Below, one piece after another: positions 1-50,544 of a stretch of 50,544 nt of DNA; within the stretch, counting starts at the first letter, position 1, and every line of letters starts with the position of its first letter. Source of the DNA: Cytophagales bacterium (GTDB lineage: Bacteria > Bacteroidota > Bacteroidia > Cytophagales > Cyclobacteriaceae); the NCBI GenBank assembly GCA_022360055.1, contig JAKSDO010000227.1, positions 1 to 50,544 of the forward strand, given 5' to 3'. The notes beneath the pieces are model-generated. The model saw nothing but the letters and a program-made list of their open reading frames with translations, searched no databases and was not told where the DNA came from. Both the position numbers and the translations under genes were made by a program.

Positions 1-276
1 ATTGAAGTTCGAAGAAAAGCAATTCCAGATTTAAGTATGACTATTTCAAAACAAAGTATCATTGTACAGATCAGAATTAGGTAGATTGATATAGATCCAA
101 AAGACCATGAGGAATCCAAAAAAAGGCTTCTTCATCAACATCCTGAATTTTCTTTTTATCGTGGTCCCAGTTCAAGGATCATGGGTGGTATTGCTAATAT
201 ATTGGATGGTCTCATAGAGAATGAGAGGTCAGAGAATCGTGATCTGCATAGGAGGAAGAAACGGATTAGCAGATAG
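1..276 (+). pseudogene. Degenerate reading frame, unknown
   Basis: One frame stays open from the window edge to a TAG at 82-84 and then continues in the same frame to a TAG at 274-276. The downstream piece is basic and His/Arg rich and ends in RRKKRISR. I do not recognise the family. The single internal stop in an otherwise open frame suggests the decayed 3' end of a gene that starts outside the window, but a chance open frame is possible. The stretch 277-431 holds no gene; it is AT-rich and contains a TTGATT-G-AATCAA palindrome near 313 and the shared upstream box at 384-399. Confidence 0.25.
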
Positions 277-383
277 ATGAATATTAAGACTCAAAAAACC
301 AAACCAATTATTGATTGAATCAATTGTTAATTCAACATTACAGCAATGTTATTTAGAATTATTTTAAATAGTTTGATTTTTTA

Positions 384-399
384 TGATATAGATCATGTT
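384..399 (+). promoter_or_regulatory. Shared box upstream of the first His-rich gene
   Basis: TGATATAGATCATGTT lies 48 bases before the start codon at 432. The same 16 bases with one change lie at 4428-4443, 51 bases before the start of the paralogous gene. In this copy the flanks form ATGAT-ATAG-ATCAT, a short inverted repeat. The rest of the two upstream regions is poorly conserved, so the box may be a promoter or operator kept after the duplication. A related TTGATATAGATC also occurs at 86-97, inside the degenerate frame. Confidence 0.35.
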
Positions 400-431
400 T
401 TGAAACTCTAATCCAACTTAGCTTTGTTTTG

Positions 432-809
432 ATGTTAAATAAGATTGCCGATATCTCTTATCAATTAATTGCGATATCTCTTATCGTGGTAGTAGGGCTA
501 CACTCGCTCAATAGCTTTTTCAATACGCATAGCCATAAGCTGCCAGATGGAACGATTGTTGTCCATGCACATCCCTACGAGCGAAGTTCAGATTCAGGCC
601 CATTTGAAAATCATCATCACACAGCTACAGAACTAATTTTTCTGGCCAATTTAATTCACTTTATACCAACGCTAGCTGTCTTGATTGTTGGACTACTGAT
701 TGTTTACCGAGAAAAAATCAGCCATTTTTTTCAACTACCTTCGTGTCAATTTTCTGTTGGTATACCAAATCTGAGAGGCCCTCCCTCCCCTTCCCTATGG
801 GTTTATTAA
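432..809 (+). CDS. Small His-rich membrane protein, copy 1
   Basis: 125 residues starting at the ATG at 432; the TTG three bases earlier is a less likely start. Two hydrophobic segments (about 11-30 and 70-92) flank an exposed loop rich in histidine: H33 and H35, the HAHPYE motif at 45-50, and HHH at 61-63. The order THSH.LPDG..VHAHP...PF..HHH is shared with the gene at 4479. I know no assigned function. The His pattern, and the placement just ahead of a TonB receptor, suggest a metal-handling or metal-sensing partner in the envelope, but this is inference. The C-terminus diverges from the paralogue and ends about 16 residues earlier in the alignment. Confidence 0.7.
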   Translation: MLNKIADISYQLIAISLIVVVGLHSLNSFFNTHSHKLPDGTIVVHAHPYERSSDSGPFENHHHTATELIFLANLIHFIPTLAVLIVGLLIVYREKISHFFQLPSCQFSVGIPNLRGPPSPSLWVY

Positions 810-1030
810 TCTAAAACAGGGGTGTTTTCCATCCTAAGGATTCTTCAACCTAATTCTTTATTCCAATAGTTACTACTGGATTTCAATTAATCAATTGAAA
901 AAATGATGTCCGTATTCCTTAGAAAGTTTATGGGCTGTCATTTAGAATAACATGTGAAGCATATCCAGATGATATGATTATTCATGTATAAAGGACTTTT
1001 AAAGCATAATTCAAATATTATTTTTTACTC

Positions 1031-3394
1031 ATGAAAAGATTTACAATTCTAGCTTTTGTGATTATTGCATTTACACAAATTAGTTTTTCTCAAAAGGCAA
1101 AAACGGATGCCAATATAGTTGGACATGTAGTTTGCAATGGTGAACATATACCTTACGCCTCTATTGGCATAAGAGGTACAACTATAGGAACTGTGTCAGA
1201 TGAAACAGGGCATTACCAATTAGTGAACCTGCCAACTGGCGAGCAAACTGTCTTTGTTAGAATGGTGGGATACAAGTCACAGGAAAGCAAGGTTTCTCTT
1301 GAAGCGGATGAAACAATCGAAATCAAGTTTGAACTTGAACAGGATGTCCTTAACCTTGAAGAGATTGTTGTTTCGGCCGACAGGGCTGAACAAAAGCGCA
1401 CTGAAGCACCTATTATTGTGAATACAATATCACCAAGACTATTCAACACATCTCAATCCGTTACCCTTGGTGAAAGCCTGAATTTTTCCCCGGGCTTGCG
1501 TCTTGAAAACAACTGTCAGAACTGCGGATTTACACAGGTAAGAATGAATGGTATGGAAGGCCCGTACTCCCAAATCCTCATTAATAGCCGCCCGATATTT
1601 AGTGGATTGGCCGGGGTGTATGGATTAGAGCTTATACCTACCAACATGATTGAGAAAGTGGAAGTAGTACGAGGTGGCGGTTCTGCATTGTTTGGCAGTA
1701 ATGCAATAGCTGGTACAATCAATATAAGAATGAAGGAGCCAACCATTAATAGCTATGAAGCAGGTGCACTTTATTCTGTAATGGGTGTTGGCACAGAGGG
1801 CGAGCAAGCACCAGACTATACCGTTAATTTCAACACCTCTGTGGTATCTGATGACAGAAGGTCTGGAGTTTCCCTGTATGGATTTACACGTAAAAGGGAA
1901 ATGTATGATGCAAACAACGACGGATTTTCTGAAATTGCTCCTTTGGAAAACCTCACCTTTGGTACCAGGGTTTTTCACAGGTTTGACGATCGCGATAAAC
2001 TGTCGGTGGACTTCTTTGCCATCAAAGAACAAAGGGACGGAGGAAGTGACGAAAGCTACCCCGTACATCAGCGAAGAATTGGCGAAGTGCTAGGTCATAA
2101 TCTGGTAGTAGCTGCTGCTAACTACGAACGATATATTAGAAAAAACGGTCTACTAACTTTGTATGCTTCAGGACAGTTTTTGAACCGCGACTCATACTAT
2201 GGTGCCGAATACTCAATGTCTGATTATGGTAATTCCAAGGATAAAACCTATAACATAGGGCTACAGTACAAAACGTCTTTCAACAATTCGTCACTTGTAG
2301 CCGGTATTGAAAACATTAGTGGAAATCTAGTGGATAAGAAACTGGGTGCACCAATCTTTGGCGAAGATGACGAGGGTGAGACCATTATTGTGGGGAACAA
2401 TCCTCACACGATCGTCGCTGACCAGTCTTCGGTAACAACAGGTTTGTTTGCTCAGTATGACGTGAGATATAATCGCTTTAAGGCCTCGGTAGGGGCAAGG
2501 CTTGACAATTATGTCATTTCTGATAAGGAGCATGAATATGAGGAGGATAAGAAAGGAAGTGTATTAAGTCCACGTGTTAGTTTAATGTACGACGCACTGA
2601 AAGAACTTCAGGTCAGGGCAACTTACTCTCAAGGTTATCGCGCTCCTCAAATATTTGACGAAGACCTGCATATCGAGACATCGGGCTTGCGCCAGGTATT
2701 TCACGTAAATGATCCTGATCTAAAACAAGAAACCAGCCATAGTGTGATGGGTTCACTCGACTTCAATAAACTAATCGGAACTGTTTATACGGGTTTCCTA
2801 TTTGAAGGCTTTTATACAAATTTGGTAGATGCATTTGCCAATGAGTTGGGCGAGCCAAATGAAGATGGTGAGGTTATCTTTACACGTGTCAACTCCTCGG
2901 GTGCAACTGTGCAGGGTGTAAATATGGAGCTTAGGTTGAAGCCACTAAGAAATTTCGAACTTAGTTCAGGTCTGACGTTGCAAACTAGCAAATACGAGGA
3001 AGAGCAAGATTGGGGCGATAAGGATTTCCTTCGTACACCTAACCAATATGGTTTCTTAGCGCTCGATTGGGATTTTGCCAAAGGATTCTGTTTTTCAACA
3101 ACGGCGAACTATACAGGAACAATGAAAGTACTTTATGAAGGGATTGAAGAGAAACCTGTAGATGAAAATGGTTTAGTTCACACAGACAGTTTCTTCGATC
3201 TTGGGACAAAGCTCAGCTATACGGTAAAACTCAATGGTGCATCCGTTCAATTTTTAGGAGGCATCAAAAATATGTTTAACTCTTATCAAAGCGATTTTGA
3301 TAGTGGCATTAATCGTGATCCAGCATTTGTTTATGGGCCATTATTGCCTAGAACCGTATATGTGGGTATTAAGTTTGGCAATCTTTTGAATTAA
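1031..3394 (+). CDS. TonB-dependent receptor, copy 1
   Basis: 787-residue outer-membrane receptor. Signal peptide about 1-20 (ends SFSQ), a carboxypeptidase-regulatory-like beta-sandwich about 28-105, a TonB-box-like EIVVSADR near 111-118, a plug domain about 125-235 with the usual VRGGGSALFGSNAIAGTINI run, then a 22-strand barrel to the C-terminus. The plug carries NCQNCGF at 161-167, so C162 and C165 form a CxxC pair facing the transport path. I associate this motif with a BtuB/ZnuD-like subgroup, and a metal or metal-complex substrate fits the His-rich partner upstream, but no substrate is proven. The gene follows the small gene by 221 bases and is probably co-regulated. It closely matches the receptor at 5035. 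Confidence 0.9.
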   Translation: MKRFTILAFVIIAFTQISFSQKAKTDANIVGHVVCNGEHIPYASIGIRGTTIGTVSDETGHYQLVNLPTGEQTVFVRMVGYKSQESKVSLEADETIEIKFELEQDVLNLEEIVVSADRAEQKRTEAPIIVNTISPRLFNTSQSVTLGESLNFSPGLRLENNCQNCGFTQVRMNGMEGPYSQILINSRPIFSGLAGVYGLELIPTNMIEKVEVVRGGGSALFGSNAIAGTINIRMKEPTINSYEAGALYSVMGVGTEGEQAPDYTVNFNTSVVSDDRRSGVSLYGFTRKREMYDANNDGFSEIAPLENLTFGTRVFHRFDDRDKLSVDFFAIKEQRDGGSDESYPVHQRRIGEVLGHNLVVAAANYERYIRKNGLLTLYASGQFLNRDSYYGAEYSMSDYGNSKDKTYNIGLQYKTSFNNSSLVAGIENISGNLVDKKLGAPIFGEDDEGETIIVGNNPHTIVADQSSVTTGLFAQYDVRYNRFKASVGARLDNYVISDKEHEYEEDKKGSVLSPRVSLMYDALKELQVRATYSQGYRAPQIFDEDLHIETSGLRQVFHVNDPDLKQETSHSVMGSLDFNKLIGTVYTGFLFEGFYTNLVDAFANELGEPNEDGEVIFTRVNSSGATVQGVNMELRLKPLRNFELSSGLTLQTSKYEEEQDWGDKDFLRTPNQYGFLALDWDFAKGFCFSTTANYTGTMKVLYEGIEEKPVDENGLVHTDSFFDLGTKLSYTVKLNGASVQFLGGIKNMFNSYQSDFDSGINRDPAFVYGPLLPRTVYVGIKFGNLLN

Positions 3395-3408
3395 GTTGCC
3401 TGACTGGA

Positions 3409-3455
3409 AACCAATTCCAGATATAGGAAAAGATTTTTTCATATAGGAATTGGTT
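3409..3455. repeat. Imperfect palindrome after receptor 1
   Basis: Arms AACCAATTCC (3409-3418) and GGAATTGGTT (3446-3455) match perfectly across 10 bp. The interior also pairs partly (GAAAA against TTTTC). It begins 15 bases after the receptor stop and overlaps the TTG that opens the chimeric frame. There is no T-run, so it is not a classical terminator. It may be a transcript-end hairpin or a recombination scar. Confidence 0.5.
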
Positions 3456-4406
3456 ATAAGCAGAAAACCATTAACACCAAAACATAATGCTGGTATTGTA
3501 CTTTTCTACGAGATTGAAGAGAAATGGTCGGCGGGATACGAAGTGTACTATACTGGCGAACAATACGATAATTTTTACGACAAGAAAACCAACTTTTTGA
3601 CTATGGGCGTTATCCTGGATCAGCCTGTGTACAAACTCATTGGAAATAGAGGCACTGGAGAAACCTCATTGTACAGCGGCATGATTTACCTGGATGAGCT
3701 GAATCCAGGAAATGAAACAAAGAGGATTGATGCTATTATCGAAAATTGCCAGTGGGATGTCGATTATGGATATCGTCGGCTGAAGGTAAAAATTGGCAGA
3801 AGTGGACGCTGGTACAGGCGCGATGAAGGACTTGCTAAGGACATTGAGGTAGTGAAATTGATTTATAATACGTTCAAAGACCAAGGTGTGGAGGTGCTGG
3901 TGGATGCCAATGATATGTATTCATTGGATGACACCATAGCCTTTTTGGAAGGTATCGGTGATACTCCCTTGTTTTGGGTTGAAGAGCCATTTAGGGAAAA
4001 GGTAAAGCCAGGTAAAGAGCTTCGACAGTGGATGAATCAAAATGGTTTTGAAAATACCTACTATGCTGATGGGGAGCGTCAACCTGACTTTGATGTTTGT
4101 CCGGAACTAGGTAAAGGTCAACACATGGATGTTTTTTTACCAGATACTTATTCATATGGTTTTTCGAAATGGATTAAGTTGATGCCTGAATTAAAAAAAA
4201 TGAACATGATGGCAAGCCCTCATGCCTGGGGAAATCGTTTAAAAACCAACTACACCATTCACTTAGCTGCTGGCCTGGGGAACATATGTACTGTAGAGGG
4301 AGTAACGTGTTTATCTGATGATATCGATTATGGTGATTATCCAATTATCGATGGAAAAGTAAAGGTTTCTGATGCTCCCGGATTTGGGATGAAGCTCTTG
4401 AAGTAA
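3450..4406 (+). pseudogene. Chimera: TonB receptor C-terminus fused to truncated enolase-superfamily protein
   Basis: 318 codons with only a TTG start. Residues about 5-53 read as the last strands of a TonB receptor (LTPKHNAGIVLFYE, then YEVYYTGEQYDNF), unlike either neighbouring receptor. From about residue 54 (ILDQPVYKLIGNRG) the frame is a mandelate-racemase/muconate-lactonising-type enolase-superfamily protein. The whole N-terminal capping domain and the first barrel part (about 100 residues) are missing. The barrel half keeps its chemistry residues: KxK at K112/K114, metal ligands D152, E178/E179 and E209, and the SPHAWG histidine H258, as in acid-sugar dehydratases. Without the capping domain it is unlikely to be a functional enzyme, and without a signal peptide the receptor part cannot be exported. 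Most likely a deletion product. Junction about 3606-3614. Confidence 0.8.
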
Positions 4407-4427
4407 GTGGACAAAATTCTATTTATT

Positions 4428-4443
4428 TGATATAGATCTTGTT
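4428..4443 (+). promoter_or_regulatory. Shared box upstream of the second His-rich gene
   Basis: TGATATAGATCTTGTT, one mismatch from the box at 384-399, at nearly the same distance from the start codon. Together with the preceding T it also gives a 12-base identity (TTGATATAGATC) to 86-97. Confidence 0.35.
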
Positions 4444-4478
4444 ATCAGGATAATTAGGTGATACAATTGCCATAGCTC

Positions 4479-4868
4479 ATGAAATCATTTAGCAAAATAC
4501 AGTCTCAATTCGTTGCAATCACACTGGTTGTCGTAGTGGGATTTTTGATTGCTAACAAAGGTATATATATCCATTCGCATAGGCTTGCCGACGGAAGAAT
4601 AATCAGTCATGCCCACCCCTACAACAAAACTGATGATTCCTCACCATTTAAACAGCATCCCCACACAAATTCTGAGTTTTTGATATTATCTCAATTAGAA
4701 TTGCTGTTTTTTCTGGCCTTTATTGTATTTACAATTTCTGTTATATTAAAGAAACAGAATGTCCTCAGAGCAGACTTAGGGGACATTTATTCAGCGTCGA
4801 TCGTCAGAAAGCACGGACGTTCCCCTCCTGTAGTTTCCTTCAATGCATTGCTTTATTCCAATAAGTAA
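4479..4868 (+). CDS. Small His-rich membrane protein, copy 2
   Basis: 129 residues, ATG start. Hydrophobic segments at about 12-26 and 71-90 enclose a loop with HSHRLADGRIISHAHPYN (histidines 32, 34, 44, 46) and a QHPHT motif (60, 62). It is the paralogue of the gene at 432. Conservation of the His spacing while the rest drifts argues that the histidines are what matters, probably metal binding at the membrane surface. The tail (HGRSPPVV, then LLYSNK) is longer than in copy 1. Function otherwise unknown. Confidence 0.7.
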   Translation: MKSFSKIQSQFVAITLVVVVGFLIANKGIYIHSHRLADGRIISHAHPYNKTDDSSPFKQHPHTNSEFLILSQLELLFFLAFIVFTISVILKKQNVLRADLGDIYSASIVRKHGRSPPVVSFNALLYSNK

Positions 4869-5034
4869 TATTGGACTCCTAGTCTTTTACAAAAGAATGA
4901 TATCCGTACTCATTGTGGGAGCAATGAGCGGTTGTTAAGAATAATACATATATCATACCTAAAAAGTATGTTTGTCATTGTGCAAAAGACGCTCAAACAA
5001 TAATCCTTCTTTTAAAAATATAATTTTCAATCTA

Positions 5035-7395
5035 ATGATAAGAAGTATATTAATATCATTGATCACAATAGCTTTTACGCAAATAAGTTTTTCTCAAAAG
5101 GCAAATACTGATGCCAATTTAGTTGGCCATGTAGTGTGTAATGATGAACACTTGCCCTATGCCTCAGTTGGTATCAAAGGTACAACCATCGGAACTGTAA
5201 CTGATGAAACAGGTCATTACCAACTAGTAAACCTACCAACAGGCGAGCATACGGTCTTCGTGAGTATGGTGGGATATAAATCGCAGGAACGCAAAGTTAT
5301 TCTAGAGGCTGACAAAACAATTGAAATCAAGTTTGAATTGGAAGAAGATGTTCTTAACCTGGATGAGATTGTCGTTTCTGCAGACAGGTCTGAACAAAAA
5401 CGTACTGATGCTCCTGTTGTTGTGAATACAATATCACCTGAGTTGTTCAATACATCTCAATCGATTACACTTGGTGAAAGCCTGAACTTTTCTCCAGGCC
5501 TACGTCTTGAGAACAATTGTCAGAACTGTGGATTTTCACAAGTTCGCATGAATGGGATGGAAGGCCCGTATTCTCAAATTCTCATCAATAGTCGCCAGAT
5601 ATTCAGTGGGTTGGCGGGAGTATATGGATTGGAGCTGATTCCTACCAATATGATTGAAAAGGTGGAAGTCATACGTGGTGGTGGTTCTGCATTGTATGGT
5701 AGCAATGCCATAGCTGGCACCATCAATATAAGAATGAAGGAACCAACTATCAATAGTTATGAGGCTGGAGCAACTTATAATTTGATCGGTGTTGGCACGG
5801 ATGGTGAGCAAGCCCCGGACTATACAATAAACTTGAACACTTCTGTGGTATCTGATGACAGAAAATCAGGTGTTTCCTTGTATGGCTTTACACGTAAAAG
5901 AGAAATGTATGACGCTAACAATGATGGGTTTTCAGAAATTGCTCCTTTGGAAAATATTACTTTTGGCTCCAGAGTTTTTCACAGGTTTGACTATCGAGAT
6001 AAATTATCAGTAGACTTCTTTGCCATTAAAGAACAGCGCGACGGAGGCAGTGACCAAAGTTATCCGATTCATCAGCGAAGGATTGGCGAAGTGCTAACGC
6101 ATAATCTTATAGTAGCTTCCGCTACTTACGAACGCTATATTAGGGAGAATGATCTACTTACTTTATATGCCTCAGGACAGTTTTTAAATCGCGACTCATA
6201 CTACGGTGCCGAATACTCAACTTCTGACTATGGTAACACCAGGGATAATACGTATAACATAGGACTACAGTATAAGACTTCATTTAATAATTCATCACTC
6301 GTTGCAGGTATTGAAAACATCAGTGGATTTCTCCTGGATAAGAAACTGGGCGCACCTATCTTCGGAGAAGAGGATGGGGAGACCATCATTGTGGGAAACG
6401 ATCCTCACACGACAGTATCTGACCAGTCTTCGTCTACAACAGGTTTATTTGCACAGTATGATGTCAGATATAATCGTTTCAAGGCTTCGGTGGGCGCAAG
6501 GCTTGATAATTATGTTATTTCAGACAAAGAACACGAAAACGAAGAGGATAAGAAAGGAACTGTATTTAGCCCACGTGTGAGTTTAATGTATGATGTATTG
6601 AATGAACTACAGGCCAGGGCAACTTACTCTCAGGGTTACCGTGCTCCTCAAATATTTGACGAAGACCTTCATATCGAAACATCCGGCTTACGACAGGTCT
6701 TTCATGTGAACGACCCTAATCTAAAGCAAGAAACCAGCCATAGCATCATGGCTTCGCTAGACTTTAATAAGTTAATCGGAACTGTTTATACGGGCTTCCT
6801 GATTGAAGGGTTTTATACAAAATTAGTAGATGCTTTTGCCAATGAGATAGGAGAACCAGACGAAGATGGTGTCGTGATCTTTACACGTATCAATTCATCA
6901 GGCGCAGTTGTACAGGGTTTAAACATGGAACTCAGATTGAAACCGCTAAGGAACTTTGAACTATCCTCTGGCTTTACATTACAGACAAGTGCCTATGAAG
7001 AAGAACAAGATTGGGGTGATAAAGACTTCCTTCGAACCCCTAACCAATATGGCTTCCTGGCGCTCGACTGGGATTTTGCAAAAGGATTCTGTTTTTCAAC
7101 CACGGCGAACTACACAGGAACAATGAAAGTACTGTATCAAGGAATTGAAGAGAAACCGGTAGATGGTAATGGATTGGTTCGCACAAATAGTTTTTTCGAT
7201 CTTGGTACAAAGCTGAGTTATACAGTAAAACTCAACGGTGCATCCGTCCAATTTTTAGGAGGTATTAAAAATATCTTCAATTCATATCAAAGTGATTTCG
7301 ATAGCGGCATTTATCGTGATCCGGCATATGTCTACGGACCACTATTGCCCAGAACAGTTTATTTCGGTATTAAATTTGGAAACCTATTGATCTAA
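5035..7395 (+). CDS. TonB-dependent receptor, copy 2
   Basis: 786 residues from the ATG at 5035. An upstream TTG at 4972 is in frame but would put a polar leader before the signal peptide (MIRSILISLITIAFTQ), so 5035 is preferred and matches copy 1. Same architecture as the receptor at 1031: signal peptide, carboxypeptidase-regulatory-like domain, plug with NCQNCGF and VIRGGGSALYGSNAIAG, barrel. The plug is almost unchanged between copies; differences cluster in extracellular-loop-like stretches and at isolated positions. Both copies are intact, so both may be used, perhaps for slightly different ligands. Two hairpin terminators follow. Confidence 0.9.
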   Translation: MIRSILISLITIAFTQISFSQKANTDANLVGHVVCNDEHLPYASVGIKGTTIGTVTDETGHYQLVNLPTGEHTVFVSMVGYKSQERKVILEADKTIEIKFELEEDVLNLDEIVVSADRSEQKRTDAPVVVNTISPELFNTSQSITLGESLNFSPGLRLENNCQNCGFSQVRMNGMEGPYSQILINSRQIFSGLAGVYGLELIPTNMIEKVEVIRGGGSALYGSNAIAGTINIRMKEPTINSYEAGATYNLIGVGTDGEQAPDYTINLNTSVVSDDRKSGVSLYGFTRKREMYDANNDGFSEIAPLENITFGSRVFHRFDYRDKLSVDFFAIKEQRDGGSDQSYPIHQRRIGEVLTHNLIVASATYERYIRENDLLTLYASGQFLNRDSYYGAEYSTSDYGNTRDNTYNIGLQYKTSFNNSSLVAGIENISGFLLDKKLGAPIFGEEDGETIIVGNDPHTTVSDQSSSTTGLFAQYDVRYNRFKASVGARLDNYVISDKEHENEEDKKGTVFSPRVSLMYDVLNELQARATYSQGYRAPQIFDEDLHIETSGLRQVFHVNDPNLKQETSHSIMASLDFNKLIGTVYTGFLIEGFYTKLVDAFANEIGEPDEDGVVIFTRINSSGAVVQGLNMELRLKPLRNFELSSGFTLQTSAYEEEQDWGDKDFLRTPNQYGFLALDWDFAKGFCFSTTANYTGTMKVLYQGIEEKPVDGNGLVRTNSFFDLGTKLSYTVKLNGASVQFLGGIKNIFNSYQSDFDSGIYRDPAYVYGPLLPRTVYFGIKFGNLLI

Positions 7396-7430
7396 TAAAG
7401 TCGCCGGATTGGTAATGCGGAGATTTGACC

Positions 7431-7450
7431 AGCTCAAAGTGAGCTTTCTT
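7431..7450 (+). terminator. Short hairpin after receptor 2
   Basis: AGCTCA-AAG-TGAGCT followed by TTCTTT. Weak intrinsic terminator 35 bases after the stop. Confidence 0.45.
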
Positions 7451-7477
7451 TAATGCTTGTTCCAAACAATATGATTA

Positions 7478-7515
7478 AATGGTTCTGTTGTCTTATGATG
7501 GCAGAACCATTTTTT
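7478..7515 (+). terminator. Intrinsic terminator after receptor 2
   Basis: AATGGTTCTG pairs perfectly with CAGAACCATT across a 14-base loop and is followed by a T-run. It closes the duplicated TonB region before the minus-strand regulator gene. Confidence 0.75.
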
Positions 7516-7610
7516 AAGAGTCATAATTCGTAAGCGAATAATCCTTATTGACTGATTTTTAATAATTCATGACGATTATAGTGGAATAGGTGATCAGTTG
7601 ATGTTGTAAT

Positions 7611-8603
7611 TTAAGGCCTCTTTTGCACCTTTCTCCTATAGTCGCTTGGAGTAATCCCAAATTTTCTTTTGAATGCTGTACAAAAATGACAGGAATGCTC
7701 ATAACCGATTCGTTCTGCTATTTCCGTTATGTTCAAGTCCGAATTAAAATCCAACAATCGTCCTGCTTGTTTCATTCTATATTCAAATAAATACTCGAAT
7801 ACCGTGTAATTAAACATTTTCTTAAAGTATTTTTTCATAGTAGTTGAACTCACGCCTAAATGCTGAGCTAGTTCAAGAATGCTTGGAGGATTATTATAAT
7901 TCTCTTCTATAATTAACTTAGCCGCTAGAATTTTTTCTTTTAATTTTGAAGGTAAATTATCATCTCCATATTTATCGTGTCTACCGAGTAGTAGTGCATA
8001 AAATTCCATGATCTTTGCGTCGATGTATAAGGAAGATGCGTTACCCAAAATATAAGCATTGTTCAATTGATCAAGTATTTGAAGGAATTCAGAATTTGCA
8101 AAAGTGCCATGCTCAAATAAAGCGAAACTCTGTTGCCGATGTATTTTTTTACGTATTGATTCAAATATATCCGGATATTTATCGATCAATTGAAGAGTAT
8201 ATTTTTTTGATATTAATATATCCGTCTTCTCATGTCCATTTCCCTTCATAATCTCTGACACCCAATGATTCTTACCGGATAGATAGTACAAGTTGAGGGA
8301 GTTATTGTTGGATATTAATGTATTCACCACTCCGCAAGAAAAGCGAGATTCTCCCTTATGAATATGAGAAATACAAAGTATATCGTCACTGACTCGTCCA
8401 TGTAATTTAGTATTACTCTGAACATCATATTTCCAATTACTAATGCAAATATCCTTATATATCGTTTGTTTAAAATTAAAATGTCCAAATGGCCTTGATA
8501 CACTCTCCTCATTAGGTAAATATTCAAAGTTAGGATTCGTTTGATGGAAGCATTCACCCGACATGATTTCATTGAAATTTTCATCAAAGATTGTGTAGGT
8601 CAT
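7611..8603 (-). CDS. AraC-family regulator, PchR-like
   Basis: 330 residues. The C-terminal 100 residues carry the AraC/XylS double helix-turn-helix: first at about 239-262 (ILELAQHLGVSSTTMKKYF), second at about 290-312 (ITEIAERIGYEHSCHFCTAF), followed by the conserved KFGITPSDYRR. The N-terminal 220 residues are a sensor region of the kind seen in PchR/YbtA-type regulators of siderophore uptake. The gene is divergent from the TonB receptor at 8773 with a 169-base shared intergenic region, so it probably controls that locus. The effector (ferric siderophore or other) is inferred only from context. Confidence 0.85.
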   Translation of the reverse strand: MTYTIFDENFNEIMSGECFHQTNPNFEYLPNEESVSRPFGHFNFKQTIYKDICISNWKYDVQSNTKLHGRVSDDILCISHIHKGESRFSCGVVNTLISNNNSLNLYYLSGKNHWVSEIMKGNGHEKTDILISKKYTLQLIDKYPDIFESIRKKIHRQQSFALFEHGTFANSEFLQILDQLNNAYILGNASSLYIDAKIMEFYALLLGRHDKYGDDNLPSKLKEKILAAKLIIEENYNNPPSILELAQHLGVSSTTMKKYFKKMFNYTVFEYLFEYRMKQAGRLLDFNSDLNITEIAERIGYEHSCHFCTAFKRKFGITPSDYRRKVQKRP

Positions 8604-8740
8604 AATTTTTGTCTTTATTTTAAAGTATTATGTCTCTTTGCGTAATTATCTGATCTCCCATCCTCATACCTTTGCTGCCCCTTATTTATAATCAATCTAA
8701 ATAAAAAAAAGAAGTTTTATAGCAAACATTGAAAAAAGTT

Positions 8741-8761
8741 TATTTTTGCAACACAGTTGCA
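8741..8761 (+). promoter_or_regulatory. -7 element and overlapping palindrome before the xus-like locus
   Basis: TATTTTTG at 8741-8748 fits TAnnTTTG. It overlaps TGCAAC-ACA-GTTGCA (8747-8761), a perfect 6-bp inverted repeat 12 bases before the receptor start. No good TTTG lies at the expected upstream distance. The palindrome could be the operator for the divergent AraC protein or another repressor. Confidence 0.5.
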
Positions 8762-8772
8762 TAAAGTGAATT

Positions 8773-11154
8773 ATGAAAACCATTTTCAGATTTTTGAATT
8801 CGAACAGACTAATACAATTATTAGTTTGTATATACCTTATCAGTGCATCATCCTTATTTGCTCAAGAAACGGGCCTAATTGTTTATGTTATTGATCAAGA
8901 TGATTCAGCTATACCGGGGGCTTTTTTGGAACTTGTAGAATCTGGTGAACAGGGCATTTCCAATGACGATGGAAAGTGTGTTTTTCGGCAAATATCTGGC
9001 ACGATTACATTGAGGGTACGAGCATTAGGATTTGTTGCCCAACTGAGAAAAATTGACGGAAATGAGCTTACTAAAAACAAGATAACCATACAACTTGAAG
9101 AAGATCTTTTGGAGTTGGGTGAAGTGGTCATAAACAGTACTGCGGAAGAGCTTGCAGGAAACGAAATATTTACACCGGATGTCCTGTCATTTGAATCCAT
9201 CAGAGCTACTCCACAAGCAGTTCCTTCAATTTTAGGTCAATTACCGGGTATAAGAATTAGACAGGAAGGTGGATTAGGAAGCAATTCCAACATTATGCTC
9301 AACGGCATAGGTGGAAAAGGAGTAAAGATTTTCGTGGATGATCTTCCAGCCTATTTGCTAGGCAGTGCTTTTAATATCAACAATATTTCTCCCAATATGA
9401 TCAGCCGAATAGAAGTTTACAAAGGCCTGATTCCGGTAGAATTCGGATCTGATGCATTGGGAGGGATTGTGAACATTGTTAGCCGATATGGAAATGCCGA
9501 ATACATAGATGTGAGTTATACCTATGGTTCATGGAATACCCACCAAACGTCTTTCAATTCAAGGAAATCCCTTGATGCAAATGATAAGTTTTTCGTGAGT
9601 CTTGACGGTTCTTACAATTACTCCGGCAATAACTATTGGATGAATGACGTAGAAATAGTGACCGATACGGTCAACTTCAATACTGCACTGGGAAAAGCTC
9701 GCAGGTTTAATGATTCCTTCAAATCATTTCTGGGGCGGATGCAGGTTGGTGCCCGAAATATATCGTGGGCGGATGAATTGATCATTACTGGTTCCTATTC
9801 GCATATTGATAAAGAGTGGCAGCATGGGATCAGGGCTGATGTACCTTGGGGTGAACCAATTTCTGACGAGGATTCATGGAGTGGGGCAGTTACCTGGAGA
9901 GAGCATGGAACGAATAATCGGTGGAACATCAAAGTAACAGCAGGATACAGTTATCATAAGTTGCATTTTGTTGATACTGCGCGCAAAACCTACTACTGGG
10001 ATCAGAATTACCAGTACAAAATTACCGGTGGAGAATCTGCTATTTACTCAAATGGGACAACTCCAGAATTGAAGACGAATACATTCTTTAGTCGGGGAAG
10101 TATAAATTATAATTTGGCAAAGAATCATACTTTAAACCTAACACACTTGCTCACACGTGATGAGTTAAGAGGTCGGAATAAGGCTGTATCTCAAGACAAC
10201 CAGGCAAAGTTTTCTACTCCACAAACTCTGCTGAAAAATTTTGGTGGACTGGCACTGGAGAGCAATATGGCCAATTCAAGGCTTAAAAACATATTATCAG
10301 TAAAACACTATTACAGTAAGGCTGAAGGACTTGATTACCTCTCAACCAGGGCAGAATTTGGCGACCTGATCAAGACGACTTCATCCATATTAGGATATGG
10401 GGATGTAGTGCAAATACTATGGAAAAATCTTTCTTTCAACATCGGGTATGAGTTTACTGTACGACAGCCGGATAAGGAGGAAATATTTGGGGACTATATC
10501 ACCATTGCTCCCAATGCAGAACTAGCGCCTGAAAAGAGTCATAACCTCAATTTAGGCTCGGAATGGGAATCTCAAGATCATAGACTTTCCTCTGGGGTGT
10601 CACTTTTTTACAGAAGCACCCACGACAGGATTTTTATAAATGCACTAACCTATGGATTGTCCCAATATGTCAATCTACTAGGTACTGAAACCATAGGTGG
10701 CAACGCCTATCTCGACTATAATCTTCTGAATGGGTTAAATGCAAGCTTTAACATCACATATCAGGATATCACGCTCAGTGAGGCAGATCCAGCAGGGAAA
10801 CTAAACGATTTAATAGGTGCAAGGGTTCCCAACCTGCCATACCTTTTTGGAAATGCGCAGCTTTCCTACATCAACGATCAATTGATCAAGAAGGGTCAAA
10901 TCAGTTTAGTCTATGATTTCAATTATGTGAACGAATTTTTATTGAGTTGGGATCAAAAAGCCAAGGATCCAGACATCATTCCGACTCAACTGCAGCATAA
11001 TATCAATATTGCATGGCTTGAATCCAAAGACCGGTGGAGTATTGGCTTTGAATGCCGCAACTTGTTTAACGCCAAGGTCTTTGACAACTTTTCTGTACAA
11101 AGACCTGGAAGGAGTTTTTATGTAAAAGTGCGTTGGTTCCTTGATTTAAAATAA
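8773..11154 (+). CDS. TonB-dependent receptor of a siderophore-type locus
   Basis: 793 residues. Signal peptide 1-30 (cut after LFA), carboxypeptidase-regulatory-like domain about 32-112, plug about 130-240 with GIRIRQEGGLGSNSNIMLNG and VYKGLIPVEFGSDALGGIVN, then a barrel ending in an aromatic residue and FLDLK. It is not closely related to the two receptors at 1-5 kb. It is the first gene of a rightward group (receptor, lipoprotein, ABC ATPase, ABC permease) and faces a PchR-like regulator, which points to iron-siderophore or similar metal-complex uptake. The substrate is not readable from the sequence. Confidence 0.88.
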   Translation: MKTIFRFLNSNRLIQLLVCIYLISASSLFAQETGLIVYVIDQDDSAIPGAFLELVESGEQGISNDDGKCVFRQISGTITLRVRALGFVAQLRKIDGNELTKNKITIQLEEDLLELGEVVINSTAEELAGNEIFTPDVLSFESIRATPQAVPSILGQLPGIRIRQEGGLGSNSNIMLNGIGGKGVKIFVDDLPAYLLGSAFNINNISPNMISRIEVYKGLIPVEFGSDALGGIVNIVSRYGNAEYIDVSYTYGSWNTHQTSFNSRKSLDANDKFFVSLDGSYNYSGNNYWMNDVEIVTDTVNFNTALGKARRFNDSFKSFLGRMQVGARNISWADELIITGSYSHIDKEWQHGIRADVPWGEPISDEDSWSGAVTWREHGTNNRWNIKVTAGYSYHKLHFVDTARKTYYWDQNYQYKITGGESAIYSNGTTPELKTNTFFSRGSINYNLAKNHTLNLTHLLTRDELRGRNKAVSQDNQAKFSTPQTLLKNFGGLALESNMANSRLKNILSVKHYYSKAEGLDYLSTRAEFGDLIKTTSSILGYGDVVQILWKNLSFNIGYEFTVRQPDKEEIFGDYITIAPNAELAPEKSHNLNLGSEWESQDHRLSSGVSLFYRSTHDRIFINALTYGLSQYVNLLGTETIGGNAYLDYNLLNGLNASFNITYQDITLSEADPAGKLNDLIGARVPNLPYLFGNAQLSYINDQLIKKGQISLVYDFNYVNEFLLSWDQKAKDPDIIPTQLQHNINIAWLESKDRWSIGFECRNLFNAKVFDNFSVQRPGRSFYVKVRWFLDLK

Positions 11155-11180
11155 TAGGGGAATAAATAAATCTTAATCTT

Positions 11181-12470
11181 ATGAATATATTATCGAAAAC
11201 AATCATTTCTAAATTCTTGCCGGTAGTACTCTTTGCTCCGGCATTGCTATTGATAAGCTGTGGCGATGATGGTGAAGAGCCAACAGCAAATGCTGGTGAT
11301 TTTGCCCTGGTAACCGCAATAATCAATCCTGATGGACAAACCAGGGCTTTCTACCTGCAACGTGCTTCTACCGAAAATCAAGACCATTTGGACAACAGTC
11401 AAGCAACAGAATTATCAGGGGCTACTGGTGCAATGATCCATACCTACGATGGATCGGTTTTTTTCAGCGACTATAACAATGGGCGTATGGAAAAATGGAG
11501 TATTGGTGAAAGTAACAATGCAGAAATGGTGCGTTCAATGAGCCTTACTGAGGTGCTCTACCAGGGCAACGCTACATTCCTGGATGAAAATACGGCTTTT
11601 GTTGGTGGACTTTCTACTGACATTATAATTTTTAATCCCACCACCATGCAAAAAACGGGTACAATTGACATCAGTAGTGCTACTATGGTAGGAGCATCTA
11701 CAGATTTTCCAGCTCCCGGAGGAACAATCGCAGCCGAATCGGTTGCAGAAATGATCATTAGAGGCAACACCCTGTTTGTGGCATTGATGCCCTTAACTGA
11801 TGTTTCTACCTTTACTCCCGGTTTGTCAGGATGCCCGATTGTAGTCATTGATCTGGACCAGGTAGATGCTAGCGCACAAGGGAATACTTCTGCCGTAGTG
11901 AAGCGAATCTATGATGACCGTGGATCATCTACCGGAGCATGGGGATCTGGTGGTGGGTCCTATTTCATGACTTTAGATGAAAATAATGATATCTATATGA
12001 TCTGTCACAACATGTGGACAGGATGGAGAACGGTATTCGATAAGCCTGCGTGCATTCTTAAAATACCTTCAGGCTCTACTGAATTTGATGCTAATTACTA
12101 CTTTGATTTGGAAAGTGCAGCCAAAGGAAACGGTAGCCCGGTAATGAACCTTGAATATTACGGTGATGGAAAATTTCTTGCAGCTGTGCTGGATCCTTCA
12201 GCAATAAATCCGGATGATCCTTATTCATATTATATTGATCCTATCTATCAATGGTGGAGTTTTGACCTTAACAGCCAGACGGCACAAATAGTAAGCGAGA
12301 GTTATACGCGAGGTGCTTCAGCATCAGTTTCATACTTTGAGGATGGCATAGGCTATATCCCATTTGAAGATGAAAGTGAGAGCTATGTGATGAAAATTGA
12401 TTTGGAGACACTTGCTGCAAGTAAGCAGTTTAGTACCGATGGAATCCCGCATCTGTTCAGTTTAGACTAA
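11181..12470 (+). CDS. Surface lipoprotein, DUF4374/XusB-like beta-propeller
   Basis: 429 residues. Lipobox LISC with C27 followed by GDDGEE, a typical surface-lipoprotein tail in this phylum. The body is built of repeated blade-like units (IHTYDGSVFFSDYNNG, FLDENTAFVGG, MTLDENNDIYMICHN), as in a beta-propeller. Size, lipobox and position right after a TonB receptor match the Bacteroides XusB group, a DUF4374-type surface lipoprotein that captures ferric siderophores for the receptor XusA. Family assignment is by pattern, not by search. It starts 27 bases after the receptor stop and is surely in the same operon. No PepSY-domain XusC-like gene follows. Confidence 0.65.
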   Translation: MNILSKTIISKFLPVVLFAPALLLISCGDDGEEPTANAGDFALVTAIINPDGQTRAFYLQRASTENQDHLDNSQATELSGATGAMIHTYDGSVFFSDYNNGRMEKWSIGESNNAEMVRSMSLTEVLYQGNATFLDENTAFVGGLSTDIIIFNPTTMQKTGTIDISSATMVGASTDFPAPGGTIAAESVAEMIIRGNTLFVALMPLTDVSTFTPGLSGCPIVVIDLDQVDASAQGNTSAVVKRIYDDRGSSTGAWGSGGGSYFMTLDENNDIYMICHNMWTGWRTVFDKPACILKIPSGSTEFDANYYFDLESAAKGNGSPVMNLEYYGDGKFLAAVLDPSAINPDDPYSYYIDPIYQWWSFDLNSQTAQIVSESYTRGASASVSYFEDGIGYIPFEDESESYVMKIDLETLAASKQFSTDGIPHLFSLD

Positions 12471-12560
12471 TTGATGAGTTGGGACTTCGTTGTTAGGCTG
12501 AATTGTCAACAATATTTGAAATCGAGAATAAAATTACTGATACTATATTGATACAAAAAA

Positions 12561-13436
12561 ATGCAATTGGAAATAAACAACCTTTCAAAAACATATGGCA
12601 ATGGGGTGAAAGCCCTCATTGATGTTTCATTAACTATCGGAAAAGGTATGTTTGGCCTTTTGGGTCAAAATGGTGCCGGAAAATCTACGCTCATGCGTAC
12701 TATAGCTACTTTGCAGGATGCAGATAGAGGTACGATAACTTTTAATGGAATTGATGTTATCGAACAGCCAAACGAATTAAGGAAAGTGCTTGGTTACCTC
12801 CCCCAGGAATTTGGTGTATACCCTACGGTGAATGCCGAGGAGCTTTTAATGCATATTGCCGACATGAAAGGTATCGCCTCAAAGAGTGAGCGCAAAAAAC
12901 TGGTTGGGGAATTACTCAATCGTACTAACCTCTACAATGTCCGTAAACAAAGGCTCAATACTTATTCCGGGGGCATGAGGCAGCGCTTTGGAATTGCACA
13001 GGCTCTTATAGGTAATCCATCCCTTATGATAGTTGATGAACCAACTGCCGGTCTCGATCCTATGGAGCGCAACCGTTTTTATAACCTGCTATCTGAAATA
13101 GGTGAAAATACGGTGGTAATCCTTTCAACCCACATTGTAGAAGATGTGAGCACCTTGTGTAACCAGATGGCCATTATTGGTGAAGGTGAAGTGTTGATTA
13201 CCGGAAACCCGGCAGAAATAGAAAAGCACCTGCAAGGGAGAATTTTTGAAAAAGAAGTAGAAAAACAAGAAGTAGAAAGCTATAAAAAAGAATTCCAGGT
13301 GATCGCCCAGAATTTCCATTTGGGGAAAATGCATATTTCTGTCTTTTCAGACACTGCTCCCGGAGATGGCTTCAAGGAAAAAGAAACCAGCCTTGAAGAC
13401 ACCTATTTCAACCTGTTGTTTAATCAGAAAAACTGA
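12561..13436 (+). CDS. ABC transporter ATP-binding protein
   Basis: 291 residues. Walker A GQNGAGKST at 35-43, Q-loop Q82, signature YSGGM at 135-139, Walker B LMIVDE ending at D159/E160, D-loop GLDP, and H-loop H191 (STH). The C-terminal 80 residues are a charged extension with an EKEVEKQEVE run, common in CcmA/NatA-type ATPases. It ends 6 bases before the large permease, so the two form one exporter-class ABC system. A role in efflux or in processing cargo taken up by the upstream receptor is inferred from operon position only. Confidence 0.93.
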   Translation: MQLEINNLSKTYGNGVKALIDVSLTIGKGMFGLLGQNGAGKSTLMRTIATLQDADRGTITFNGIDVIEQPNELRKVLGYLPQEFGVYPTVNAEELLMHIADMKGIASKSERKKLVGELLNRTNLYNVRKQRLNTYSGGMRQRFGIAQALIGNPSLMIVDEPTAGLDPMERNRFYNLLSEIGENTVVILSTHIVEDVSTLCNQMAIIGEGEVLITGNPAEIEKHLQGRIFEKEVEKQEVESYKKEFQVIAQNFHLGKMHISVFSDTAPGDGFKEKETSLEDTYFNLLFNQKN

Positions 13437-13442
13437 AGCTGT

Positions 13443-16400
13443 ATGTTAGGGAAAATAATCGCCTTTGAATTGAAATACCGGTTTGCGAAACCTATGACCT
13501 ACATCTTTATGGCGATGATGGTGTTTCAGGCAGCCTGGTATGCAAAAGGATCTTTTGATTTTTATGTAAATGATGATATTTATTTTAACGCAGCCGGAAT
13601 TATTTATCAATCACTGGCAGGGGGCGGAATGCTTATGCTTATTGCTGTTTCGGTAATTACCGGAACGGCACTTTTCAAAGACATAGAGTTTAAAACAGCC
13701 GAAACATTTTACAGTTATCCCGTATCCGATAAAAAATGGATCATTGGAAAGTTTTCTGCTGCCTATTTAATAAACCTGTCGATTGTTCTTTCATATGCAC
13801 TTGGTTTTACAGTCATCCAATACTCAGGCATTGCAGAACCGGACAAATTCGGGCCTGTACCGTGGGGACAGATATTTTATGGGTTTTTAGTTTTCTCAGT
13901 ACCCAACATATTTATTATTACCATGATTGCCTTGAGTATGGTTGTGTTCTTCCGTAATATGGCAAGCAGCTACCTGGGAGTGTTCATAGTAATGATGTTA
14001 TTCATTCTCGGTGAAGGCACAAGAGAAAATTCTGCCAATATTATGGCTGTTTATATGATTGATCCTTTCTGTTATACCTATACAAGGGATATCATTGAAG
14101 GCCTGCCTATTTTCGAAAAGAATTTCGGTTATCTCGAACTAACATCTATATACTGGGCAAACAGGGTTATTTGGCTTAGTATTGCTTTTGCACTGGCATT
14201 TTTGTCTGTAAAGAAATTTAATTTCAAGTATTTCATTATTAAACCGGCAAAACGCAAAAAGGTAATTGATGAGAATGATGGGATTCAGTTTTCATCCAGT
14301 TTAGATGTTGCTGTAAACAAAGTATATGGTATTACTGAGAACATTAAAAAATTATTTCGTTTCAGTACACTTGAGTTTAAAAACACTGTACGCCCAGTTG
14401 GTTTCAGGATCGTATTTGGCATATTGGCACTTATGTTCTTCCTGTATAATTACATGTGGAATGCAGAATACTATATACATACCGATACGCTGCCAATAAC
14501 TTCTTTTATGACCTTTACGCGGTTGCCAAATGGTGTGTTTATTCTAATCCTATTGGCAGTATTTGCAGGTGAGCTCTTGTTCAAGGAGCGAAGTGTTCAC
14601 ATATGGCAACTCACCGATGCATTGCCTGTTCCCACATGGGTAACCTACCTGAGTAAATATATTGCCATGGCAGGAGTAGCCATGCTGTTTGTGATGACTT
14701 TATTCATTCCCGGCATTTTGGTTCAGATTATAAAAGGATTTTTCGATTTTGAGATGAATGTCTATTTTAATGACTTGTTCTCATATCATTTTGGCTGGCT
14801 CAATTATTTGATGGCTATAATTTTAGCCTTTTTTGTCGGGTCAGTTACAGCTAACCGTTTTACAGCACATATAATAACCGTAGCCATCCTGTTTTTTATC
14901 ATTGTCATGGCAGATATTGGTGTAATTGAACAGGTTCGCTATATGTTCCCTTTCACACCGGGTATCGAAGATTACTCTGAAATGGCTGGCTATGGTGTAT
15001 ATGGAACTGCTGCAGGTAAATATGCCTTGTTATGGTCATCGCTGAGTATAGCAATGCTGCTTTCCGGAATCTGGTTCTGGAACAGGGGAATCGTACAGTC
15101 TTTAGCTATGCGCTTTTCAATAAAAAAGCCCCAGCTTCATATAGCAGGGAAATTAGGCATTATCGTTTTCCTTGGTTTATTCTTTTACCTTCAGCATTAT
15201 ATTGTTGCCAATGAGCAGGACATTCCAAACTTTAAAACAGAAGACCAACAGGACGCCGATGACGCGGCATACGAAAAAGCATTCAAATATCTCGAAGAGC
15301 AGAATCATCCATTGGTTTGCGGACTTGATCTGACTATAGATATAGAACCGTCCGTCCGAAAGGCTGAATATTCATTTCAAATGTTGCTTACCAATAGGGG
15401 AAATACAACTGTCGACAGTTTACATATGAACCTGAAAGATTTTGTTACACTAAATAGTTTGCAGCTTGATTCAAAAGAGCCTGCACAGGCTTGGTTCGAT
15501 GAAGAGCATAACCAGTTGGCATATTTCCTCCCCTCTGCCATTCAGGTTGGAGATACTGCAGTGCTTGCGGGCAGTTGTATATTGCATTATTCCGGTTTTA
15601 GCTCTATTGACCCGCAATCCGCTTTGGTTTACAATGGTAGTTTCCTAGAGAAAGATATTGTTCCTCATATTGGTTACAATTCCGATAAAGAACTGGATGA
15701 AAACCGGAGTCGTTCAGATAATGGTTTGGAAAAAATCGATTCCCGCATGAACGCGATAACTGATTCGGATGCCTTGGCAAATGATGCAATTTCTCCAAAT
15801 GCCCTATGGCAAAATACAACTATACGCGTACATACTTCCGATGGTCAGATTGCATTTGCTTCTGGTGTTTACCAGGGTATTGAAACAATAAATGAGAAAG
15901 AATATGCTGTGTATAAAACGGAAAGGTGCTCCCCAATGGATTGGCAAATAGGTGTTGCACCATATGAAATTCTAGATACTGTTTTGGCCGATACATTCAA
16001 TTTAAAATTATATTATGATAAACGGCACACGTATAATTTGGATTATATGCAGGCGGCTGTTACCGAAGGTATTCGATCGCTACAGAAAAACCTTGGAAAC
16101 TATCCGTACTCAGAGTTGCATATTGCAGAAATACCTTTTTACAACGATGAGGATTTTTATACTACGCCAAATCAAATAGCAATTTCTGAAAAGCATTGTT
16201 GGATTGCTGATGGTAGCAGAGAAAAGGACCTTTCTTACATATATTATACCCTTTGCAGAGAAATATTTACCCACTGGATTCAACAAAATATGCATGTTGC
16301 GGATGTTCAGGGGGCTGATATGATACTGAAAGCAATTCCGGAGGCCTATGCCCTGGATTATATACGGGAGAAGTTTGGCGACGAAATTCTTGATATTTAT

Positions 16401-16694
16401 CTCGTGAAAAAACAAGATCGTTATAGTAAAGGCAGAGGCAATGAATCTAACACAGAGCCTCCGCTTATTTATGCCGATGGTGCCGATTATCTTGAAGTGA
16501 ATAAAGGTGCAATGGAGTTACTCAAGGTAATTCAGGAATTTGGCAGATCTGATTTTTCTGCACTTCTATTATCATGGAATTCTGAAAATCCTGAGAAAAA
16601 TCTGGTGTTTAAAGATTTCTATAGCATGTTATTAGACGCCTGGCCTGGAAATAAGAAGGAAGCCTTAAAAGATTCATTTGAAAGCGTACTTTAA
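13443..16694 (+). CDS. ABC-2 permease fused to a degenerate M1-peptidase domain
   Basis: 1083 residues. Residues 1-590 contain two ABC-2 permease halves with at least 12 hydrophobic segments. From about 600 the protein is periplasmic and follows the M1 aminopeptidase fold. The region that replaces GAMEN in this family is visible as PNQIAISE (near 915). The zinc site HExxH is replaced by R939-E940-I941-F942-T943, so both zinc histidines are gone, while the downstream glutamate (PEAYALDY) is still present. The peptidase half therefore cannot bind zinc in the usual way and is probably a binding or scaffolding domain. Fusions of this kind with an intact HExxH are common in Bacteroidota, so the loss is notable. 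Confidence 0.85.
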   Translation: MLGKIIAFELKYRFAKPMTYIFMAMMVFQAAWYAKGSFDFYVNDDIYFNAAGIIYQSLAGGGMLMLIAVSVITGTALFKDIEFKTAETFYSYPVSDKKWIIGKFSAAYLINLSIVLSYALGFTVIQYSGIAEPDKFGPVPWGQIFYGFLVFSVPNIFIITMIALSMVVFFRNMASSYLGVFIVMMLFILGEGTRENSANIMAVYMIDPFCYTYTRDIIEGLPIFEKNFGYLELTSIYWANRVIWLSIAFALAFLSVKKFNFKYFIIKPAKRKKVIDENDGIQFSSSLDVAVNKVYGITENIKKLFRFSTLEFKNTVRPVGFRIVFGILALMFFLYNYMWNAEYYIHTDTLPITSFMTFTRLPNGVFILILLAVFAGELLFKERSVHIWQLTDALPVPTWVTYLSKYIAMAGVAMLFVMTLFIPGILVQIIKGFFDFEMNVYFNDLFSYHFGWLNYLMAIILAFFVGSVTANRFTAHIITVAILFFIIVMADIGVIEQVRYMFPFTPGIEDYSEMAGYGVYGTAAGKYALLWSSLSIAMLLSGIWFWNRGIVQSLAMRFSIKKPQLHIAGKLGIIVFLGLFFYLQHYIVANEQDIPNFKTEDQQDADDAAYEKAFKYLEEQNHPLVCGLDLTIDIEPSVRKAEYSFQMLLTNRGNTTVDSLHMNLKDFVTLNSLQLDSKEPAQAWFDEEHNQLAYFLPSAIQVGDTAVLAGSCILHYSGFSSIDPQSALVYNGSFLEKDIVPHIGYNSDKELDENRSRSDNGLEKIDSRMNAITDSDALANDAISPNALWQNTTIRVHTSDGQIAFASGVYQGIETINEKEYAVYKTERCSPMDWQIGVAPYEILDTVLADTFNLKLYYDKRHTYNLDYMQAAVTEGIRSLQKNLGNYPYSELHIAEIPFYNDEDFYTTPNQIAISEKHCWIADGSREKDLSYIYYTLCREIFTHWIQQNMHVADVQGADMILKAIPEAYALDYIREKFGDEILDIYLVKKQDRYSKGRGNESNTEPPLIYADGADYLEVNKGAMELLKVIQEFGRSDFSALLLSWNSENPEKNLVFKDFYSMLLDAWPGNKKEALKDSFESVL

Positions 16695-16889
16695 CAAAAA
16701 CAAAAGGTGCCCAAAATTCCAGTTCGGAAATCAAAGCCTGTAATGGCCCCTGCGTAAGTGTAGAGTATTAAACCAGGATCTTTTATTGTGTCGTATTGTT
16801 ATTTTTTCTCAAGAGTCCACAAATCCATGTGCATTGTAATTCTCTCTTAGCACTAAAAATGAATGATTATCTGTGTTTTTATCTCACGA

Positions 16890-16909
16890 AATTGTTGTTT
16901 TTAACAATT
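16890..16909. promoter_or_regulatory. Inverted repeat before the AbiEi gene
   Basis: AATTGTT and AACAATT (7 bp, 6-base spacer) lie 11-31 bases before the start codon. AbiEi antitoxins are known to repress their own promoter through inverted repeats, so this is a candidate operator. The rest of 16695-16889 shows no gene. Confidence 0.45.
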
Positions 16910-16920
16910 AACTCATATGA

Positions 16921-17532
16921 ATGAACTATTTGTCGTTTAGAAAAGCCCTGGAACAGTTCCCTGTATTTTCTTCTCAGGATATCAGAAAGCAATTTAGCGA
17001 TTTTGATAACCGACGACTGGTGGAATGGCAGGAGAAAGGCTATATCATTAAGCTGAGACGGGGTTACTACAGCTTTAAAGAGGTCGAAAAGGGAGAAGCT
17101 TTCCGTTATTTTTCTGCCAATAAAATATACGCACCGTCCTACATATCGATGGAGAGTGCGTTGTCGTACTACAATTTGATACCGGAAGGTGTATTCACGA
17201 CGGTTTCACTTACTACGAGGAACACTTCAGCGTTTAGCACTCCTGTGGGAAGTTTTAGTTACCGGAATGTAAAAGCACAACTGTTTTTCGGGTACAGGCT
17301 ATTGAACATCCATGGTCATACCATCAAAATGGCTGAGCCTGAGAAATCCTTGCTGGATTATTTGTATCTGAATAAAATCGATACACCAGATATGATGGAG
17401 GGGATAAGATTAAATGAGTCTCAGCTTCACGATTTGTTGGACTTTACTAAACTGTCTCAATATGCCGGAGTATTTCATTCTAAAATATTGCAGCGGCGAA
17501 TACAATTGTTAAAAAAAATGATCCATGCTTAG
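16921..17532 (+). CDS. abiEi: Type IV antitoxin, AbiEi family
   Basis: 203 residues. The N-terminal 60 residues form a winged helix (FSSQDIRKQF, then RRLVEWQEKGYIIKLRRGYY), followed by the AbiEi body with PSYISMESALSYYNLIPEGV and the EKSLLDYLYL motif. It represses its operon and neutralises the nucleotidyltransferase toxin encoded next. The stop overlaps the start of the toxin gene by 8 bases, which implies translational coupling. It opens the toxin-antitoxin island that runs to about 21.1 kb. Confidence 0.85.
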   Translation: MNYLSFRKALEQFPVFSSQDIRKQFSDFDNRRLVEWQEKGYIIKLRRGYYSFKEVEKGEAFRYFSANKIYAPSYISMESALSYYNLIPEGVFTTVSLTTRNTSAFSTPVGSFSYRNVKAQLFFGYRLLNIHGHTIKMAEPEKSLLDYLYLNKIDTPDMMEGIRLNESQLHDLLDFTKLSQYAGVFHSKILQRRIQLLKKMIHA

Positions 17533-18304
17533 CCTGAAGGAAATCAAGACGTTTTATCCTGAATCTTTACATCCCTTTGAAAGATTCATTCTAAGGGAAT
17601 ACCTGCAATATAAAATCCTGGAAATCATTTTCGAAAGTCCTTTTGCAAATAAGCTGGCGTTTCTGGGAGGCACATGCCTGAGGATAATCTATGCCAACAC
17701 CAGGTTTTCAGAGGATCTTGATTTCGACAATTTTCTGTTATCGGAGGAAGATTTTAAAGGCATTTCCGGAATCGTAAAGTCAGAGTTGGAAAGATTAGGC
17801 TATGAGGCAGAGATACGCCATGTGATGAAGGGTGCATATCATTGCTATATCCGATTTCCCGAATTACCGTATCAACATGGATTATCCGGTCATAAGGAAG
17901 AAAGGATTTTGATTCAGCTGGGTACAGAAGCACACGACTTTAGTTTTCAGCCAAATAAGCCAATTCTCAATACGTTTGATGTTTTCACCCAAATATTTTC
18001 GACACCGGAAGAACTTCTGTTGTCACAAAAATTCTATGCCATAATTAACCGGAAGCGAAACAAAGGTCGGGATTTTTTTGATGTCACTTTTTTACTTAGC
18101 AGAGGCGTAAAGCCAAACTATGAATACTTGAATCTAAAGTTTGGTATCCAGAACTCAGACGATCTTCGCAAACAAACACTGGAAAAATGTAATACTTTGG
18201 AAATGAATGAAATGGCAAAAGATGTTGAACCGTTTTTGTTTGAACCGAAGGATATAAAAAAAGTACTGTTGTTTCCAGAATTACTGAAACAGGTTATCTT
18301 GTGA
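17525..18304 (+). CDS. abiEii: Nucleotidyltransferase toxin, AbiEii/AbiGii family
   Basis: 259 residues. The nucleotidyltransferase signature is intact: GGT at 48-50 and the acidic pair D64/D66 in RFSEDLDFD. The later conserved motif appears as KRNKGRDFFDVTFLL. In the family this fold modifies host tRNA or other substrates and causes abortive infection or growth arrest; the target here is unknown. ATG at 17525 overlaps the antitoxin gene. All key residues are present, so it is probably active. Confidence 0.88.
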   Translation: MLSLKEIKTFYPESLHPFERFILREYLQYKILEIIFESPFANKLAFLGGTCLRIIYANTRFSEDLDFDNFLLSEEDFKGISGIVKSELERLGYEAEIRHVMKGAYHCYIRFPELPYQHGLSGHKEERILIQLGTEAHDFSFQPNKPILNTFDVFTQIFSTPEELLLSQKFYAIINRKRNKGRDFFDVTFLLSRGVKPNYEYLNLKFGIQNSDDLRKQTLEKCNTLEMNEMAKDVEPFLFEPKDIKKVLLFPELLKQVIL

Positions 18305-18330
18305 TAATTGTTAGGAGCGTTTTATCTTTT

Positions 18331-18588
18331 TTAGTCGTAGTGAAATCTACAGCTATAAATAAAAAGTTCGTTGGATTCAACTTTATATACTAATCTGTGT
18401 TCTCTATCTATTCGTCGAGACCAAAGGCCAGCCAAATCATATTTTAGCGGTTCAGGTTTTCCAATTCCTTCAAAAGGTGTTCTTTGAATTACTTTGATTA
18501 GGTCGTTGATTTTCTTGAGATTTTTTTTGTCTTCCTTTTGCCAAGATATGTAGTCCTCCCACGCGTTTTTTGAAAAAGTTATGTTCAT
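18331..18588 (-). CDS. yoeB: mRNA interferase toxin YoeB
   Basis: 85 residues, usual length. The catalytic residues of the E. coli enzyme fall at the same numbers: E46, R65, H83, Y84 (HRLVYKV and CRFHYD). A ribosome-dependent endoribonuclease. Its ATG shares one base with the antitoxin stop (TAATG). It converges with the AbiEii gene, 26 bases apart. Confidence 0.93.
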   Translation of the reverse strand: MNITFSKNAWEDYISWQKEDKKNLKKINDLIKVIQRTPFEGIGKPEPLKYDLAGLWSRRIDREHRLVYKVESNELFIYSCRFHYD

Positions 18589-18842
18589 TAATCCTCGACT
18601 AACTTCTTTCTTAATCCCCTACCTTTTTTGATTTGGTTGATGGATTCGTAAAGACGATCGGCATTTTTCTTGGAACTCAGCAAGTGCATTGTTTCCATTA
18701 TTGAATTATACTCATCCAGTGATATAATAACAGTTCCTCTGCCACTTCCTCTTTTAAGGATCAATATTTCATTGTTTTCTTCGACGTCGTCAAGATATTT
18801 TTTCAAGTGTGTTCTAAATTCAGTGTAATTCGCAGCAATCAT
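18588..18842 (-). CDS. yefM: YefM/Phd-family antitoxin
   Basis: 84 residues from the ATG at 18842. An in-frame TTG 21 bases upstream is possible, but MIAANYTEFRTHLKKYLDDV is the normal YefM start. The N-terminal half is the DNA-binding Phd fold (VIISLDEYNSIMET). The C-terminal tail (NQIKKGRGLRKKLVED) is the flexible part that covers the toxin. It is the first gene of the minus-strand operon with yoeB. Confidence 0.9.
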   Translation of the reverse strand: MIAANYTEFRTHLKKYLDDVEENNEILILKRGSGRGTVIISLDEYNSIMETMHLLSSKKNADRLYESINQIKKGRGLRKKLVED

Positions 18843-18857
18843 TTCGTCCTTATTTAA

Positions 18858-18873
18858 GTACAAATATAAGTAC
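18858..18873 (-). promoter_or_regulatory. yefM-yoeB promoter and GTAC repeats
   Basis: On the minus strand TATATTTG (18861-18868) fits TAnnTTTG. It is flanked by two GTAC cores (18858-18861 and 18870-18873) 12 bp apart. YefM operators in E. coli have TGTACA cores, so the pair is a plausible autoregulatory operator. The rest of 18874-19069 has only short inverted repeats (CCACCGGTGG at 18959; GTATATC/GATATAC at 18971-19000). Confidence 0.55.
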
Positions 18874-19069
18874 GTTTAATGGATTTAAAAGTTTTAACCT
18901 CCAAGTCTTTTGAGAATAGTAGCTTATGCTTGAAGTCCAACGCCCCACTGACTGGGCCCCACCGGTGGATGTATATCCGGATCGGACATGTATGATATAC
19001 ATATTTTGGCAGTAGTTATTATGTTTTTTACTCCACGTTTAATAGGTTAACCACAAATTCAATTAAAAG

Positions 19070-19360
19070 CTAGATTGATATAGGGACAATGTTATCTATT
19101 ATTTCTTTAATCTCTGCTTTCACTTTTCGCAGATCGTATTCGCGTTGTAGATTCATCCAGAACTCAGGAGTTGTACCAAAATATTTTGACAGTCGCATAG
19201 CAGTGTCAGCCGTGATGCCTCTTTCTCCTTTAATAATCAAACTAATTCTGGTCTGCTGAACACCGATGGATTTTGCTAGCCTATATGCCGAAATTCCCAT
19301 AGGGATCAAGAACTCTTCTTGCAAAACTTCTCCCGGATGTATGTTTGCTATATTTTTCAT
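19070..19360 (-). CDS. higA: HigA-family antitoxin
   Basis: 96 residues with the HigA hallmark IHPGEVLQEEFLIPMGIS at the N-terminus, an XRE helix-turn-helix (YRLAKSIGVQQTRISLIIKG) and the FGTTPEFWMNLQ segment. It lies 9 bases downstream of the toxin gene, in the toxin-first order typical of higBA. Confidence 0.92.
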   Translation of the reverse strand: MKNIANIHPGEVLQEEFLIPMGISAYRLAKSIGVQQTRISLIIKGERGITADTAMRLSKYFGTTPEFWMNLQREYDLRKVKAEIKEIIDNIVPISI

Positions 19361-19369
19361 AATAAATTT

Positions 19370-19651
19370 TCAATGATAATCAGTAATTTTTACTCCTTTT
19401 ACCTGGCCATCATTCCATATGAAAATAATTCTCCACTGCATATTTATGCGAATAGAATGATAGTCTTTTAAGTCACCTTTCAGCGCGTGCAATCTGTTAG
19501 AAGGTGGAATACGTAAATCTTCCAAATTGTGAGCTGCATTCAACATGAATAATTTTCTCAACGCAATTTTACAAATCTGAGCACTCCATTTTCTGGTTTT
19601 CTCACCATTCCAGACCTTCTCAGTTTCCTTGCAACTAAATTCAACAATCAT
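19370..19651 (-). CDS. higB: HigB-family toxin
   Basis: 93 residues of the RelE/HigB fold. Typical elements are RKWSAQICKIALRKLFML, the LRIPPSNRLHALKGDL stretch and the end WRIIFIWNDGQ..GVKITDYH. A ribosome-dependent mRNA interferase by family. It is the first gene of the operon. Confidence 0.92.
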   Translation of the reverse strand: MIVEFSCKETEKVWNGEKTRKWSAQICKIALRKLFMLNAAHNLEDLRIPPSNRLHALKGDLKDYHSIRINMQWRIIFIWNDGQVKGVKITDYH

Positions 19652-19714
19652 TTATATACTAATATACGATAAAGATACTATTTTAGTTCGATACTATCCT
19701 GATGAGATTGTATA

Positions 19715-19924
19715 TTACCTTGGGATCAAGTTCTCCATAAACTTCTTTCCGGAAGAATCTTCAAAGCTATCTAAATATGCCTCAGTAGTTTGAAGCGATT
19801 TATGCCCCAATGATTCACTGATAAATTCAGTGGGTGCACCTGACCTTTTGAGAACTGTAGCAAATGAATGCCTGGCAGCATAAGTAGTCAGAGGTTTAGT
19901 GATTTTATGCTTCCTCCGATTACG
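19715..19924 (-). pseudogene. Tyrosine integrase, C-terminal fragment
   Basis: About 70 residues of a tyrosine recombinase of the Bacteroidota integrative-element type: the arginine box (TTYAARHSFATVLKRSG), LGHKSLQTTEAYLDSF with the H and nucleophilic Y, then a KKFMENLIP tail. The arm-binding and core-binding domains are missing. The fragment ends where the plus-strand DUF4143 remnant begins, so the breakpoint lies at about 19.90-19.92 kb. It marks this block as a decayed integrative element. Confidence 0.85.
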
Positions 19925-20803
19925 TTCTATGAATACATAAACATGCAAAACCTAGATCATCTGGTAAAACCTTTAAAATTACCTTGGGGTGATGACAGGG
20001 TGCCATTTTATAATGCTTCGGATATTAAGGAATTTAATAGGCACTTTATAAACTATATAAATTTCGGAGGTTACCCTGAGGCTATTTTCTTAGAAACAGT
20101 CCGTCGTAATCCTGAGCGATTTATCCGACAAGATGTGGTTGATAAGGTATTGCTCCGGGATTTGCCAAGCTTATATGGTATTGCCGATGTACAGGAACTA
20201 AACTCTTTATTTACAACCATTGCCTATAATACAGGTCAGGAATTTTCCCTGGAAACAATAAGTCGCCAATCCGGTTCGCCAAAAAACTCCATCAAAAAAT
20301 ACCTTGAGTATTTAGAAGCAGCTTTCCTGATTCGGATTGTCCGCCGAATTGACCAATCAGGCAAACGCTTTTTGCGCGATAATTTCTTCAAAATTTATCT
20401 AACTAATCCATCCTTGCGAAGTGCTTTATTTTCACCTATTGATCCGCTGGATGAATTAATGGGAGCTTTAACGGAAACTGCGATCTTTTCTCAGTGGATG
20501 CACCGCCAGACCTTTACCCCCTATTACGCCCGTTGGAGTAATGGAGAAATAGATATGGTAGGTATTAACCGAAAAGATTTAAAGCCAGCATGGGTCTTGG
20601 AAATAAAATGAAGTGATAAATATGTAAAGGAACCTAAAAAACTAAAAAGTCTCTTTAAATTTTGTTCCGAAAACAAAATAAATCAGGCTTTGGTAACAAC
20701 CATCAATTACAATGATGTGCAGACCGTAAATGATGTTGAACTCACATTTATTCCATGTTCAACCTATGCTTACACAGTTGGTTTGAACACCATACAAAAA
20801 TAA
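19904..20803 (+). pseudogene. AAA ATPase with DUF4143, 5' truncated and with internal TGA
   Basis: Begins at FMLPPITFYEYIN, the usual linker after the AAA domain, so the ATPase half is gone. The DUF4143 part then runs normally (GGYPEAI, RQDVVDKVLLRDLPSLYGI, SGSPKNSIKKYLEYLEAAFLI). At 20609-20611 the frame meets TGA where the family has Trp (LEIKW), and reads on in frame as SDKYVKEPKKLKSLFKFC to TAA at 20801-20803. A W-to-stop change plus 5' loss makes it a pseudogene. Confidence 0.85.
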
Positions 20804-21070
20804 CAAGGCATTCAACGCATTAAATAGTGGAGCATTGTATCAAAGATAGGTTGAGCGAAATGAACTTGTATGCATCAGAGCAAGTGTCTAACTTATAGCA
20901 TAAATCCAGGGGATTAATTGATCTTTGCCACAATGTTTGTATTAGTGCAAACATTTTAGTTTTATATCAAGTAAAATCGGTAAAAGTGAATGTGCGTATA
21001 TGTCTTAAAAAGGGCATTTATACATGTTTGGGTTAAGTATTTATAAAATCGATAAGGCTAAAACGACTTA
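20804..21070. other. No gene seen
   Basis: AT-rich spacer between the broken DUF4143 gene and the tRNA fragment. No conserved reading frame or clear repeat. Confidence 0.5.
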
Positions 21071-21113
21071 CTACGGATCAGGAGGTCGGGGGTTCGAATC
21101 CCTCCATTTTCAC
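21071..21113 (+). repeat. tRNA-Arg(ACG) 3' half, probable attachment site
   Basis: The 43 bases read as anticodon loop CTACGGA (anticodon ACG), anticodon-stem 3' strand TCAGG, variable loop AGGTC, T-arm with loop TTCGAAT between GGGGG and CCCTC, then acceptor strand CATTTTC and discriminator A. The bases before CTACGGA do not form the matching 5' half, and no complete tRNA lies in the window. A tRNA 3' half next to a tyrosine-integrase remnant is the classical attR/attL signature. Orientation puts the element to the left and the old chromosome to the right. Confidence 0.75.
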
Positions 21114-21572
21114 GCTGAAAATCAAAGAGTCACACAATATTTTGTAATTCTTTTTTCTTTATGGGGTAAACAAACCACATTAAAAGGAAACTTTCTATCA
21201 GCTATTTCGATTTTCTATAAACCTATATATAATCTATCTCAAACTCTGCTGGATATTCTGGAGCCCTATCAGCTCCCGAGGTTTTAAAATATAAGGATAT
21301 ATGGTCTGGGACTATCTTCTTTGACTTATAAGTGACTATCAGCTCATTGGTTTACAGCTAAATTGTTTGAATTCAGCAAAGGAGGAACATAAACTTAGGT
21401 ATTGTATTTAGACAAAGTGAAATTGAGGTTTGGTTTTCATTTGCCCGCAAATCTAAAACCATAACAATATTCATTCCTCGCTTTTGCTCAACAAAAACTG
21501 CTAAATAAGAGTATATTCCCAAATTTGGAATGATTATAATAAATCTTCGTGTACGAAAAGGGACTAGTCCAT
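21114..21572. other. Intergenic, three copies of CTATCAGCT
   Basis: No gene. The 9-mer CTATCAGCT occurs at 21195-21203, 21266-21274 and 21336-21344, spaced 71 and 70 bases, on the same strand. It may be a protein-binding array or chance. Confidence 0.4.
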
Positions 21573-22161
21573 TTATCGCCCGGTTACTTCTTTCAGTTTG
21601 TTGAAAAAATCCTTTTTTCGCTCTGTGCTGATTTGCCAGTCAACAGGTACACCAAAATAATAATCAAAGCCCATTTCAAGTGGGCCGGATTTTAGAGGTT
21701 TATTCCAGTCGATAGGTTTTTCATTACCAAAACCAAGATGCCATTTTCCAATGCATGCTGTACTGTAACCTGCTTTTTCAAATACCTCTGCAATTGTTGC
21801 TTTATTAGTGTCAATAACAAGTGGATCTTTAAGGAAAATAGGTTTTGTAAGCCCTGTGGCGAAATGGATATTCTCCTGTTAAAAGGGCATATCTAGATGG
21901 TGTACAAACTGCAGAGGCTGAATGAGCATCTGTAAACATACGCCCCTGGCCGGCTAATTTATCAATGTCTGGTGTACTTACGTGTGTAGCACCATAACAA
22001 CTTAAATCTCCGTACCCCAAATCGTCTGTATTAATGATAATAACATTAGTTTTTTTTCCTTCTTTAGTTTCTTTTTCTTTTGAAATACATGAACTACAAA
22101 ATACTGTAGCGAGTAGAGTAACAGCTACCCACAATGAAATACGCGTTGTCTTATTTTCCAT
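21573..22161 (-). pseudogene. Sulfatase, frameshifted and internally deleted
   Basis: Starts as a normal secreted sulfatase lipoprotein (CSSCISK), with NTDDLGYGDLSCYGA and the Cys sulfatase motif CTPSR. The frame is lost at about 21848 after GEYPFRH; one base over, the protein continues as TKPIFLKDPLVIDTNKATI and KWHLGFG. After DYYFGVPV it jumps directly to a C-terminal-like stretch ending KLKEVTGR, so roughly 300 residues are missing. The best match in the window is the sulfatase at 26785, whose sequence runs through the same region intact. Last gene of the locus and next to the island edge. Confidence 0.85.
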
Positions 22162-22180
22162 ATTATCGTCTTAAATTAAA

Positions 22181-23629
22181 TTAATCTCTTTTAACAATAT
22201 TTCTGACTTCTTTTGGTAAGTCTTTCCAATCTCTTGGGTGGCTAATAACCGGAACTTCGGGAAACAAAGTCCCAGTTGGTCTTTGCCCACTTCCTCTCTG
22301 GTTGTATTCGCCCAGCTCTTTACGAGCCTGCTCAGCTATCTTTAATAATTTTCCAACAATTTCGGGGTGTTCTTTCGACACATCGTTGGTTTCTGCCACA
22401 TCGGCAGACAGGTCATACAGAACAGCATTTTCAATATCAATAAATTCCTCTTTACTTTTATCCCACCAGGGAATTTGGTTTAATGAACGTGGCAAATGCA
22501 GCTTCCAGTTTTTGTATGACACAGCCTGCAAATTTTCGCAATTATAGTAATAGTAAGGCTTTGCCGTATCCAAAGATGTATTGTCTCCATTAAAAACCGG
22601 CAAAATGCTTTTACCATCATATTTTTTATCTGATGGCATTTTTGCTCCAATGATTTCAGAAAGCGTGGGAAATACATCCATGGAATATACCGGTATATCT
22701 AGAATTGCGTTTTGAGCAATGCCTTTATTCCAGGCGACAATAAATGGCACCCTGTGCCCACCATCCAACGAAACATATTTAGTGCCACGGTAAGGAGATG
22801 CATACGTATTCGATACAGGGCCGTTGTCGGAAGTAAAAATAAGTATGGTATTGGATAGCGTACCTGCCTTGTCAAGTGATTTGACTATTTCACCAATACT
22901 CCAGTCCAACTCCTGAATAACATCGCCCCTGACGCCATCTCCTGATGACCCTTCAAAAGCTTTTCCGGCCTTATAAGGTGTATGCGGGTAATTGTGTGAA
23001 TAAAACAAAAAGAATGGTTGATTGGAATTTTTCTTAACAAAATTACATATGCGCTTAGTGTATAATTCTGTTAGTTTTTCAAGAGGTGTTTCCTCATAAA
23101 GCACTTTTGTTCCATCGTAGAATTTACTGCTGTGGTTATAATTGCAAGGCATGCCATAATAATCGTCAAAGCCCTGGTTTAAACATGAAAACTGGTCTTC
23201 GGTACCCAAGTGCCATTTACCAACCATAAACGTTTTATAATCTCTTGTTTTAAATTGTTCGGCAATAGTTATTTCTGTCGTATCCAATCCTAAAAACCAA
23301 TGCGCTTCCCGTTTTGGGTTAATGCCCATGTAAAGTCCGCATCGTTGAGGATATGCCCCCGTTAGCAGTGCCGCCCTTGAAGGAGAGCAAATTGAGGAGG
23401 CGGTTCTGTAATTGGTAAAACGAAGACCATGGCGGGCAAGAGCGTCTATATTAGGTGTTTTTATATTTACAGCACCAAAGCAGCTAAGGTCGGCATAGCC
23501 CAAATCATCGGCCATGATAACCACAACATTGGGAGGCGTAAGCGGTTTCGTTTGTTTTGTGTAACTACCGTATAGTAGAAATAAAGAGCTAACCGCCAGC
23601 CATAGGTGCTTTGGACAAGTGAATTTCAT
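22181..23629 (-). CDS. Secreted S1 sulfatase, Cys type
   Basis: 482 residues with an N-terminal hydrophobic leader. Metal site MADDLGYADLSC (D41, D42), formylglycine motif C81-S-P-S-R85 in SICSPSRAALLTG, KWHLG lysine/histidine, and the ILIFTSDNGP metal ligands. C81 must be oxidised to formylglycine by a maturase, which is not encoded in the window. The subfamily cannot be set without a database. It lies 7 bases from the broken sulfatase upstream, so it is co-transcribed in the minus-strand locus. It probably removes sulfate esters from the glycan imported by the SusCD pair. Confidence 0.9.
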   Translation of the reverse strand: MKFTCPKHLWLAVSSLFLLYGSYTKQTKPLTPPNVVVIMADDLGYADLSCFGAVNIKTPNIDALARHGLRFTNYRTASSICSPSRAALLTGAYPQRCGLYMGINPKREAHWFLGLDTTEITIAEQFKTRDYKTFMVGKWHLGTEDQFSCLNQGFDDYYGMPCNYNHSSKFYDGTKVLYEETPLEKLTELYTKRICNFVKKNSNQPFFLFYSHNYPHTPYKAGKAFEGSSGDGVRGDVIQELDWSIGEIVKSLDKAGTLSNTILIFTSDNGPVSNTYASPYRGTKYVSLDGGHRVPFIVAWNKGIAQNAILDIPVYSMDVFPTLSEIIGAKMPSDKKYDGKSILPVFNGDNTSLDTAKPYYYYNCENLQAVSYKNWKLHLPRSLNQIPWWDKSKEEFIDIENAVLYDLSADVAETNDVSKEHPEIVGKLLKIAEQARKELGEYNQRGSGQRPTGTLFPEVPVISHPRDWKDLPKEVRNIVKRD

Positions 23630-23636
23630 TGAATCG

Positions 23637-25087
23637 TTAATTATTTGTAGTTCTGGCTGTACCTAGAAAGAAACGGGCCCCTTTGCCGAAGTTGTTGTAA
23701 TCACCAATATCGTTTCTCGCGATTTCAACCAATCCCAGAAGCTCGTTCACGACTTCAAGATGTTGACTTGCCACATCTTTTTGTTCGCCCACATCATCAG
23801 AAAGATTATACAGTGCAGGATTATTAAAATTCACACGGTCTTCGGGTTTAATATAAGCTTCCCACCCTTTAGGATACGTTTCGGTATATGGCAGGTGAAG
23901 TTTCCATTTTCCTTTGCGAATAGCCTGTAGGCGGTCATGTGCATAATAGTAGTATGGTCTTTCCGGATAGATATTAGTTTCTGGTGCTAAGAACAACTCT
24001 GAAATATCCTTCCCGTCAATAACACGGTCGTTGGGCATTAGCGCTCCGGCCAGTTTAACCAGCGTCGGAAAAATATCGATGGTTGCGGTTATCTGTTGAC
24101 TGGTACTGTTTGCTTTTACTCTATCGGGTCCCCAAAGAATACTGGGCACTCTCAAACCACCTTCCCAGGTTGTACATTTGTGTCCGCGTAAGGGCGTTGC
24201 TGTTCCGCCATGCGAACCACCTTCATCCTTTTGCAGACTCAGAACAGGGTGGCCATCCAACCACCATGGGCCATTATCACTGGTAAACAAGACATAGGTG
24301 TTCTTTTCCAAACGCAATTCCTTTATGCACGAAAGAATCTGACCGGTACTCCAGTCGATTTCCTCAATCACATCGCCGTAAAGTCCGCGTTCCGACCTGC
24401 CTTTAAAGGACTGGGATGCCCCTAAACGGATATGAGGCATGGAGTGAGGTAAATAAACAAAAAAAGGTTCATTTTGATTTTTGCGAATAAAATCGATGAC
24501 TTCTTCAGTGTATTTTTTGTTAGCGTATTTAAATCCGCTTTCCGTTCAATAACCTCTTCATTGCGAAGCAAATTGACGTAACTATCGTTACTGGATGGCG
24601 TACCAAAAAAATAATCAAACCCTTGTCTTGTTGGGAGCGATAGAGTATCGTATTTCTCCTGGCTGTGCCCTGCCAGGTCCCATTTCCCAAAACATCCGGT
24701 AGTGTATCCGGCTTCTTTCAGCAATTCGGCTATAGTAATTTCTTCATTGGACATATTAGGATGATACTCATTTGCAGGATTTTTTCGAGCCACCCTAAGC
24801 GGATAGCACCCTGTCATAAGCGACGAGCGTGATGGACCGCATACCGTTTGGGCATAGAAATTGGTAAAGCGCATACCCTCTTTTGCCATGGCATCGATAT
24901 GCGGTGTGCGAATGTTTGGCGACCTAAAACAACCCAAATCCTGGCAGCCCTGATCGTCGGTAAAAATAACAATGATGTTAGGCTTGTTACTTCCTACCTT
25001 TTCCCGTGTTCTTTCATTATTTAGATTACATCCGTTTACACATATACAACATATCAACAAAAAAACGATAAACTTATTTTTTATCAT
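23637..25087 (-). pseudogene. Sulfatase lipoprotein split by a frameshift
   Basis: The start ATG at 25087 gives a lipoprotein leader (CICVNGC, C20). TDDQGCQDLGC, CGPSR with C83, and KWDLAGH are present. At about 24533-24548, after EVIERK, the frame shifts; the other frame continues with YTEEVIDFIRKNQNEPFFVY, PHSMPHIRLGAS and LFTSDNGPWW to a normal C-terminus. All family elements are present once the shift is repaired, so this is either one recent indel or a sequence error. The KWHLG histidine is replaced by D in KWDLAG. Spacing to the GH172 gene upstream is 16 bases. Confidence 0.88.
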
Positions 25088-25103
25088 ACTTACTTTATAG
25101 CAT

Positions 25104-26711
25104 TTAAAATTCATCATCAGAATCCCTATTGCTTTGTGTCTCCTTATCACCATACCAATACATACCCACGGCGTATTCCATGTCGCACTCGGCCCAATGC
25201 CATACTTCCATATCCAATTTTAAGGACTTCCCAAAAGGCATGACATCCAATGCACGTGTTCGTGTTTCGGTACTGTAACCTTGAGTATTTCGCTCTTTTG
25301 TAGTCTTACGGTTTAATTTATTATATACATGGCTACACGGCTGCGCATGAAATGGATGCTCATAAAAATCGGTACTTCTGCCTCCCCATGAATAGGCATA
25401 ATAGTCCTCTGTTCCCGTACCAAATATGGATGGAAAATCCTCGCCATCAACCCATATTTTTTCATCTCCTTCGCCCCACCAGGTTTTTACCGGGTTGTAT
25501 ACTGTTAGGGCATCACCTACATACACCCCTCGTCCCAGGGCCTCGATATAATTCCAATCCGAATAAGGCCGGGTGGGAACCGGGTTTTGGTAGCGGTAGC
25601 CTGCATGGAAATACATCGAATTATCATCCCACTCCCAATCTCCTGCTCGAGCTTCAAAAGTTACATCTACAGACTGCTTTGAAGTATTTAGAATAGAAAT
25701 AGAACCCGATTGTTGATAAGGCATCACCCAACGACAAGATAAGGTGCCGTCTTCAGCAACAGTGCGGTACCAACCCTGGAAAGGATTTAAACCTACTCCT
25801 GTACCAAAAAACTCGCTGACGGGGCAATACACCGTTTGCTTGCCATCAAAATTCATTTTTACAATGACCGAACGTGTGATTGTTGAATCCTGATAATCGC
25901 CTAATTTTAGAGACAAGGCACGTACGGCAGCTTTACCCTTGGGTAATTGAACTGTTTTTTCTTCATTTACCCCCAGTTGGGTGTTAAAAGCTACTTTTTT
26001 GCCCTTTGTTTTATTGGTTGGTGTTAACAGGTTTTTTCCTATTTGTGTTATTTGTGATTTTGCCTTTTCAAAATCTTCCGTGGTAAAGGTTTTTACCTTG
26101 GTTCCTTCTGCATACTCACGATAGGTAAATTGATAAAAGAAAGGCTGATCGGTAACCGTTACCTTACAACTTTTTGCATAGGGTATGGGGAAAAACGACA
26201 CCGCCGATCGCAAGGATTTGTGGGCAAAAGGAAAAGGAATCATCCCCGTTCCGTTAAACAAGCCCAGCATATTCCCCTGAAGTGTTGGTTCTTTGGCCCC
26301 GTCCAAATAGATTTTTATTTGAATATCAGTATCTGGAATATTGAATTTCCTGAAAGGCATCCAGGTACGCACAATAGCCCCTGCACCTTTGTGGTCCATC
26401 AATACCCATTCTTTTTTCCCGTTTTTCTCTTCGATACGGATGAAGTTTTTGTCTTCTTCCGTTTGATTGTTATCCTTGTTATTAAACCAGCCTTCAGCAC
26501 CCTCAGGACTTACCGAAGCCCGGTTATAACTACTCTCCTGTTTTAACCGAAAATCGATTTTTGGATATTTGGCAATGGCATCGCGGTCTATCATTTCATT
26601 TAATAATGATTCGATACTTACGGCATCGTCTTTTATTTCAAAAGAAGCCATCAATCCTCCGCAAATCATTGCAAGTAGGATTATTGTTGTTACTTTGATT
26701 ACACTTCCCAT
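25104..26711 (-). CDS. GH172 (DUF2961) glycosidase
   Basis: 535 residues, secreted (leader 1-22). The DUF2961 landmarks are GPGAGAIVRTW-like KGAGAIVRTWMPF, CPVSEFFGTGVG, and WWGEGDEKIWVDG followed by FGTGTEDYY. As I recall, the GH172 founder uses two glutamates 21 residues apart; here E414 (WWGEGDE) and E435 (GTGTED) have exactly that spacing. The family acts on fructo- and arabinofuranosides (difructose dianhydride synthase/hydrolase, D-arabinan exo-enzymes) as a jelly-roll trimer. Its place among sulfatases and a SusCD pair suggests a sulfated furanoside-containing substrate. Confidence 0.88.
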   Translation of the reverse strand: MGSVIKVTTIILLAMICGGLMASFEIKDDAVSIESLLNEMIDRDAIAKYPKIDFRLKQESSYNRASVSPEGAEGWFNNKDNNQTEEDKNFIRIEEKNGKKEWVLMDHKGAGAIVRTWMPFRKFNIPDTDIQIKIYLDGAKEPTLQGNMLGLFNGTGMIPFPFAHKSLRSAVSFFPIPYAKSCKVTVTDQPFFYQFTYREYAEGTKVKTFTTEDFEKAKSQITQIGKNLLTPTNKTKGKKVAFNTQLGVNEEKTVQLPKGKAAVRALSLKLGDYQDSTITRSVIVKMNFDGKQTVYCPVSEFFGTGVGLNPFQGWYRTVAEDGTLSCRWVMPYQQSGSISILNTSKQSVDVTFEARAGDWEWDDNSMYFHAGYRYQNPVPTRPYSDWNYIEALGRGVYVGDALTVYNPVKTWWGEGDEKIWVDGEDFPSIFGTGTEDYYAYSWGGRSTDFYEHPFHAQPCSHVYNKLNRKTTKERNTQGYSTETRTRALDVMPFGKSLKLDMEVWHWAECDMEYAVGMYWYGDKETQSNRDSDDEF

Positions 26712-26784
26712 GTCCTATATGGTTTATTTTGATTTAATACGTTTAGAGACTTTTTAAATAATAATCAATAAAATATTATTGGGC

Positions 26785-28329
26785 TTACTTTTCCAATGCA
26801 AGATAGGATTCGAGCAGCTTCTGCATCTCCTTTACTTTTTTAGGAAACTCATGATATAAATTTGTTGCCTGTGAGGGGTCTTTCTCCAGATTGTACAATT
26901 GGGCAGGGGCCGCATCATCTTTTATTTTGCCATCTTCAATATCACTGTTTACCTGACCAGCATAAGATATTGCTCCTGGCCCGCCAAAGGCATGCGCTCC
27001 ATGTCTGCCCCTGGTAAATCCACCACCTCCCTGTGCTCCTATGTACACCCAGTTACCTTTGCGTACAGTTAAATGCGAATCTTTAAGAGGAGCCAATAGG
27101 ATCTTAGTTCGGAGTTGTTTATCGGTTTTTCCTGTAATGGCATCCAACATATTTTTGCTGTCGCGTCCCTGGTTATCATCCAGTTTTTGTCCTGTAAGTG
27201 CCGCAAACGTAGCAAGCATATCTACATTGCTAATTAACTGTTCGGACACCTCACCTGCTTTTATCTTTTTAGGCCAATGGACTATAAATGGTACACGATG
27301 TCCGCCTTCCCAGGCATCAAATTTGAAACCCAATAAATCGGCATTTAGTTTATGGCCTTGTTTGTAAGTTTTTTGCCCGGTGGCGTTGAACATGCCACCA
27401 TTATCGCTGGTTAAAATCACCAGAGTATTTTCAGCAACCCCCATCTCTTCCAAGGTTTGCATCACTTCGCCAACTATCCAGTCCAGCTCGTGAACAAAGT
27501 CACCATAGATGCCAGCATCACTCGTACCTACAAATTGTGGTGCTGGGGTAAACGGATGGTGAATGTTGGTAGTGGCTAAATACAATAAAAAAGGTTTGTC
27601 TTTTTGAGCCTTCATCCAGTTAAGTGCCTTGTTCTTTAAATGGGTACCTACCTCTTCATCTACATACAGGGCATGGGCTTTGTTGGCACCTCCAATTTCA
27701 TTCAACCTCATTTTTTCGAAGACTTCTTTTGTTTTTGCCGTTTTACCATATACAAACGGGTCGTCTTCGGCGTAACCAACCACATGGTGGTTTTCAACAT
27801 ACACAAAGGGCGGATGGCTATTAACCACCGGTACACCATAGTAATAATCGAAACCAAGCTCATTGGGACCTGGCGTTAATGGTTTGTTCCAATCTACGGG
27901 TTCTGTTGTACCAAACCCCAAGTGCCATTTTCCAACACAAGCGGTTGCATAGCCAGCCTTTTTTAATATCGATGCAATGGTTTCTTTGTTTGTATCAACA
28001 ACTAACTTGCTTTTTAGGAACACCGGCTTATACAAGTTACCGTGCCGGATAGGGTATTCCCCGGTAAGTAAGGCGTAACGCGAAGGGCTGCAGACCGCTG
28101 AAGCAGAATGGGCATCGGTAAACATACGCCCTCCCTGCGCCAACTTATCGATATTAGGGGTTTTGAGTTTAGTAGCACCATAACAGCCAAGATCGCCATA
28201 ACCCAAATCATCAGCATTAATAACCACAATATTGGGCAACTGTGCCAAACAGGTTTGATTCAACGATAAGAGTATAACTACACCAAATATGAGTTGGGTA
28301 ATCTTATTATTCATGTGTAATACTTTCAT
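26785..28329 (-). CDS. Secreted S1 sulfatase, Cys type
   Basis: 514 residues. Signal peptide 1-29 (cut near CLAQ), NADDLGYGDLGCYGA, CSPSR with C80, KWHLGFG and VILTSDNGGMF. A glycine-rich insert (AQGGGGFTRGRHGAHAFGG) near residue 440 is unusual and may form a substrate loop. The leader is almost identical to that of the next sulfatase (NNKITQLIFGVVI shared), though the mature parts differ. It is the intact relative of the broken gene at 21573. The start at the first ATG is supported by the shared MKVL. Confidence 0.9.
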   Translation of the reverse strand: MKVLHMNNKITQLIFGVVILLSLNQTCLAQLPNIVVINADDLGYGDLGCYGATKLKTPNIDKLAQGGRMFTDAHSASAVCSPSRYALLTGEYPIRHGNLYKPVFLKSKLVVDTNKETIASILKKAGYATACVGKWHLGFGTTEPVDWNKPLTPGPNELGFDYYYGVPVVNSHPPFVYVENHHVVGYAEDDPFVYGKTAKTKEVFEKMRLNEIGGANKAHALYVDEEVGTHLKNKALNWMKAQKDKPFLLYLATTNIHHPFTPAPQFVGTSDAGIYGDFVHELDWIVGEVMQTLEEMGVAENTLVILTSDNGGMFNATGQKTYKQGHKLNADLLGFKFDAWEGGHRVPFIVHWPKKIKAGEVSEQLISNVDMLATFAALTGQKLDDNQGRDSKNMLDAITGKTDKQLRTKILLAPLKDSHLTVRKGNWVYIGAQGGGGFTRGRHGAHAFGGPGAISYAGQVNSDIEDGKIKDDAAPAQLYNLEKDPSQATNLYHEFPKKVKEMQKLLESYLALEK

Positions 28330-28331
28330 TT

Positions 28332-29783
28332 CTAATTTTTCCTAGTTTTTCCAATTGGTCTTTTATTCTCTTCCAACTCATTGTAAAATTGCTGGGCTTC
28401 TTTCAATAATTTATCAGCGATTTTGGGGTGACGATCAAGCCTGTCGTACTTTTCCGAAGGATCGGTTCCAAGGTTGTATAGTTCCAAGGGATGAAACTCC
28501 CCAACGGTCGAATGTTTCACAAATAGTTTCCATTTATTGTTTCTGATAGCCCTATAAGTAGCAGTGCTATCGGGTCTGCTCCTGCCAAAATAATGGATAT
28601 ACTCGTGCGGGCTATTCTCATTTTCAGCCTTTAGCAACGGCAATAAACTCTCTCCATCTATAAGCCGGTCATCAGGGATTTTAGCCCCTACCAAATGGGC
28701 AAAAGTAGGCAGTATATCAATGTTGCTTGCCATTTCATTACTACACATCCCTGAAGGAATACCTTCAGGCCATCGGAAAATGGCCGGCACACGCATGCCC
28801 CCTTCAAACATCGTACCTTTTCCGCCTCTTAAAAGACCTGCCGAACCACCATCACTTCCATATCTCATTGTTGGACCATTATCGGAAGTAAACACAACAA
28901 GTGTATTCTCATCAATACCCAATGCTTTCAGCTTTTGTAATATTTCACCACAGCTCCAATCGATTTCCATAACTGCATCGCCATATAAACCTCTATCTGA
29001 TTTACCCTTAAATTTATCACTGGCAGCAAGAGGCGTATGCGGCATTACGTGAGCGAGGTAAAGAAAAAACGGTTCATTCTTATTCTCTTCGATGAATTCC
29101 AGAGCCTTTTCGGTAAAACGCATTGTTAGCATGGTGATGTCCGGATCTTTTTCAATAACTCCATCTCCTTCTATTAAAGGTAATGGTGGAAATTTCCATC
29201 TGCCACCCACCGTATAGCCTACCCTTTCGGCTCTTTCACGCATCTGCCGCATTAAAACGGTATCTTCTACCGTTTCCCATACCGACCGGCTATGGTAGGG
29301 CCACATATCATGCGAATAGGGGAAACCCCAAAACTGATCGAAACCTTGTTGTGTTGGCATAAATTCGGGCGCATCGCCTAAATGCCATTTGCCAATATGC
29401 ATGGTTTTATATCCGGCCGATTTTAATACTTCTGCCACTGTAATTTCATTTGGATGAAGTCCTGTCTTTGCTCCGGGAAGTTCGTTCATGGAATGACTCA
29501 CGCGAGCATGATATGAGCCTGTCATTAATTGCGCGCGAGATGGCCCGCAAACCGCAGCTGCATAAAAACTGGTGAAACGCATGCCCTCAGTCGCCATTTT
29601 ATCAAGATTGGGTGTAAAGATGTTCGGTGAGCCATAACAGCCCAAATCACCATATCCAAGATCATCAGCATTAATCAGGATGATATTCGGTAATTGTGCC
29701 ACGCAGATTTGACTCAACGATAAGATTATAACTACACCAAATATTAGCTGCGTGATTTTATTATTCGGTTGTAATACTTTCAT
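28332..29783 (-). CDS. Secreted S1 sulfatase, Cys type
   Basis: 483 residues. Signal peptide 1-29, NADDLGYGDLGCYGS, CGPSR with C79, KWHLGDA, HVMPHTPL and VVFTSDNGP. The arylsulfatase-A-like order of motifs is complete. The stop lies 2 bases from the ATG of the next sulfatase, so translation is coupled. Near-identity of the leaders of these two genes while the catalytic domains differ suggests that the 5' end was copied between them by recombination. Confidence 0.9.
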   Translation of the reverse strand: MKVLQPNNKITQLIFGVVIILSLSQICVAQLPNIILINADDLGYGDLGCYGSPNIFTPNLDKMATEGMRFTSFYAAAVCGPSRAQLMTGSYHARVSHSMNELPGAKTGLHPNEITVAEVLKSAGYKTMHIGKWHLGDAPEFMPTQQGFDQFWGFPYSHDMWPYHSRSVWETVEDTVLMRQMRERAERVGYTVGGRWKFPPLPLIEGDGVIEKDPDITMLTMRFTEKALEFIEENKNEPFFLYLAHVMPHTPLAASDKFKGKSDRGLYGDAVMEIDWSCGEILQKLKALGIDENTLVVFTSDNGPTMRYGSDGGSAGLLRGGKGTMFEGGMRVPAIFRWPEGIPSGMCSNEMASNIDILPTFAHLVGAKIPDDRLIDGESLLPLLKAENENSPHEYIHYFGRSRPDSTATYRAIRNNKWKLFVKHSTVGEFHPLELYNLGTDPSEKYDRLDRHPKIADKLLKEAQQFYNELEENKRPIGKTRKN

Positions 29784-29955
29784 TATTCAATTGTTTTAAT
29801 TTTTTAAATGGGCCTTCTACTCTCTTCTCTATTAATCTAAAATTAGTATCAGGATAAAAGACCAATAATTTCAATCATCCTCCAATGCCTCATTTTTTTT
29901 AGCTTTGTTTCACATAATAGTGATTCTAAGAAAACTCTTACCTAAAATCCTAGTA

Positions 29956-30056
29956 CGTCATTCTCATGAAAACCAGCCTGCCACAAGCTGGTGGGAATTT
30001 CATGCTCAGAAAGTTAGAAATTCCTGCCCGCCTGATCCGGACGGCCAGGAATGACG
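29956..30056. repeat. Inverted-terminal intergenic repeat
   Basis: A 101-bp GC-richer block bounded by CGTCATTC and GAATGACG (perfect 8-bp inverted ends). Inside are CCAGC...GCTGG and a CCTGCCCGCCTGATCCGG stretch that can fold with the right arm. The composition is unlike the AT-rich flanks. This is the look of dispersed palindromic repeats found between genes in Bacteroidota. Only one copy is visible here. The rest of 29784-30080 has no gene. Confidence 0.55.
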
Positions 30057-30080
30057 AATTGACTTGTTTTCTTAAAAACA

Positions 30081-31364
30081 CTAATTAGCATTACCATTCG
30101 CATCAATATTAGCTTTAGCTTTTTGGACTTTACTCCAGACTCTTTCCTTAAGATTTTTCATTCTTTTATCAAGCGGAGGCAGTTCAGGAAGGTTACTTTC
30201 TGGCTTATCAAGATAAAAATATGCAGTAGCACATACATCGTCTCTTCGGTAATAATTGGTTGAGGTTATGGGAAAATCTTCTGAATCGAAAAATCCTTCA
30301 TTACCTTCTTCCAACAACCGGCCATGTTTTGATATCCCACTCCTTTTATCCATAAACCACACCGGTTTAATCTCTCCTCCGTTTTCAACAAATTGTAACA
30401 ATTTTTCTTTGTTAGCATTACCCATTTGTTGAATAGTGACTTTACAATCTTTATGAAAATAAACGTAGTCCTCCAGATGGTAGCGGTAAAAAGCATGAAT
30501 ATGATTCTTCTTATCAGAAATAACAGAGCCTACATATTGGTTAGAGAATACACCCTGTCCCCAGCCGGTACCAATGTAATCCTCGGTGCCTGTCTGTACA
30601 AGGGTTGGAAATTCCTTATCGCCATCAAGGTAAATTTTAACCTCACCTTCACCAAACCAGGATTTCTGGTAAGCCTCGCCTCCGAGTACTCCAATGTTGG
30701 TTCCTATAAAACGTCCACTTCCGTTCAATTTAGGAAGGATAACATAATCTTTTCCGAGTTCAGTTTTCAGTTCCCTGTTCCAATAAGCATGAAAATAAAG
30801 TGTATCATCCGGTAAATTATCCACCTCAAGGTAGTTAATGTCAAACCAAAACTTGACTTCTTCATCAGATTCGTTGGTAATGGTTATGTAAGCTGATTTT
30901 TTGAAAGGCATTTTCACATTCGAATTGAAAGAACGGCCTTCGGGACTTAAAAACAGTTTACTCTCAAAAGGAAAAAGTAGTCCGTGGGCTGTTCCAAAAA
31001 AATCACCTATTGGAGCCGAAACTGCGGGTTTTTTAGCACCATCCCAAAACATATCAATCCTAACCGCTCTTCGTTGTACCTTACTTTTGGCAATGGTACC
31101 GCTCATCCAAAATCGTTGAATAACTCCAGAGCCCTTAACGTCCATCAATACCTTGGTTTCGTTCGGTTGTATAATGTAAAAGGCATTTCCTTTAGCCCCT
31201 TTGTTAGTCATTCCTCCTTTACCCTTTTCTCCATTAGGGTTTTCAGGGCTAATCCAACGCGTTTTTACCTCTTTGGGTACAGCATCGTAAATGTTTTGGG
31301 ATTGAGATTTCTGTGCATTGACAAACAGCACAATCATGATTGCAAAAAATAATATTTTTTTCAT
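30081..31364 (-). CDS. GH172 (DUF2961) glycosidase, second copy
   Basis: 427 residues, signal peptide about 1-22. Same landmarks as the protein at 25104: VKGSGVIQRFWMSGT, APIGDFFGTAHG, SWFGEGEVKIYLDGDKEFP and QTGTEDYIGTGWG. Candidate catalytic glutamates E239 and E261 are 22 apart because of one extra residue in DGDKEFP. The protein lacks the 100-residue linker insert seen in the larger GH172. It stands first after susD, so it may make the first cut on surface-bound glycan. The substrate is inferred, not shown. Confidence 0.87.
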   Translation of the reverse strand: MKKILFFAIMIVLFVNAQKSQSQNIYDAVPKEVKTRWISPENPNGEKGKGGMTNKGAKGNAFYIIQPNETKVLMDVKGSGVIQRFWMSGTIAKSKVQRRAVRIDMFWDGAKKPAVSAPIGDFFGTAHGLLFPFESKLFLSPEGRSFNSNVKMPFKKSAYITITNESDEEVKFWFDINYLEVDNLPDDTLYFHAYWNRELKTELGKDYVILPKLNGSGRFIGTNIGVLGGEAYQKSWFGEGEVKIYLDGDKEFPTLVQTGTEDYIGTGWGQGVFSNQYVGSVISDKKNHIHAFYRYHLEDYVYFHKDCKVTIQQMGNANKEKLLQFVENGGEIKPVWFMDKRSGISKHGRLLEEGNEGFFDSEDFPITSTNYYRRDDVCATAYFYLDKPESNLPELPPLDKRMKNLKERVWSKVQKAKANIDANGNAN

Positions 31365-31451
31365 ATACTCTTATTTATTAAAATATCCGACACGTTCTCA
31401 GTACTATAAATTTTACTTTTTATAGTATTCACTAAATGATAGCAATAATCT

Positions 31452-32912
31452 TTAATAACCAGGATTTTGTTCGATATTAGGATTTGCGTTCTCTTCAACT
31501 ATCGGAATCGGATATCGCACCATATAGTCTTTGGCGTTGGTAGCACCCCTGTCGATTGCACTTGAAATAAATTTTCCATGACGAATCAAATCTCGACGGC
31601 GCTGTAATTCGACAACAAACTCCCAGCCCCGTTCATCCAATAAGGCATCGCGGAGTTCATCTTTTGAAACAAAATCGGAGACACTGTACAAAGGCACTCC
31701 TGCTCTTTGGCGAACCTGATTTAAAAGGTCTATTGACTCTTGAGTCGGTCCATTTATCTCGTTAAGGGCTTCGGCTCGATTTAATAAGACTTCTGCATAA
31801 CGGATGGATGGCACATCATTGCCATGTCTGTGGTCAATTGCATTCGGATCAGGAACAAATTTAAAGCAACGTACTGCTCTACCCTTATCCGCTGGATCTA
31901 ATAAATCGTGGTAATTTCCTTTTGTATCAACGTACTCAAACAAAAACCAATCACGACGTTTATCATCCGGGTGGTAGGTTTGTACCCAGTCGTTTCGCAC
32001 ACAAAACTGTGCCCCCCAATTTCTCCAATTAGATAGCACCGGATAATTTGGAGGAAATGCGCCGGCCATATACATAAACGGATTTAGGATAGGCAAAGCG
32101 GGGTTGGCGAAAATAACCTCTTCGTTTTCTTCATTTTCCACTGCAAACATATTTTTCAGATCACCACTATACAAACTGTATTGATCCAATTCCATAACAT
32201 CCAGATTTAAATCTGCAGCCTTTTGCCATTGTTTTGAATTTAAATAGTATTTCCCAAGCAAGGCAAGTGCAGCACCTTTGGTAGCTTTACCCCATAGATC
32301 CTGGTTAACAGGCAATTCATCAGCTGCGGCTGTAAGTTCAGATGTAATAAACTTGTCAAATTCATCTTCAGTGGCCCGTAAAGGCTCAAAATCTAAAGTT
32401 GCAGCACTGGTAATCAAAGGGACAGGCCCAAATAAATCCCATAAAAAATAATAGCTGGCTGCTCTAATAAACCTGGCTTCAGCCTTAAGCTGACTTACTA
32501 ATTCAACAGGTAAACTTGTTACATTATCGATTTCATCTAACAATGAATTTGCATTTCTAATACTCACATAGTATCCCCTATATTGTGTATCAAAAGAATG
32601 TAAGGCTGTCTGAGCATCCCATGTAAAAGTGGAAAAAGGTACAGTAGCGGCATTGTATCCGCCTGCGTATTCCCACATAATATCACCACACCACTCATGG
32701 ACATTGTAGCTTTTCAGCACATCCACATTGCGACTGTGTAAGTTATCATAAGCTGAAACAAGAACACTATTTATTCCTTGCTCTGTTTGCAAAAAGGCGT
32801 CCGGGTCGTATTGAGTATAAACTTCTTCTTGCAAAAAATCGGTGCACGATGTTGATAAAAGAAGAATAAAAGCTATCCCAATAACTGTAATATTTTTATA
32901 TGTTTTTTCCAT
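31452..32912 (-). CDS. SusD/RagB-family lipoprotein
   Basis: 486 residues from the ATG at 32912; an in-frame TTG two codons earlier is rejected. Lipobox LSTSC with C23. Typical SusD features are TQYDPDAFLQTEQGINSVLVSAYDNL, a TPR-like helical core (ARFIRAASYYFLWDLFGPVPLI), and the C-terminal RYAEVLLNRAEALNEIN and NIEQNPGY end. It binds glycan at the cell surface as the lid of the SusC transporter. The gene starts 19 bases after the susC stop. Confidence 0.93.
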   Translation of the reverse strand: MEKTYKNITVIGIAFILLLSTSCTDFLQEEVYTQYDPDAFLQTEQGINSVLVSAYDNLHSRNVDVLKSYNVHEWCGDIMWEYAGGYNAATVPFSTFTWDAQTALHSFDTQYRGYYVSIRNANSLLDEIDNVTSLPVELVSQLKAEARFIRAASYYFLWDLFGPVPLITSAATLDFEPLRATEDEFDKFITSELTAAADELPVNQDLWGKATKGAALALLGKYYLNSKQWQKAADLNLDVMELDQYSLYSGDLKNMFAVENEENEEVIFANPALPILNPFMYMAGAFPPNYPVLSNWRNWGAQFCVRNDWVQTYHPDDKRRDWFLFEYVDTKGNYHDLLDPADKGRAVRCFKFVPDPNAIDHRHGNDVPSIRYAEVLLNRAEALNEINGPTQESIDLLNQVRQRAGVPLYSVSDFVSKDELRDALLDERGWEFVVELQRRRDLIRHGKFISSAIDRGATNAKDYMVRYPIPIVEENANPNIEQNPGY

Positions 32913-32931
32913 TTTCAACTAGTTTAGTTTG

Positions 32932-35900
32932 TTAAAAAGTGATTTTAGCACCAACTCTGTAAATTTTAGCAAGTGGATAATTACTCCAACTACTTCTCAA
33001 TATACCTCTACTTTGGTTTGCCTCAGGATCTATACCTTCTAAATTGGTCATAGTAAAGAGGTTTTCTCCAGAAACAGAAAACAATATCGATTTGAACAGG
33101 TTGAAATTTTGAAATGATAAATTATAACTCAGGGTAACATTTTTTAGTCGCAGGTACGAAGCATCCTGAATTGTATATGAGCTAATTTTCCTACCACTAC
33201 CAAAGTATATGGAAGAATTTACACCAGAAGGAAACTCAGCATCTGGATTGGTAGGTGTCCAGCGGTCGAAATAATGTTTTGAAAATGAATTGCGCTCGAA
33301 GTTTGTAGGTACAAGAGACTCTACGGCATTGGCATTAAATGTTTCCATACCCTGAACTCCAAGAATGTATATATCCAGTGCAAAGTTTTTATAAAGAAAC
33401 GTATTGTTCATACTATAGGACATGTCTGGTAAAGGAGAACCAAGTATAACACGGTCTTCACTATCAATTTTGTTGTTTCCATCGCGATCAAAAAATATGG
33501 GTTCACCTGGTTTTGCATTGGGTTGAGCCGAGTTAGCAATGTCCTCACCTTCCTGAAAAATACCAGTTACTTTATATCCATAAAAAGAATACATAGCTTC
33601 TCCCTCTCTTACAATAGAAAAATCCGGAATATTTGCAGCAATATCACCCACAATAATATCACCAGTAAAGGGAGGTAATTCCACAACTTCATTTTTTAAA
33701 GTTGAAAGGACAATTGTTGTATTCCATTTAAACTCGCCAACTAGATTACGTGTAGTAATATCAAAATCGATTCCGGAATTCCTCACAGTTCCTAGATTTG
33801 TACGAACCGTTGAAAAGCCTGTCGATTGAGGCACGGGCTTGCTAAACAACTGGTCAATGGTATTCTTTCTGAAATATTCGATACTCCCTGATATCCGATT
33901 ATCAAAGAATCCGAAATCAAGCCCTAAGTTATATTCTTCCGTGGTTTCCCAGGTCAAATCCTGATTAGGTATCCTTGCTGGTTCTGCTCCACTTTGTACC
34001 ACTCCACCTAAAACAGCATTTCCGCCAGCCACATAAGTTGGAATGGTTTCAAAATTACCAATTCCTTCGTTTCCTATTTGTCCATATCCCAAGCGCAGTT
34101 TCAGATCACTAATAAATGGGAGCCCATTCATAAAAGCTTCTTCTGAAACCCTCCAGCCTAAAGCCATCGATGGGAAGTACGCATATTTATTGGTTTCGGA
34201 GAACCTTGAAGTCCCATCCCTCCGGATAGAAGCTGTAAGCAAATATTTATCAAAATAACTGTAGTTTATCCTTCCAATAAATGATTGCAATTGACGAACA
34301 ATCTTTGAGCTACTTACAGTATTTCTTTCAGGATTTCCACTTTGCAATAGATTGGTTCCAGTAACATCAGAAAGAAAACCTACAGCTCCTGATCCGTGAC
34401 TTAGGATCTGAAATCTTTCCCAGGTAGCTCCGGCCAAAATATGAAAGCTATGCTTATTAATCTTTTTTTCATAGTCCAATAGCCCTTCTGCTAACCAATA
34501 CATGTAGTTAGTACTTGAAACATTTGCCCTTCCTCCATTTGATAACCCTACAATAGTAGTTTTGTCGAAATAACTGTCAGAACGTGTATTATTTATATCA
34601 GCACCTAATTTTGCAGTAGCTTTAAGACCATCAATTATTTTCAGTTCACCAAAGGTATTTCCATACATCCGATTATTAATTAATGTATTTTGTCGCCCAT
34701 AAGCAACAGCTACAGGATTATCTAATGTAAGTAGAGGGTTTCTCTCATAGTTCCCATCTTCACCCTTTTCAGCACTGGTTAAAGGATCATACCATATAGC
34801 CATATTTAATGGGTCTCCGTTTTCGTTACCCCCATTACTGGTATTTGGTATTATATCTTTATCATTGTAGATTCCGGCTATGTTAAGACCAAACTTAAAT
34901 CTATCGGTGAGCTGGGTATTCATGTTTAAATGCACAAAATACTTCTTAATACCCGAGCTAACCATAATTCCGTCTTGCCCCAAGTATCCTATGGAGCCAT
35001 AATATGATGATTTTTCATTACCGCTCCGTATTGATAAATGATGATTAGTGGCCCATGCATTTCGCATCAATTCATCTTGCCAATCAGTACCTTCACCTGC
35101 TTGAGCAATTTCTTCATCAGTGTAGGGAGGTGCGTTCCCAAGATCTTGACTGAGATCATTTATCCGTTGCATATATTGGGTTGCATTCAATACATCAAAT
35201 TTATTCAGGGGAGTTTGATAGGCCCAGTAAGTATCATAAGAAATTTCTGGCTCTCCTTTTACACCTTTTTTTGTTGTTATTAAAACAACACCATTAGCAG
35301 CTCTTGTCCCATAAATTGCTGCCGCAGAAGCATCTTTTAATACTTCCACACTTTCAATATCAGAAGGATTAATATCTGAGGTGCTACCACCTGGTAATCC
35401 ATCTATTACCACGAGGGCAGAATTACTACTATTTATTGATCCCGCACCACGAATCCGAATGCTAGTTGCAGCACCTGGCTCAGCATTAGCTTGACTGATG
35501 TAAACACCGGAAGCCTTTCCTTGAATTAAATGCATCGCATCTGTTGCCACAGCTTTAATAAAATCTTCAGACTTTACAGATGCGACCGAACCTGTTACAT
35601 CACTTTTTTTCATTGTACCATAACCAACGACAACGATTTCATCTAGTTTGGTTATATCGGGAGTCAGAACCATGTCTATAACAGTTAAATTACTAACAAC
35701 TACTTCCTCCGTGATATAACCAACCGCACTAAATGCAAGAATTGCATTTTCATCTGGAATAACTAGGGAATAATTACCTTCAACATCAGTTACTGTTCCC
35801 TGCGAAGTGCCCTTAACCATTACATTTACTCCTGGCAGGCCCGATTGGTCTTCTTCCGAAGTCACTTTACCCGTGATCTTGATACCCTCGATTAAAATCT

Positions 35901-36294
35901 CAATTGGTTTTTCCTGACCTTTTGAATCGTTGATCCTTCTTACACCAATACTGTTGTTAATCTGTTGAAATCTCAAATCGTTGTCTTTGGATATTTTAAG
36001 CAGCAATTGCTCGACAGTGACGCTTGATTTCTTGTAGCTTAACCTCTCTTTTAAATAATTCTCGTCTTCAAAAACAGTAAACCGAAAGTCAGTCTTAGCT
36101 TCTACATAATTAAAAACATCTTTCAATGAGGTATTATTGAAATCTACATTTATCGTTACCTCTTTGACACTGCTGATTTGCTGGGCATCAACATTAGTCG
36201 CAAATGTTGTCGTGAGCAATACTAATTGCACCGTGAAGCCTATCAATGAGTATTTAGTCATTAGATAAAGGTGTAGTAACCATTTTTTTTTCAT
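32932..36294 (-). CDS. SusC-like TonB transporter with STN domain
   Basis: About 1120 residues from the ATG at 36294 (MKKKWLLHLYLMTKYSLIG, the usual SusC leader); an ATG four codons upstream is also possible. After the leader come an STN domain (about 46-120), a carboxypeptidase-regulatory-like domain (about 140-210), the TonB box/motif DEIVVVGYGTMKKSD, a plug with SALVVIDGLPGG and EVLKDASAAAIYGTRAANGV, and the barrel. The STN domain contacts FecR in the periplasm, so this transporter also acts as the sensor for the sigma/anti-sigma pair upstream. It imports large oligosaccharides with the SusD partner. Confidence 0.94.
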   Translation of the reverse strand: MKKKWLLHLYLMTKYSLIGFTVQLVLLTTTFATNVDAQQISSVKEVTINVDFNNTSLKDVFNYVEAKTDFRFTVFEDENYLKERLSYKKSSVTVEQLLLKISKDNDLRFQQINNSIGVRRINDSKGQEKPIEILIEGIKITGKVTSEEDQSGLPGVNVMVKGTSQGTVTDVEGNYSLVIPDENAILAFSAVGYITEEVVVSNLTVIDMVLTPDITKLDEIVVVGYGTMKKSDVTGSVASVKSEDFIKAVATDAMHLIQGKASGVYISQANAEPGAATSIRIRGAGSINSSNSALVVIDGLPGGSTSDINPSDIESVEVLKDASAAAIYGTRAANGVVLITTKKGVKGEPEISYDTYWAYQTPLNKFDVLNATQYMQRINDLSQDLGNAPPYTDEEIAQAGEGTDWQDELMRNAWATNHHLSIRSGNEKSSYYGSIGYLGQDGIMVSSGIKKYFVHLNMNTQLTDRFKFGLNIAGIYNDKDIIPNTSNGGNENGDPLNMAIWYDPLTSAEKGEDGNYERNPLLTLDNPVAVAYGRQNTLINNRMYGNTFGELKIIDGLKATAKLGADINNTRSDSYFDKTTIVGLSNGGRANVSSTNYMYWLAEGLLDYEKKINKHSFHILAGATWERFQILSHGSGAVGFLSDVTGTNLLQSGNPERNTVSSSKIVRQLQSFIGRINYSYFDKYLLTASIRRDGTSRFSETNKYAYFPSMALGWRVSEEAFMNGLPFISDLKLRLGYGQIGNEGIGNFETIPTYVAGGNAVLGGVVQSGAEPARIPNQDLTWETTEEYNLGLDFGFFDNRISGSIEYFRKNTIDQLFSKPVPQSTGFSTVRTNLGTVRNSGIDFDITTRNLVGEFKWNTTIVLSTLKNEVVELPPFTGDIIVGDIAANIPDFSIVREGEAMYSFYGYKVTGIFQEGEDIANSAQPNAKPGEPIFFDRDGNNKIDSEDRVILGSPLPDMSYSMNNTFLYKNFALDIYILGVQGMETFNANAVESLVPTNFERNSFSKHYFDRWTPTNPDAEFPSGVNSSIYFGSGRKISSYTIQDASYLRLKNVTLSYNLSFQNFNLFKSILFSVSGENLFTMTNLEGIDPEANQSRGILRSSWSNYPLAKIYRVGAKITF

Positions 36295-36400
36295 AACTTT
36301 AAGCATTAATGTTTATTAAATATTTTAATTAACTGGTTAGACCTGAGAAATCTCCAGTTAGTTTGGTAAGCCGTTGATTGCAGTCTACGGCTTATTTTTT
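36294..36400 (+). ncRNA. Candidate cis-antisense RNA opposite the susC leader
   Basis: On the plus strand TAACTTTA (36294-36301, one base off TAnnTTTG) sits on the susC start codon. The hairpin TAAGCCGT/ACGGCTTA (36367-36394) is followed by TTTTTT, which looks like a plus-strand terminator. A transcript of about 90 bases would be antisense to the susC 5' region. The second SusC locus has the same layout. No TTTG is found at the usual -33 distance. Confidence 0.4.
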
Positions 36401-36419
36401 GTTCCTTACTAAGTCATAT

Positions 36420-37412
36420 TTATTCAAATTTTAGGGTTAAAGTATCGTTTTCTATTTCATATCGAAAATCCTTTTGAAACTGTAGATCGAGTAAGATATT
36501 TTCGAGTGTTTCTCTCCTATACTGAGCAGTTAATTTCCAATCATGGGGCTCTTTGCCATCGATCAATACGGATACGTCATACCACAATTCCACCTTCTTC
36601 TTAAAATCTTCAAACGAAGCCGCATTGAAAATCAAGATTCCATCTTTCCAACCTCCAACGATATCTTTGTCAAAGGTTGTTTTTTCAAAAACCTTATTCC
36701 CCGAATTTACCATCCCTAATTCCCCCTGAGCAAGTAACATCTGTGTTCCAGATGTATGCTCTATTACCTTCACTTTTCCGTCGAAAAGTGCAATCTTGTC
36801 TGTTTCATCATATTGTGTATTTATATTAAAGGAAGTTCCCAGGGCGGTAGTCGAACTCATTGCCGTAATTACGGTAAAGGGTCGATTGTGATCATGTGCT
36901 ACCTCAAAAAATGCCTCACCCTCTAAATATATAATTCTGCTGGTATCTGAAAAATTTTTATTATATCGGATTTCAGAACCTGAATTAAGATAGATGATGG
37001 AACCTTCTGCCAAAACAAGTTTTATTTTTTCTCCTGCAGGACTAAATTTTGTAACCAGCTCTATTTCACCGCCATTCAAATTTTCCTGTCTGTGTAACTC
37101 CCTGGTCACTAAAAATCCTGCAACTAAGAAAATTACAATTACGGCGGCAACTCGATATATCCAGACCGGAGCACGATTAATGGATCTCTGATTGCCATTC
37201 ACACCTTTCGACCATATTTCATCAATTAATGAATCTGAATTTACTAGCTCTTGTTCTTGAGATCTCTCCTTCCAAATACTTTTCAGTTTCTTAAAAATGG
37301 TAGCATTGAATTCAGATTTATTGACCCAAGCGATTAGTTCTTTTTCTTCGTCTTCAGAAATCGACTTTGTGAAGAACTTGACTAGAAGTGTGTTTAGGCC
37401 TTTTTCTTTCAT
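36420..37412 (-). CDS. FecR-family anti-sigma factor
   Basis: 330 residues. An N-terminal cytoplasmic region (about 1-82) with LIAWVNKSEFNATIF and a helical sigma-binding part, one transmembrane helix (VAAVIVIFLVAGFLV, about 88-103), the FecR domain (about 130-225: GEKIKLVLAEGSIIYLNSGS, EGEAFFEVAHD, TALGTSFNIN) and a C-terminal DUF4974-like STN-interacting domain to residue 330. It holds the ECF sigma factor at the membrane until SusC signals. The 366-base gap to the sigma gene means the two may have separate promoters. Confidence 0.93.
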   Translation of the reverse strand: MKEKGLNTLLVKFFTKSISEDEEKELIAWVNKSEFNATIFKKLKSIWKERSQEQELVNSDSLIDEIWSKGVNGNQRSINRAPVWIYRVAAVIVIFLVAGFLVTRELHRQENLNGGEIELVTKFSPAGEKIKLVLAEGSIIYLNSGSEIRYNKNFSDTSRIIYLEGEAFFEVAHDHNRPFTVITAMSSTTALGTSFNINTQYDETDKIALFDGKVKVIEHTSGTQMLLAQGELGMVNSGNKVFEKTTFDKDIVGGWKDGILIFNAASFEDFKKKVELWYDVSVLIDGKEPHDWKLTAQYRRETLENILLDLQFQKDFRYEIENDTLTLKFE

Positions 37413-37778
37413 TTATGTCTAGGGCATTTATTATAAAGACCGGACTCAAAACAAAAGGGCGTAATGGACTTCGCAATTTCTTTTATTATTTTCAGTTGTA
37501 CCCAAATAATTTTTGAAATGACTAAAAAACTGGCATTAGCGTTATTCAGATAAATATTTTTTCGAACCCCAGGGCAACCCCTCGATCACCAAAAGGGAAA
37601 GTCTAGAACGCTGATCTCTTTAAGTATTTAAAGCCTGACTTTCAGCCGACAGGCGTGTGTGTAGGTGGATATCCTTAACTTAAGGGCAATTTAGGGGACT
37701 TTTATTACCCTCCTTCAGGGGGTGAGGTTAACTATAAGTTTGAAATGGCTGATCAATTTTGATAGGTGATAGATCAAT
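37413..37778. other. Spacer between sigma and FecR genes
   Basis: No coding frame of note. It contains GCCTG/CAGGC arms at 37633-37654 and an ACCCTC...GGGGGT hairpin near 37708-37724. Unusually long for a sigma/FecR pair (the second pair is separated by 72 bases), so a fecR promoter or a leader may lie here. Confidence 0.4.
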
Positions 37779-38393
37779 TTATAGTAGCATCCACAAATTG
37801 ATTTTTCTGATATTGATGACCGGTGTTTTGGTTTTATTATCGCTATAGTAAGACTCCACCTCATTTCTAAGATCCCGCATCGCCAACTCGAGGTGCTTCT
37901 TCACAGTTTTCTCCGTAATATCTAGTAACTCGGCTACCTGTTTGATTCTTAATCCCTCATCTTTCGTGAGCAGATAAACCATTTTTCTTTTTGGAGGTAA
38001 GCGCTCAACGAAATCAGTTACTATTTCCCTCAATTCCTTTGAAAGCACTTTTTCAAAGGGTTCAACATAATTATCTGTAAGAAAATCCTCTGGTATATCA
38101 TCTAAATCCACTGGTGGTTTCTGTGCGTACTTTTTCAGAATGTGTAATGACTGATTCCTGACGGCTGTAAATAAATAGCCACTAAAATTGTTTATCTCAG
38201 GAAGTTTATCACGCTGCTTCAGCAGTTTTATCAAGACCTCTGAAACGACATCTTCCGCATCGGCATATCTATTAACAAATAGTAATGCAAACCTTATCAT
38301 CCGTGGATGATAGACCTTAAAAAACTTCTCAAAGGCCCTTTTATTATCATTGGCAATTCCAACCAATAATTGTTTTATAGTTTCAGTATCCAT
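37779..38393 (-). CDS. ECF RNA polymerase sigma factor
   Basis: 204 residues. Sigma region 2 (FFKVYHPRMIRFALLFVNRYADAEDVVSEVLIKLL) and region 4 (LPPKRKMVYLLTKDEGLRIKQVAELLDITEKTVKKHLELAM) are complete, as in the FecR-partnered ECF group of Bacteroidota. It should drive the susCD operon and possibly its own gene. First gene of the leftward utilisation locus. A C-terminal extension of about 25 residues (DNKTKTPVINIRKINLWMLL) goes beyond region 4. Confidence 0.93.
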   Translation of the reverse strand: MDTETIKQLLVGIANDNKRAFEKFFKVYHPRMIRFALLFVNRYADAEDVVSEVLIKLLKQRDKLPEINNFSGYLFTAVRNQSLHILKKYAQKPPVDLDDIPEDFLTDNYVEPFEKVLSKELREIVTDFVERLPPKRKMVYLLTKDEGLRIKQVAELLDITEKTVKKHLELAMRDLRNEVESYYSDNKTKTPVINIRKINLWMLL

Positions 38394-38772
38394 ACAGCGC
38401 CTACTCTGTCTGAAAACAATGTGATTAAAGAGTTAAGATAAAGTCTGGAGTTTGCAAATGCAAATCTAAGTTAATTACAAAGGCATGATTTGCGCTAGTA
38501 TTGATTCAACTTATTACCTTTAGTCCAAATCGGAATTGGCCAAATGTAAACCCATGCATAATTTTACTGATCACGATTTTTCGTACTTTCGCAGCCAAAA
38601 GAAGCGCTTGGATCAGATGCTATTTAATACTTAGATGTCGGAGCAGCTATCAACAGGAGGATGCAGCCAGCATGTTGAAATCTGCAGGAGAGAGCAATTT
38701 CTGCAATCTGGCTGTAAATTAAAGTTATATTAATATTGCTATGTCCCAAGGAATGAAAAAAAATTCTCAAAA
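38394..38772. other. Divergent intergenic region
   Basis: No supported gene. On the minus strand TAGATTTG (38461-38468) fits TAnnTTTG and could serve the ECF gene; it overlaps the near-palindrome TTTGCAAATGCAAA (38455-38468 region). No matching upstream TTTG at 19 bases. Confidence 0.4.
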
Positions 38773-38803
38773 TTTGAATAGTTAGGAATCCTTACTATAT
38801 TTG
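38773..38803 (+). promoter_or_regulatory. Promoter of the thioredoxin-fold/MarR cluster with operator 1
   Basis: TTTG (38773-38776), exactly 19 bases, then TATATTTG (38796-38803): a full match to the Bacteroidota housekeeping promoter. The spacer contains GTTAGGAATCCTTAC (38781-38795), a palindrome with 6 of 7 pairs around a central A. A repressor bound there would block the polymerase. Related palindromes lie at 39095-39109 and 39895-39909. Confidence 0.8.
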
Positions 38804-38843
38804 TATTGACAATAATGTCTAACAACGCTTAAAAATTTAAAAA

Positions 38844-39077
38844 ATGGCAAAATCAATTTTCTACCATGCAGGATGTCCAGTATGTGTGAGTGCAGAGCAA
38901 GACATCGTTAATCTCATTGGTGCTGACAATGTTGACATCGTTCACATAGGCGAAGACCGCAACCGAATTAAAGAAGCAGAAAATGCAGGTGTAAAATCTG
39001 TTCCCGCTTTGTTAACACCAAACGGAAATGTATTGCACATCAATTTTGGTGCGTCTATGACCGACGTAAAGGGCTAA
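38844..39077 (+). CDS. Minimal thioredoxin-fold protein with CPVC
   Basis: 77 residues. SIFYHAGCPVCVSAEQDIV carries a CPVC redox motif (C11, C14) at the end of the first strand, and KSVPALL provides the cis-proline. This is close to the smallest possible thioredoxin/glutaredoxin core and has no signal peptide, so it is cytoplasmic. It is the first gene behind a promoter with a MarR-type operator. The role is probably thiol exchange or redox relay; the partner is unknown. The next gene in the cluster encodes an exported CDKC protein. Confidence 0.8.
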   Translation: MAKSIFYHAGCPVCVSAEQDIVNLIGADNVDIVHIGEDRNRIKEAENAGVKSVPALLTPNGNVLHINFGASMTDVKG

Positions 39078-39094
39078 AAAATTTCCCCTTAACC

Positions 39095-39127
39095 GTTAGG
39101 AGTCCTAATTTATTTTAGGGCTCCTAG
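39095..39127. promoter_or_regulatory. Operator 2 and tandem half-copy, also a hairpin
   Basis: TTAGGAGTCCTAA (39096-39108) is a perfect palindrome. It is followed 19 bp on by TTTAGGGCTCCTAG (39114-39127), an imperfect copy. The two also pair with each other across TTTATTT, and GTTTAGTTTT follows, so this site could also end transcription of the first gene. Operator or terminator cannot be separated by eye. Confidence 0.65.
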
Positions 39128-39155
39128 TTTAGTTTTAACCATTAAAATTCAAAAA

Positions 39156-39875
39156 ATGAAACAATTGTTACTTCTTCTCGGACTTTCGCTTTTCGCAGTT
39201 CAAAGTTATGCTTGCGACAAATGCGGAAACTACAACAATGACGATTTCCAAATTAAAAGTGTAAGCGTAAAGCATTTACCTGAAATTGGAGCAACCATTT
39301 GGGAAATAACCGTAAAAGGAACAGCGGGAAAAACAATGCCAACACGTGCAGGTCAACTTAATGGAGCACCTGTATTGGGATATGTATTCCCAACTACTTT
39401 GAAACCAACTGATGTGGGATTTGGCTATACTGATGGCATAGTGGCTCTTGCCTTGACTTCACATCCTGATTTTGATGACACACCACTTTGGGATGAAAAT
39501 TCAGACCGCAATTTTGCCAATGACGGTATTATTTGGCATCCGCATTGGGTAGTCTTAACCGAAGATAAACGTGTGGAAGGTGGTTTGGCAGTAAAACAAT
39601 TTAATTCAAAAGACACGAGTGTGGTTTTACCCCCAACCAACCCAGGAATGCCTATGTATATGGATTCACCAGGATTTCAAGTCATCACTAAAGGAATTAC
39701 TATAAGAGTGGTTGTTCCTGATTATCGAATGAACAACAAAACGAATTTTTCTTATGACGGTGTAGCGGCTTACATGCAAGTAAACACAGAAGATAAGCAA
39801 AAACCCATGCTTGGTGTTTACAAAGTGTATTCAATTGCAAGTGGCGATCTATCTCTGCCTTACAAGGTAAAGTAA
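39156..39875 (+). CDS. Exported protein with N-terminal CDKC, unknown function
   Basis: 239 residues. Signal peptide 1-19 (cut after SYA), so the mature protein begins with CDKCGNYNNDD. The rest is beta-rich, with FPTTLKPTDVGFGYTDGIVAL, an HPHW motif near residue 129, and several Asp/Asn turns. C20/C23 plus the histidines could bind a metal. I do not recognise the family. It lies between the thioredoxin-fold gene and the MarR gene, each with its own copy of the same palindrome in front, so the three are probably one regulon. Confidence 0.75.
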   Translation: MKQLLLLLGLSLFAVQSYACDKCGNYNNDDFQIKSVSVKHLPEIGATIWEITVKGTAGKTMPTRAGQLNGAPVLGYVFPTTLKPTDVGFGYTDGIVALALTSHPDFDDTPLWDENSDRNFANDGIIWHPHWVVLTEDKRVEGGLAVKQFNSKDTSVVLPPTNPGMPMYMDSPGFQVITKGITIRVVVPDYRMNNKTNFSYDGVAAYMQVNTEDKQKPMLGVYKVYSIASGDLSLPYKVK

Positions 39876-39885
39876 TGCTTATTTG

Positions 39886-39918
39886 CCCTGTAAGGTTAGG
39901 ATTCCTATCTTTACAGGG
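39886..39918. promoter_or_regulatory. Operator 3 nested in a hairpin before the MarR gene
   Basis: GTTAGGATTCCTATC (39895-39909) is centred at 39902. Outside it CCCTGTAA (39886-39893) and TTACAGGG (39911-39918) are perfect inverted arms with the same centre. The whole 33-bp palindrome lies 20 bases before the MarR start codon, as expected for autoregulation. It may also terminate the upstream gene. Confidence 0.7.
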
Positions 39919-39937
39919 TGTTTAAGTTGATATTCCA

Positions 39938-40534
39938 ATGAAGTCTCCTTTTAATCATAAAGAACAAAAAGTTGAGAGCAAAATAGTAGTCGCCTTAGAA
40001 CGAGTTTCGGAAGCGTTCAGGGTTTTGCTTTGGAATGAAAGCAAAGAAAATTCGCTGAGTCCTATTCAAATTCAACTTTTAATCTTTATTCGTTTTCACT
40101 CGTTGGAAAAATGCAAAGTGAGTTATTTGGCAGATGAATTCAACATGACTAAGGCCACCATTAGCGACAGTGTTAGGGTTTTACTTGCAAAAGATTTAGT
40201 TGAAAAAGAAGCCGATCCAATCGACACAAGAAGTTACATGCTTTCACTCACACAAGAAGGAAAAAAAGTAGCTGAAAAAGCATCGTTTTTTGCATCTTCT
40301 ATGGAGCAACCAATCAAAAATTTGACAGAAGAACAGAAAACGATTATGCTTAACGGGTTACTGAAATTAATTCATGACCTAAACAAATCAGGAGTTATTA
40401 CCATTCAACGAATGTGCTTTACCTGCACCTTTTATAAAGCCGAAAAAGGAATACATTATTGCAGTTTACTGAAAACGAGACTTGCCGAATCTGAAATTCG
40501 TGTGGACTGTCCTGAACATGAACTGAATACGTAA
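39938..40534 (+). CDS. MarR-family regulator with four-cysteine tail
   Basis: 198 residues. Winged helix with VSYLADEFNMTKATISDSVRVLLAKDLVEKE (about 61-92) and the wing RSYMLSLTQEGK. After the usual MarR end a tail of about 45 residues carries C160-x2-C163-x11-C175-x15-C191 (MCFTCTFY, HYCSLL, DCPEHE), suited to bind Zn or an iron-sulfur cluster or to sense oxidants. It is the likely owner of the TTAGGAnTCCTAA operators in front of its own gene and the two upstream genes. The signal is unknown. Confidence 0.85.
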   Translation: MKSPFNHKEQKVESKIVVALERVSEAFRVLLWNESKENSLSPIQIQLLIFIRFHSLEKCKVSYLADEFNMTKATISDSVRVLLAKDLVEKEADPIDTRSYMLSLTQEGKKVAEKASFFASSMEQPIKNLTEEQKTIMLNGLLKLIHDLNKSGVITIQRMCFTCTFYKAEKGIHYCSLLKTRLAESEIRVDCPEHELNT

Positions 40535-40659
40535 AATCGGAATCCGCATAACCATCAGGTTTGTTAACATTTAGGTAGTTCGAACTTTTTGCCAAATTTA
40601 CAATTGCCTTCGAGTTGTCGAAAATAGCCCGACGTTTCAACTATCATCGCAATTCAATA

Positions 40660-40708
40660 TTAGCTAACATATTAGCTGTTTAGCTTATTTTTTTGTATAT
40701 TTAGCTAA
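40660..40708 (+). promoter_or_regulatory. TTAGCT repeat array before hipB
   Basis: Four TTAGCT units at 40660, 40672, 40680 and 40701; the outer two are palindromic TTAGCTAA, and TTAGCTAACAT is repeated in full. The array ends 18 bases before the hipB start. HipB proteins repress through multiple inverted repeats, so this is the probable operator region. Confidence 0.6.
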
Positions 40709-40725
40709 CATTTTAACCAAATGGA

Positions 40726-40998
40726 ATGTATTCTTTAGAACCAACTCCATTGGAGGTGAGTAAAGCACTAGCTAAAAGACATAAATCGTTACGAAAAAAA
40801 CTTCGCCTTTCGCAGAAAGAAATGGCTGAACGTTCAGGTGTTTCGTTGGGTAGTCTAAAGCGCTTTGAAAATACCGGCAAAATATCACTGGAAGCGCTTC
40901 TCAAACTTGCTCATTTAAGTGGGCGACTTAAAGATTTTGACTCAATCTTTCAAACTGATGATCTAAGTGAAGTTGAAAAACTTTTCACCAATAAATAG
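40726..40998 (+). CDS. hipB: HipB-like antitoxin, XRE family
   Basis: 90 residues. Helix-turn-helix LRLSQKEMAERSGVSLGSLKRFE in the middle, then a short hydrophobic end (ALLKLAHLSGRLKDFDSIF). The ATG at 40726 gives a normal length. It overlaps the hipA frame by 32 bases. As the partner kinase is truncated, the antitoxin may be an orphan. Confidence 0.85.
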   Translation: MYSLEPTPLEVSKALAKRHKSLRKKLRLSQKEMAERSGVSLGSLKRFENTGKISLEALLKLAHLSGRLKDFDSIFQTDDLSEVEKLFTNK

Positions 40999-41539
40999 AG
41001 ACAGTGAAACCGTAAATAAACTATTTGTTTCTCTGAATATTGAAGGACAAAAGTATCAAGTTGGTGAATTGATACGCTCTGAACAAAAGATATACTTCCG
41101 GTATAACTCAGATTTTTCACCTTTGGATCTGAACTTATCACCTATAAAACTTCCTTTCAATACTGAAATTAACACATGTCAAAAAGAACCTTTTGATGGA
41201 CTGTTTGGAGTTTTTAATGATTCGCTACCCGATGGCTGGGGCCGCTTATTGCTTGACAGAACTTTAAGTTCAAAAGGAATAGGCATTTCGAAAATTACCC
41301 CGCTCGACCGATTGGCCTTTGTTGGTTCAGGAGGAATGGGGTCGCTTATTTACCAGCCTGAATTTGAAGCTGCCACAGAGCTCTCTTCCATGATTGAACT
41401 GGATGAAATTGCCCGGGAGATGACTCGCGTTTTACAAGGAACCAGTTCCGATATTATTGAAGAACTATTTGTACTTGGAGGCTCTTCGGGTGGTGCCAGA
41501 CCGAAAATATTTGTTGCTTACAACCCGGGTATGCGATAG
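40967..41539 (+). pseudogene. hipA: HipA kinase, truncated after the N-terminal half
   Basis: 190 codons from a GTG start. The N-terminal HipA domain (KLFVSLNIEG, GLFGVFNDSLPDGWGRLLLD) and the beginning of the kinase core (GGMGSLIYQPEF, GGSSGGARPKIFV) are present, then the frame stops at NPGMR. Family members have about 400 or more residues, and the catalytic Asp and the DxN metal site are missing. It cannot be an active kinase. The break lies about 155 bases from a probable integrase tail remnant. Confidence 0.87.
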
Positions 41540-41695
41540 ATTTCGTTATGAGCGCTTAAATTGCAATAAATCAGGAAGTTTTACTTTGACAGCATAGCGC
41601 CGCTACGGTGAAAACGAAGGGACTGATTTGAAGTAATTTAGGATCGGGAAAGAAAGGCTATTGCATGTTTCAGGTTTAAAAGCATAAACCTTGTA

Positions 41696-41764
41696 TCAAT
41701 CTGATTTATTTGGCATTAAATTCTCCATAAATTTCCTTCGGGAAGGGTTCACAAACTTGGTAAC
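41696..41764 (-). pseudogene. Probable second integrase tail remnant
   Basis: On the minus strand the frame reads KFVNPSRRKFMENLMPNKSD and stop. RKFMENLMP matches KKFMENLIP at the end of the integrase fragment at 19715, and the DNA TTCTCCATAAA is shared. Only about 20 residues, so it is a weak but specific match. The rest of 41540-41772 shows no gene. Confidence 0.45.
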
Positions 41765-41772
41765 AAAACAGG

Positions 41773-41810
41773 AAAAACCGCTTAAACATTTGATTTAAGC
41801 GGTTTTTTTT
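41773..41810. terminator. Strong bidirectional intrinsic terminator
   Basis: CCGCTTAAA (41778-41786) pairs with TTTAAGCGG (41794-41802), with an A-run before and eight T after. It can stop the hip side on the plus strand and the susCD transcript on the minus strand, 41 bases after the susD stop. Confidence 0.9.
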
Positions 41811-41850
41811 AGAAATTCATGTTGTTTGTACAATAATTATTTTCTCCCTG

Positions 41851-43518
41851 TCAATAACCAGGATTCTGTAAAAAATCTCCTGGGTTTGAAACCCTATCGA
41901 TCTGATTCTGCGGTATCGGTCTTACCAAATGCATTTCTTTAATATTTGGAGCAGCATCCGGGTTGTACATTTTCACCCTATCGAGTAAGGTTCCAGTCCT
42001 TTTCAGATCGAACCATCGGTGGCCTTCTCCTCCAAGTTCCCTGGCTCTTTCTTCGAGAATAAAGTTCAAATCGATATCTTCCGGTACGACAAGCATTTCG
42101 GCCTCCCTTCCTGGCTTTATAGCTCTTTGACGCAAATTATTTATATGTATGGCCGCATCATCATTCCTGGACTGGTTAAATGCTGCCTCTGCCGCAATCA
42201 AATACATTTCAGCCAACCGAATTACTACAAAATCCCTGCTGCCATCCTGAGCATTTACCGCACTCCTCTTATTATCATAATACTTCTTGTAAAAACTTGG
42301 CCACCTTCTCCGGCTGTCTCCTCCAATCTGCCAGGGGTCCGTTTGATTTGTCACATCCTCTCCATTATAGTCAATATACCAATAAGGTGCAGATTCCTGG
42401 ATAGCGTCGTCTACCGGATGCATGACAATTTTAATGGCTGTATCGCCCGGGTTCACCTGGTTTCCATTTATAGTAGCCGATTTATTAGCAATCCATACCG
42501 TTTTGAATGAGGCATCAAATCGGGCATCGCTTTCTACATCCCATAAATTAAGGAAGTAGTTTGTAGGCATGAACCGTTGATGTGGCTTGCCATTTTCAAT
42601 ATCCCTGTCCATTGCCGGATTACGGGTATAATCCCAAACAAAGAAGTTGTGACTTTTGTTGCCGTTTCCATTCACCAGGGGGTCGCTGCTGTATTGAACT
42701 GACCAAATCACCTCCGAATTTCGCTGATTCTCCAGATCCCACAATTTGTCCAGATCCTCCAGGGCAAAATTATAGTTGCTCATAACATTATTGGCCAACT
42801 GTTCCGCTTCTCCCCAGTTGCCGAGCGTCAACTGAACCCTTGCCAGGAGGGATTCCGAGGTGGCTTTGTTTGCCCTGCCGTATGCAGTTTCCGAAGGATC
42901 TGGCAAATGTTGTATCGCAAACTTTAAATCAGGAACAATTCCATCATCATAAATTGTTTTTACCGAGGTGCGATAAGCCTCTGTCTCAGCGCCTACAGTC
43001 TCTTCCAAAGTAAAATGCACATCGCCCCATATCTGAACAAGGATAAAATAATAGTGCGCTCTTAGAAATTTTGCTTCGGCAATGGCCAGGTTTTTCTCCT
43101 CATCACTCATATCCGGTACATCCGGGGCACGTCCGATCATCGTATTACATTGGTTAATTCCTTCATAAAACGGATCCCAAATCTGCCTGAAAAAGGAATG
43201 CGTGCCCAGCAGGTTTTGATCATAATTGTTGAAGGAAGGATTGTTTTTATTTCCACCAAATCCATTCGTATTGATGTCTGTTCCAACCACTGTAAGATAA
43301 AATGAACGCTCCTCTCCATAGTAACTTCTTAAAAACGGATAGCATGCTTTTAGCCCATCCTGTATACCCAGTGCTGTTGAATAATAGCTATCTGCAGTTG
43401 CGAGACTTACTGGATCTTCCTCCAAAATATCGTCGCATGAAGTGTAAGTAAAAAACATGATAAATATAGCACCTAGTCTCACGCTCAGATTCCTTATTGA
43501 TTTATATTGATTTTTCAT
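41851..43518 (-). CDS. SusD/RagB-family lipoprotein, second locus
   Basis: 555 residues from the ATG at 43518; a TTG four codons upstream is in frame. Lipobox region YTSC followed by DDILEEDP. Typical core FLRAHYYFILVQIWGDVHFTLEE and the end VVIRLAEMYLIAAEAAFNQ, GEGHRWFDLKRTG and FLQNPGY. It is intact although its SusC partner has a stop codon. No glycan-degrading gene lies next to it, so its substrate cannot be guessed from context. Confidence 0.92.
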   Translation of the reverse strand: MKNQYKSIRNLSVRLGAIFIMFFTYTSCDDILEEDPVSLATADSYYSTALGIQDGLKACYPFLRSYYGEERSFYLTVVGTDINTNGFGGNKNNPSFNNYDQNLLGTHSFFRQIWDPFYEGINQCNTMIGRAPDVPDMSDEEKNLAIAEAKFLRAHYYFILVQIWGDVHFTLEETVGAETEAYRTSVKTIYDDGIVPDLKFAIQHLPDPSETAYGRANKATSESLLARVQLTLGNWGEAEQLANNVMSNYNFALEDLDKLWDLENQRNSEVIWSVQYSSDPLVNGNGNKSHNFFVWDYTRNPAMDRDIENGKPHQRFMPTNYFLNLWDVESDARFDASFKTVWIANKSATINGNQVNPGDTAIKIVMHPVDDAIQESAPYWYIDYNGEDVTNQTDPWQIGGDSRRRWPSFYKKYYDNKRSAVNAQDGSRDFVVIRLAEMYLIAAEAAFNQSRNDDAAIHINNLRQRAIKPGREAEMLVVPEDIDLNFILEERARELGGEGHRWFDLKRTGTLLDRVKMYNPDAAPNIKEMHLVRPIPQNQIDRVSNPGDFLQNPGY

Positions 43519-43532
43519 GATTATTTCCAAGG

Positions 43533-46500
43533 TTAGAATTTAAGATTTATTCCGGCAACCCATGTCGCTGACGAAAATGCCCTTCGAGTCTCCGGATCTA
43601 CGGTGTCGTACTCAGACCATATCACAGGATTAGTTGCCGAGATATACAACCTGCAGCCAGATATAGCATCGGATTTGATGAGGTTCCGGGCAAAGTCATA
43701 TCCCAGGGTGATATTCTTTATTTTGACAAACGATCCGTCAAAATACCTCAGCGCCTAATTGTAGAGAATTCCACCTCCCTGAGTTGGCTTTGGATATTCA
43801 TTACTCGGATTTTCCGGTGTCCAGTAATTGAAATTCATATGTGCAAATCTTCCTTCCCAGTTATTACCACCAAAATTATGGTAATTACTCCTCAGCGATT
43901 GTCCCTGACGCGAATAGATTAACATCGAAAAATCAAAACCTTTGAAGGTAAGCCTATTGGTAATACCGCCTGTCCATGACGGAACGGTCGATCCGATAAT
44001 TGCCCGGTCGTCCGAGTTCAACTGACCATCCGGTTCATTGGTGAGATTTCCCTCCTCATCCCTTCCATTGACATCCTTAATTTTTATTTGTCCGGGTAAT
44101 TGGCCATGAGATTCCGCTTCATCAGTTTCTTCCGTCTGCCAGATCCCGTCAAAAACAAAATCATAATATGTATTTATGGGATGACCTATAAACCAGCCAT
44201 TACCAATATCGTCATTCGTCCCGTTGAAAAGCTCCACAATTTCTTCGTTGTTGGAAAACACATTCATATCGATATCCCAGCTAAACCCGTTGCTGCTGCT
44301 AATTATATTTGCCGAAAGAGTAAGTTCCCATCCTCGATTTCGTGTTGAACCGACATTTTCTATCACACTTTCAAAACCGGAAGTTCGAGGCAACAACCTT
44401 TCAAGGAGTAAGTCTTCTGTCTGAGTATCGTAAAATTCAATTGTTCCCGAAATACGGTCCTCCCAAAATCCAAAATCCAATCCGATATTTAACGTAGTTG
44501 ATATTTCCCAGGACAGTTCCGGGTTAGCTATACCATTTTGCCCATAACCATAGGCAGAATCATCTCCAAAATTATACGCTGACCTGCCCAGTCCGCCTTG
44601 GGTCTGATAAGGAGAGATGGCCGTATTTCCCACAGAACCATATCCCGCTCTCAGCTTTAGAAAAGTCAGCACATTACTTTGCAGGAAACTTTCCCCGGAT
44701 AATATCCAGGCCACAGAGACGGCGGGGAAAAACGCCCATTTGTTTCCTTCTGCAAGCCGCGAAGATCCGTCAGATCTACCTGAAGCGGTGAGCAAGTATC
44801 GATCGTTAAATTTATAATTGATCCTTGCCATGTAAGACAGCAATCCCCATTCGGTCAAACCACTACTTATCCCGGTAATGGTTTCGGCAGTACCCAGAGC
44901 GTAAAACGTAGATCGGGTAATTGGAATTCCCTGTGCGGAAAGGGATGAAGATTCTACCCTGCTGGTTTGAGCGCTAAATAGACCTACCAGATTTAAATCG
45001 TGTTCGCCAAAGGATTTATCGTATGAAAGGATATTCTCAATGGTATAAGAAAAGTCATTCAGGTTATCCACGGTTCCATTTGGCGTGTCTCCTACAAAAT
45101 CACCTTCAAACCGGCCTCTCCTGGAATACCGAATATCCGTGCCAAAATTTAACCGGTACATAAGATCTTTTGTAATATCAAACTCACCAAACAGATTGGA
45201 GAACAAACGAAAACCCTTGGTCTCATCTACGTGTTGATTCGGAGAAAAATTTGTTAAAGGCGAAGTCACTAAAAATTCATCGGGATTTGGGAATGGTATG
45301 ATATTTCCATCTTCATCGTAGGCTGCCACCGGTGGGGCATACCTTAGAGCAGACCAGGTCGGATCATCTGCATCCATACGGTTTCTTAAATCAGTAGAGG
45401 CTGTTAAGCTCAGGCCAACCCTTATTTTGCCACTCAAGGTAGCATCAAGGTTCGTCCGGATCGAATATCGTTCATAATCGGTCTTTTTCAACACACCGTC
45501 CTCTTTGTAGTAGCTGCCCGAAATAAAATAATTGATGTTTTCTCCTCCACCGCTGGCCGACAATTGATGTTCTGTCTGAAAGCCATCTCGATACGTTTCA
45601 TCAATCCAGTCGGTCTCAACACCATTTTGGTAGTTTTCATACAATCCACCGAGTATAACCTCATCCTGGCTGTTATCATTTTTTGCCAGTCCGTTGGCTA
45701 CCCTTCTATACTCCACAAACTGCTGACTATTCATTTTATTAAAATCGGCAATTTGCTTTTTCACTCCGGCATATCCTGAATAACTCATTTGAGCTTTTCC
45801 CTTCTTTCCTCTTTTGGTCGTAATTAGGATGACCCCATTTGCGCCCCGTGATCCATAGATGGCGACTGCGCTGGCATCTTTTAATACCTCCATAGAGACA
45901 ATATCAGCCGGATTAAAATCCTCAATCCCCTGCGTTGTCGGTATCCCGTCGACTACATACAACGGATTATTGGTTGCATTGATGGACCGATTCCCTCTTA
46001 CCCGAATCGTCTTGCTCGAACCGGGAGAACCATTACCTGCAACTATGTCGACGCCTGCCAGTCTTCCCTGGGCCTGATCCAGCACATCATAGGTCGGAAC
46101 GGTATTTAAATCTTCCCCGCTGACAGAAGATATTGCCCCTGTAAGATCGCTTTTCTTTTGTGTTCCGTATCCAACAACCACTATTTCATCCAGGGCTGTG
46201 ATGTCAGGCACCATGGAAACGTCGATAACGGTCTGGGCACTTACTGTAATTTCCTCTTCAACATAACCCACTGAGCTAAAAACCAATACGGATTCTTCTC
46301 CCGGTACCTCAAGCGAATAGTTGCCCTGTATATCCGTAACCGTACCCTGTGAAGTTCTTTTGACTATGACATTGACTCCGGGAAGGCCCTGGTCATCTTC
46401 CGAGGAGGTGACTTTCCCTGTGATCGTGATCCCCTGAATTACAATTTCCAGGCGTTCTTCTTTAGGATACGATCTATCCTCAATTCTCTTTACTGTGATG

Positions 46501-46847
46501 TTCTCATTCATTTGCTTAAATGCAACGCCCAAATTCTTAGAGATTTCCATCAACAAATCTGCTACTTTGATCTTTTGTTTTTTTAGATCAAATCGGTAGG
46601 CTGAACCCAGGTCCTTTTTGTGAAACACGAAATTGTAATCGGTCAAATGCTCAATTGTACCAAAGACATCTGGCAAGGGGGCGTTTTGAAACTCAACTTC
46701 AATATATACTTCTTTTACACTTTTAATTTGAGATTGTGCATTCGAGTCAGAAGCCACAACAAAATTAAAAACGATGGTTTGAAATAATATTCCAATTAGC
46801 GTGCAATTAGACATAAATATTATCGTCCGTAATAGTTTATTTTTCAT
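43533..46847 (-). pseudogene. SusC-like TonB transporter with in-frame amber stop
   Basis: 1030 residues are encoded up to TAG at 43755-43757 (GGGILYN-stop). The same frame then continues for 73 residues with the standard SusC end (ALRYFDGSFVKIKNITLGYDF, then TWVAGINLKF) to TAA at 43533-43535. One nonsense change therefore removes the last barrel strands and the C-terminal phenylalanine needed for outer-membrane assembly. The rest is normal: STN domain about 45-120, carboxypeptidase-regulatory-like domain, DEIVVVGYGTQKKSD and NPLYVVDGIPTTQ. Either a recent inactivation or a base error. Confidence 0.9.
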
Positions 46848-46930
46848 AAATTTGAATATGTTTTAATTGTTAGAAATTAGAACTAGTGCCTCAATGCCGA
46901 CCGTCCAAAGTGTATTGAGGCATTTCTTTT
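46847..46930 (+). ncRNA. Candidate cis-antisense RNA opposite the second susC leader
   Basis: Plus-strand TAAATTTG (46847-46854) is a full TAnnTTTG match on the susC start codon. TGCCTCAAT (46887-46895) pairs with ATTGAGGCA (46914-46922) and TTTCTTTT follows. A transcript of about 70 bases would cover the susC leader in antisense. The layout matches 36294-36400. No TTTG at -33 is visible. Confidence 0.45.
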
Positions 46931-46982
46931 ACTTTAAGTATCTCAGTATGTTATTTTCATGTTTCGCTCATACGCATCAGTT

Positions 46983-47969
46983 TTAGTTAATAGTTATATA
47001 TAGGTCTTTGTTCTTCAATCGAAAATCAAATTCTCTGGAGTATTGCATCAATTCCAGGACATCCACCAGGTATTTATTATCAAACCTTCCACTGATTTGC
47101 CAATCATCCGGACTTGGACCTTCTACGTGGATATGAACACCATACCACCTTTCCAGTTTCGTGATTACCTCATCAAATTCGGCATTTTTCAGAATAAAAA
47201 TCCCATCTTTCCAGGCCGGGACTTCAGAGATGTCAAAATTGTACCTTTTGGGAGTGTGGGTATCATTATCAAAACTTATGGCATTACCGGGATTTAGAAA
47301 AAATGAACTGTCGTATGAGCTCACCTTAACCTTCCCTGAGATTAAGCTGATTTTGGTTTCTAAATCCTCAGCATACGAGTTTATGTTAAAGACAGTACCC
47401 AGCGCTTCTGTCGAGATACCAAATGTCTCCACAATAAAAGATCTCAAACTATCTTTCGCTACTTCAAAATATGCTTCCCCCTCCAGGACAACGATACGCG
47501 ACGAATCTGTAAATGTATCCCAATACTGAATCGAACTCGCAGCATTTAGCCATACGATAGAACCGTCAGGTAAAAACAATTTGCTTTTCTGACCCACAGG
47601 ATTTTCTTTGATGATTTTCTTTCTCACGACATCGGTCTTTTGTCGATCCTGTTTATCGATTATGGAAAATACCAAATAACCAAGTGTCAGAATTACCAGT
47701 AAAGAAGCGGCTACCTTCCATAGTAAAGAAATTACGGAAGTAGATCGTGATGAAATATCAGTACCCTCATTCCAAATTCGCTCTAGTACTTCATCTTCAT
47801 TGATCAAGGTGGGTTCCGGAGTTCTTGTCGCCCAATCTTTCTTCAAATGTTGAAATACCCGTCTGTTTTGGGCTGACGCATTTAGCCAACGATTAAGTTG
47901 ATCCCGCTCCTTTTCATTGGCATTATTTGTCAAACTCTTGTAAATAATTCGATCTATGTCCGTATTCAT
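46983..47969 (-). CDS. FecR-family anti-sigma factor, second locus
   Basis: 328 residues. N-terminal sigma-binding part with LNRWLNASAQNRRVFQHLK, one transmembrane helix (VAASLLVILTLGYLVF, about 86-102), FecR domain (GQKSKLFLPDGSIVWLNAASS, EGEAYFEVAKD, TEALGTVFNINSY) and DUF4974-like C-terminus. Partner of the ECF factor 72 bases upstream and of the STN domain of the adjacent SusC. Confidence 0.93.
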   Translation of the reverse strand: MNTDIDRIIYKSLTNNANEKERDQLNRWLNASAQNRRVFQHLKKDWATRTPEPTLINEDEVLERIWNEGTDISSRSTSVISLLWKVAASLLVILTLGYLVFSIIDKQDRQKTDVVRKKIIKENPVGQKSKLFLPDGSIVWLNAASSIQYWDTFTDSSRIVVLEGEAYFEVAKDSLRSFIVETFGISTEALGTVFNINSYAEDLETKISLISGKVKVSSYDSSFFLNPGNAISFDNDTHTPKRYNFDISEVPAWKDGIFILKNAEFDEVITKLERWYGVHIHVEGPSPDDWQISGRFDNKYLVDVLELMQYSREFDFRLKNKDLYITIN

Positions 47970-48041
47970 AGAAGATTACATTATGCTTTTTCATCATAAA
48001 TACGGTGCATAATATAAAATCCCCCAATCGGGATAGTTTTT

Positions 48042-48650
48042 TTAAGAATTAAGCATTGAAAAGAATCCGACAATGGGTCCAAGTGTTTTAATTAATTTGA
48101 AAATATTAGCCTGGGAAGAGCCACTATCCAGGTAGGTTTGTATGGTTTGACGCAATTCTCTGACCGCCAAAGAAAGATGATTTTCTACTGTTTTAGGGGA
48201 AATATCTAACAAAGCTGCAACATTCTTTATTTTTTGATTTTCTTCCTTAACCATTTTAAAAATCATTTGCCTTCTGGGAGGAAGGCCATTTATGGTTTTT
48301 GTTACCAGCTTTGTCAATTCATCAAATTCCATAGATTTTTCAGGATCGTATTCATCCCAGATATGGTCTTTTTCAAAATCTAAAGACTTGTTAGCATATT
48401 TGATTTTTTGTTCTCTCAAAAAGGAAATAGACTGATTCTTGATGGCCATAAATAAGTACCCTTCAAATTTCTCAGCTTCAAAAAAGTTCTTTTCCTTTTT
48501 CAAAAGTTTGATCAGCACCGCAGAGACAACATCTTCTGCCTGTTCCTGAATCGGCACAAACAGCAAAGCAAATTTTATCAATCGAGTATAATATTTTTTG
48601 AAGAATACCTCGAATGATTTGCGATCATTTAGGTCTATAATTCCGGTCAA
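48042..48650 (-). CDS. ECF RNA polymerase sigma factor, second locus
   Basis: 202 residues. Region 2 (FFKKYYTRLIKFALLFVPIQEQAEDVVSAVLIKLL) and region 4 (LPPRRQMIFKMVKEENQKIKNVAALLDISPKTVENHLSLAV) are complete. The only start near the expected place is a TTG at 48650; an in-frame TAG lies just upstream and the next ATG is far inside region 2, so the start appears to be non-ATG. The sigma should read the susC promoter of this locus. Confidence 0.9.
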   Translation of the reverse strand: MTGIIDLNDRKSFEVFFKKYYTRLIKFALLFVPIQEQAEDVVSAVLIKLLKKEKNFFEAEKFEGYLFMAIKNQSISFLREQKIKYANKSLDFEKDHIWDEYDPEKSMEFDELTKLVTKTINGLPPRRQMIFKMVKEENQKIKNVAALLDISPKTVENHLSLAVRELRQTIQTYLDSGSSQANIFKLIKTLGPIVGFFSMLNS

Positions 48651-48822
48651 AACGATTAGCTGCGAAGCCTATTAAATTCTGATTTTCATAATTTCGGTCT
48701 TGTAAAACTCTTGATTTAGATACGAATTTGAAAGTAAATCTAAAATTTTATTGTTTTTCTAAAGCGGCAGAAATTGAGCTGAGAAGTATATTTTAATAAG
48801 AATCTATGTCGATAAGTACTCC

Positions 48823-48957
48823 ATGGAAGGGGTGATTTCCGGGAAAGAAGCTGCGGAAAAATACGGAGATCCGAAATATGCAGTTGGTGTAATAATCGTC
48901 AGATCCATTAAAGACAAAAGCGAAAACAAATTATTGAAAGAAAGTATGAATAATTAA
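48823..48957 (+). CDS. Short frame, possible TonB-plug-like fragment
   Basis: 44 codons, MEGVISGKEAAEKYGDPKY then AVGVIIVRSI. The pattern (E.A.EKYG....GVIIV) resembles the end of a TonB plug as found in some M56/TonB-linked proteins (VLKG..A..YG..G.NGVILI). The open frame extends 5' to a stop at about 48798 without another ATG. Probably a remnant. Sequence 48651-48822 otherwise has no gene. Confidence 0.3.
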   Translation: MEGVISGKEAAEKYGDPKYAVGVIIVRSIKDKSENKLLKESMNN

Positions 48958-49182
48958 TTTTTGTTGAACAAGCGGTCTCGTATAAACACAGCAGCGGGTT
49001 ATGCCCTAACTTTTCGTTTTGTAACTGATCTTTTTAAAGAGTACTAATTTACAAAATTTGCACGGAATCCGTTATTGTCGGTGATACCTTGCTGTGCTTA
49101 AGGCTAAAATAAATTCAAACACCTCACTTCCGTCTAAATCCCGGATAAAACTGTCGAATAAGCATTTCATTAAAAAAAATCA

Positions 49183-49320
49183 TATATTTGCACCGCGATA
49201 GAAATGTTGTTTTATAATTTTATGCATCGTACAACTATAATTTCAATTTCGGATATTGTGAAATAGGTGGCCTTTGTTGTTTTGGCTGCCATCCTGTTTT
49301 CGGAGAATCCTCCGAATAAT
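49183..49320 (+). ncRNA. Candidate structured RNA or long leader
   Basis: TATATTTG at 49183-49190 followed by CACCGC resembles promoters of stable RNAs in this phylum. Downstream there is no reading frame until 49538. Foldable parts are GGTGGC...GCTGCC (about 49267-49290) and TTCGGAG-AATC-CTCCGAA (49299-49316), then TAATCAC/GTGATTA at 49343-49363. No known RNA family is recognised. It may instead be the 340-base leader of the acetyltransferase gene. The sequence 48958-49182 shows nothing I can support. Confidence 0.35.
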
Positions 49321-49463
49321 CCATACATTTTATTTTAATATGTAATCACGTATTATGTGATTATTGGTGTGAATGTGTTATCTGTACGTCTTGTGCAATC
49401 TCAGGAGTCCTCATCCTTTGCATCGAGCTAAATTCAGATAGGCACACAGCGCACGAGGTATCT

Positions 49464-49496
49464 TAACATATAGCCTTGTTAAAAAGCTATATGTTA
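49464..49496. promoter_or_regulatory. 11-bp inverted repeat before the acetyltransferase gene
   Basis: TAACATATAGC and GCTATATGTTA match perfectly with an 11-base loop and end 41 bases before the ATG at 49538. There is no T-run, so operator or leader hairpin is more likely than terminator. Confidence 0.5.
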
Positions 49497-49537
49497 CTAA
49501 TGCCTATAAGTATTTCAATGTATAATTTTTTTCAATC

Positions 49538-50149
49538 ATGAATATAAATATTGGAAAAGTAAATAATAACGAATTTTATCAGACGGAATATTTAACAAGA
49601 GAAACATTTTGGAACTTGTATAATCCGGGATGTACGGAGCATTTAATGCTTCATAACTTGCGCAATAGCAATGCTTACGTCGAACAGCTAGACCTTATTG
49701 CTTTGCATCAGGGCGAAATAATCGGCCATATCATTTCAACAAAAGCGAAAGTTGTTGATCATCATAATCGGGAACATGAAATATTGTATGTGGGCCCTTT
49801 TTCTATTGATTTTGAACTCCGGAACAAAGGGATAGGGACACAGCTTTTACATCGTGAAATAGAAGCAGCTAAAAAAATGGGATTCAATGGGATGATCCTA
49901 TTTGGTAATCCCGGTTATTATCAACGCTTTGGATTTAGGAATGCTCTGGAATATAAAATCACCACAAAAGATGGATTGAATTTTGAGCCTTTTATGGTAT
50001 TAGAACTACCAGAGCATGGGCTCTTCAATGTACAGGGAAAGTTTTTGGAGGACAAAGCTGTAGAAATTCATCAAGGTGAACTAAGCAGATTTGAAGATCA
50101 GCTTCCTGCAAAGGAAAAGGGTGAGCCCAGGTATAAAATCCACGATTAA
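49538..50149 (+). CDS. GNAT-family N-acetyltransferase
   Basis: 203 residues. The acetyl-CoA site is visible: VGPFSIDFELRNKGIGTQLL (motif A, with the R/G-x-G-x-G/A part as NKGIGT), then MGFNGMILFGNPGYYQRFGF, the YatJ/YhbS-like end of the domain. The substrate is unknown. It ends 11 bases before the RsgA-type gene, so the two may be co-transcribed, but no functional link is evident. Confidence 0.85.
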   Translation: MNINIGKVNNNEFYQTEYLTRETFWNLYNPGCTEHLMLHNLRNSNAYVEQLDLIALHQGEIIGHIISTKAKVVDHHNREHEILYVGPFSIDFELRNKGIGTQLLHREIEAAKKMGFNGMILFGNPGYYQRFGFRNALEYKITTKDGLNFEPFMVLELPEHGLFNVQGKFLEDKAVEIHQGELSRFEDQLPAKEKGEPRYKIHD

Positions 50150-50160
50150 AATAAACGAAG

Positions 50161-50544
50161 ATGAATTTAGAAAATTTAGGATACAATAGCATAAAGGCGA
50201 CATTAAAAAGGCGACAAGATCTTACTGGTTTCGAACTGGGTAGAGTGATCGCAGAACACAAAGAAAGATACCTTGTCGGAACAGCTAAAGGTGAAGTTGA
50301 AGCTGAGATAACTGGAAATATGCGTTTTACGGCTGTTAATCGTGAAGATTTTCCTGCCGTAGGCGATTGGGTCGCGCTGATATCTCATGAACCGGATTTT
50401 GCCGTTATTAACGAAGTGCTTCCCAGGTTTTCCATTATTAGGAGACAAGCAGTTGGCCAATTTGGCCAGGTTCAAATAATAGGTACCAATATCGACTACG
50501 CATTTTTGATGCAATCTGTAGACAGAGATCTCAATATCAATAGA
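50161..50544 (+). CDS. rsgA: RsgA-type ribosome-associated GTPase, 5' part
   Basis: 128 codons to the window end. NLGYNS, GRVIAEHKERYLVGTAKGEVEAEITGNMRF and REDFPAVGDWVAL form the N-terminal OB-fold of the RsgA/YloQ family, followed by VLPRFSIIRRQAVGQFGQVQIIGTN and the beginning of the GTPase domain (IDYAFLMQSVDRD). In the full family member a circularly permuted GTPase and a zinc domain follow; they lie beyond the window. It matures the small ribosomal subunit. It could be the YjeQ-like second paralogue rather than the housekeeping copy. Confidence 0.88.
   Translation, partial: MNLENLGYNSIKATLKRRQDLTGFELGRVIAEHKERYLVGTAKGEVEAEITGNMRFTAVNREDFPAVGDWVALISHEPDFAVINEVLPRFSIIRRQAVGQFGQVQIIGTNIDYAFLMQSVDRDLNINR

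Follow-up and report, generated by a model that had tools for sequence, protein, structure and literature searches.

The window, by which we mean the whole stretch of 50,544 nucleotides that was analyzed, carries three consecutive plus-strand genes encoding a mini-thioredoxin, an exported protein, and a MarR-family regulator (Table 1). A sequence-only reading of this DNA had placed a palindrome before each of these genes, and all three were found there: GTTAGGAATCCTTAC at 38781, TTAGGAGTCCTAA at 39096, and GTTAGGATTCCTATC at 39895 were read directly in the window, and the ORFs of 77, 239, and 198 aa lie downstream of palindromes 1, 2, and 3, respectively. The same reading put palindrome 1 inside the 19-base spacer of a promoter match and centered palindrome 3 in a 33-bp palindrome; a TTG and a -7 box were located around 38781, and the larger palindrome corresponds to the dyad listed in Table 1. 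We take the -7 box TATATTTG to be a Bacteroidetes-type promoter element.

Table 1. Features of the three-gene cassette, in window coordinates
Feature	Coordinates	Strand	Description
Mini-thioredoxin promoter	38774..38803	+	TTG 38774-38776, 19-base spacer, -7 box TATATTTG 38796-38803
Operator 1, TTAGGAATCCTTA	38782..38794	.	Within the mini-thioredoxin promoter spacer
4-bp stem-loop GACA-ATAA-TGTC	38808..38819	+	Start of the predicted thioredoxin mRNA leader
Thioredoxin-like protein (gene 1)	38844..39077	+	77 aa, CPVC motif
Hairpin between genes 1 and 2	39095..39128	+	14 pairs, T-rich tail; left arm is palindrome 2 (39096-39108)
Exported "CDKC" protein (gene 2)	39156..39875	+	239 aa, family not assigned
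MarR gene promoter	39883..39913	+	TTG 39883-39885, 20-base spacer, TATCTTTA 39906-39913
33-bp dyad	39886..39918	.	Terminator-like hairpin enclosing operator 3 (39896-39908)
MarR-family regulator (gene 3)	39938..40534	+	198 aa, C-terminal C160xxC163, C175, C191

The promoter arrangement at sites 1 and 3 recurs in relatives. The -7 box TAnnTTTG stands at an identical offset (+14 from the motif start) at 47/57 thioredoxin-upstream sites, or 54/57 when up to one mismatch is accepted, and the geometry of the MarR promoter reappears before DUF2024 genes, where the TTG lies at -13 in 20/24 cases and the -7 box at +10 is exact in 15/24 and within one mismatch in 23/24. A palindromic operator that overlaps the target promoter, in many cases that of the regulator gene itself, is a trait of the MarR family and is seen, by sequence only, at sites 1 and 3. 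Across the whole genome of 7,547,564 bases (~7.55 Mb), TTAGGANTCCTWA occurs at 0 mismatches only at sites 1 and 2, and site 3 is one mismatch away from it. Genome matches with at most one mismatch number 18 forward and 19 reverse, fewer than the 68 and 77 of a reversed-pattern control; three of these sites were opened, of which two lie inside ORFs (L003 and L007) and one between two ORFs (L006). When operator and -7 box are taken as a single pattern, the match is unique in the genome at 0 mismatches, and the next best has 2. A distal regulon was considered and rejected. The exact palindrome in the genomes of 29 relatives yielded 17 sites in 13 genomes, compared to ~25 for the reversed-pattern control. 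Thirteen of the 17 fall within cassette loci by coordinates, and the four others were treated as chance: two are inside ORFs, one of 985 aa (L129) and the other of 918 aa (L134), and one is just past an ORF end (L132). The fourth (L131) lies ~77 bases before a response-regulator-like ORF.

The operator, at a match of at least 11/13, was present before thioredoxin genes in 69/75 loci compared to 1.7% in shuffles. The earlier claim of one regulon with a shared operator, a local MarR, and a conserved neighborhood is supported. It also lies upstream of genes for the exported protein (24/31), DUF2024 (27/49), and protoglobin (4/6), and of none of the 22 YggS genes. The operator is directly upstream of MarR in 17/93 genes, and by our reading most other MarR genes sit downstream within an operon. 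In MarR-bearing genomes, a site of at least 10/12 accompanies 12/12 thioredoxin genes in a sample of 146 and 11/11 further ones in a sample of 395 genomes drawn without regard to the operator, 23/23 in total; in genomes without MarR, 0/7 thioredoxin genes have it. Among the phylum-sample MarR loci, 22/29 have a site of at least 11/12, and none of 14 control loci of weak MarR matches does. A check for orthologous loci that lack the palindrome did not refute the regulon, yet 5/29 phylum-sample MarR loci (L195, L200, L204, L209, and L214) are without a site of at least 10/12 within ~3.6 kb; in L200 and L214, MarR adjoins a protoglobin gene. Dropped from these counts were L089 to L091 as duplicates of L049, L060, and L065, the reverse copies at three symmetrical sites, and two thioredoxin genes without operator, a remote one in G323 (L185) and a second and shorter copy in G017 (L159) that is distant from its MarR. 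The sample of 395 overlaps our other data, in that G363 and G311 apparently correspond to the L009 and L010 genomes and G023 belongs to both samples. Judged by this conservation, the palindromes are a real operator, and we consider operator and regulon well supported, with the partnership between operator and MarR and the promoter geometry both legible in the DNA. The same half-site is altered before two different genes within one subclade (L076, L079, L080, and L085). Residue 78, in the recognition helix, is T in six loci with a changed half-site (L076, L079, L080, L082, L085, and L086), which is a lead only because the six form one subclade.

The regulator contains a MarR winged-helix domain over curated cut-offs (PF12802, MarR_2, 36.3 bits versus 27, E 6.4e-9; PF01047, 25 versus 24.6). 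The Cys4 tail had been described as of the metal- or redox-sensing type, and its four cysteines proved invariant in 93/93 aligned MarR sequences, window included, with one of the homologue searches having been seeded with the Cys-tail peptide, which favors conserved tails; alignment A2 of MarR left out 33/93 sequences. Cys4 is likewise found in 29/29 phylum-sample MarR loci, window included (26 by pattern and 3 by eye), in six Thermus tails, and, by eye, in Ensifer and Shinella. An invariant cysteine ligand set, as found here, characterizes Fe-S NO-sensing regulators such as NsrR and ArnR. The models of three known classes do not fit: zinc-dependent AdcR (NCBIfam NF038251, 29.8 bits versus a cut-off of 175), OhrR-type peroxide MarR (NF052638, 23.3 versus 200 bits, a model that by name describes Vibrio-type OhrR), and NsrR/Rrf2, no model of which appears in the Pfam results (11 families listed, to E 1).

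The profile of the thioredoxin-like protein (26 sequences) matches PDB 2k8s with E 1.6e-31, and C11 and C14 are invariant in those 26; alignment A3 left out 49/75 sequences. PDB 2k8s and 2hfq are presumably both from Nitrosomonas europaea. The exported protein, which is present in 33/93 distinct loci, matched no Pfam family to E 1, no NCBIfam family over its cut-off, and no solved relative to E 1. Its CxxC is absent in 6/31 aligned sequences (L021, L048, L095, L097, L098, and L102; the partial proteins L092 and L103 were excluded) and in the Shinella homologue. The proposal of a thiol-relay system spanning cytoplasm and periplasm is unsupported because the CxxC of the exported protein is not conserved.

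The regulator and its operator extend beyond the Bacteroidota. In Thermus, MarR shows ~30% identity and carries this four-cysteine tail too, and in 5/6 records the gene before it has an operator of 12/12 or 11/12. At the Thermus P460-MarR pairs the operator is 12/12 in 4/5 loci and 11/12 in the fifth, just after a TTAATAT that we read as -10-like. A nitrite reductase/cytochrome d1 gene is convergent to MarR in 4/6 Thermus records, and in the other two, HB27 included, no nitrite reductase was seen beside MarR. In Ensifer and Shinella, ATAGGANTCCTAT lies at the start of MarR. Each Thermus or rhizobial locus has one good 13-bp site, the next best reaching at most 9/12.

The partner genes found in relatives speak for nitric oxide or a related nitrogen species rather than for general thiol redox. 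The truncated globin is nearest the group III globin PDB 2ig3; the protoglobin is nearest PDB 2veb (E 1.4e-71); and the cytochrome P460-family protein is nearest the Methylococcus capsulatus c'-beta 6hih, with an operator of 11-12/12 in L205, L210, and L211. RIC lies near the cassette in 6 loci, a TM_HPP gene has the operator in one locus, and in another (L207) MarR adjoins a MerT-type gene. This argument rests on relatives because the window genome has no RIC match and the window cassette has no globin or P460; NO-handling genes belong to the regulon in many relatives and not in the window cassette. Co-occurrence of MarR and RIC across 146 relatives was not significant (9/16 versus 50/130, p 0.19). 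The same regulon and operator could alternatively serve a Cys4 that is a zinc site or a thiol switch for peroxide, hypochlorous acid, persulfide, or electrophiles, in which case the globins and P460 would be bystanders of general oxidative stress. A Cys4 with a CxxC is compatible with zinc, gene 1 is a thioredoxin, a gamma-glutamyl cyclotransferase-like gene is present in some relatives, and MsrA lies near MarR in four Thermus records. However, globin, protoglobin, P460, and nitrite reductase recur across phyla, and no peroxidase or catalase was seen among the identified shared neighbor clusters; we regard this explanation as unlikely, although it retains appreciable weight.

The palindromes could also act in RNA. 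The hairpin between genes 1 and 2 was picked up by a terminator-like scan and folds with a z of -4.17; the z falls below -3 in 21/33 loci. This hairpin is kept in L048 and L028 although the operator is lost at the site-2 equivalent, and an exact -7 box near site 2 was found in 0/23 loci, window included. Given these two observations, an RNA hairpin is the better reading of site 2 than an ordinary operator-promoter; of the earlier claim that palindrome 2 is a shared operator site, the sequence itself is present, and an ordinary operator-promoter role is what the missing -7 box and the persisting hairpin speak against. The 33-bp dyad folds with a z of -5.77 and is not listed by the terminator-like scan. 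In 48 distinct sequences its outer arms covary (69 double-change cells versus 19.8 in shuffles, with 94.1% paired) while its operator core is nearly invariant. Judged by covariation, this dyad forms a hairpin that also holds operator 3 and a promoter, a compact regulatory design whose layers can be separated, given that the arms change in step and the core hardly varies. The leader stem-loop is weak by itself in the window (z -1.25); 84.3% of its cells are paired, with 28 double-change cells versus 8.5 in shuffles, and 2/5 measures are not above shuffles. An Rfam search returned only sub-threshold microRNA noise. One could suppose that the palindromes are hairpins or terminators and not operators at all, with a common sequence spread by duplication of a hairpin module. 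The strong folding of sites 2 and 3, the G-U pairs among the covarying arms of site 3, and the hairpins without operator would all fit, but this is very improbable: site 1 precedes the -7 box and is therefore absent from that promoter's transcript, the core hardly changes where the arms covary, the operator tracks MarR presence, and Thermus and rhizobial loci have only a single good site. Some MarR proteins activate, but that this one is an activator or a dual regulator has nothing direct in its favor and is similarly improbable, given that the operator lies between the TTG and the -7 box at sites 1 and 3 and just past the -10-like element in Thermus, positions typical of repression.

Collectively, we favor, with a probability of roughly 60%, an autoregulated MarR repressor whose Cys4, probably an Fe-S site, senses nitric oxide. 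In this model, operator and regulon, along with the promoter geometry, the covariation of the hairpins, and the partner genes, are read from the DNA, and we infer binding, repression, the NO signal, the Fe-S cofactor, termination, and the roles of the gene products. The genes would form a stress cassette that is self-contained and autoregulated, with a MarR dimer as the repressor at TTAGGANTCCTAA. Bound to sites 1 and 3, the dimer would cover the spacer between the promoter elements and block RNA polymerase at the thioredoxin gene and at its own. The cofactor in the Cys4 tail would most probably be an iron-sulfur cluster, which nitric oxide or a close nitrogen oxide would destroy or nitrosylate; MarR would then release the DNA, allowing expression of the genes. 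In the cytoplasm, the thioredoxin-like protein may then handle nitrosylated or oxidized thiols while the exported protein would work outside it, and relatives would add globins, protoglobin, cytochrome c'-beta, or RIC to the cassette. Palindrome 2 would mainly fold into a hairpin that follows gene 1 and controls the amount of transcription reaching gene 2, and the dyad before the MarR gene would combine terminator, operator, and promoter.

Nitric-oxide sensing has well-studied solutions in NsrR, NorR, NnrR, and ArnR. If our reading is true, a four-cysteine-tail MarR would be an additional one, with one operator from Bacteroidota to Thermus, and the control of the orphan families DUF2024, the mini-thioredoxin, and the exported protein would be explained. 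In the open-access literature, represented mostly by titles and abstracts, the Cys4 MarR regulator, its operator, and its cassette were not found. It is possible, at a little under an even chance, that this is an undescribed MarR repressor family, a Cys4 iron-sulfur NO sensor whose 13-bp operator hardly varies and which is spread over Bacteroidota, Deinococcota, Pseudomonadota, and MAGs labelled Acidobacteria, Chlorobi, and Ignavibacteria. In that case nitrosative defense would gain new proteins in DUF2024, the 77-aa thioredoxin, and the exported "CDKC" protein, and in Bacteroidota the family would use a 33-bp terminator-operator-promoter element.

Among the closest known systems, one offers a precedent for an NO-sensitive regulator of this type. 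In the excerpted account of ArnR of Corynebacterium, the protein is a MarR/ArsR-like wHTH regulator with conserved cysteines towards its C-terminus and a [4Fe-4S] cluster, its DNA binding is abolished by NO, and it controls the globin-type NO gene hmp (PMC12343034). By that same partial account, ArnR differs in having three conserved cysteines (179, 193, and 223) and not CxxC-C-C, in being almost exclusive to Actinobacteria, and in targeting nar and hmp (PMC12343034). NsrR, as outlined in summary sources, is likewise a small Fe-S NO-responsive repressor with few target genes, but it belongs to the Rrf2 superfamily with three Cys and an Asp as ligands, whereas the window protein matches MarR models. 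AdcR shares the MarR fold, but its weak match to the window protein is far under the cut-off and covers residues 28-116, outside of which the Cys4 tail lies. NssR of Campylobacter is a Crp/Fnr-type regulator, unlike MarR. Its regulon is similar in placing Ctb, a group III truncated globin, under nitrosative-stress control, and the excerpted text reports that Ctb was induced yet conferred no NO protection (PMC5577044). Members of the cytochrome c'-beta/P460 family are under the MarR operator in five records from Thermus and in three loci of the phylum sample, but the window cassette has none, and the excerpted portions of two papers on this family mention no regulator of the Cys4 MarR kind (PMC11928373, PMC6427953). 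Given that the MarR copy of Thermus thermophilus HB27 adjoins a P460-family cytochrome gene and that, according to the excerpted text, this family has solved NO complexes (PMC11928373), the HB27 copy makes the MarR hypothesis directly testable.

The MarR regulator is encoded by the third of three consecutive genes (see table), for which the sequence-only reading had proposed a shared operator; the positions it gave for the three palindromes, one before each gene, were borne out in the window sequence. Exact copies of TTAGGANTCCTWA were found at sites 1 and 2 only in a search of the whole genome (7.55 Mb, 300 contigs), and site 3 was one mismatch off. Judging from its relatives and its type of promoter, the genome probably belongs to Bacteroidota. 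Genome-wide matches with at most one mismatch numbered 18 forward and 19 reverse, with a reversed-pattern control giving more (68 and 77).

Features of the cassette and its flanks in the window
Feature	Position	Strand	Remark
SusC-like gene set	32932-38393	-	By eye; one side of cassette
ECF sigma factor			Upstream of cassette; TIGR02985 over cut-off
Site 1	38781		Before gene 1
Thioredoxin-like protein, 77 aa	38844-39077	+	Gene 1 of three consecutive
Site 2	39096		Before gene 2
Exported protein, 239 aa	39156-39875	+	Gene 2; ACDKC after signal-like start
33-bp dyad	39886-39918		Around site 3
Site 3	39895		Before gene 3
MarR regulator, 198 aa	39938-40534	+	Gene 3
HipB-like HTH gene, then start of HipA-like gene	40726-41539		Directly 3' of cassette; HTH_3, Couple_hipA
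SusC-like gene set	41851-46847	-	By eye; other side of cassette

The neighborhood was compared across 96 loci: the window, the best 80 of 190 loci, and 15 more from strong matches in a set of 145 other genomes. Removal of three duplicates left 93 distinct loci. The best-80-of-190 search used six seeds, one of them a Cys-tail peptide, which calls for caution over tail conservation in those loci; this peptide was not a seed for the 145 genomes, the phylum sample or the plasmids. Thioredoxin was present in at least 75 of the 93 distinct loci, a lower bound because an antisense ORF (cluster 9) hides it in some. The other shared clusters, each named by Pfam from one representative, were DUF2024 (48 loci), exported protein (33), YggS (22) and GGACT-like (11), along with truncated globin (10), protoglobin (6) and RIC (6). 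The common order is thioredoxin, exported protein, DUF2024, globin or GGACT-like, MarR and YggS, with members absent here and there; truncated globin lies immediately 5' of MarR in six loci (L010, L014, L039, L046, L059 and L076). Among the own-genus genomes G001-G006, G001 alone had a strong MarR match. A pyridoxal-dependent decarboxylase-like gene preceded by operator TTAGGTTTCCTAA is inserted into the cassette of one relative (L045, 3322-4865).

At a criterion of at least 11/13 (N counted as a match) within 250 bases upstream, the operator preceded 69/75 thioredoxin, 24/31 exported-protein, 27/49 DUF2024 and 17/93 MarR genes, as well as protoglobin (4/6), globin (3/11) and GGACT (3/11) genes and none of the 22 YggS genes; shuffled upstream regions gave rates of 0.8-2.7%. 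The 816,818 bases of loci contained 152 sites of at least 11/12. Of these, 130 precede a plus-strand cassette gene, and by reading, the remaining 22 were for the most part minus-strand cassette sites or sites before genes missed by ORF picking. In one subclade (L076, L079, L080 and L085), the half-site in front of thioredoxin and its counterpart in front of the following gene were altered together. One perfect operator (L131, 1501-1513) precedes a response-regulator-like ORF by about 77 bases; the cassette of that genome is located elsewhere.

Regulator, thioredoxin and operator also occurred together across genomes. Among 146 relatives including the window genome (MarR threshold above 150 bits), MarR was found in 16, thioredoxin in 15 and both in 12 (p 6e-12); among 395 genomes of the phylum (MarR at E up to 1e-15), the counts were 28, 17 (one remote) and 12 (p 6e-12). 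The two samples partly overlap each other and the 80 loci. In MarR-bearing genomes, the thioredoxin had a site within 200 bases upstream in 12/12 of the first sample (at least 11/12) and 11/11 further genomes of the phylum sample (at least 10/12). For the seven thioredoxin-bearing genomes lacking MarR (L148, L154, L155, L176, L181, L183 and L184), the best site, upstream and across 3.2 kb, was 9/12. Sites of at least 11/12 were present in 22/29 phylum-sample MarR loci of about 3.6 kb each (24/29 at 10/12 or better), and the 14 control loci with weak MarR matches (L104-L117) gave 0 and 1. DUF2024 copies apart from MarR accompany globin without an operator in L181 (Pfam) and in L166 and L168 (by eye); L168 also has RIC beside them, and its genome (G052) carries MarR elsewhere. 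Small conserved ORFs precede the globin in these clusters, and the two in L181 (2258-2921) matched no Pfam family. In five of the genomes lacking MarR (L148, L154, L155, L176 and L184), the thioredoxin gene sits in another conserved operon, behind an ORF resembling dihydrodipicolinate synthase (by eye) and a second conserved ORF. We put the probability that the regulon and its operator are real at about 0.95; this figure and our gradings of repression, signal and cofactor are judgements.

The operator sits among promoter elements. TAnnTTTG follows at +14 in 47/57 thioredoxin sites. In DUF2024 sites, TTG stands at -13 in 20/24 and TAnnTTTG at +10 in 15/24 (23/24 with one mismatch); the corresponding figures for MarR sites were 6/15 and 12/15. 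None of the 23 exported-protein sites had the exact -7 box, and one-mismatch boxes lay at scattered offsets (at most 6/23 at one place). MarR very probably acts as a repressor, judging from sequence. The 33-bp dyad was compared in 50 sites (48 distinct), picked by operator, TTG and -7 box irrespective of their arms; its 11 outer pairs were 94.1% paired, with 69 double-change cells compared to a shuffle mean of 19.8 and at most 20 in slid controls; pairs with change on both sides were equalled by 30/500 shuffles. The arms thus keep pairing and the core keeps sequence. Lying before a T-rich stretch, the dyad looks like a putative intrinsic terminator that also contains the operator and next promoter; the T-tail of the window copy is poor, and a terminator-like scan listed the site 2 hairpin and not the dyad. 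Between genes 1 and 2, fold z was below -3 in 21/33 loci (median -3.8), and a hairpin was kept without operator in L048 and L028 and absent in several loci (e.g., L024, L063, L069 and L078). The predicted thioredoxin leader opens with a 4-bp stem-loop that also covaries, yet 2/5 measures were no higher than shuffles.

The association extends to other phyla. A plasmid search with MarR matched 58 records, every one below 60% identity and 23 of them Thermus. Six Thermus records were examined. In five, MarR lies directly 3' of a cytochrome P460-family gene that is preceded, at 11 or 82 bases, by the operator (12/12 in L223, L224, L231 and L233; 11/12 in HB27, L230). The MarR annotated in the sixth, L232, is shorter, and this record had neither a P460 gene in 8.4 kb nor an operator. 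A cytochrome c gene, a radical-SAM gene and a 'nitrite reductase' or cytochrome D1 gene are convergent to MarR in L224, L231, L232 and L233 (Cytochrom_D1, E 1.2e-110, in L231), and no such set lies near MarR in L223 and HB27. In Ensifer, ATAGGATTCCTAT lies within the first few codons of MarR when its longest ORF is taken; in Shinella, ATAGGACTCCTAT immediately precedes MarR, and an exported-protein homologue without CxxC comes after. On a Spirosoma plasmid, a perfect operator stands about 200 bases 5' of DUF2024, which is accompanied by an exported protein, one more ORF and MarR. Enterobacter (56 records) and Citrobacter plasmids carry a mini-thioredoxin relative of 61% identity (L228, 4001-4231). 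In the Citrobacter stretch it adjoins an annotated transcriptional regulator.

The partner proteins bear on the signal. The truncated globin is nearest to the group III globin 2ig3 (E 7e-16), the protoglobin matches 2veb (E 1e-71), and a cytochrome P460 family member occurs in L205, L210 and L211, the first nearest to 6hih. The latter is given as M. capsulatus c'-beta in the excerpted text of PMC11928373, and excerpts of that source and PMC6427953 propose an NO-binding role for c'-beta. Further NO- or nitrogen-type partners are RIC and, in Thermus, nitrite reductase. One locus has TM_HPP, which may be linked to nitrite transport. The thaumarchaea in which DUF2024 has been counted are presumably ammonia oxidisers. 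An excerpt of PMC6393860 describes DUF2024 as a metal-binding protein in 29/30 of their genomes. Taken together, these partners favor nitric oxide or a relative as the candidate signal. Against it, MarR neighbors a MerT gene in L207, RIC and MarR do not co-occur significantly at genome level in the 146 relatives, the protoglobin loci L200 and L214 are without operator, and a haem protein is absent from the window cassette itself. On balance, NO or a nitrogen oxide is a reasonably likely signal. In L207 (1489-3321), a 10/12 operator separates a distant MarR relative from a divergent ArsR-like ORF (by eye) and the mercury-transport-type MerT gene.

Residues C160, C163, C175 and C191 of the regulator were kept in 93/93 aligned MarR sequences, in 29/29 matches of the phylum sample (26 scored by pattern and 3 by eye) and in the tails of six Thermus proteins, and none of the Pfam or NCBIfam matches listed for MarR reaches beyond residue 148. 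An Fe-S cofactor on these cysteines has odds slightly better than even. We hypothesize that MarR would repress the cassette with a Cys4-held cofactor, probably Fe-S, and that NO would release the repressor. For this Fe-S, NO-responsive MarR reading, the nearest functional precedent, as far as the excerpted source describes it, is ArnR.
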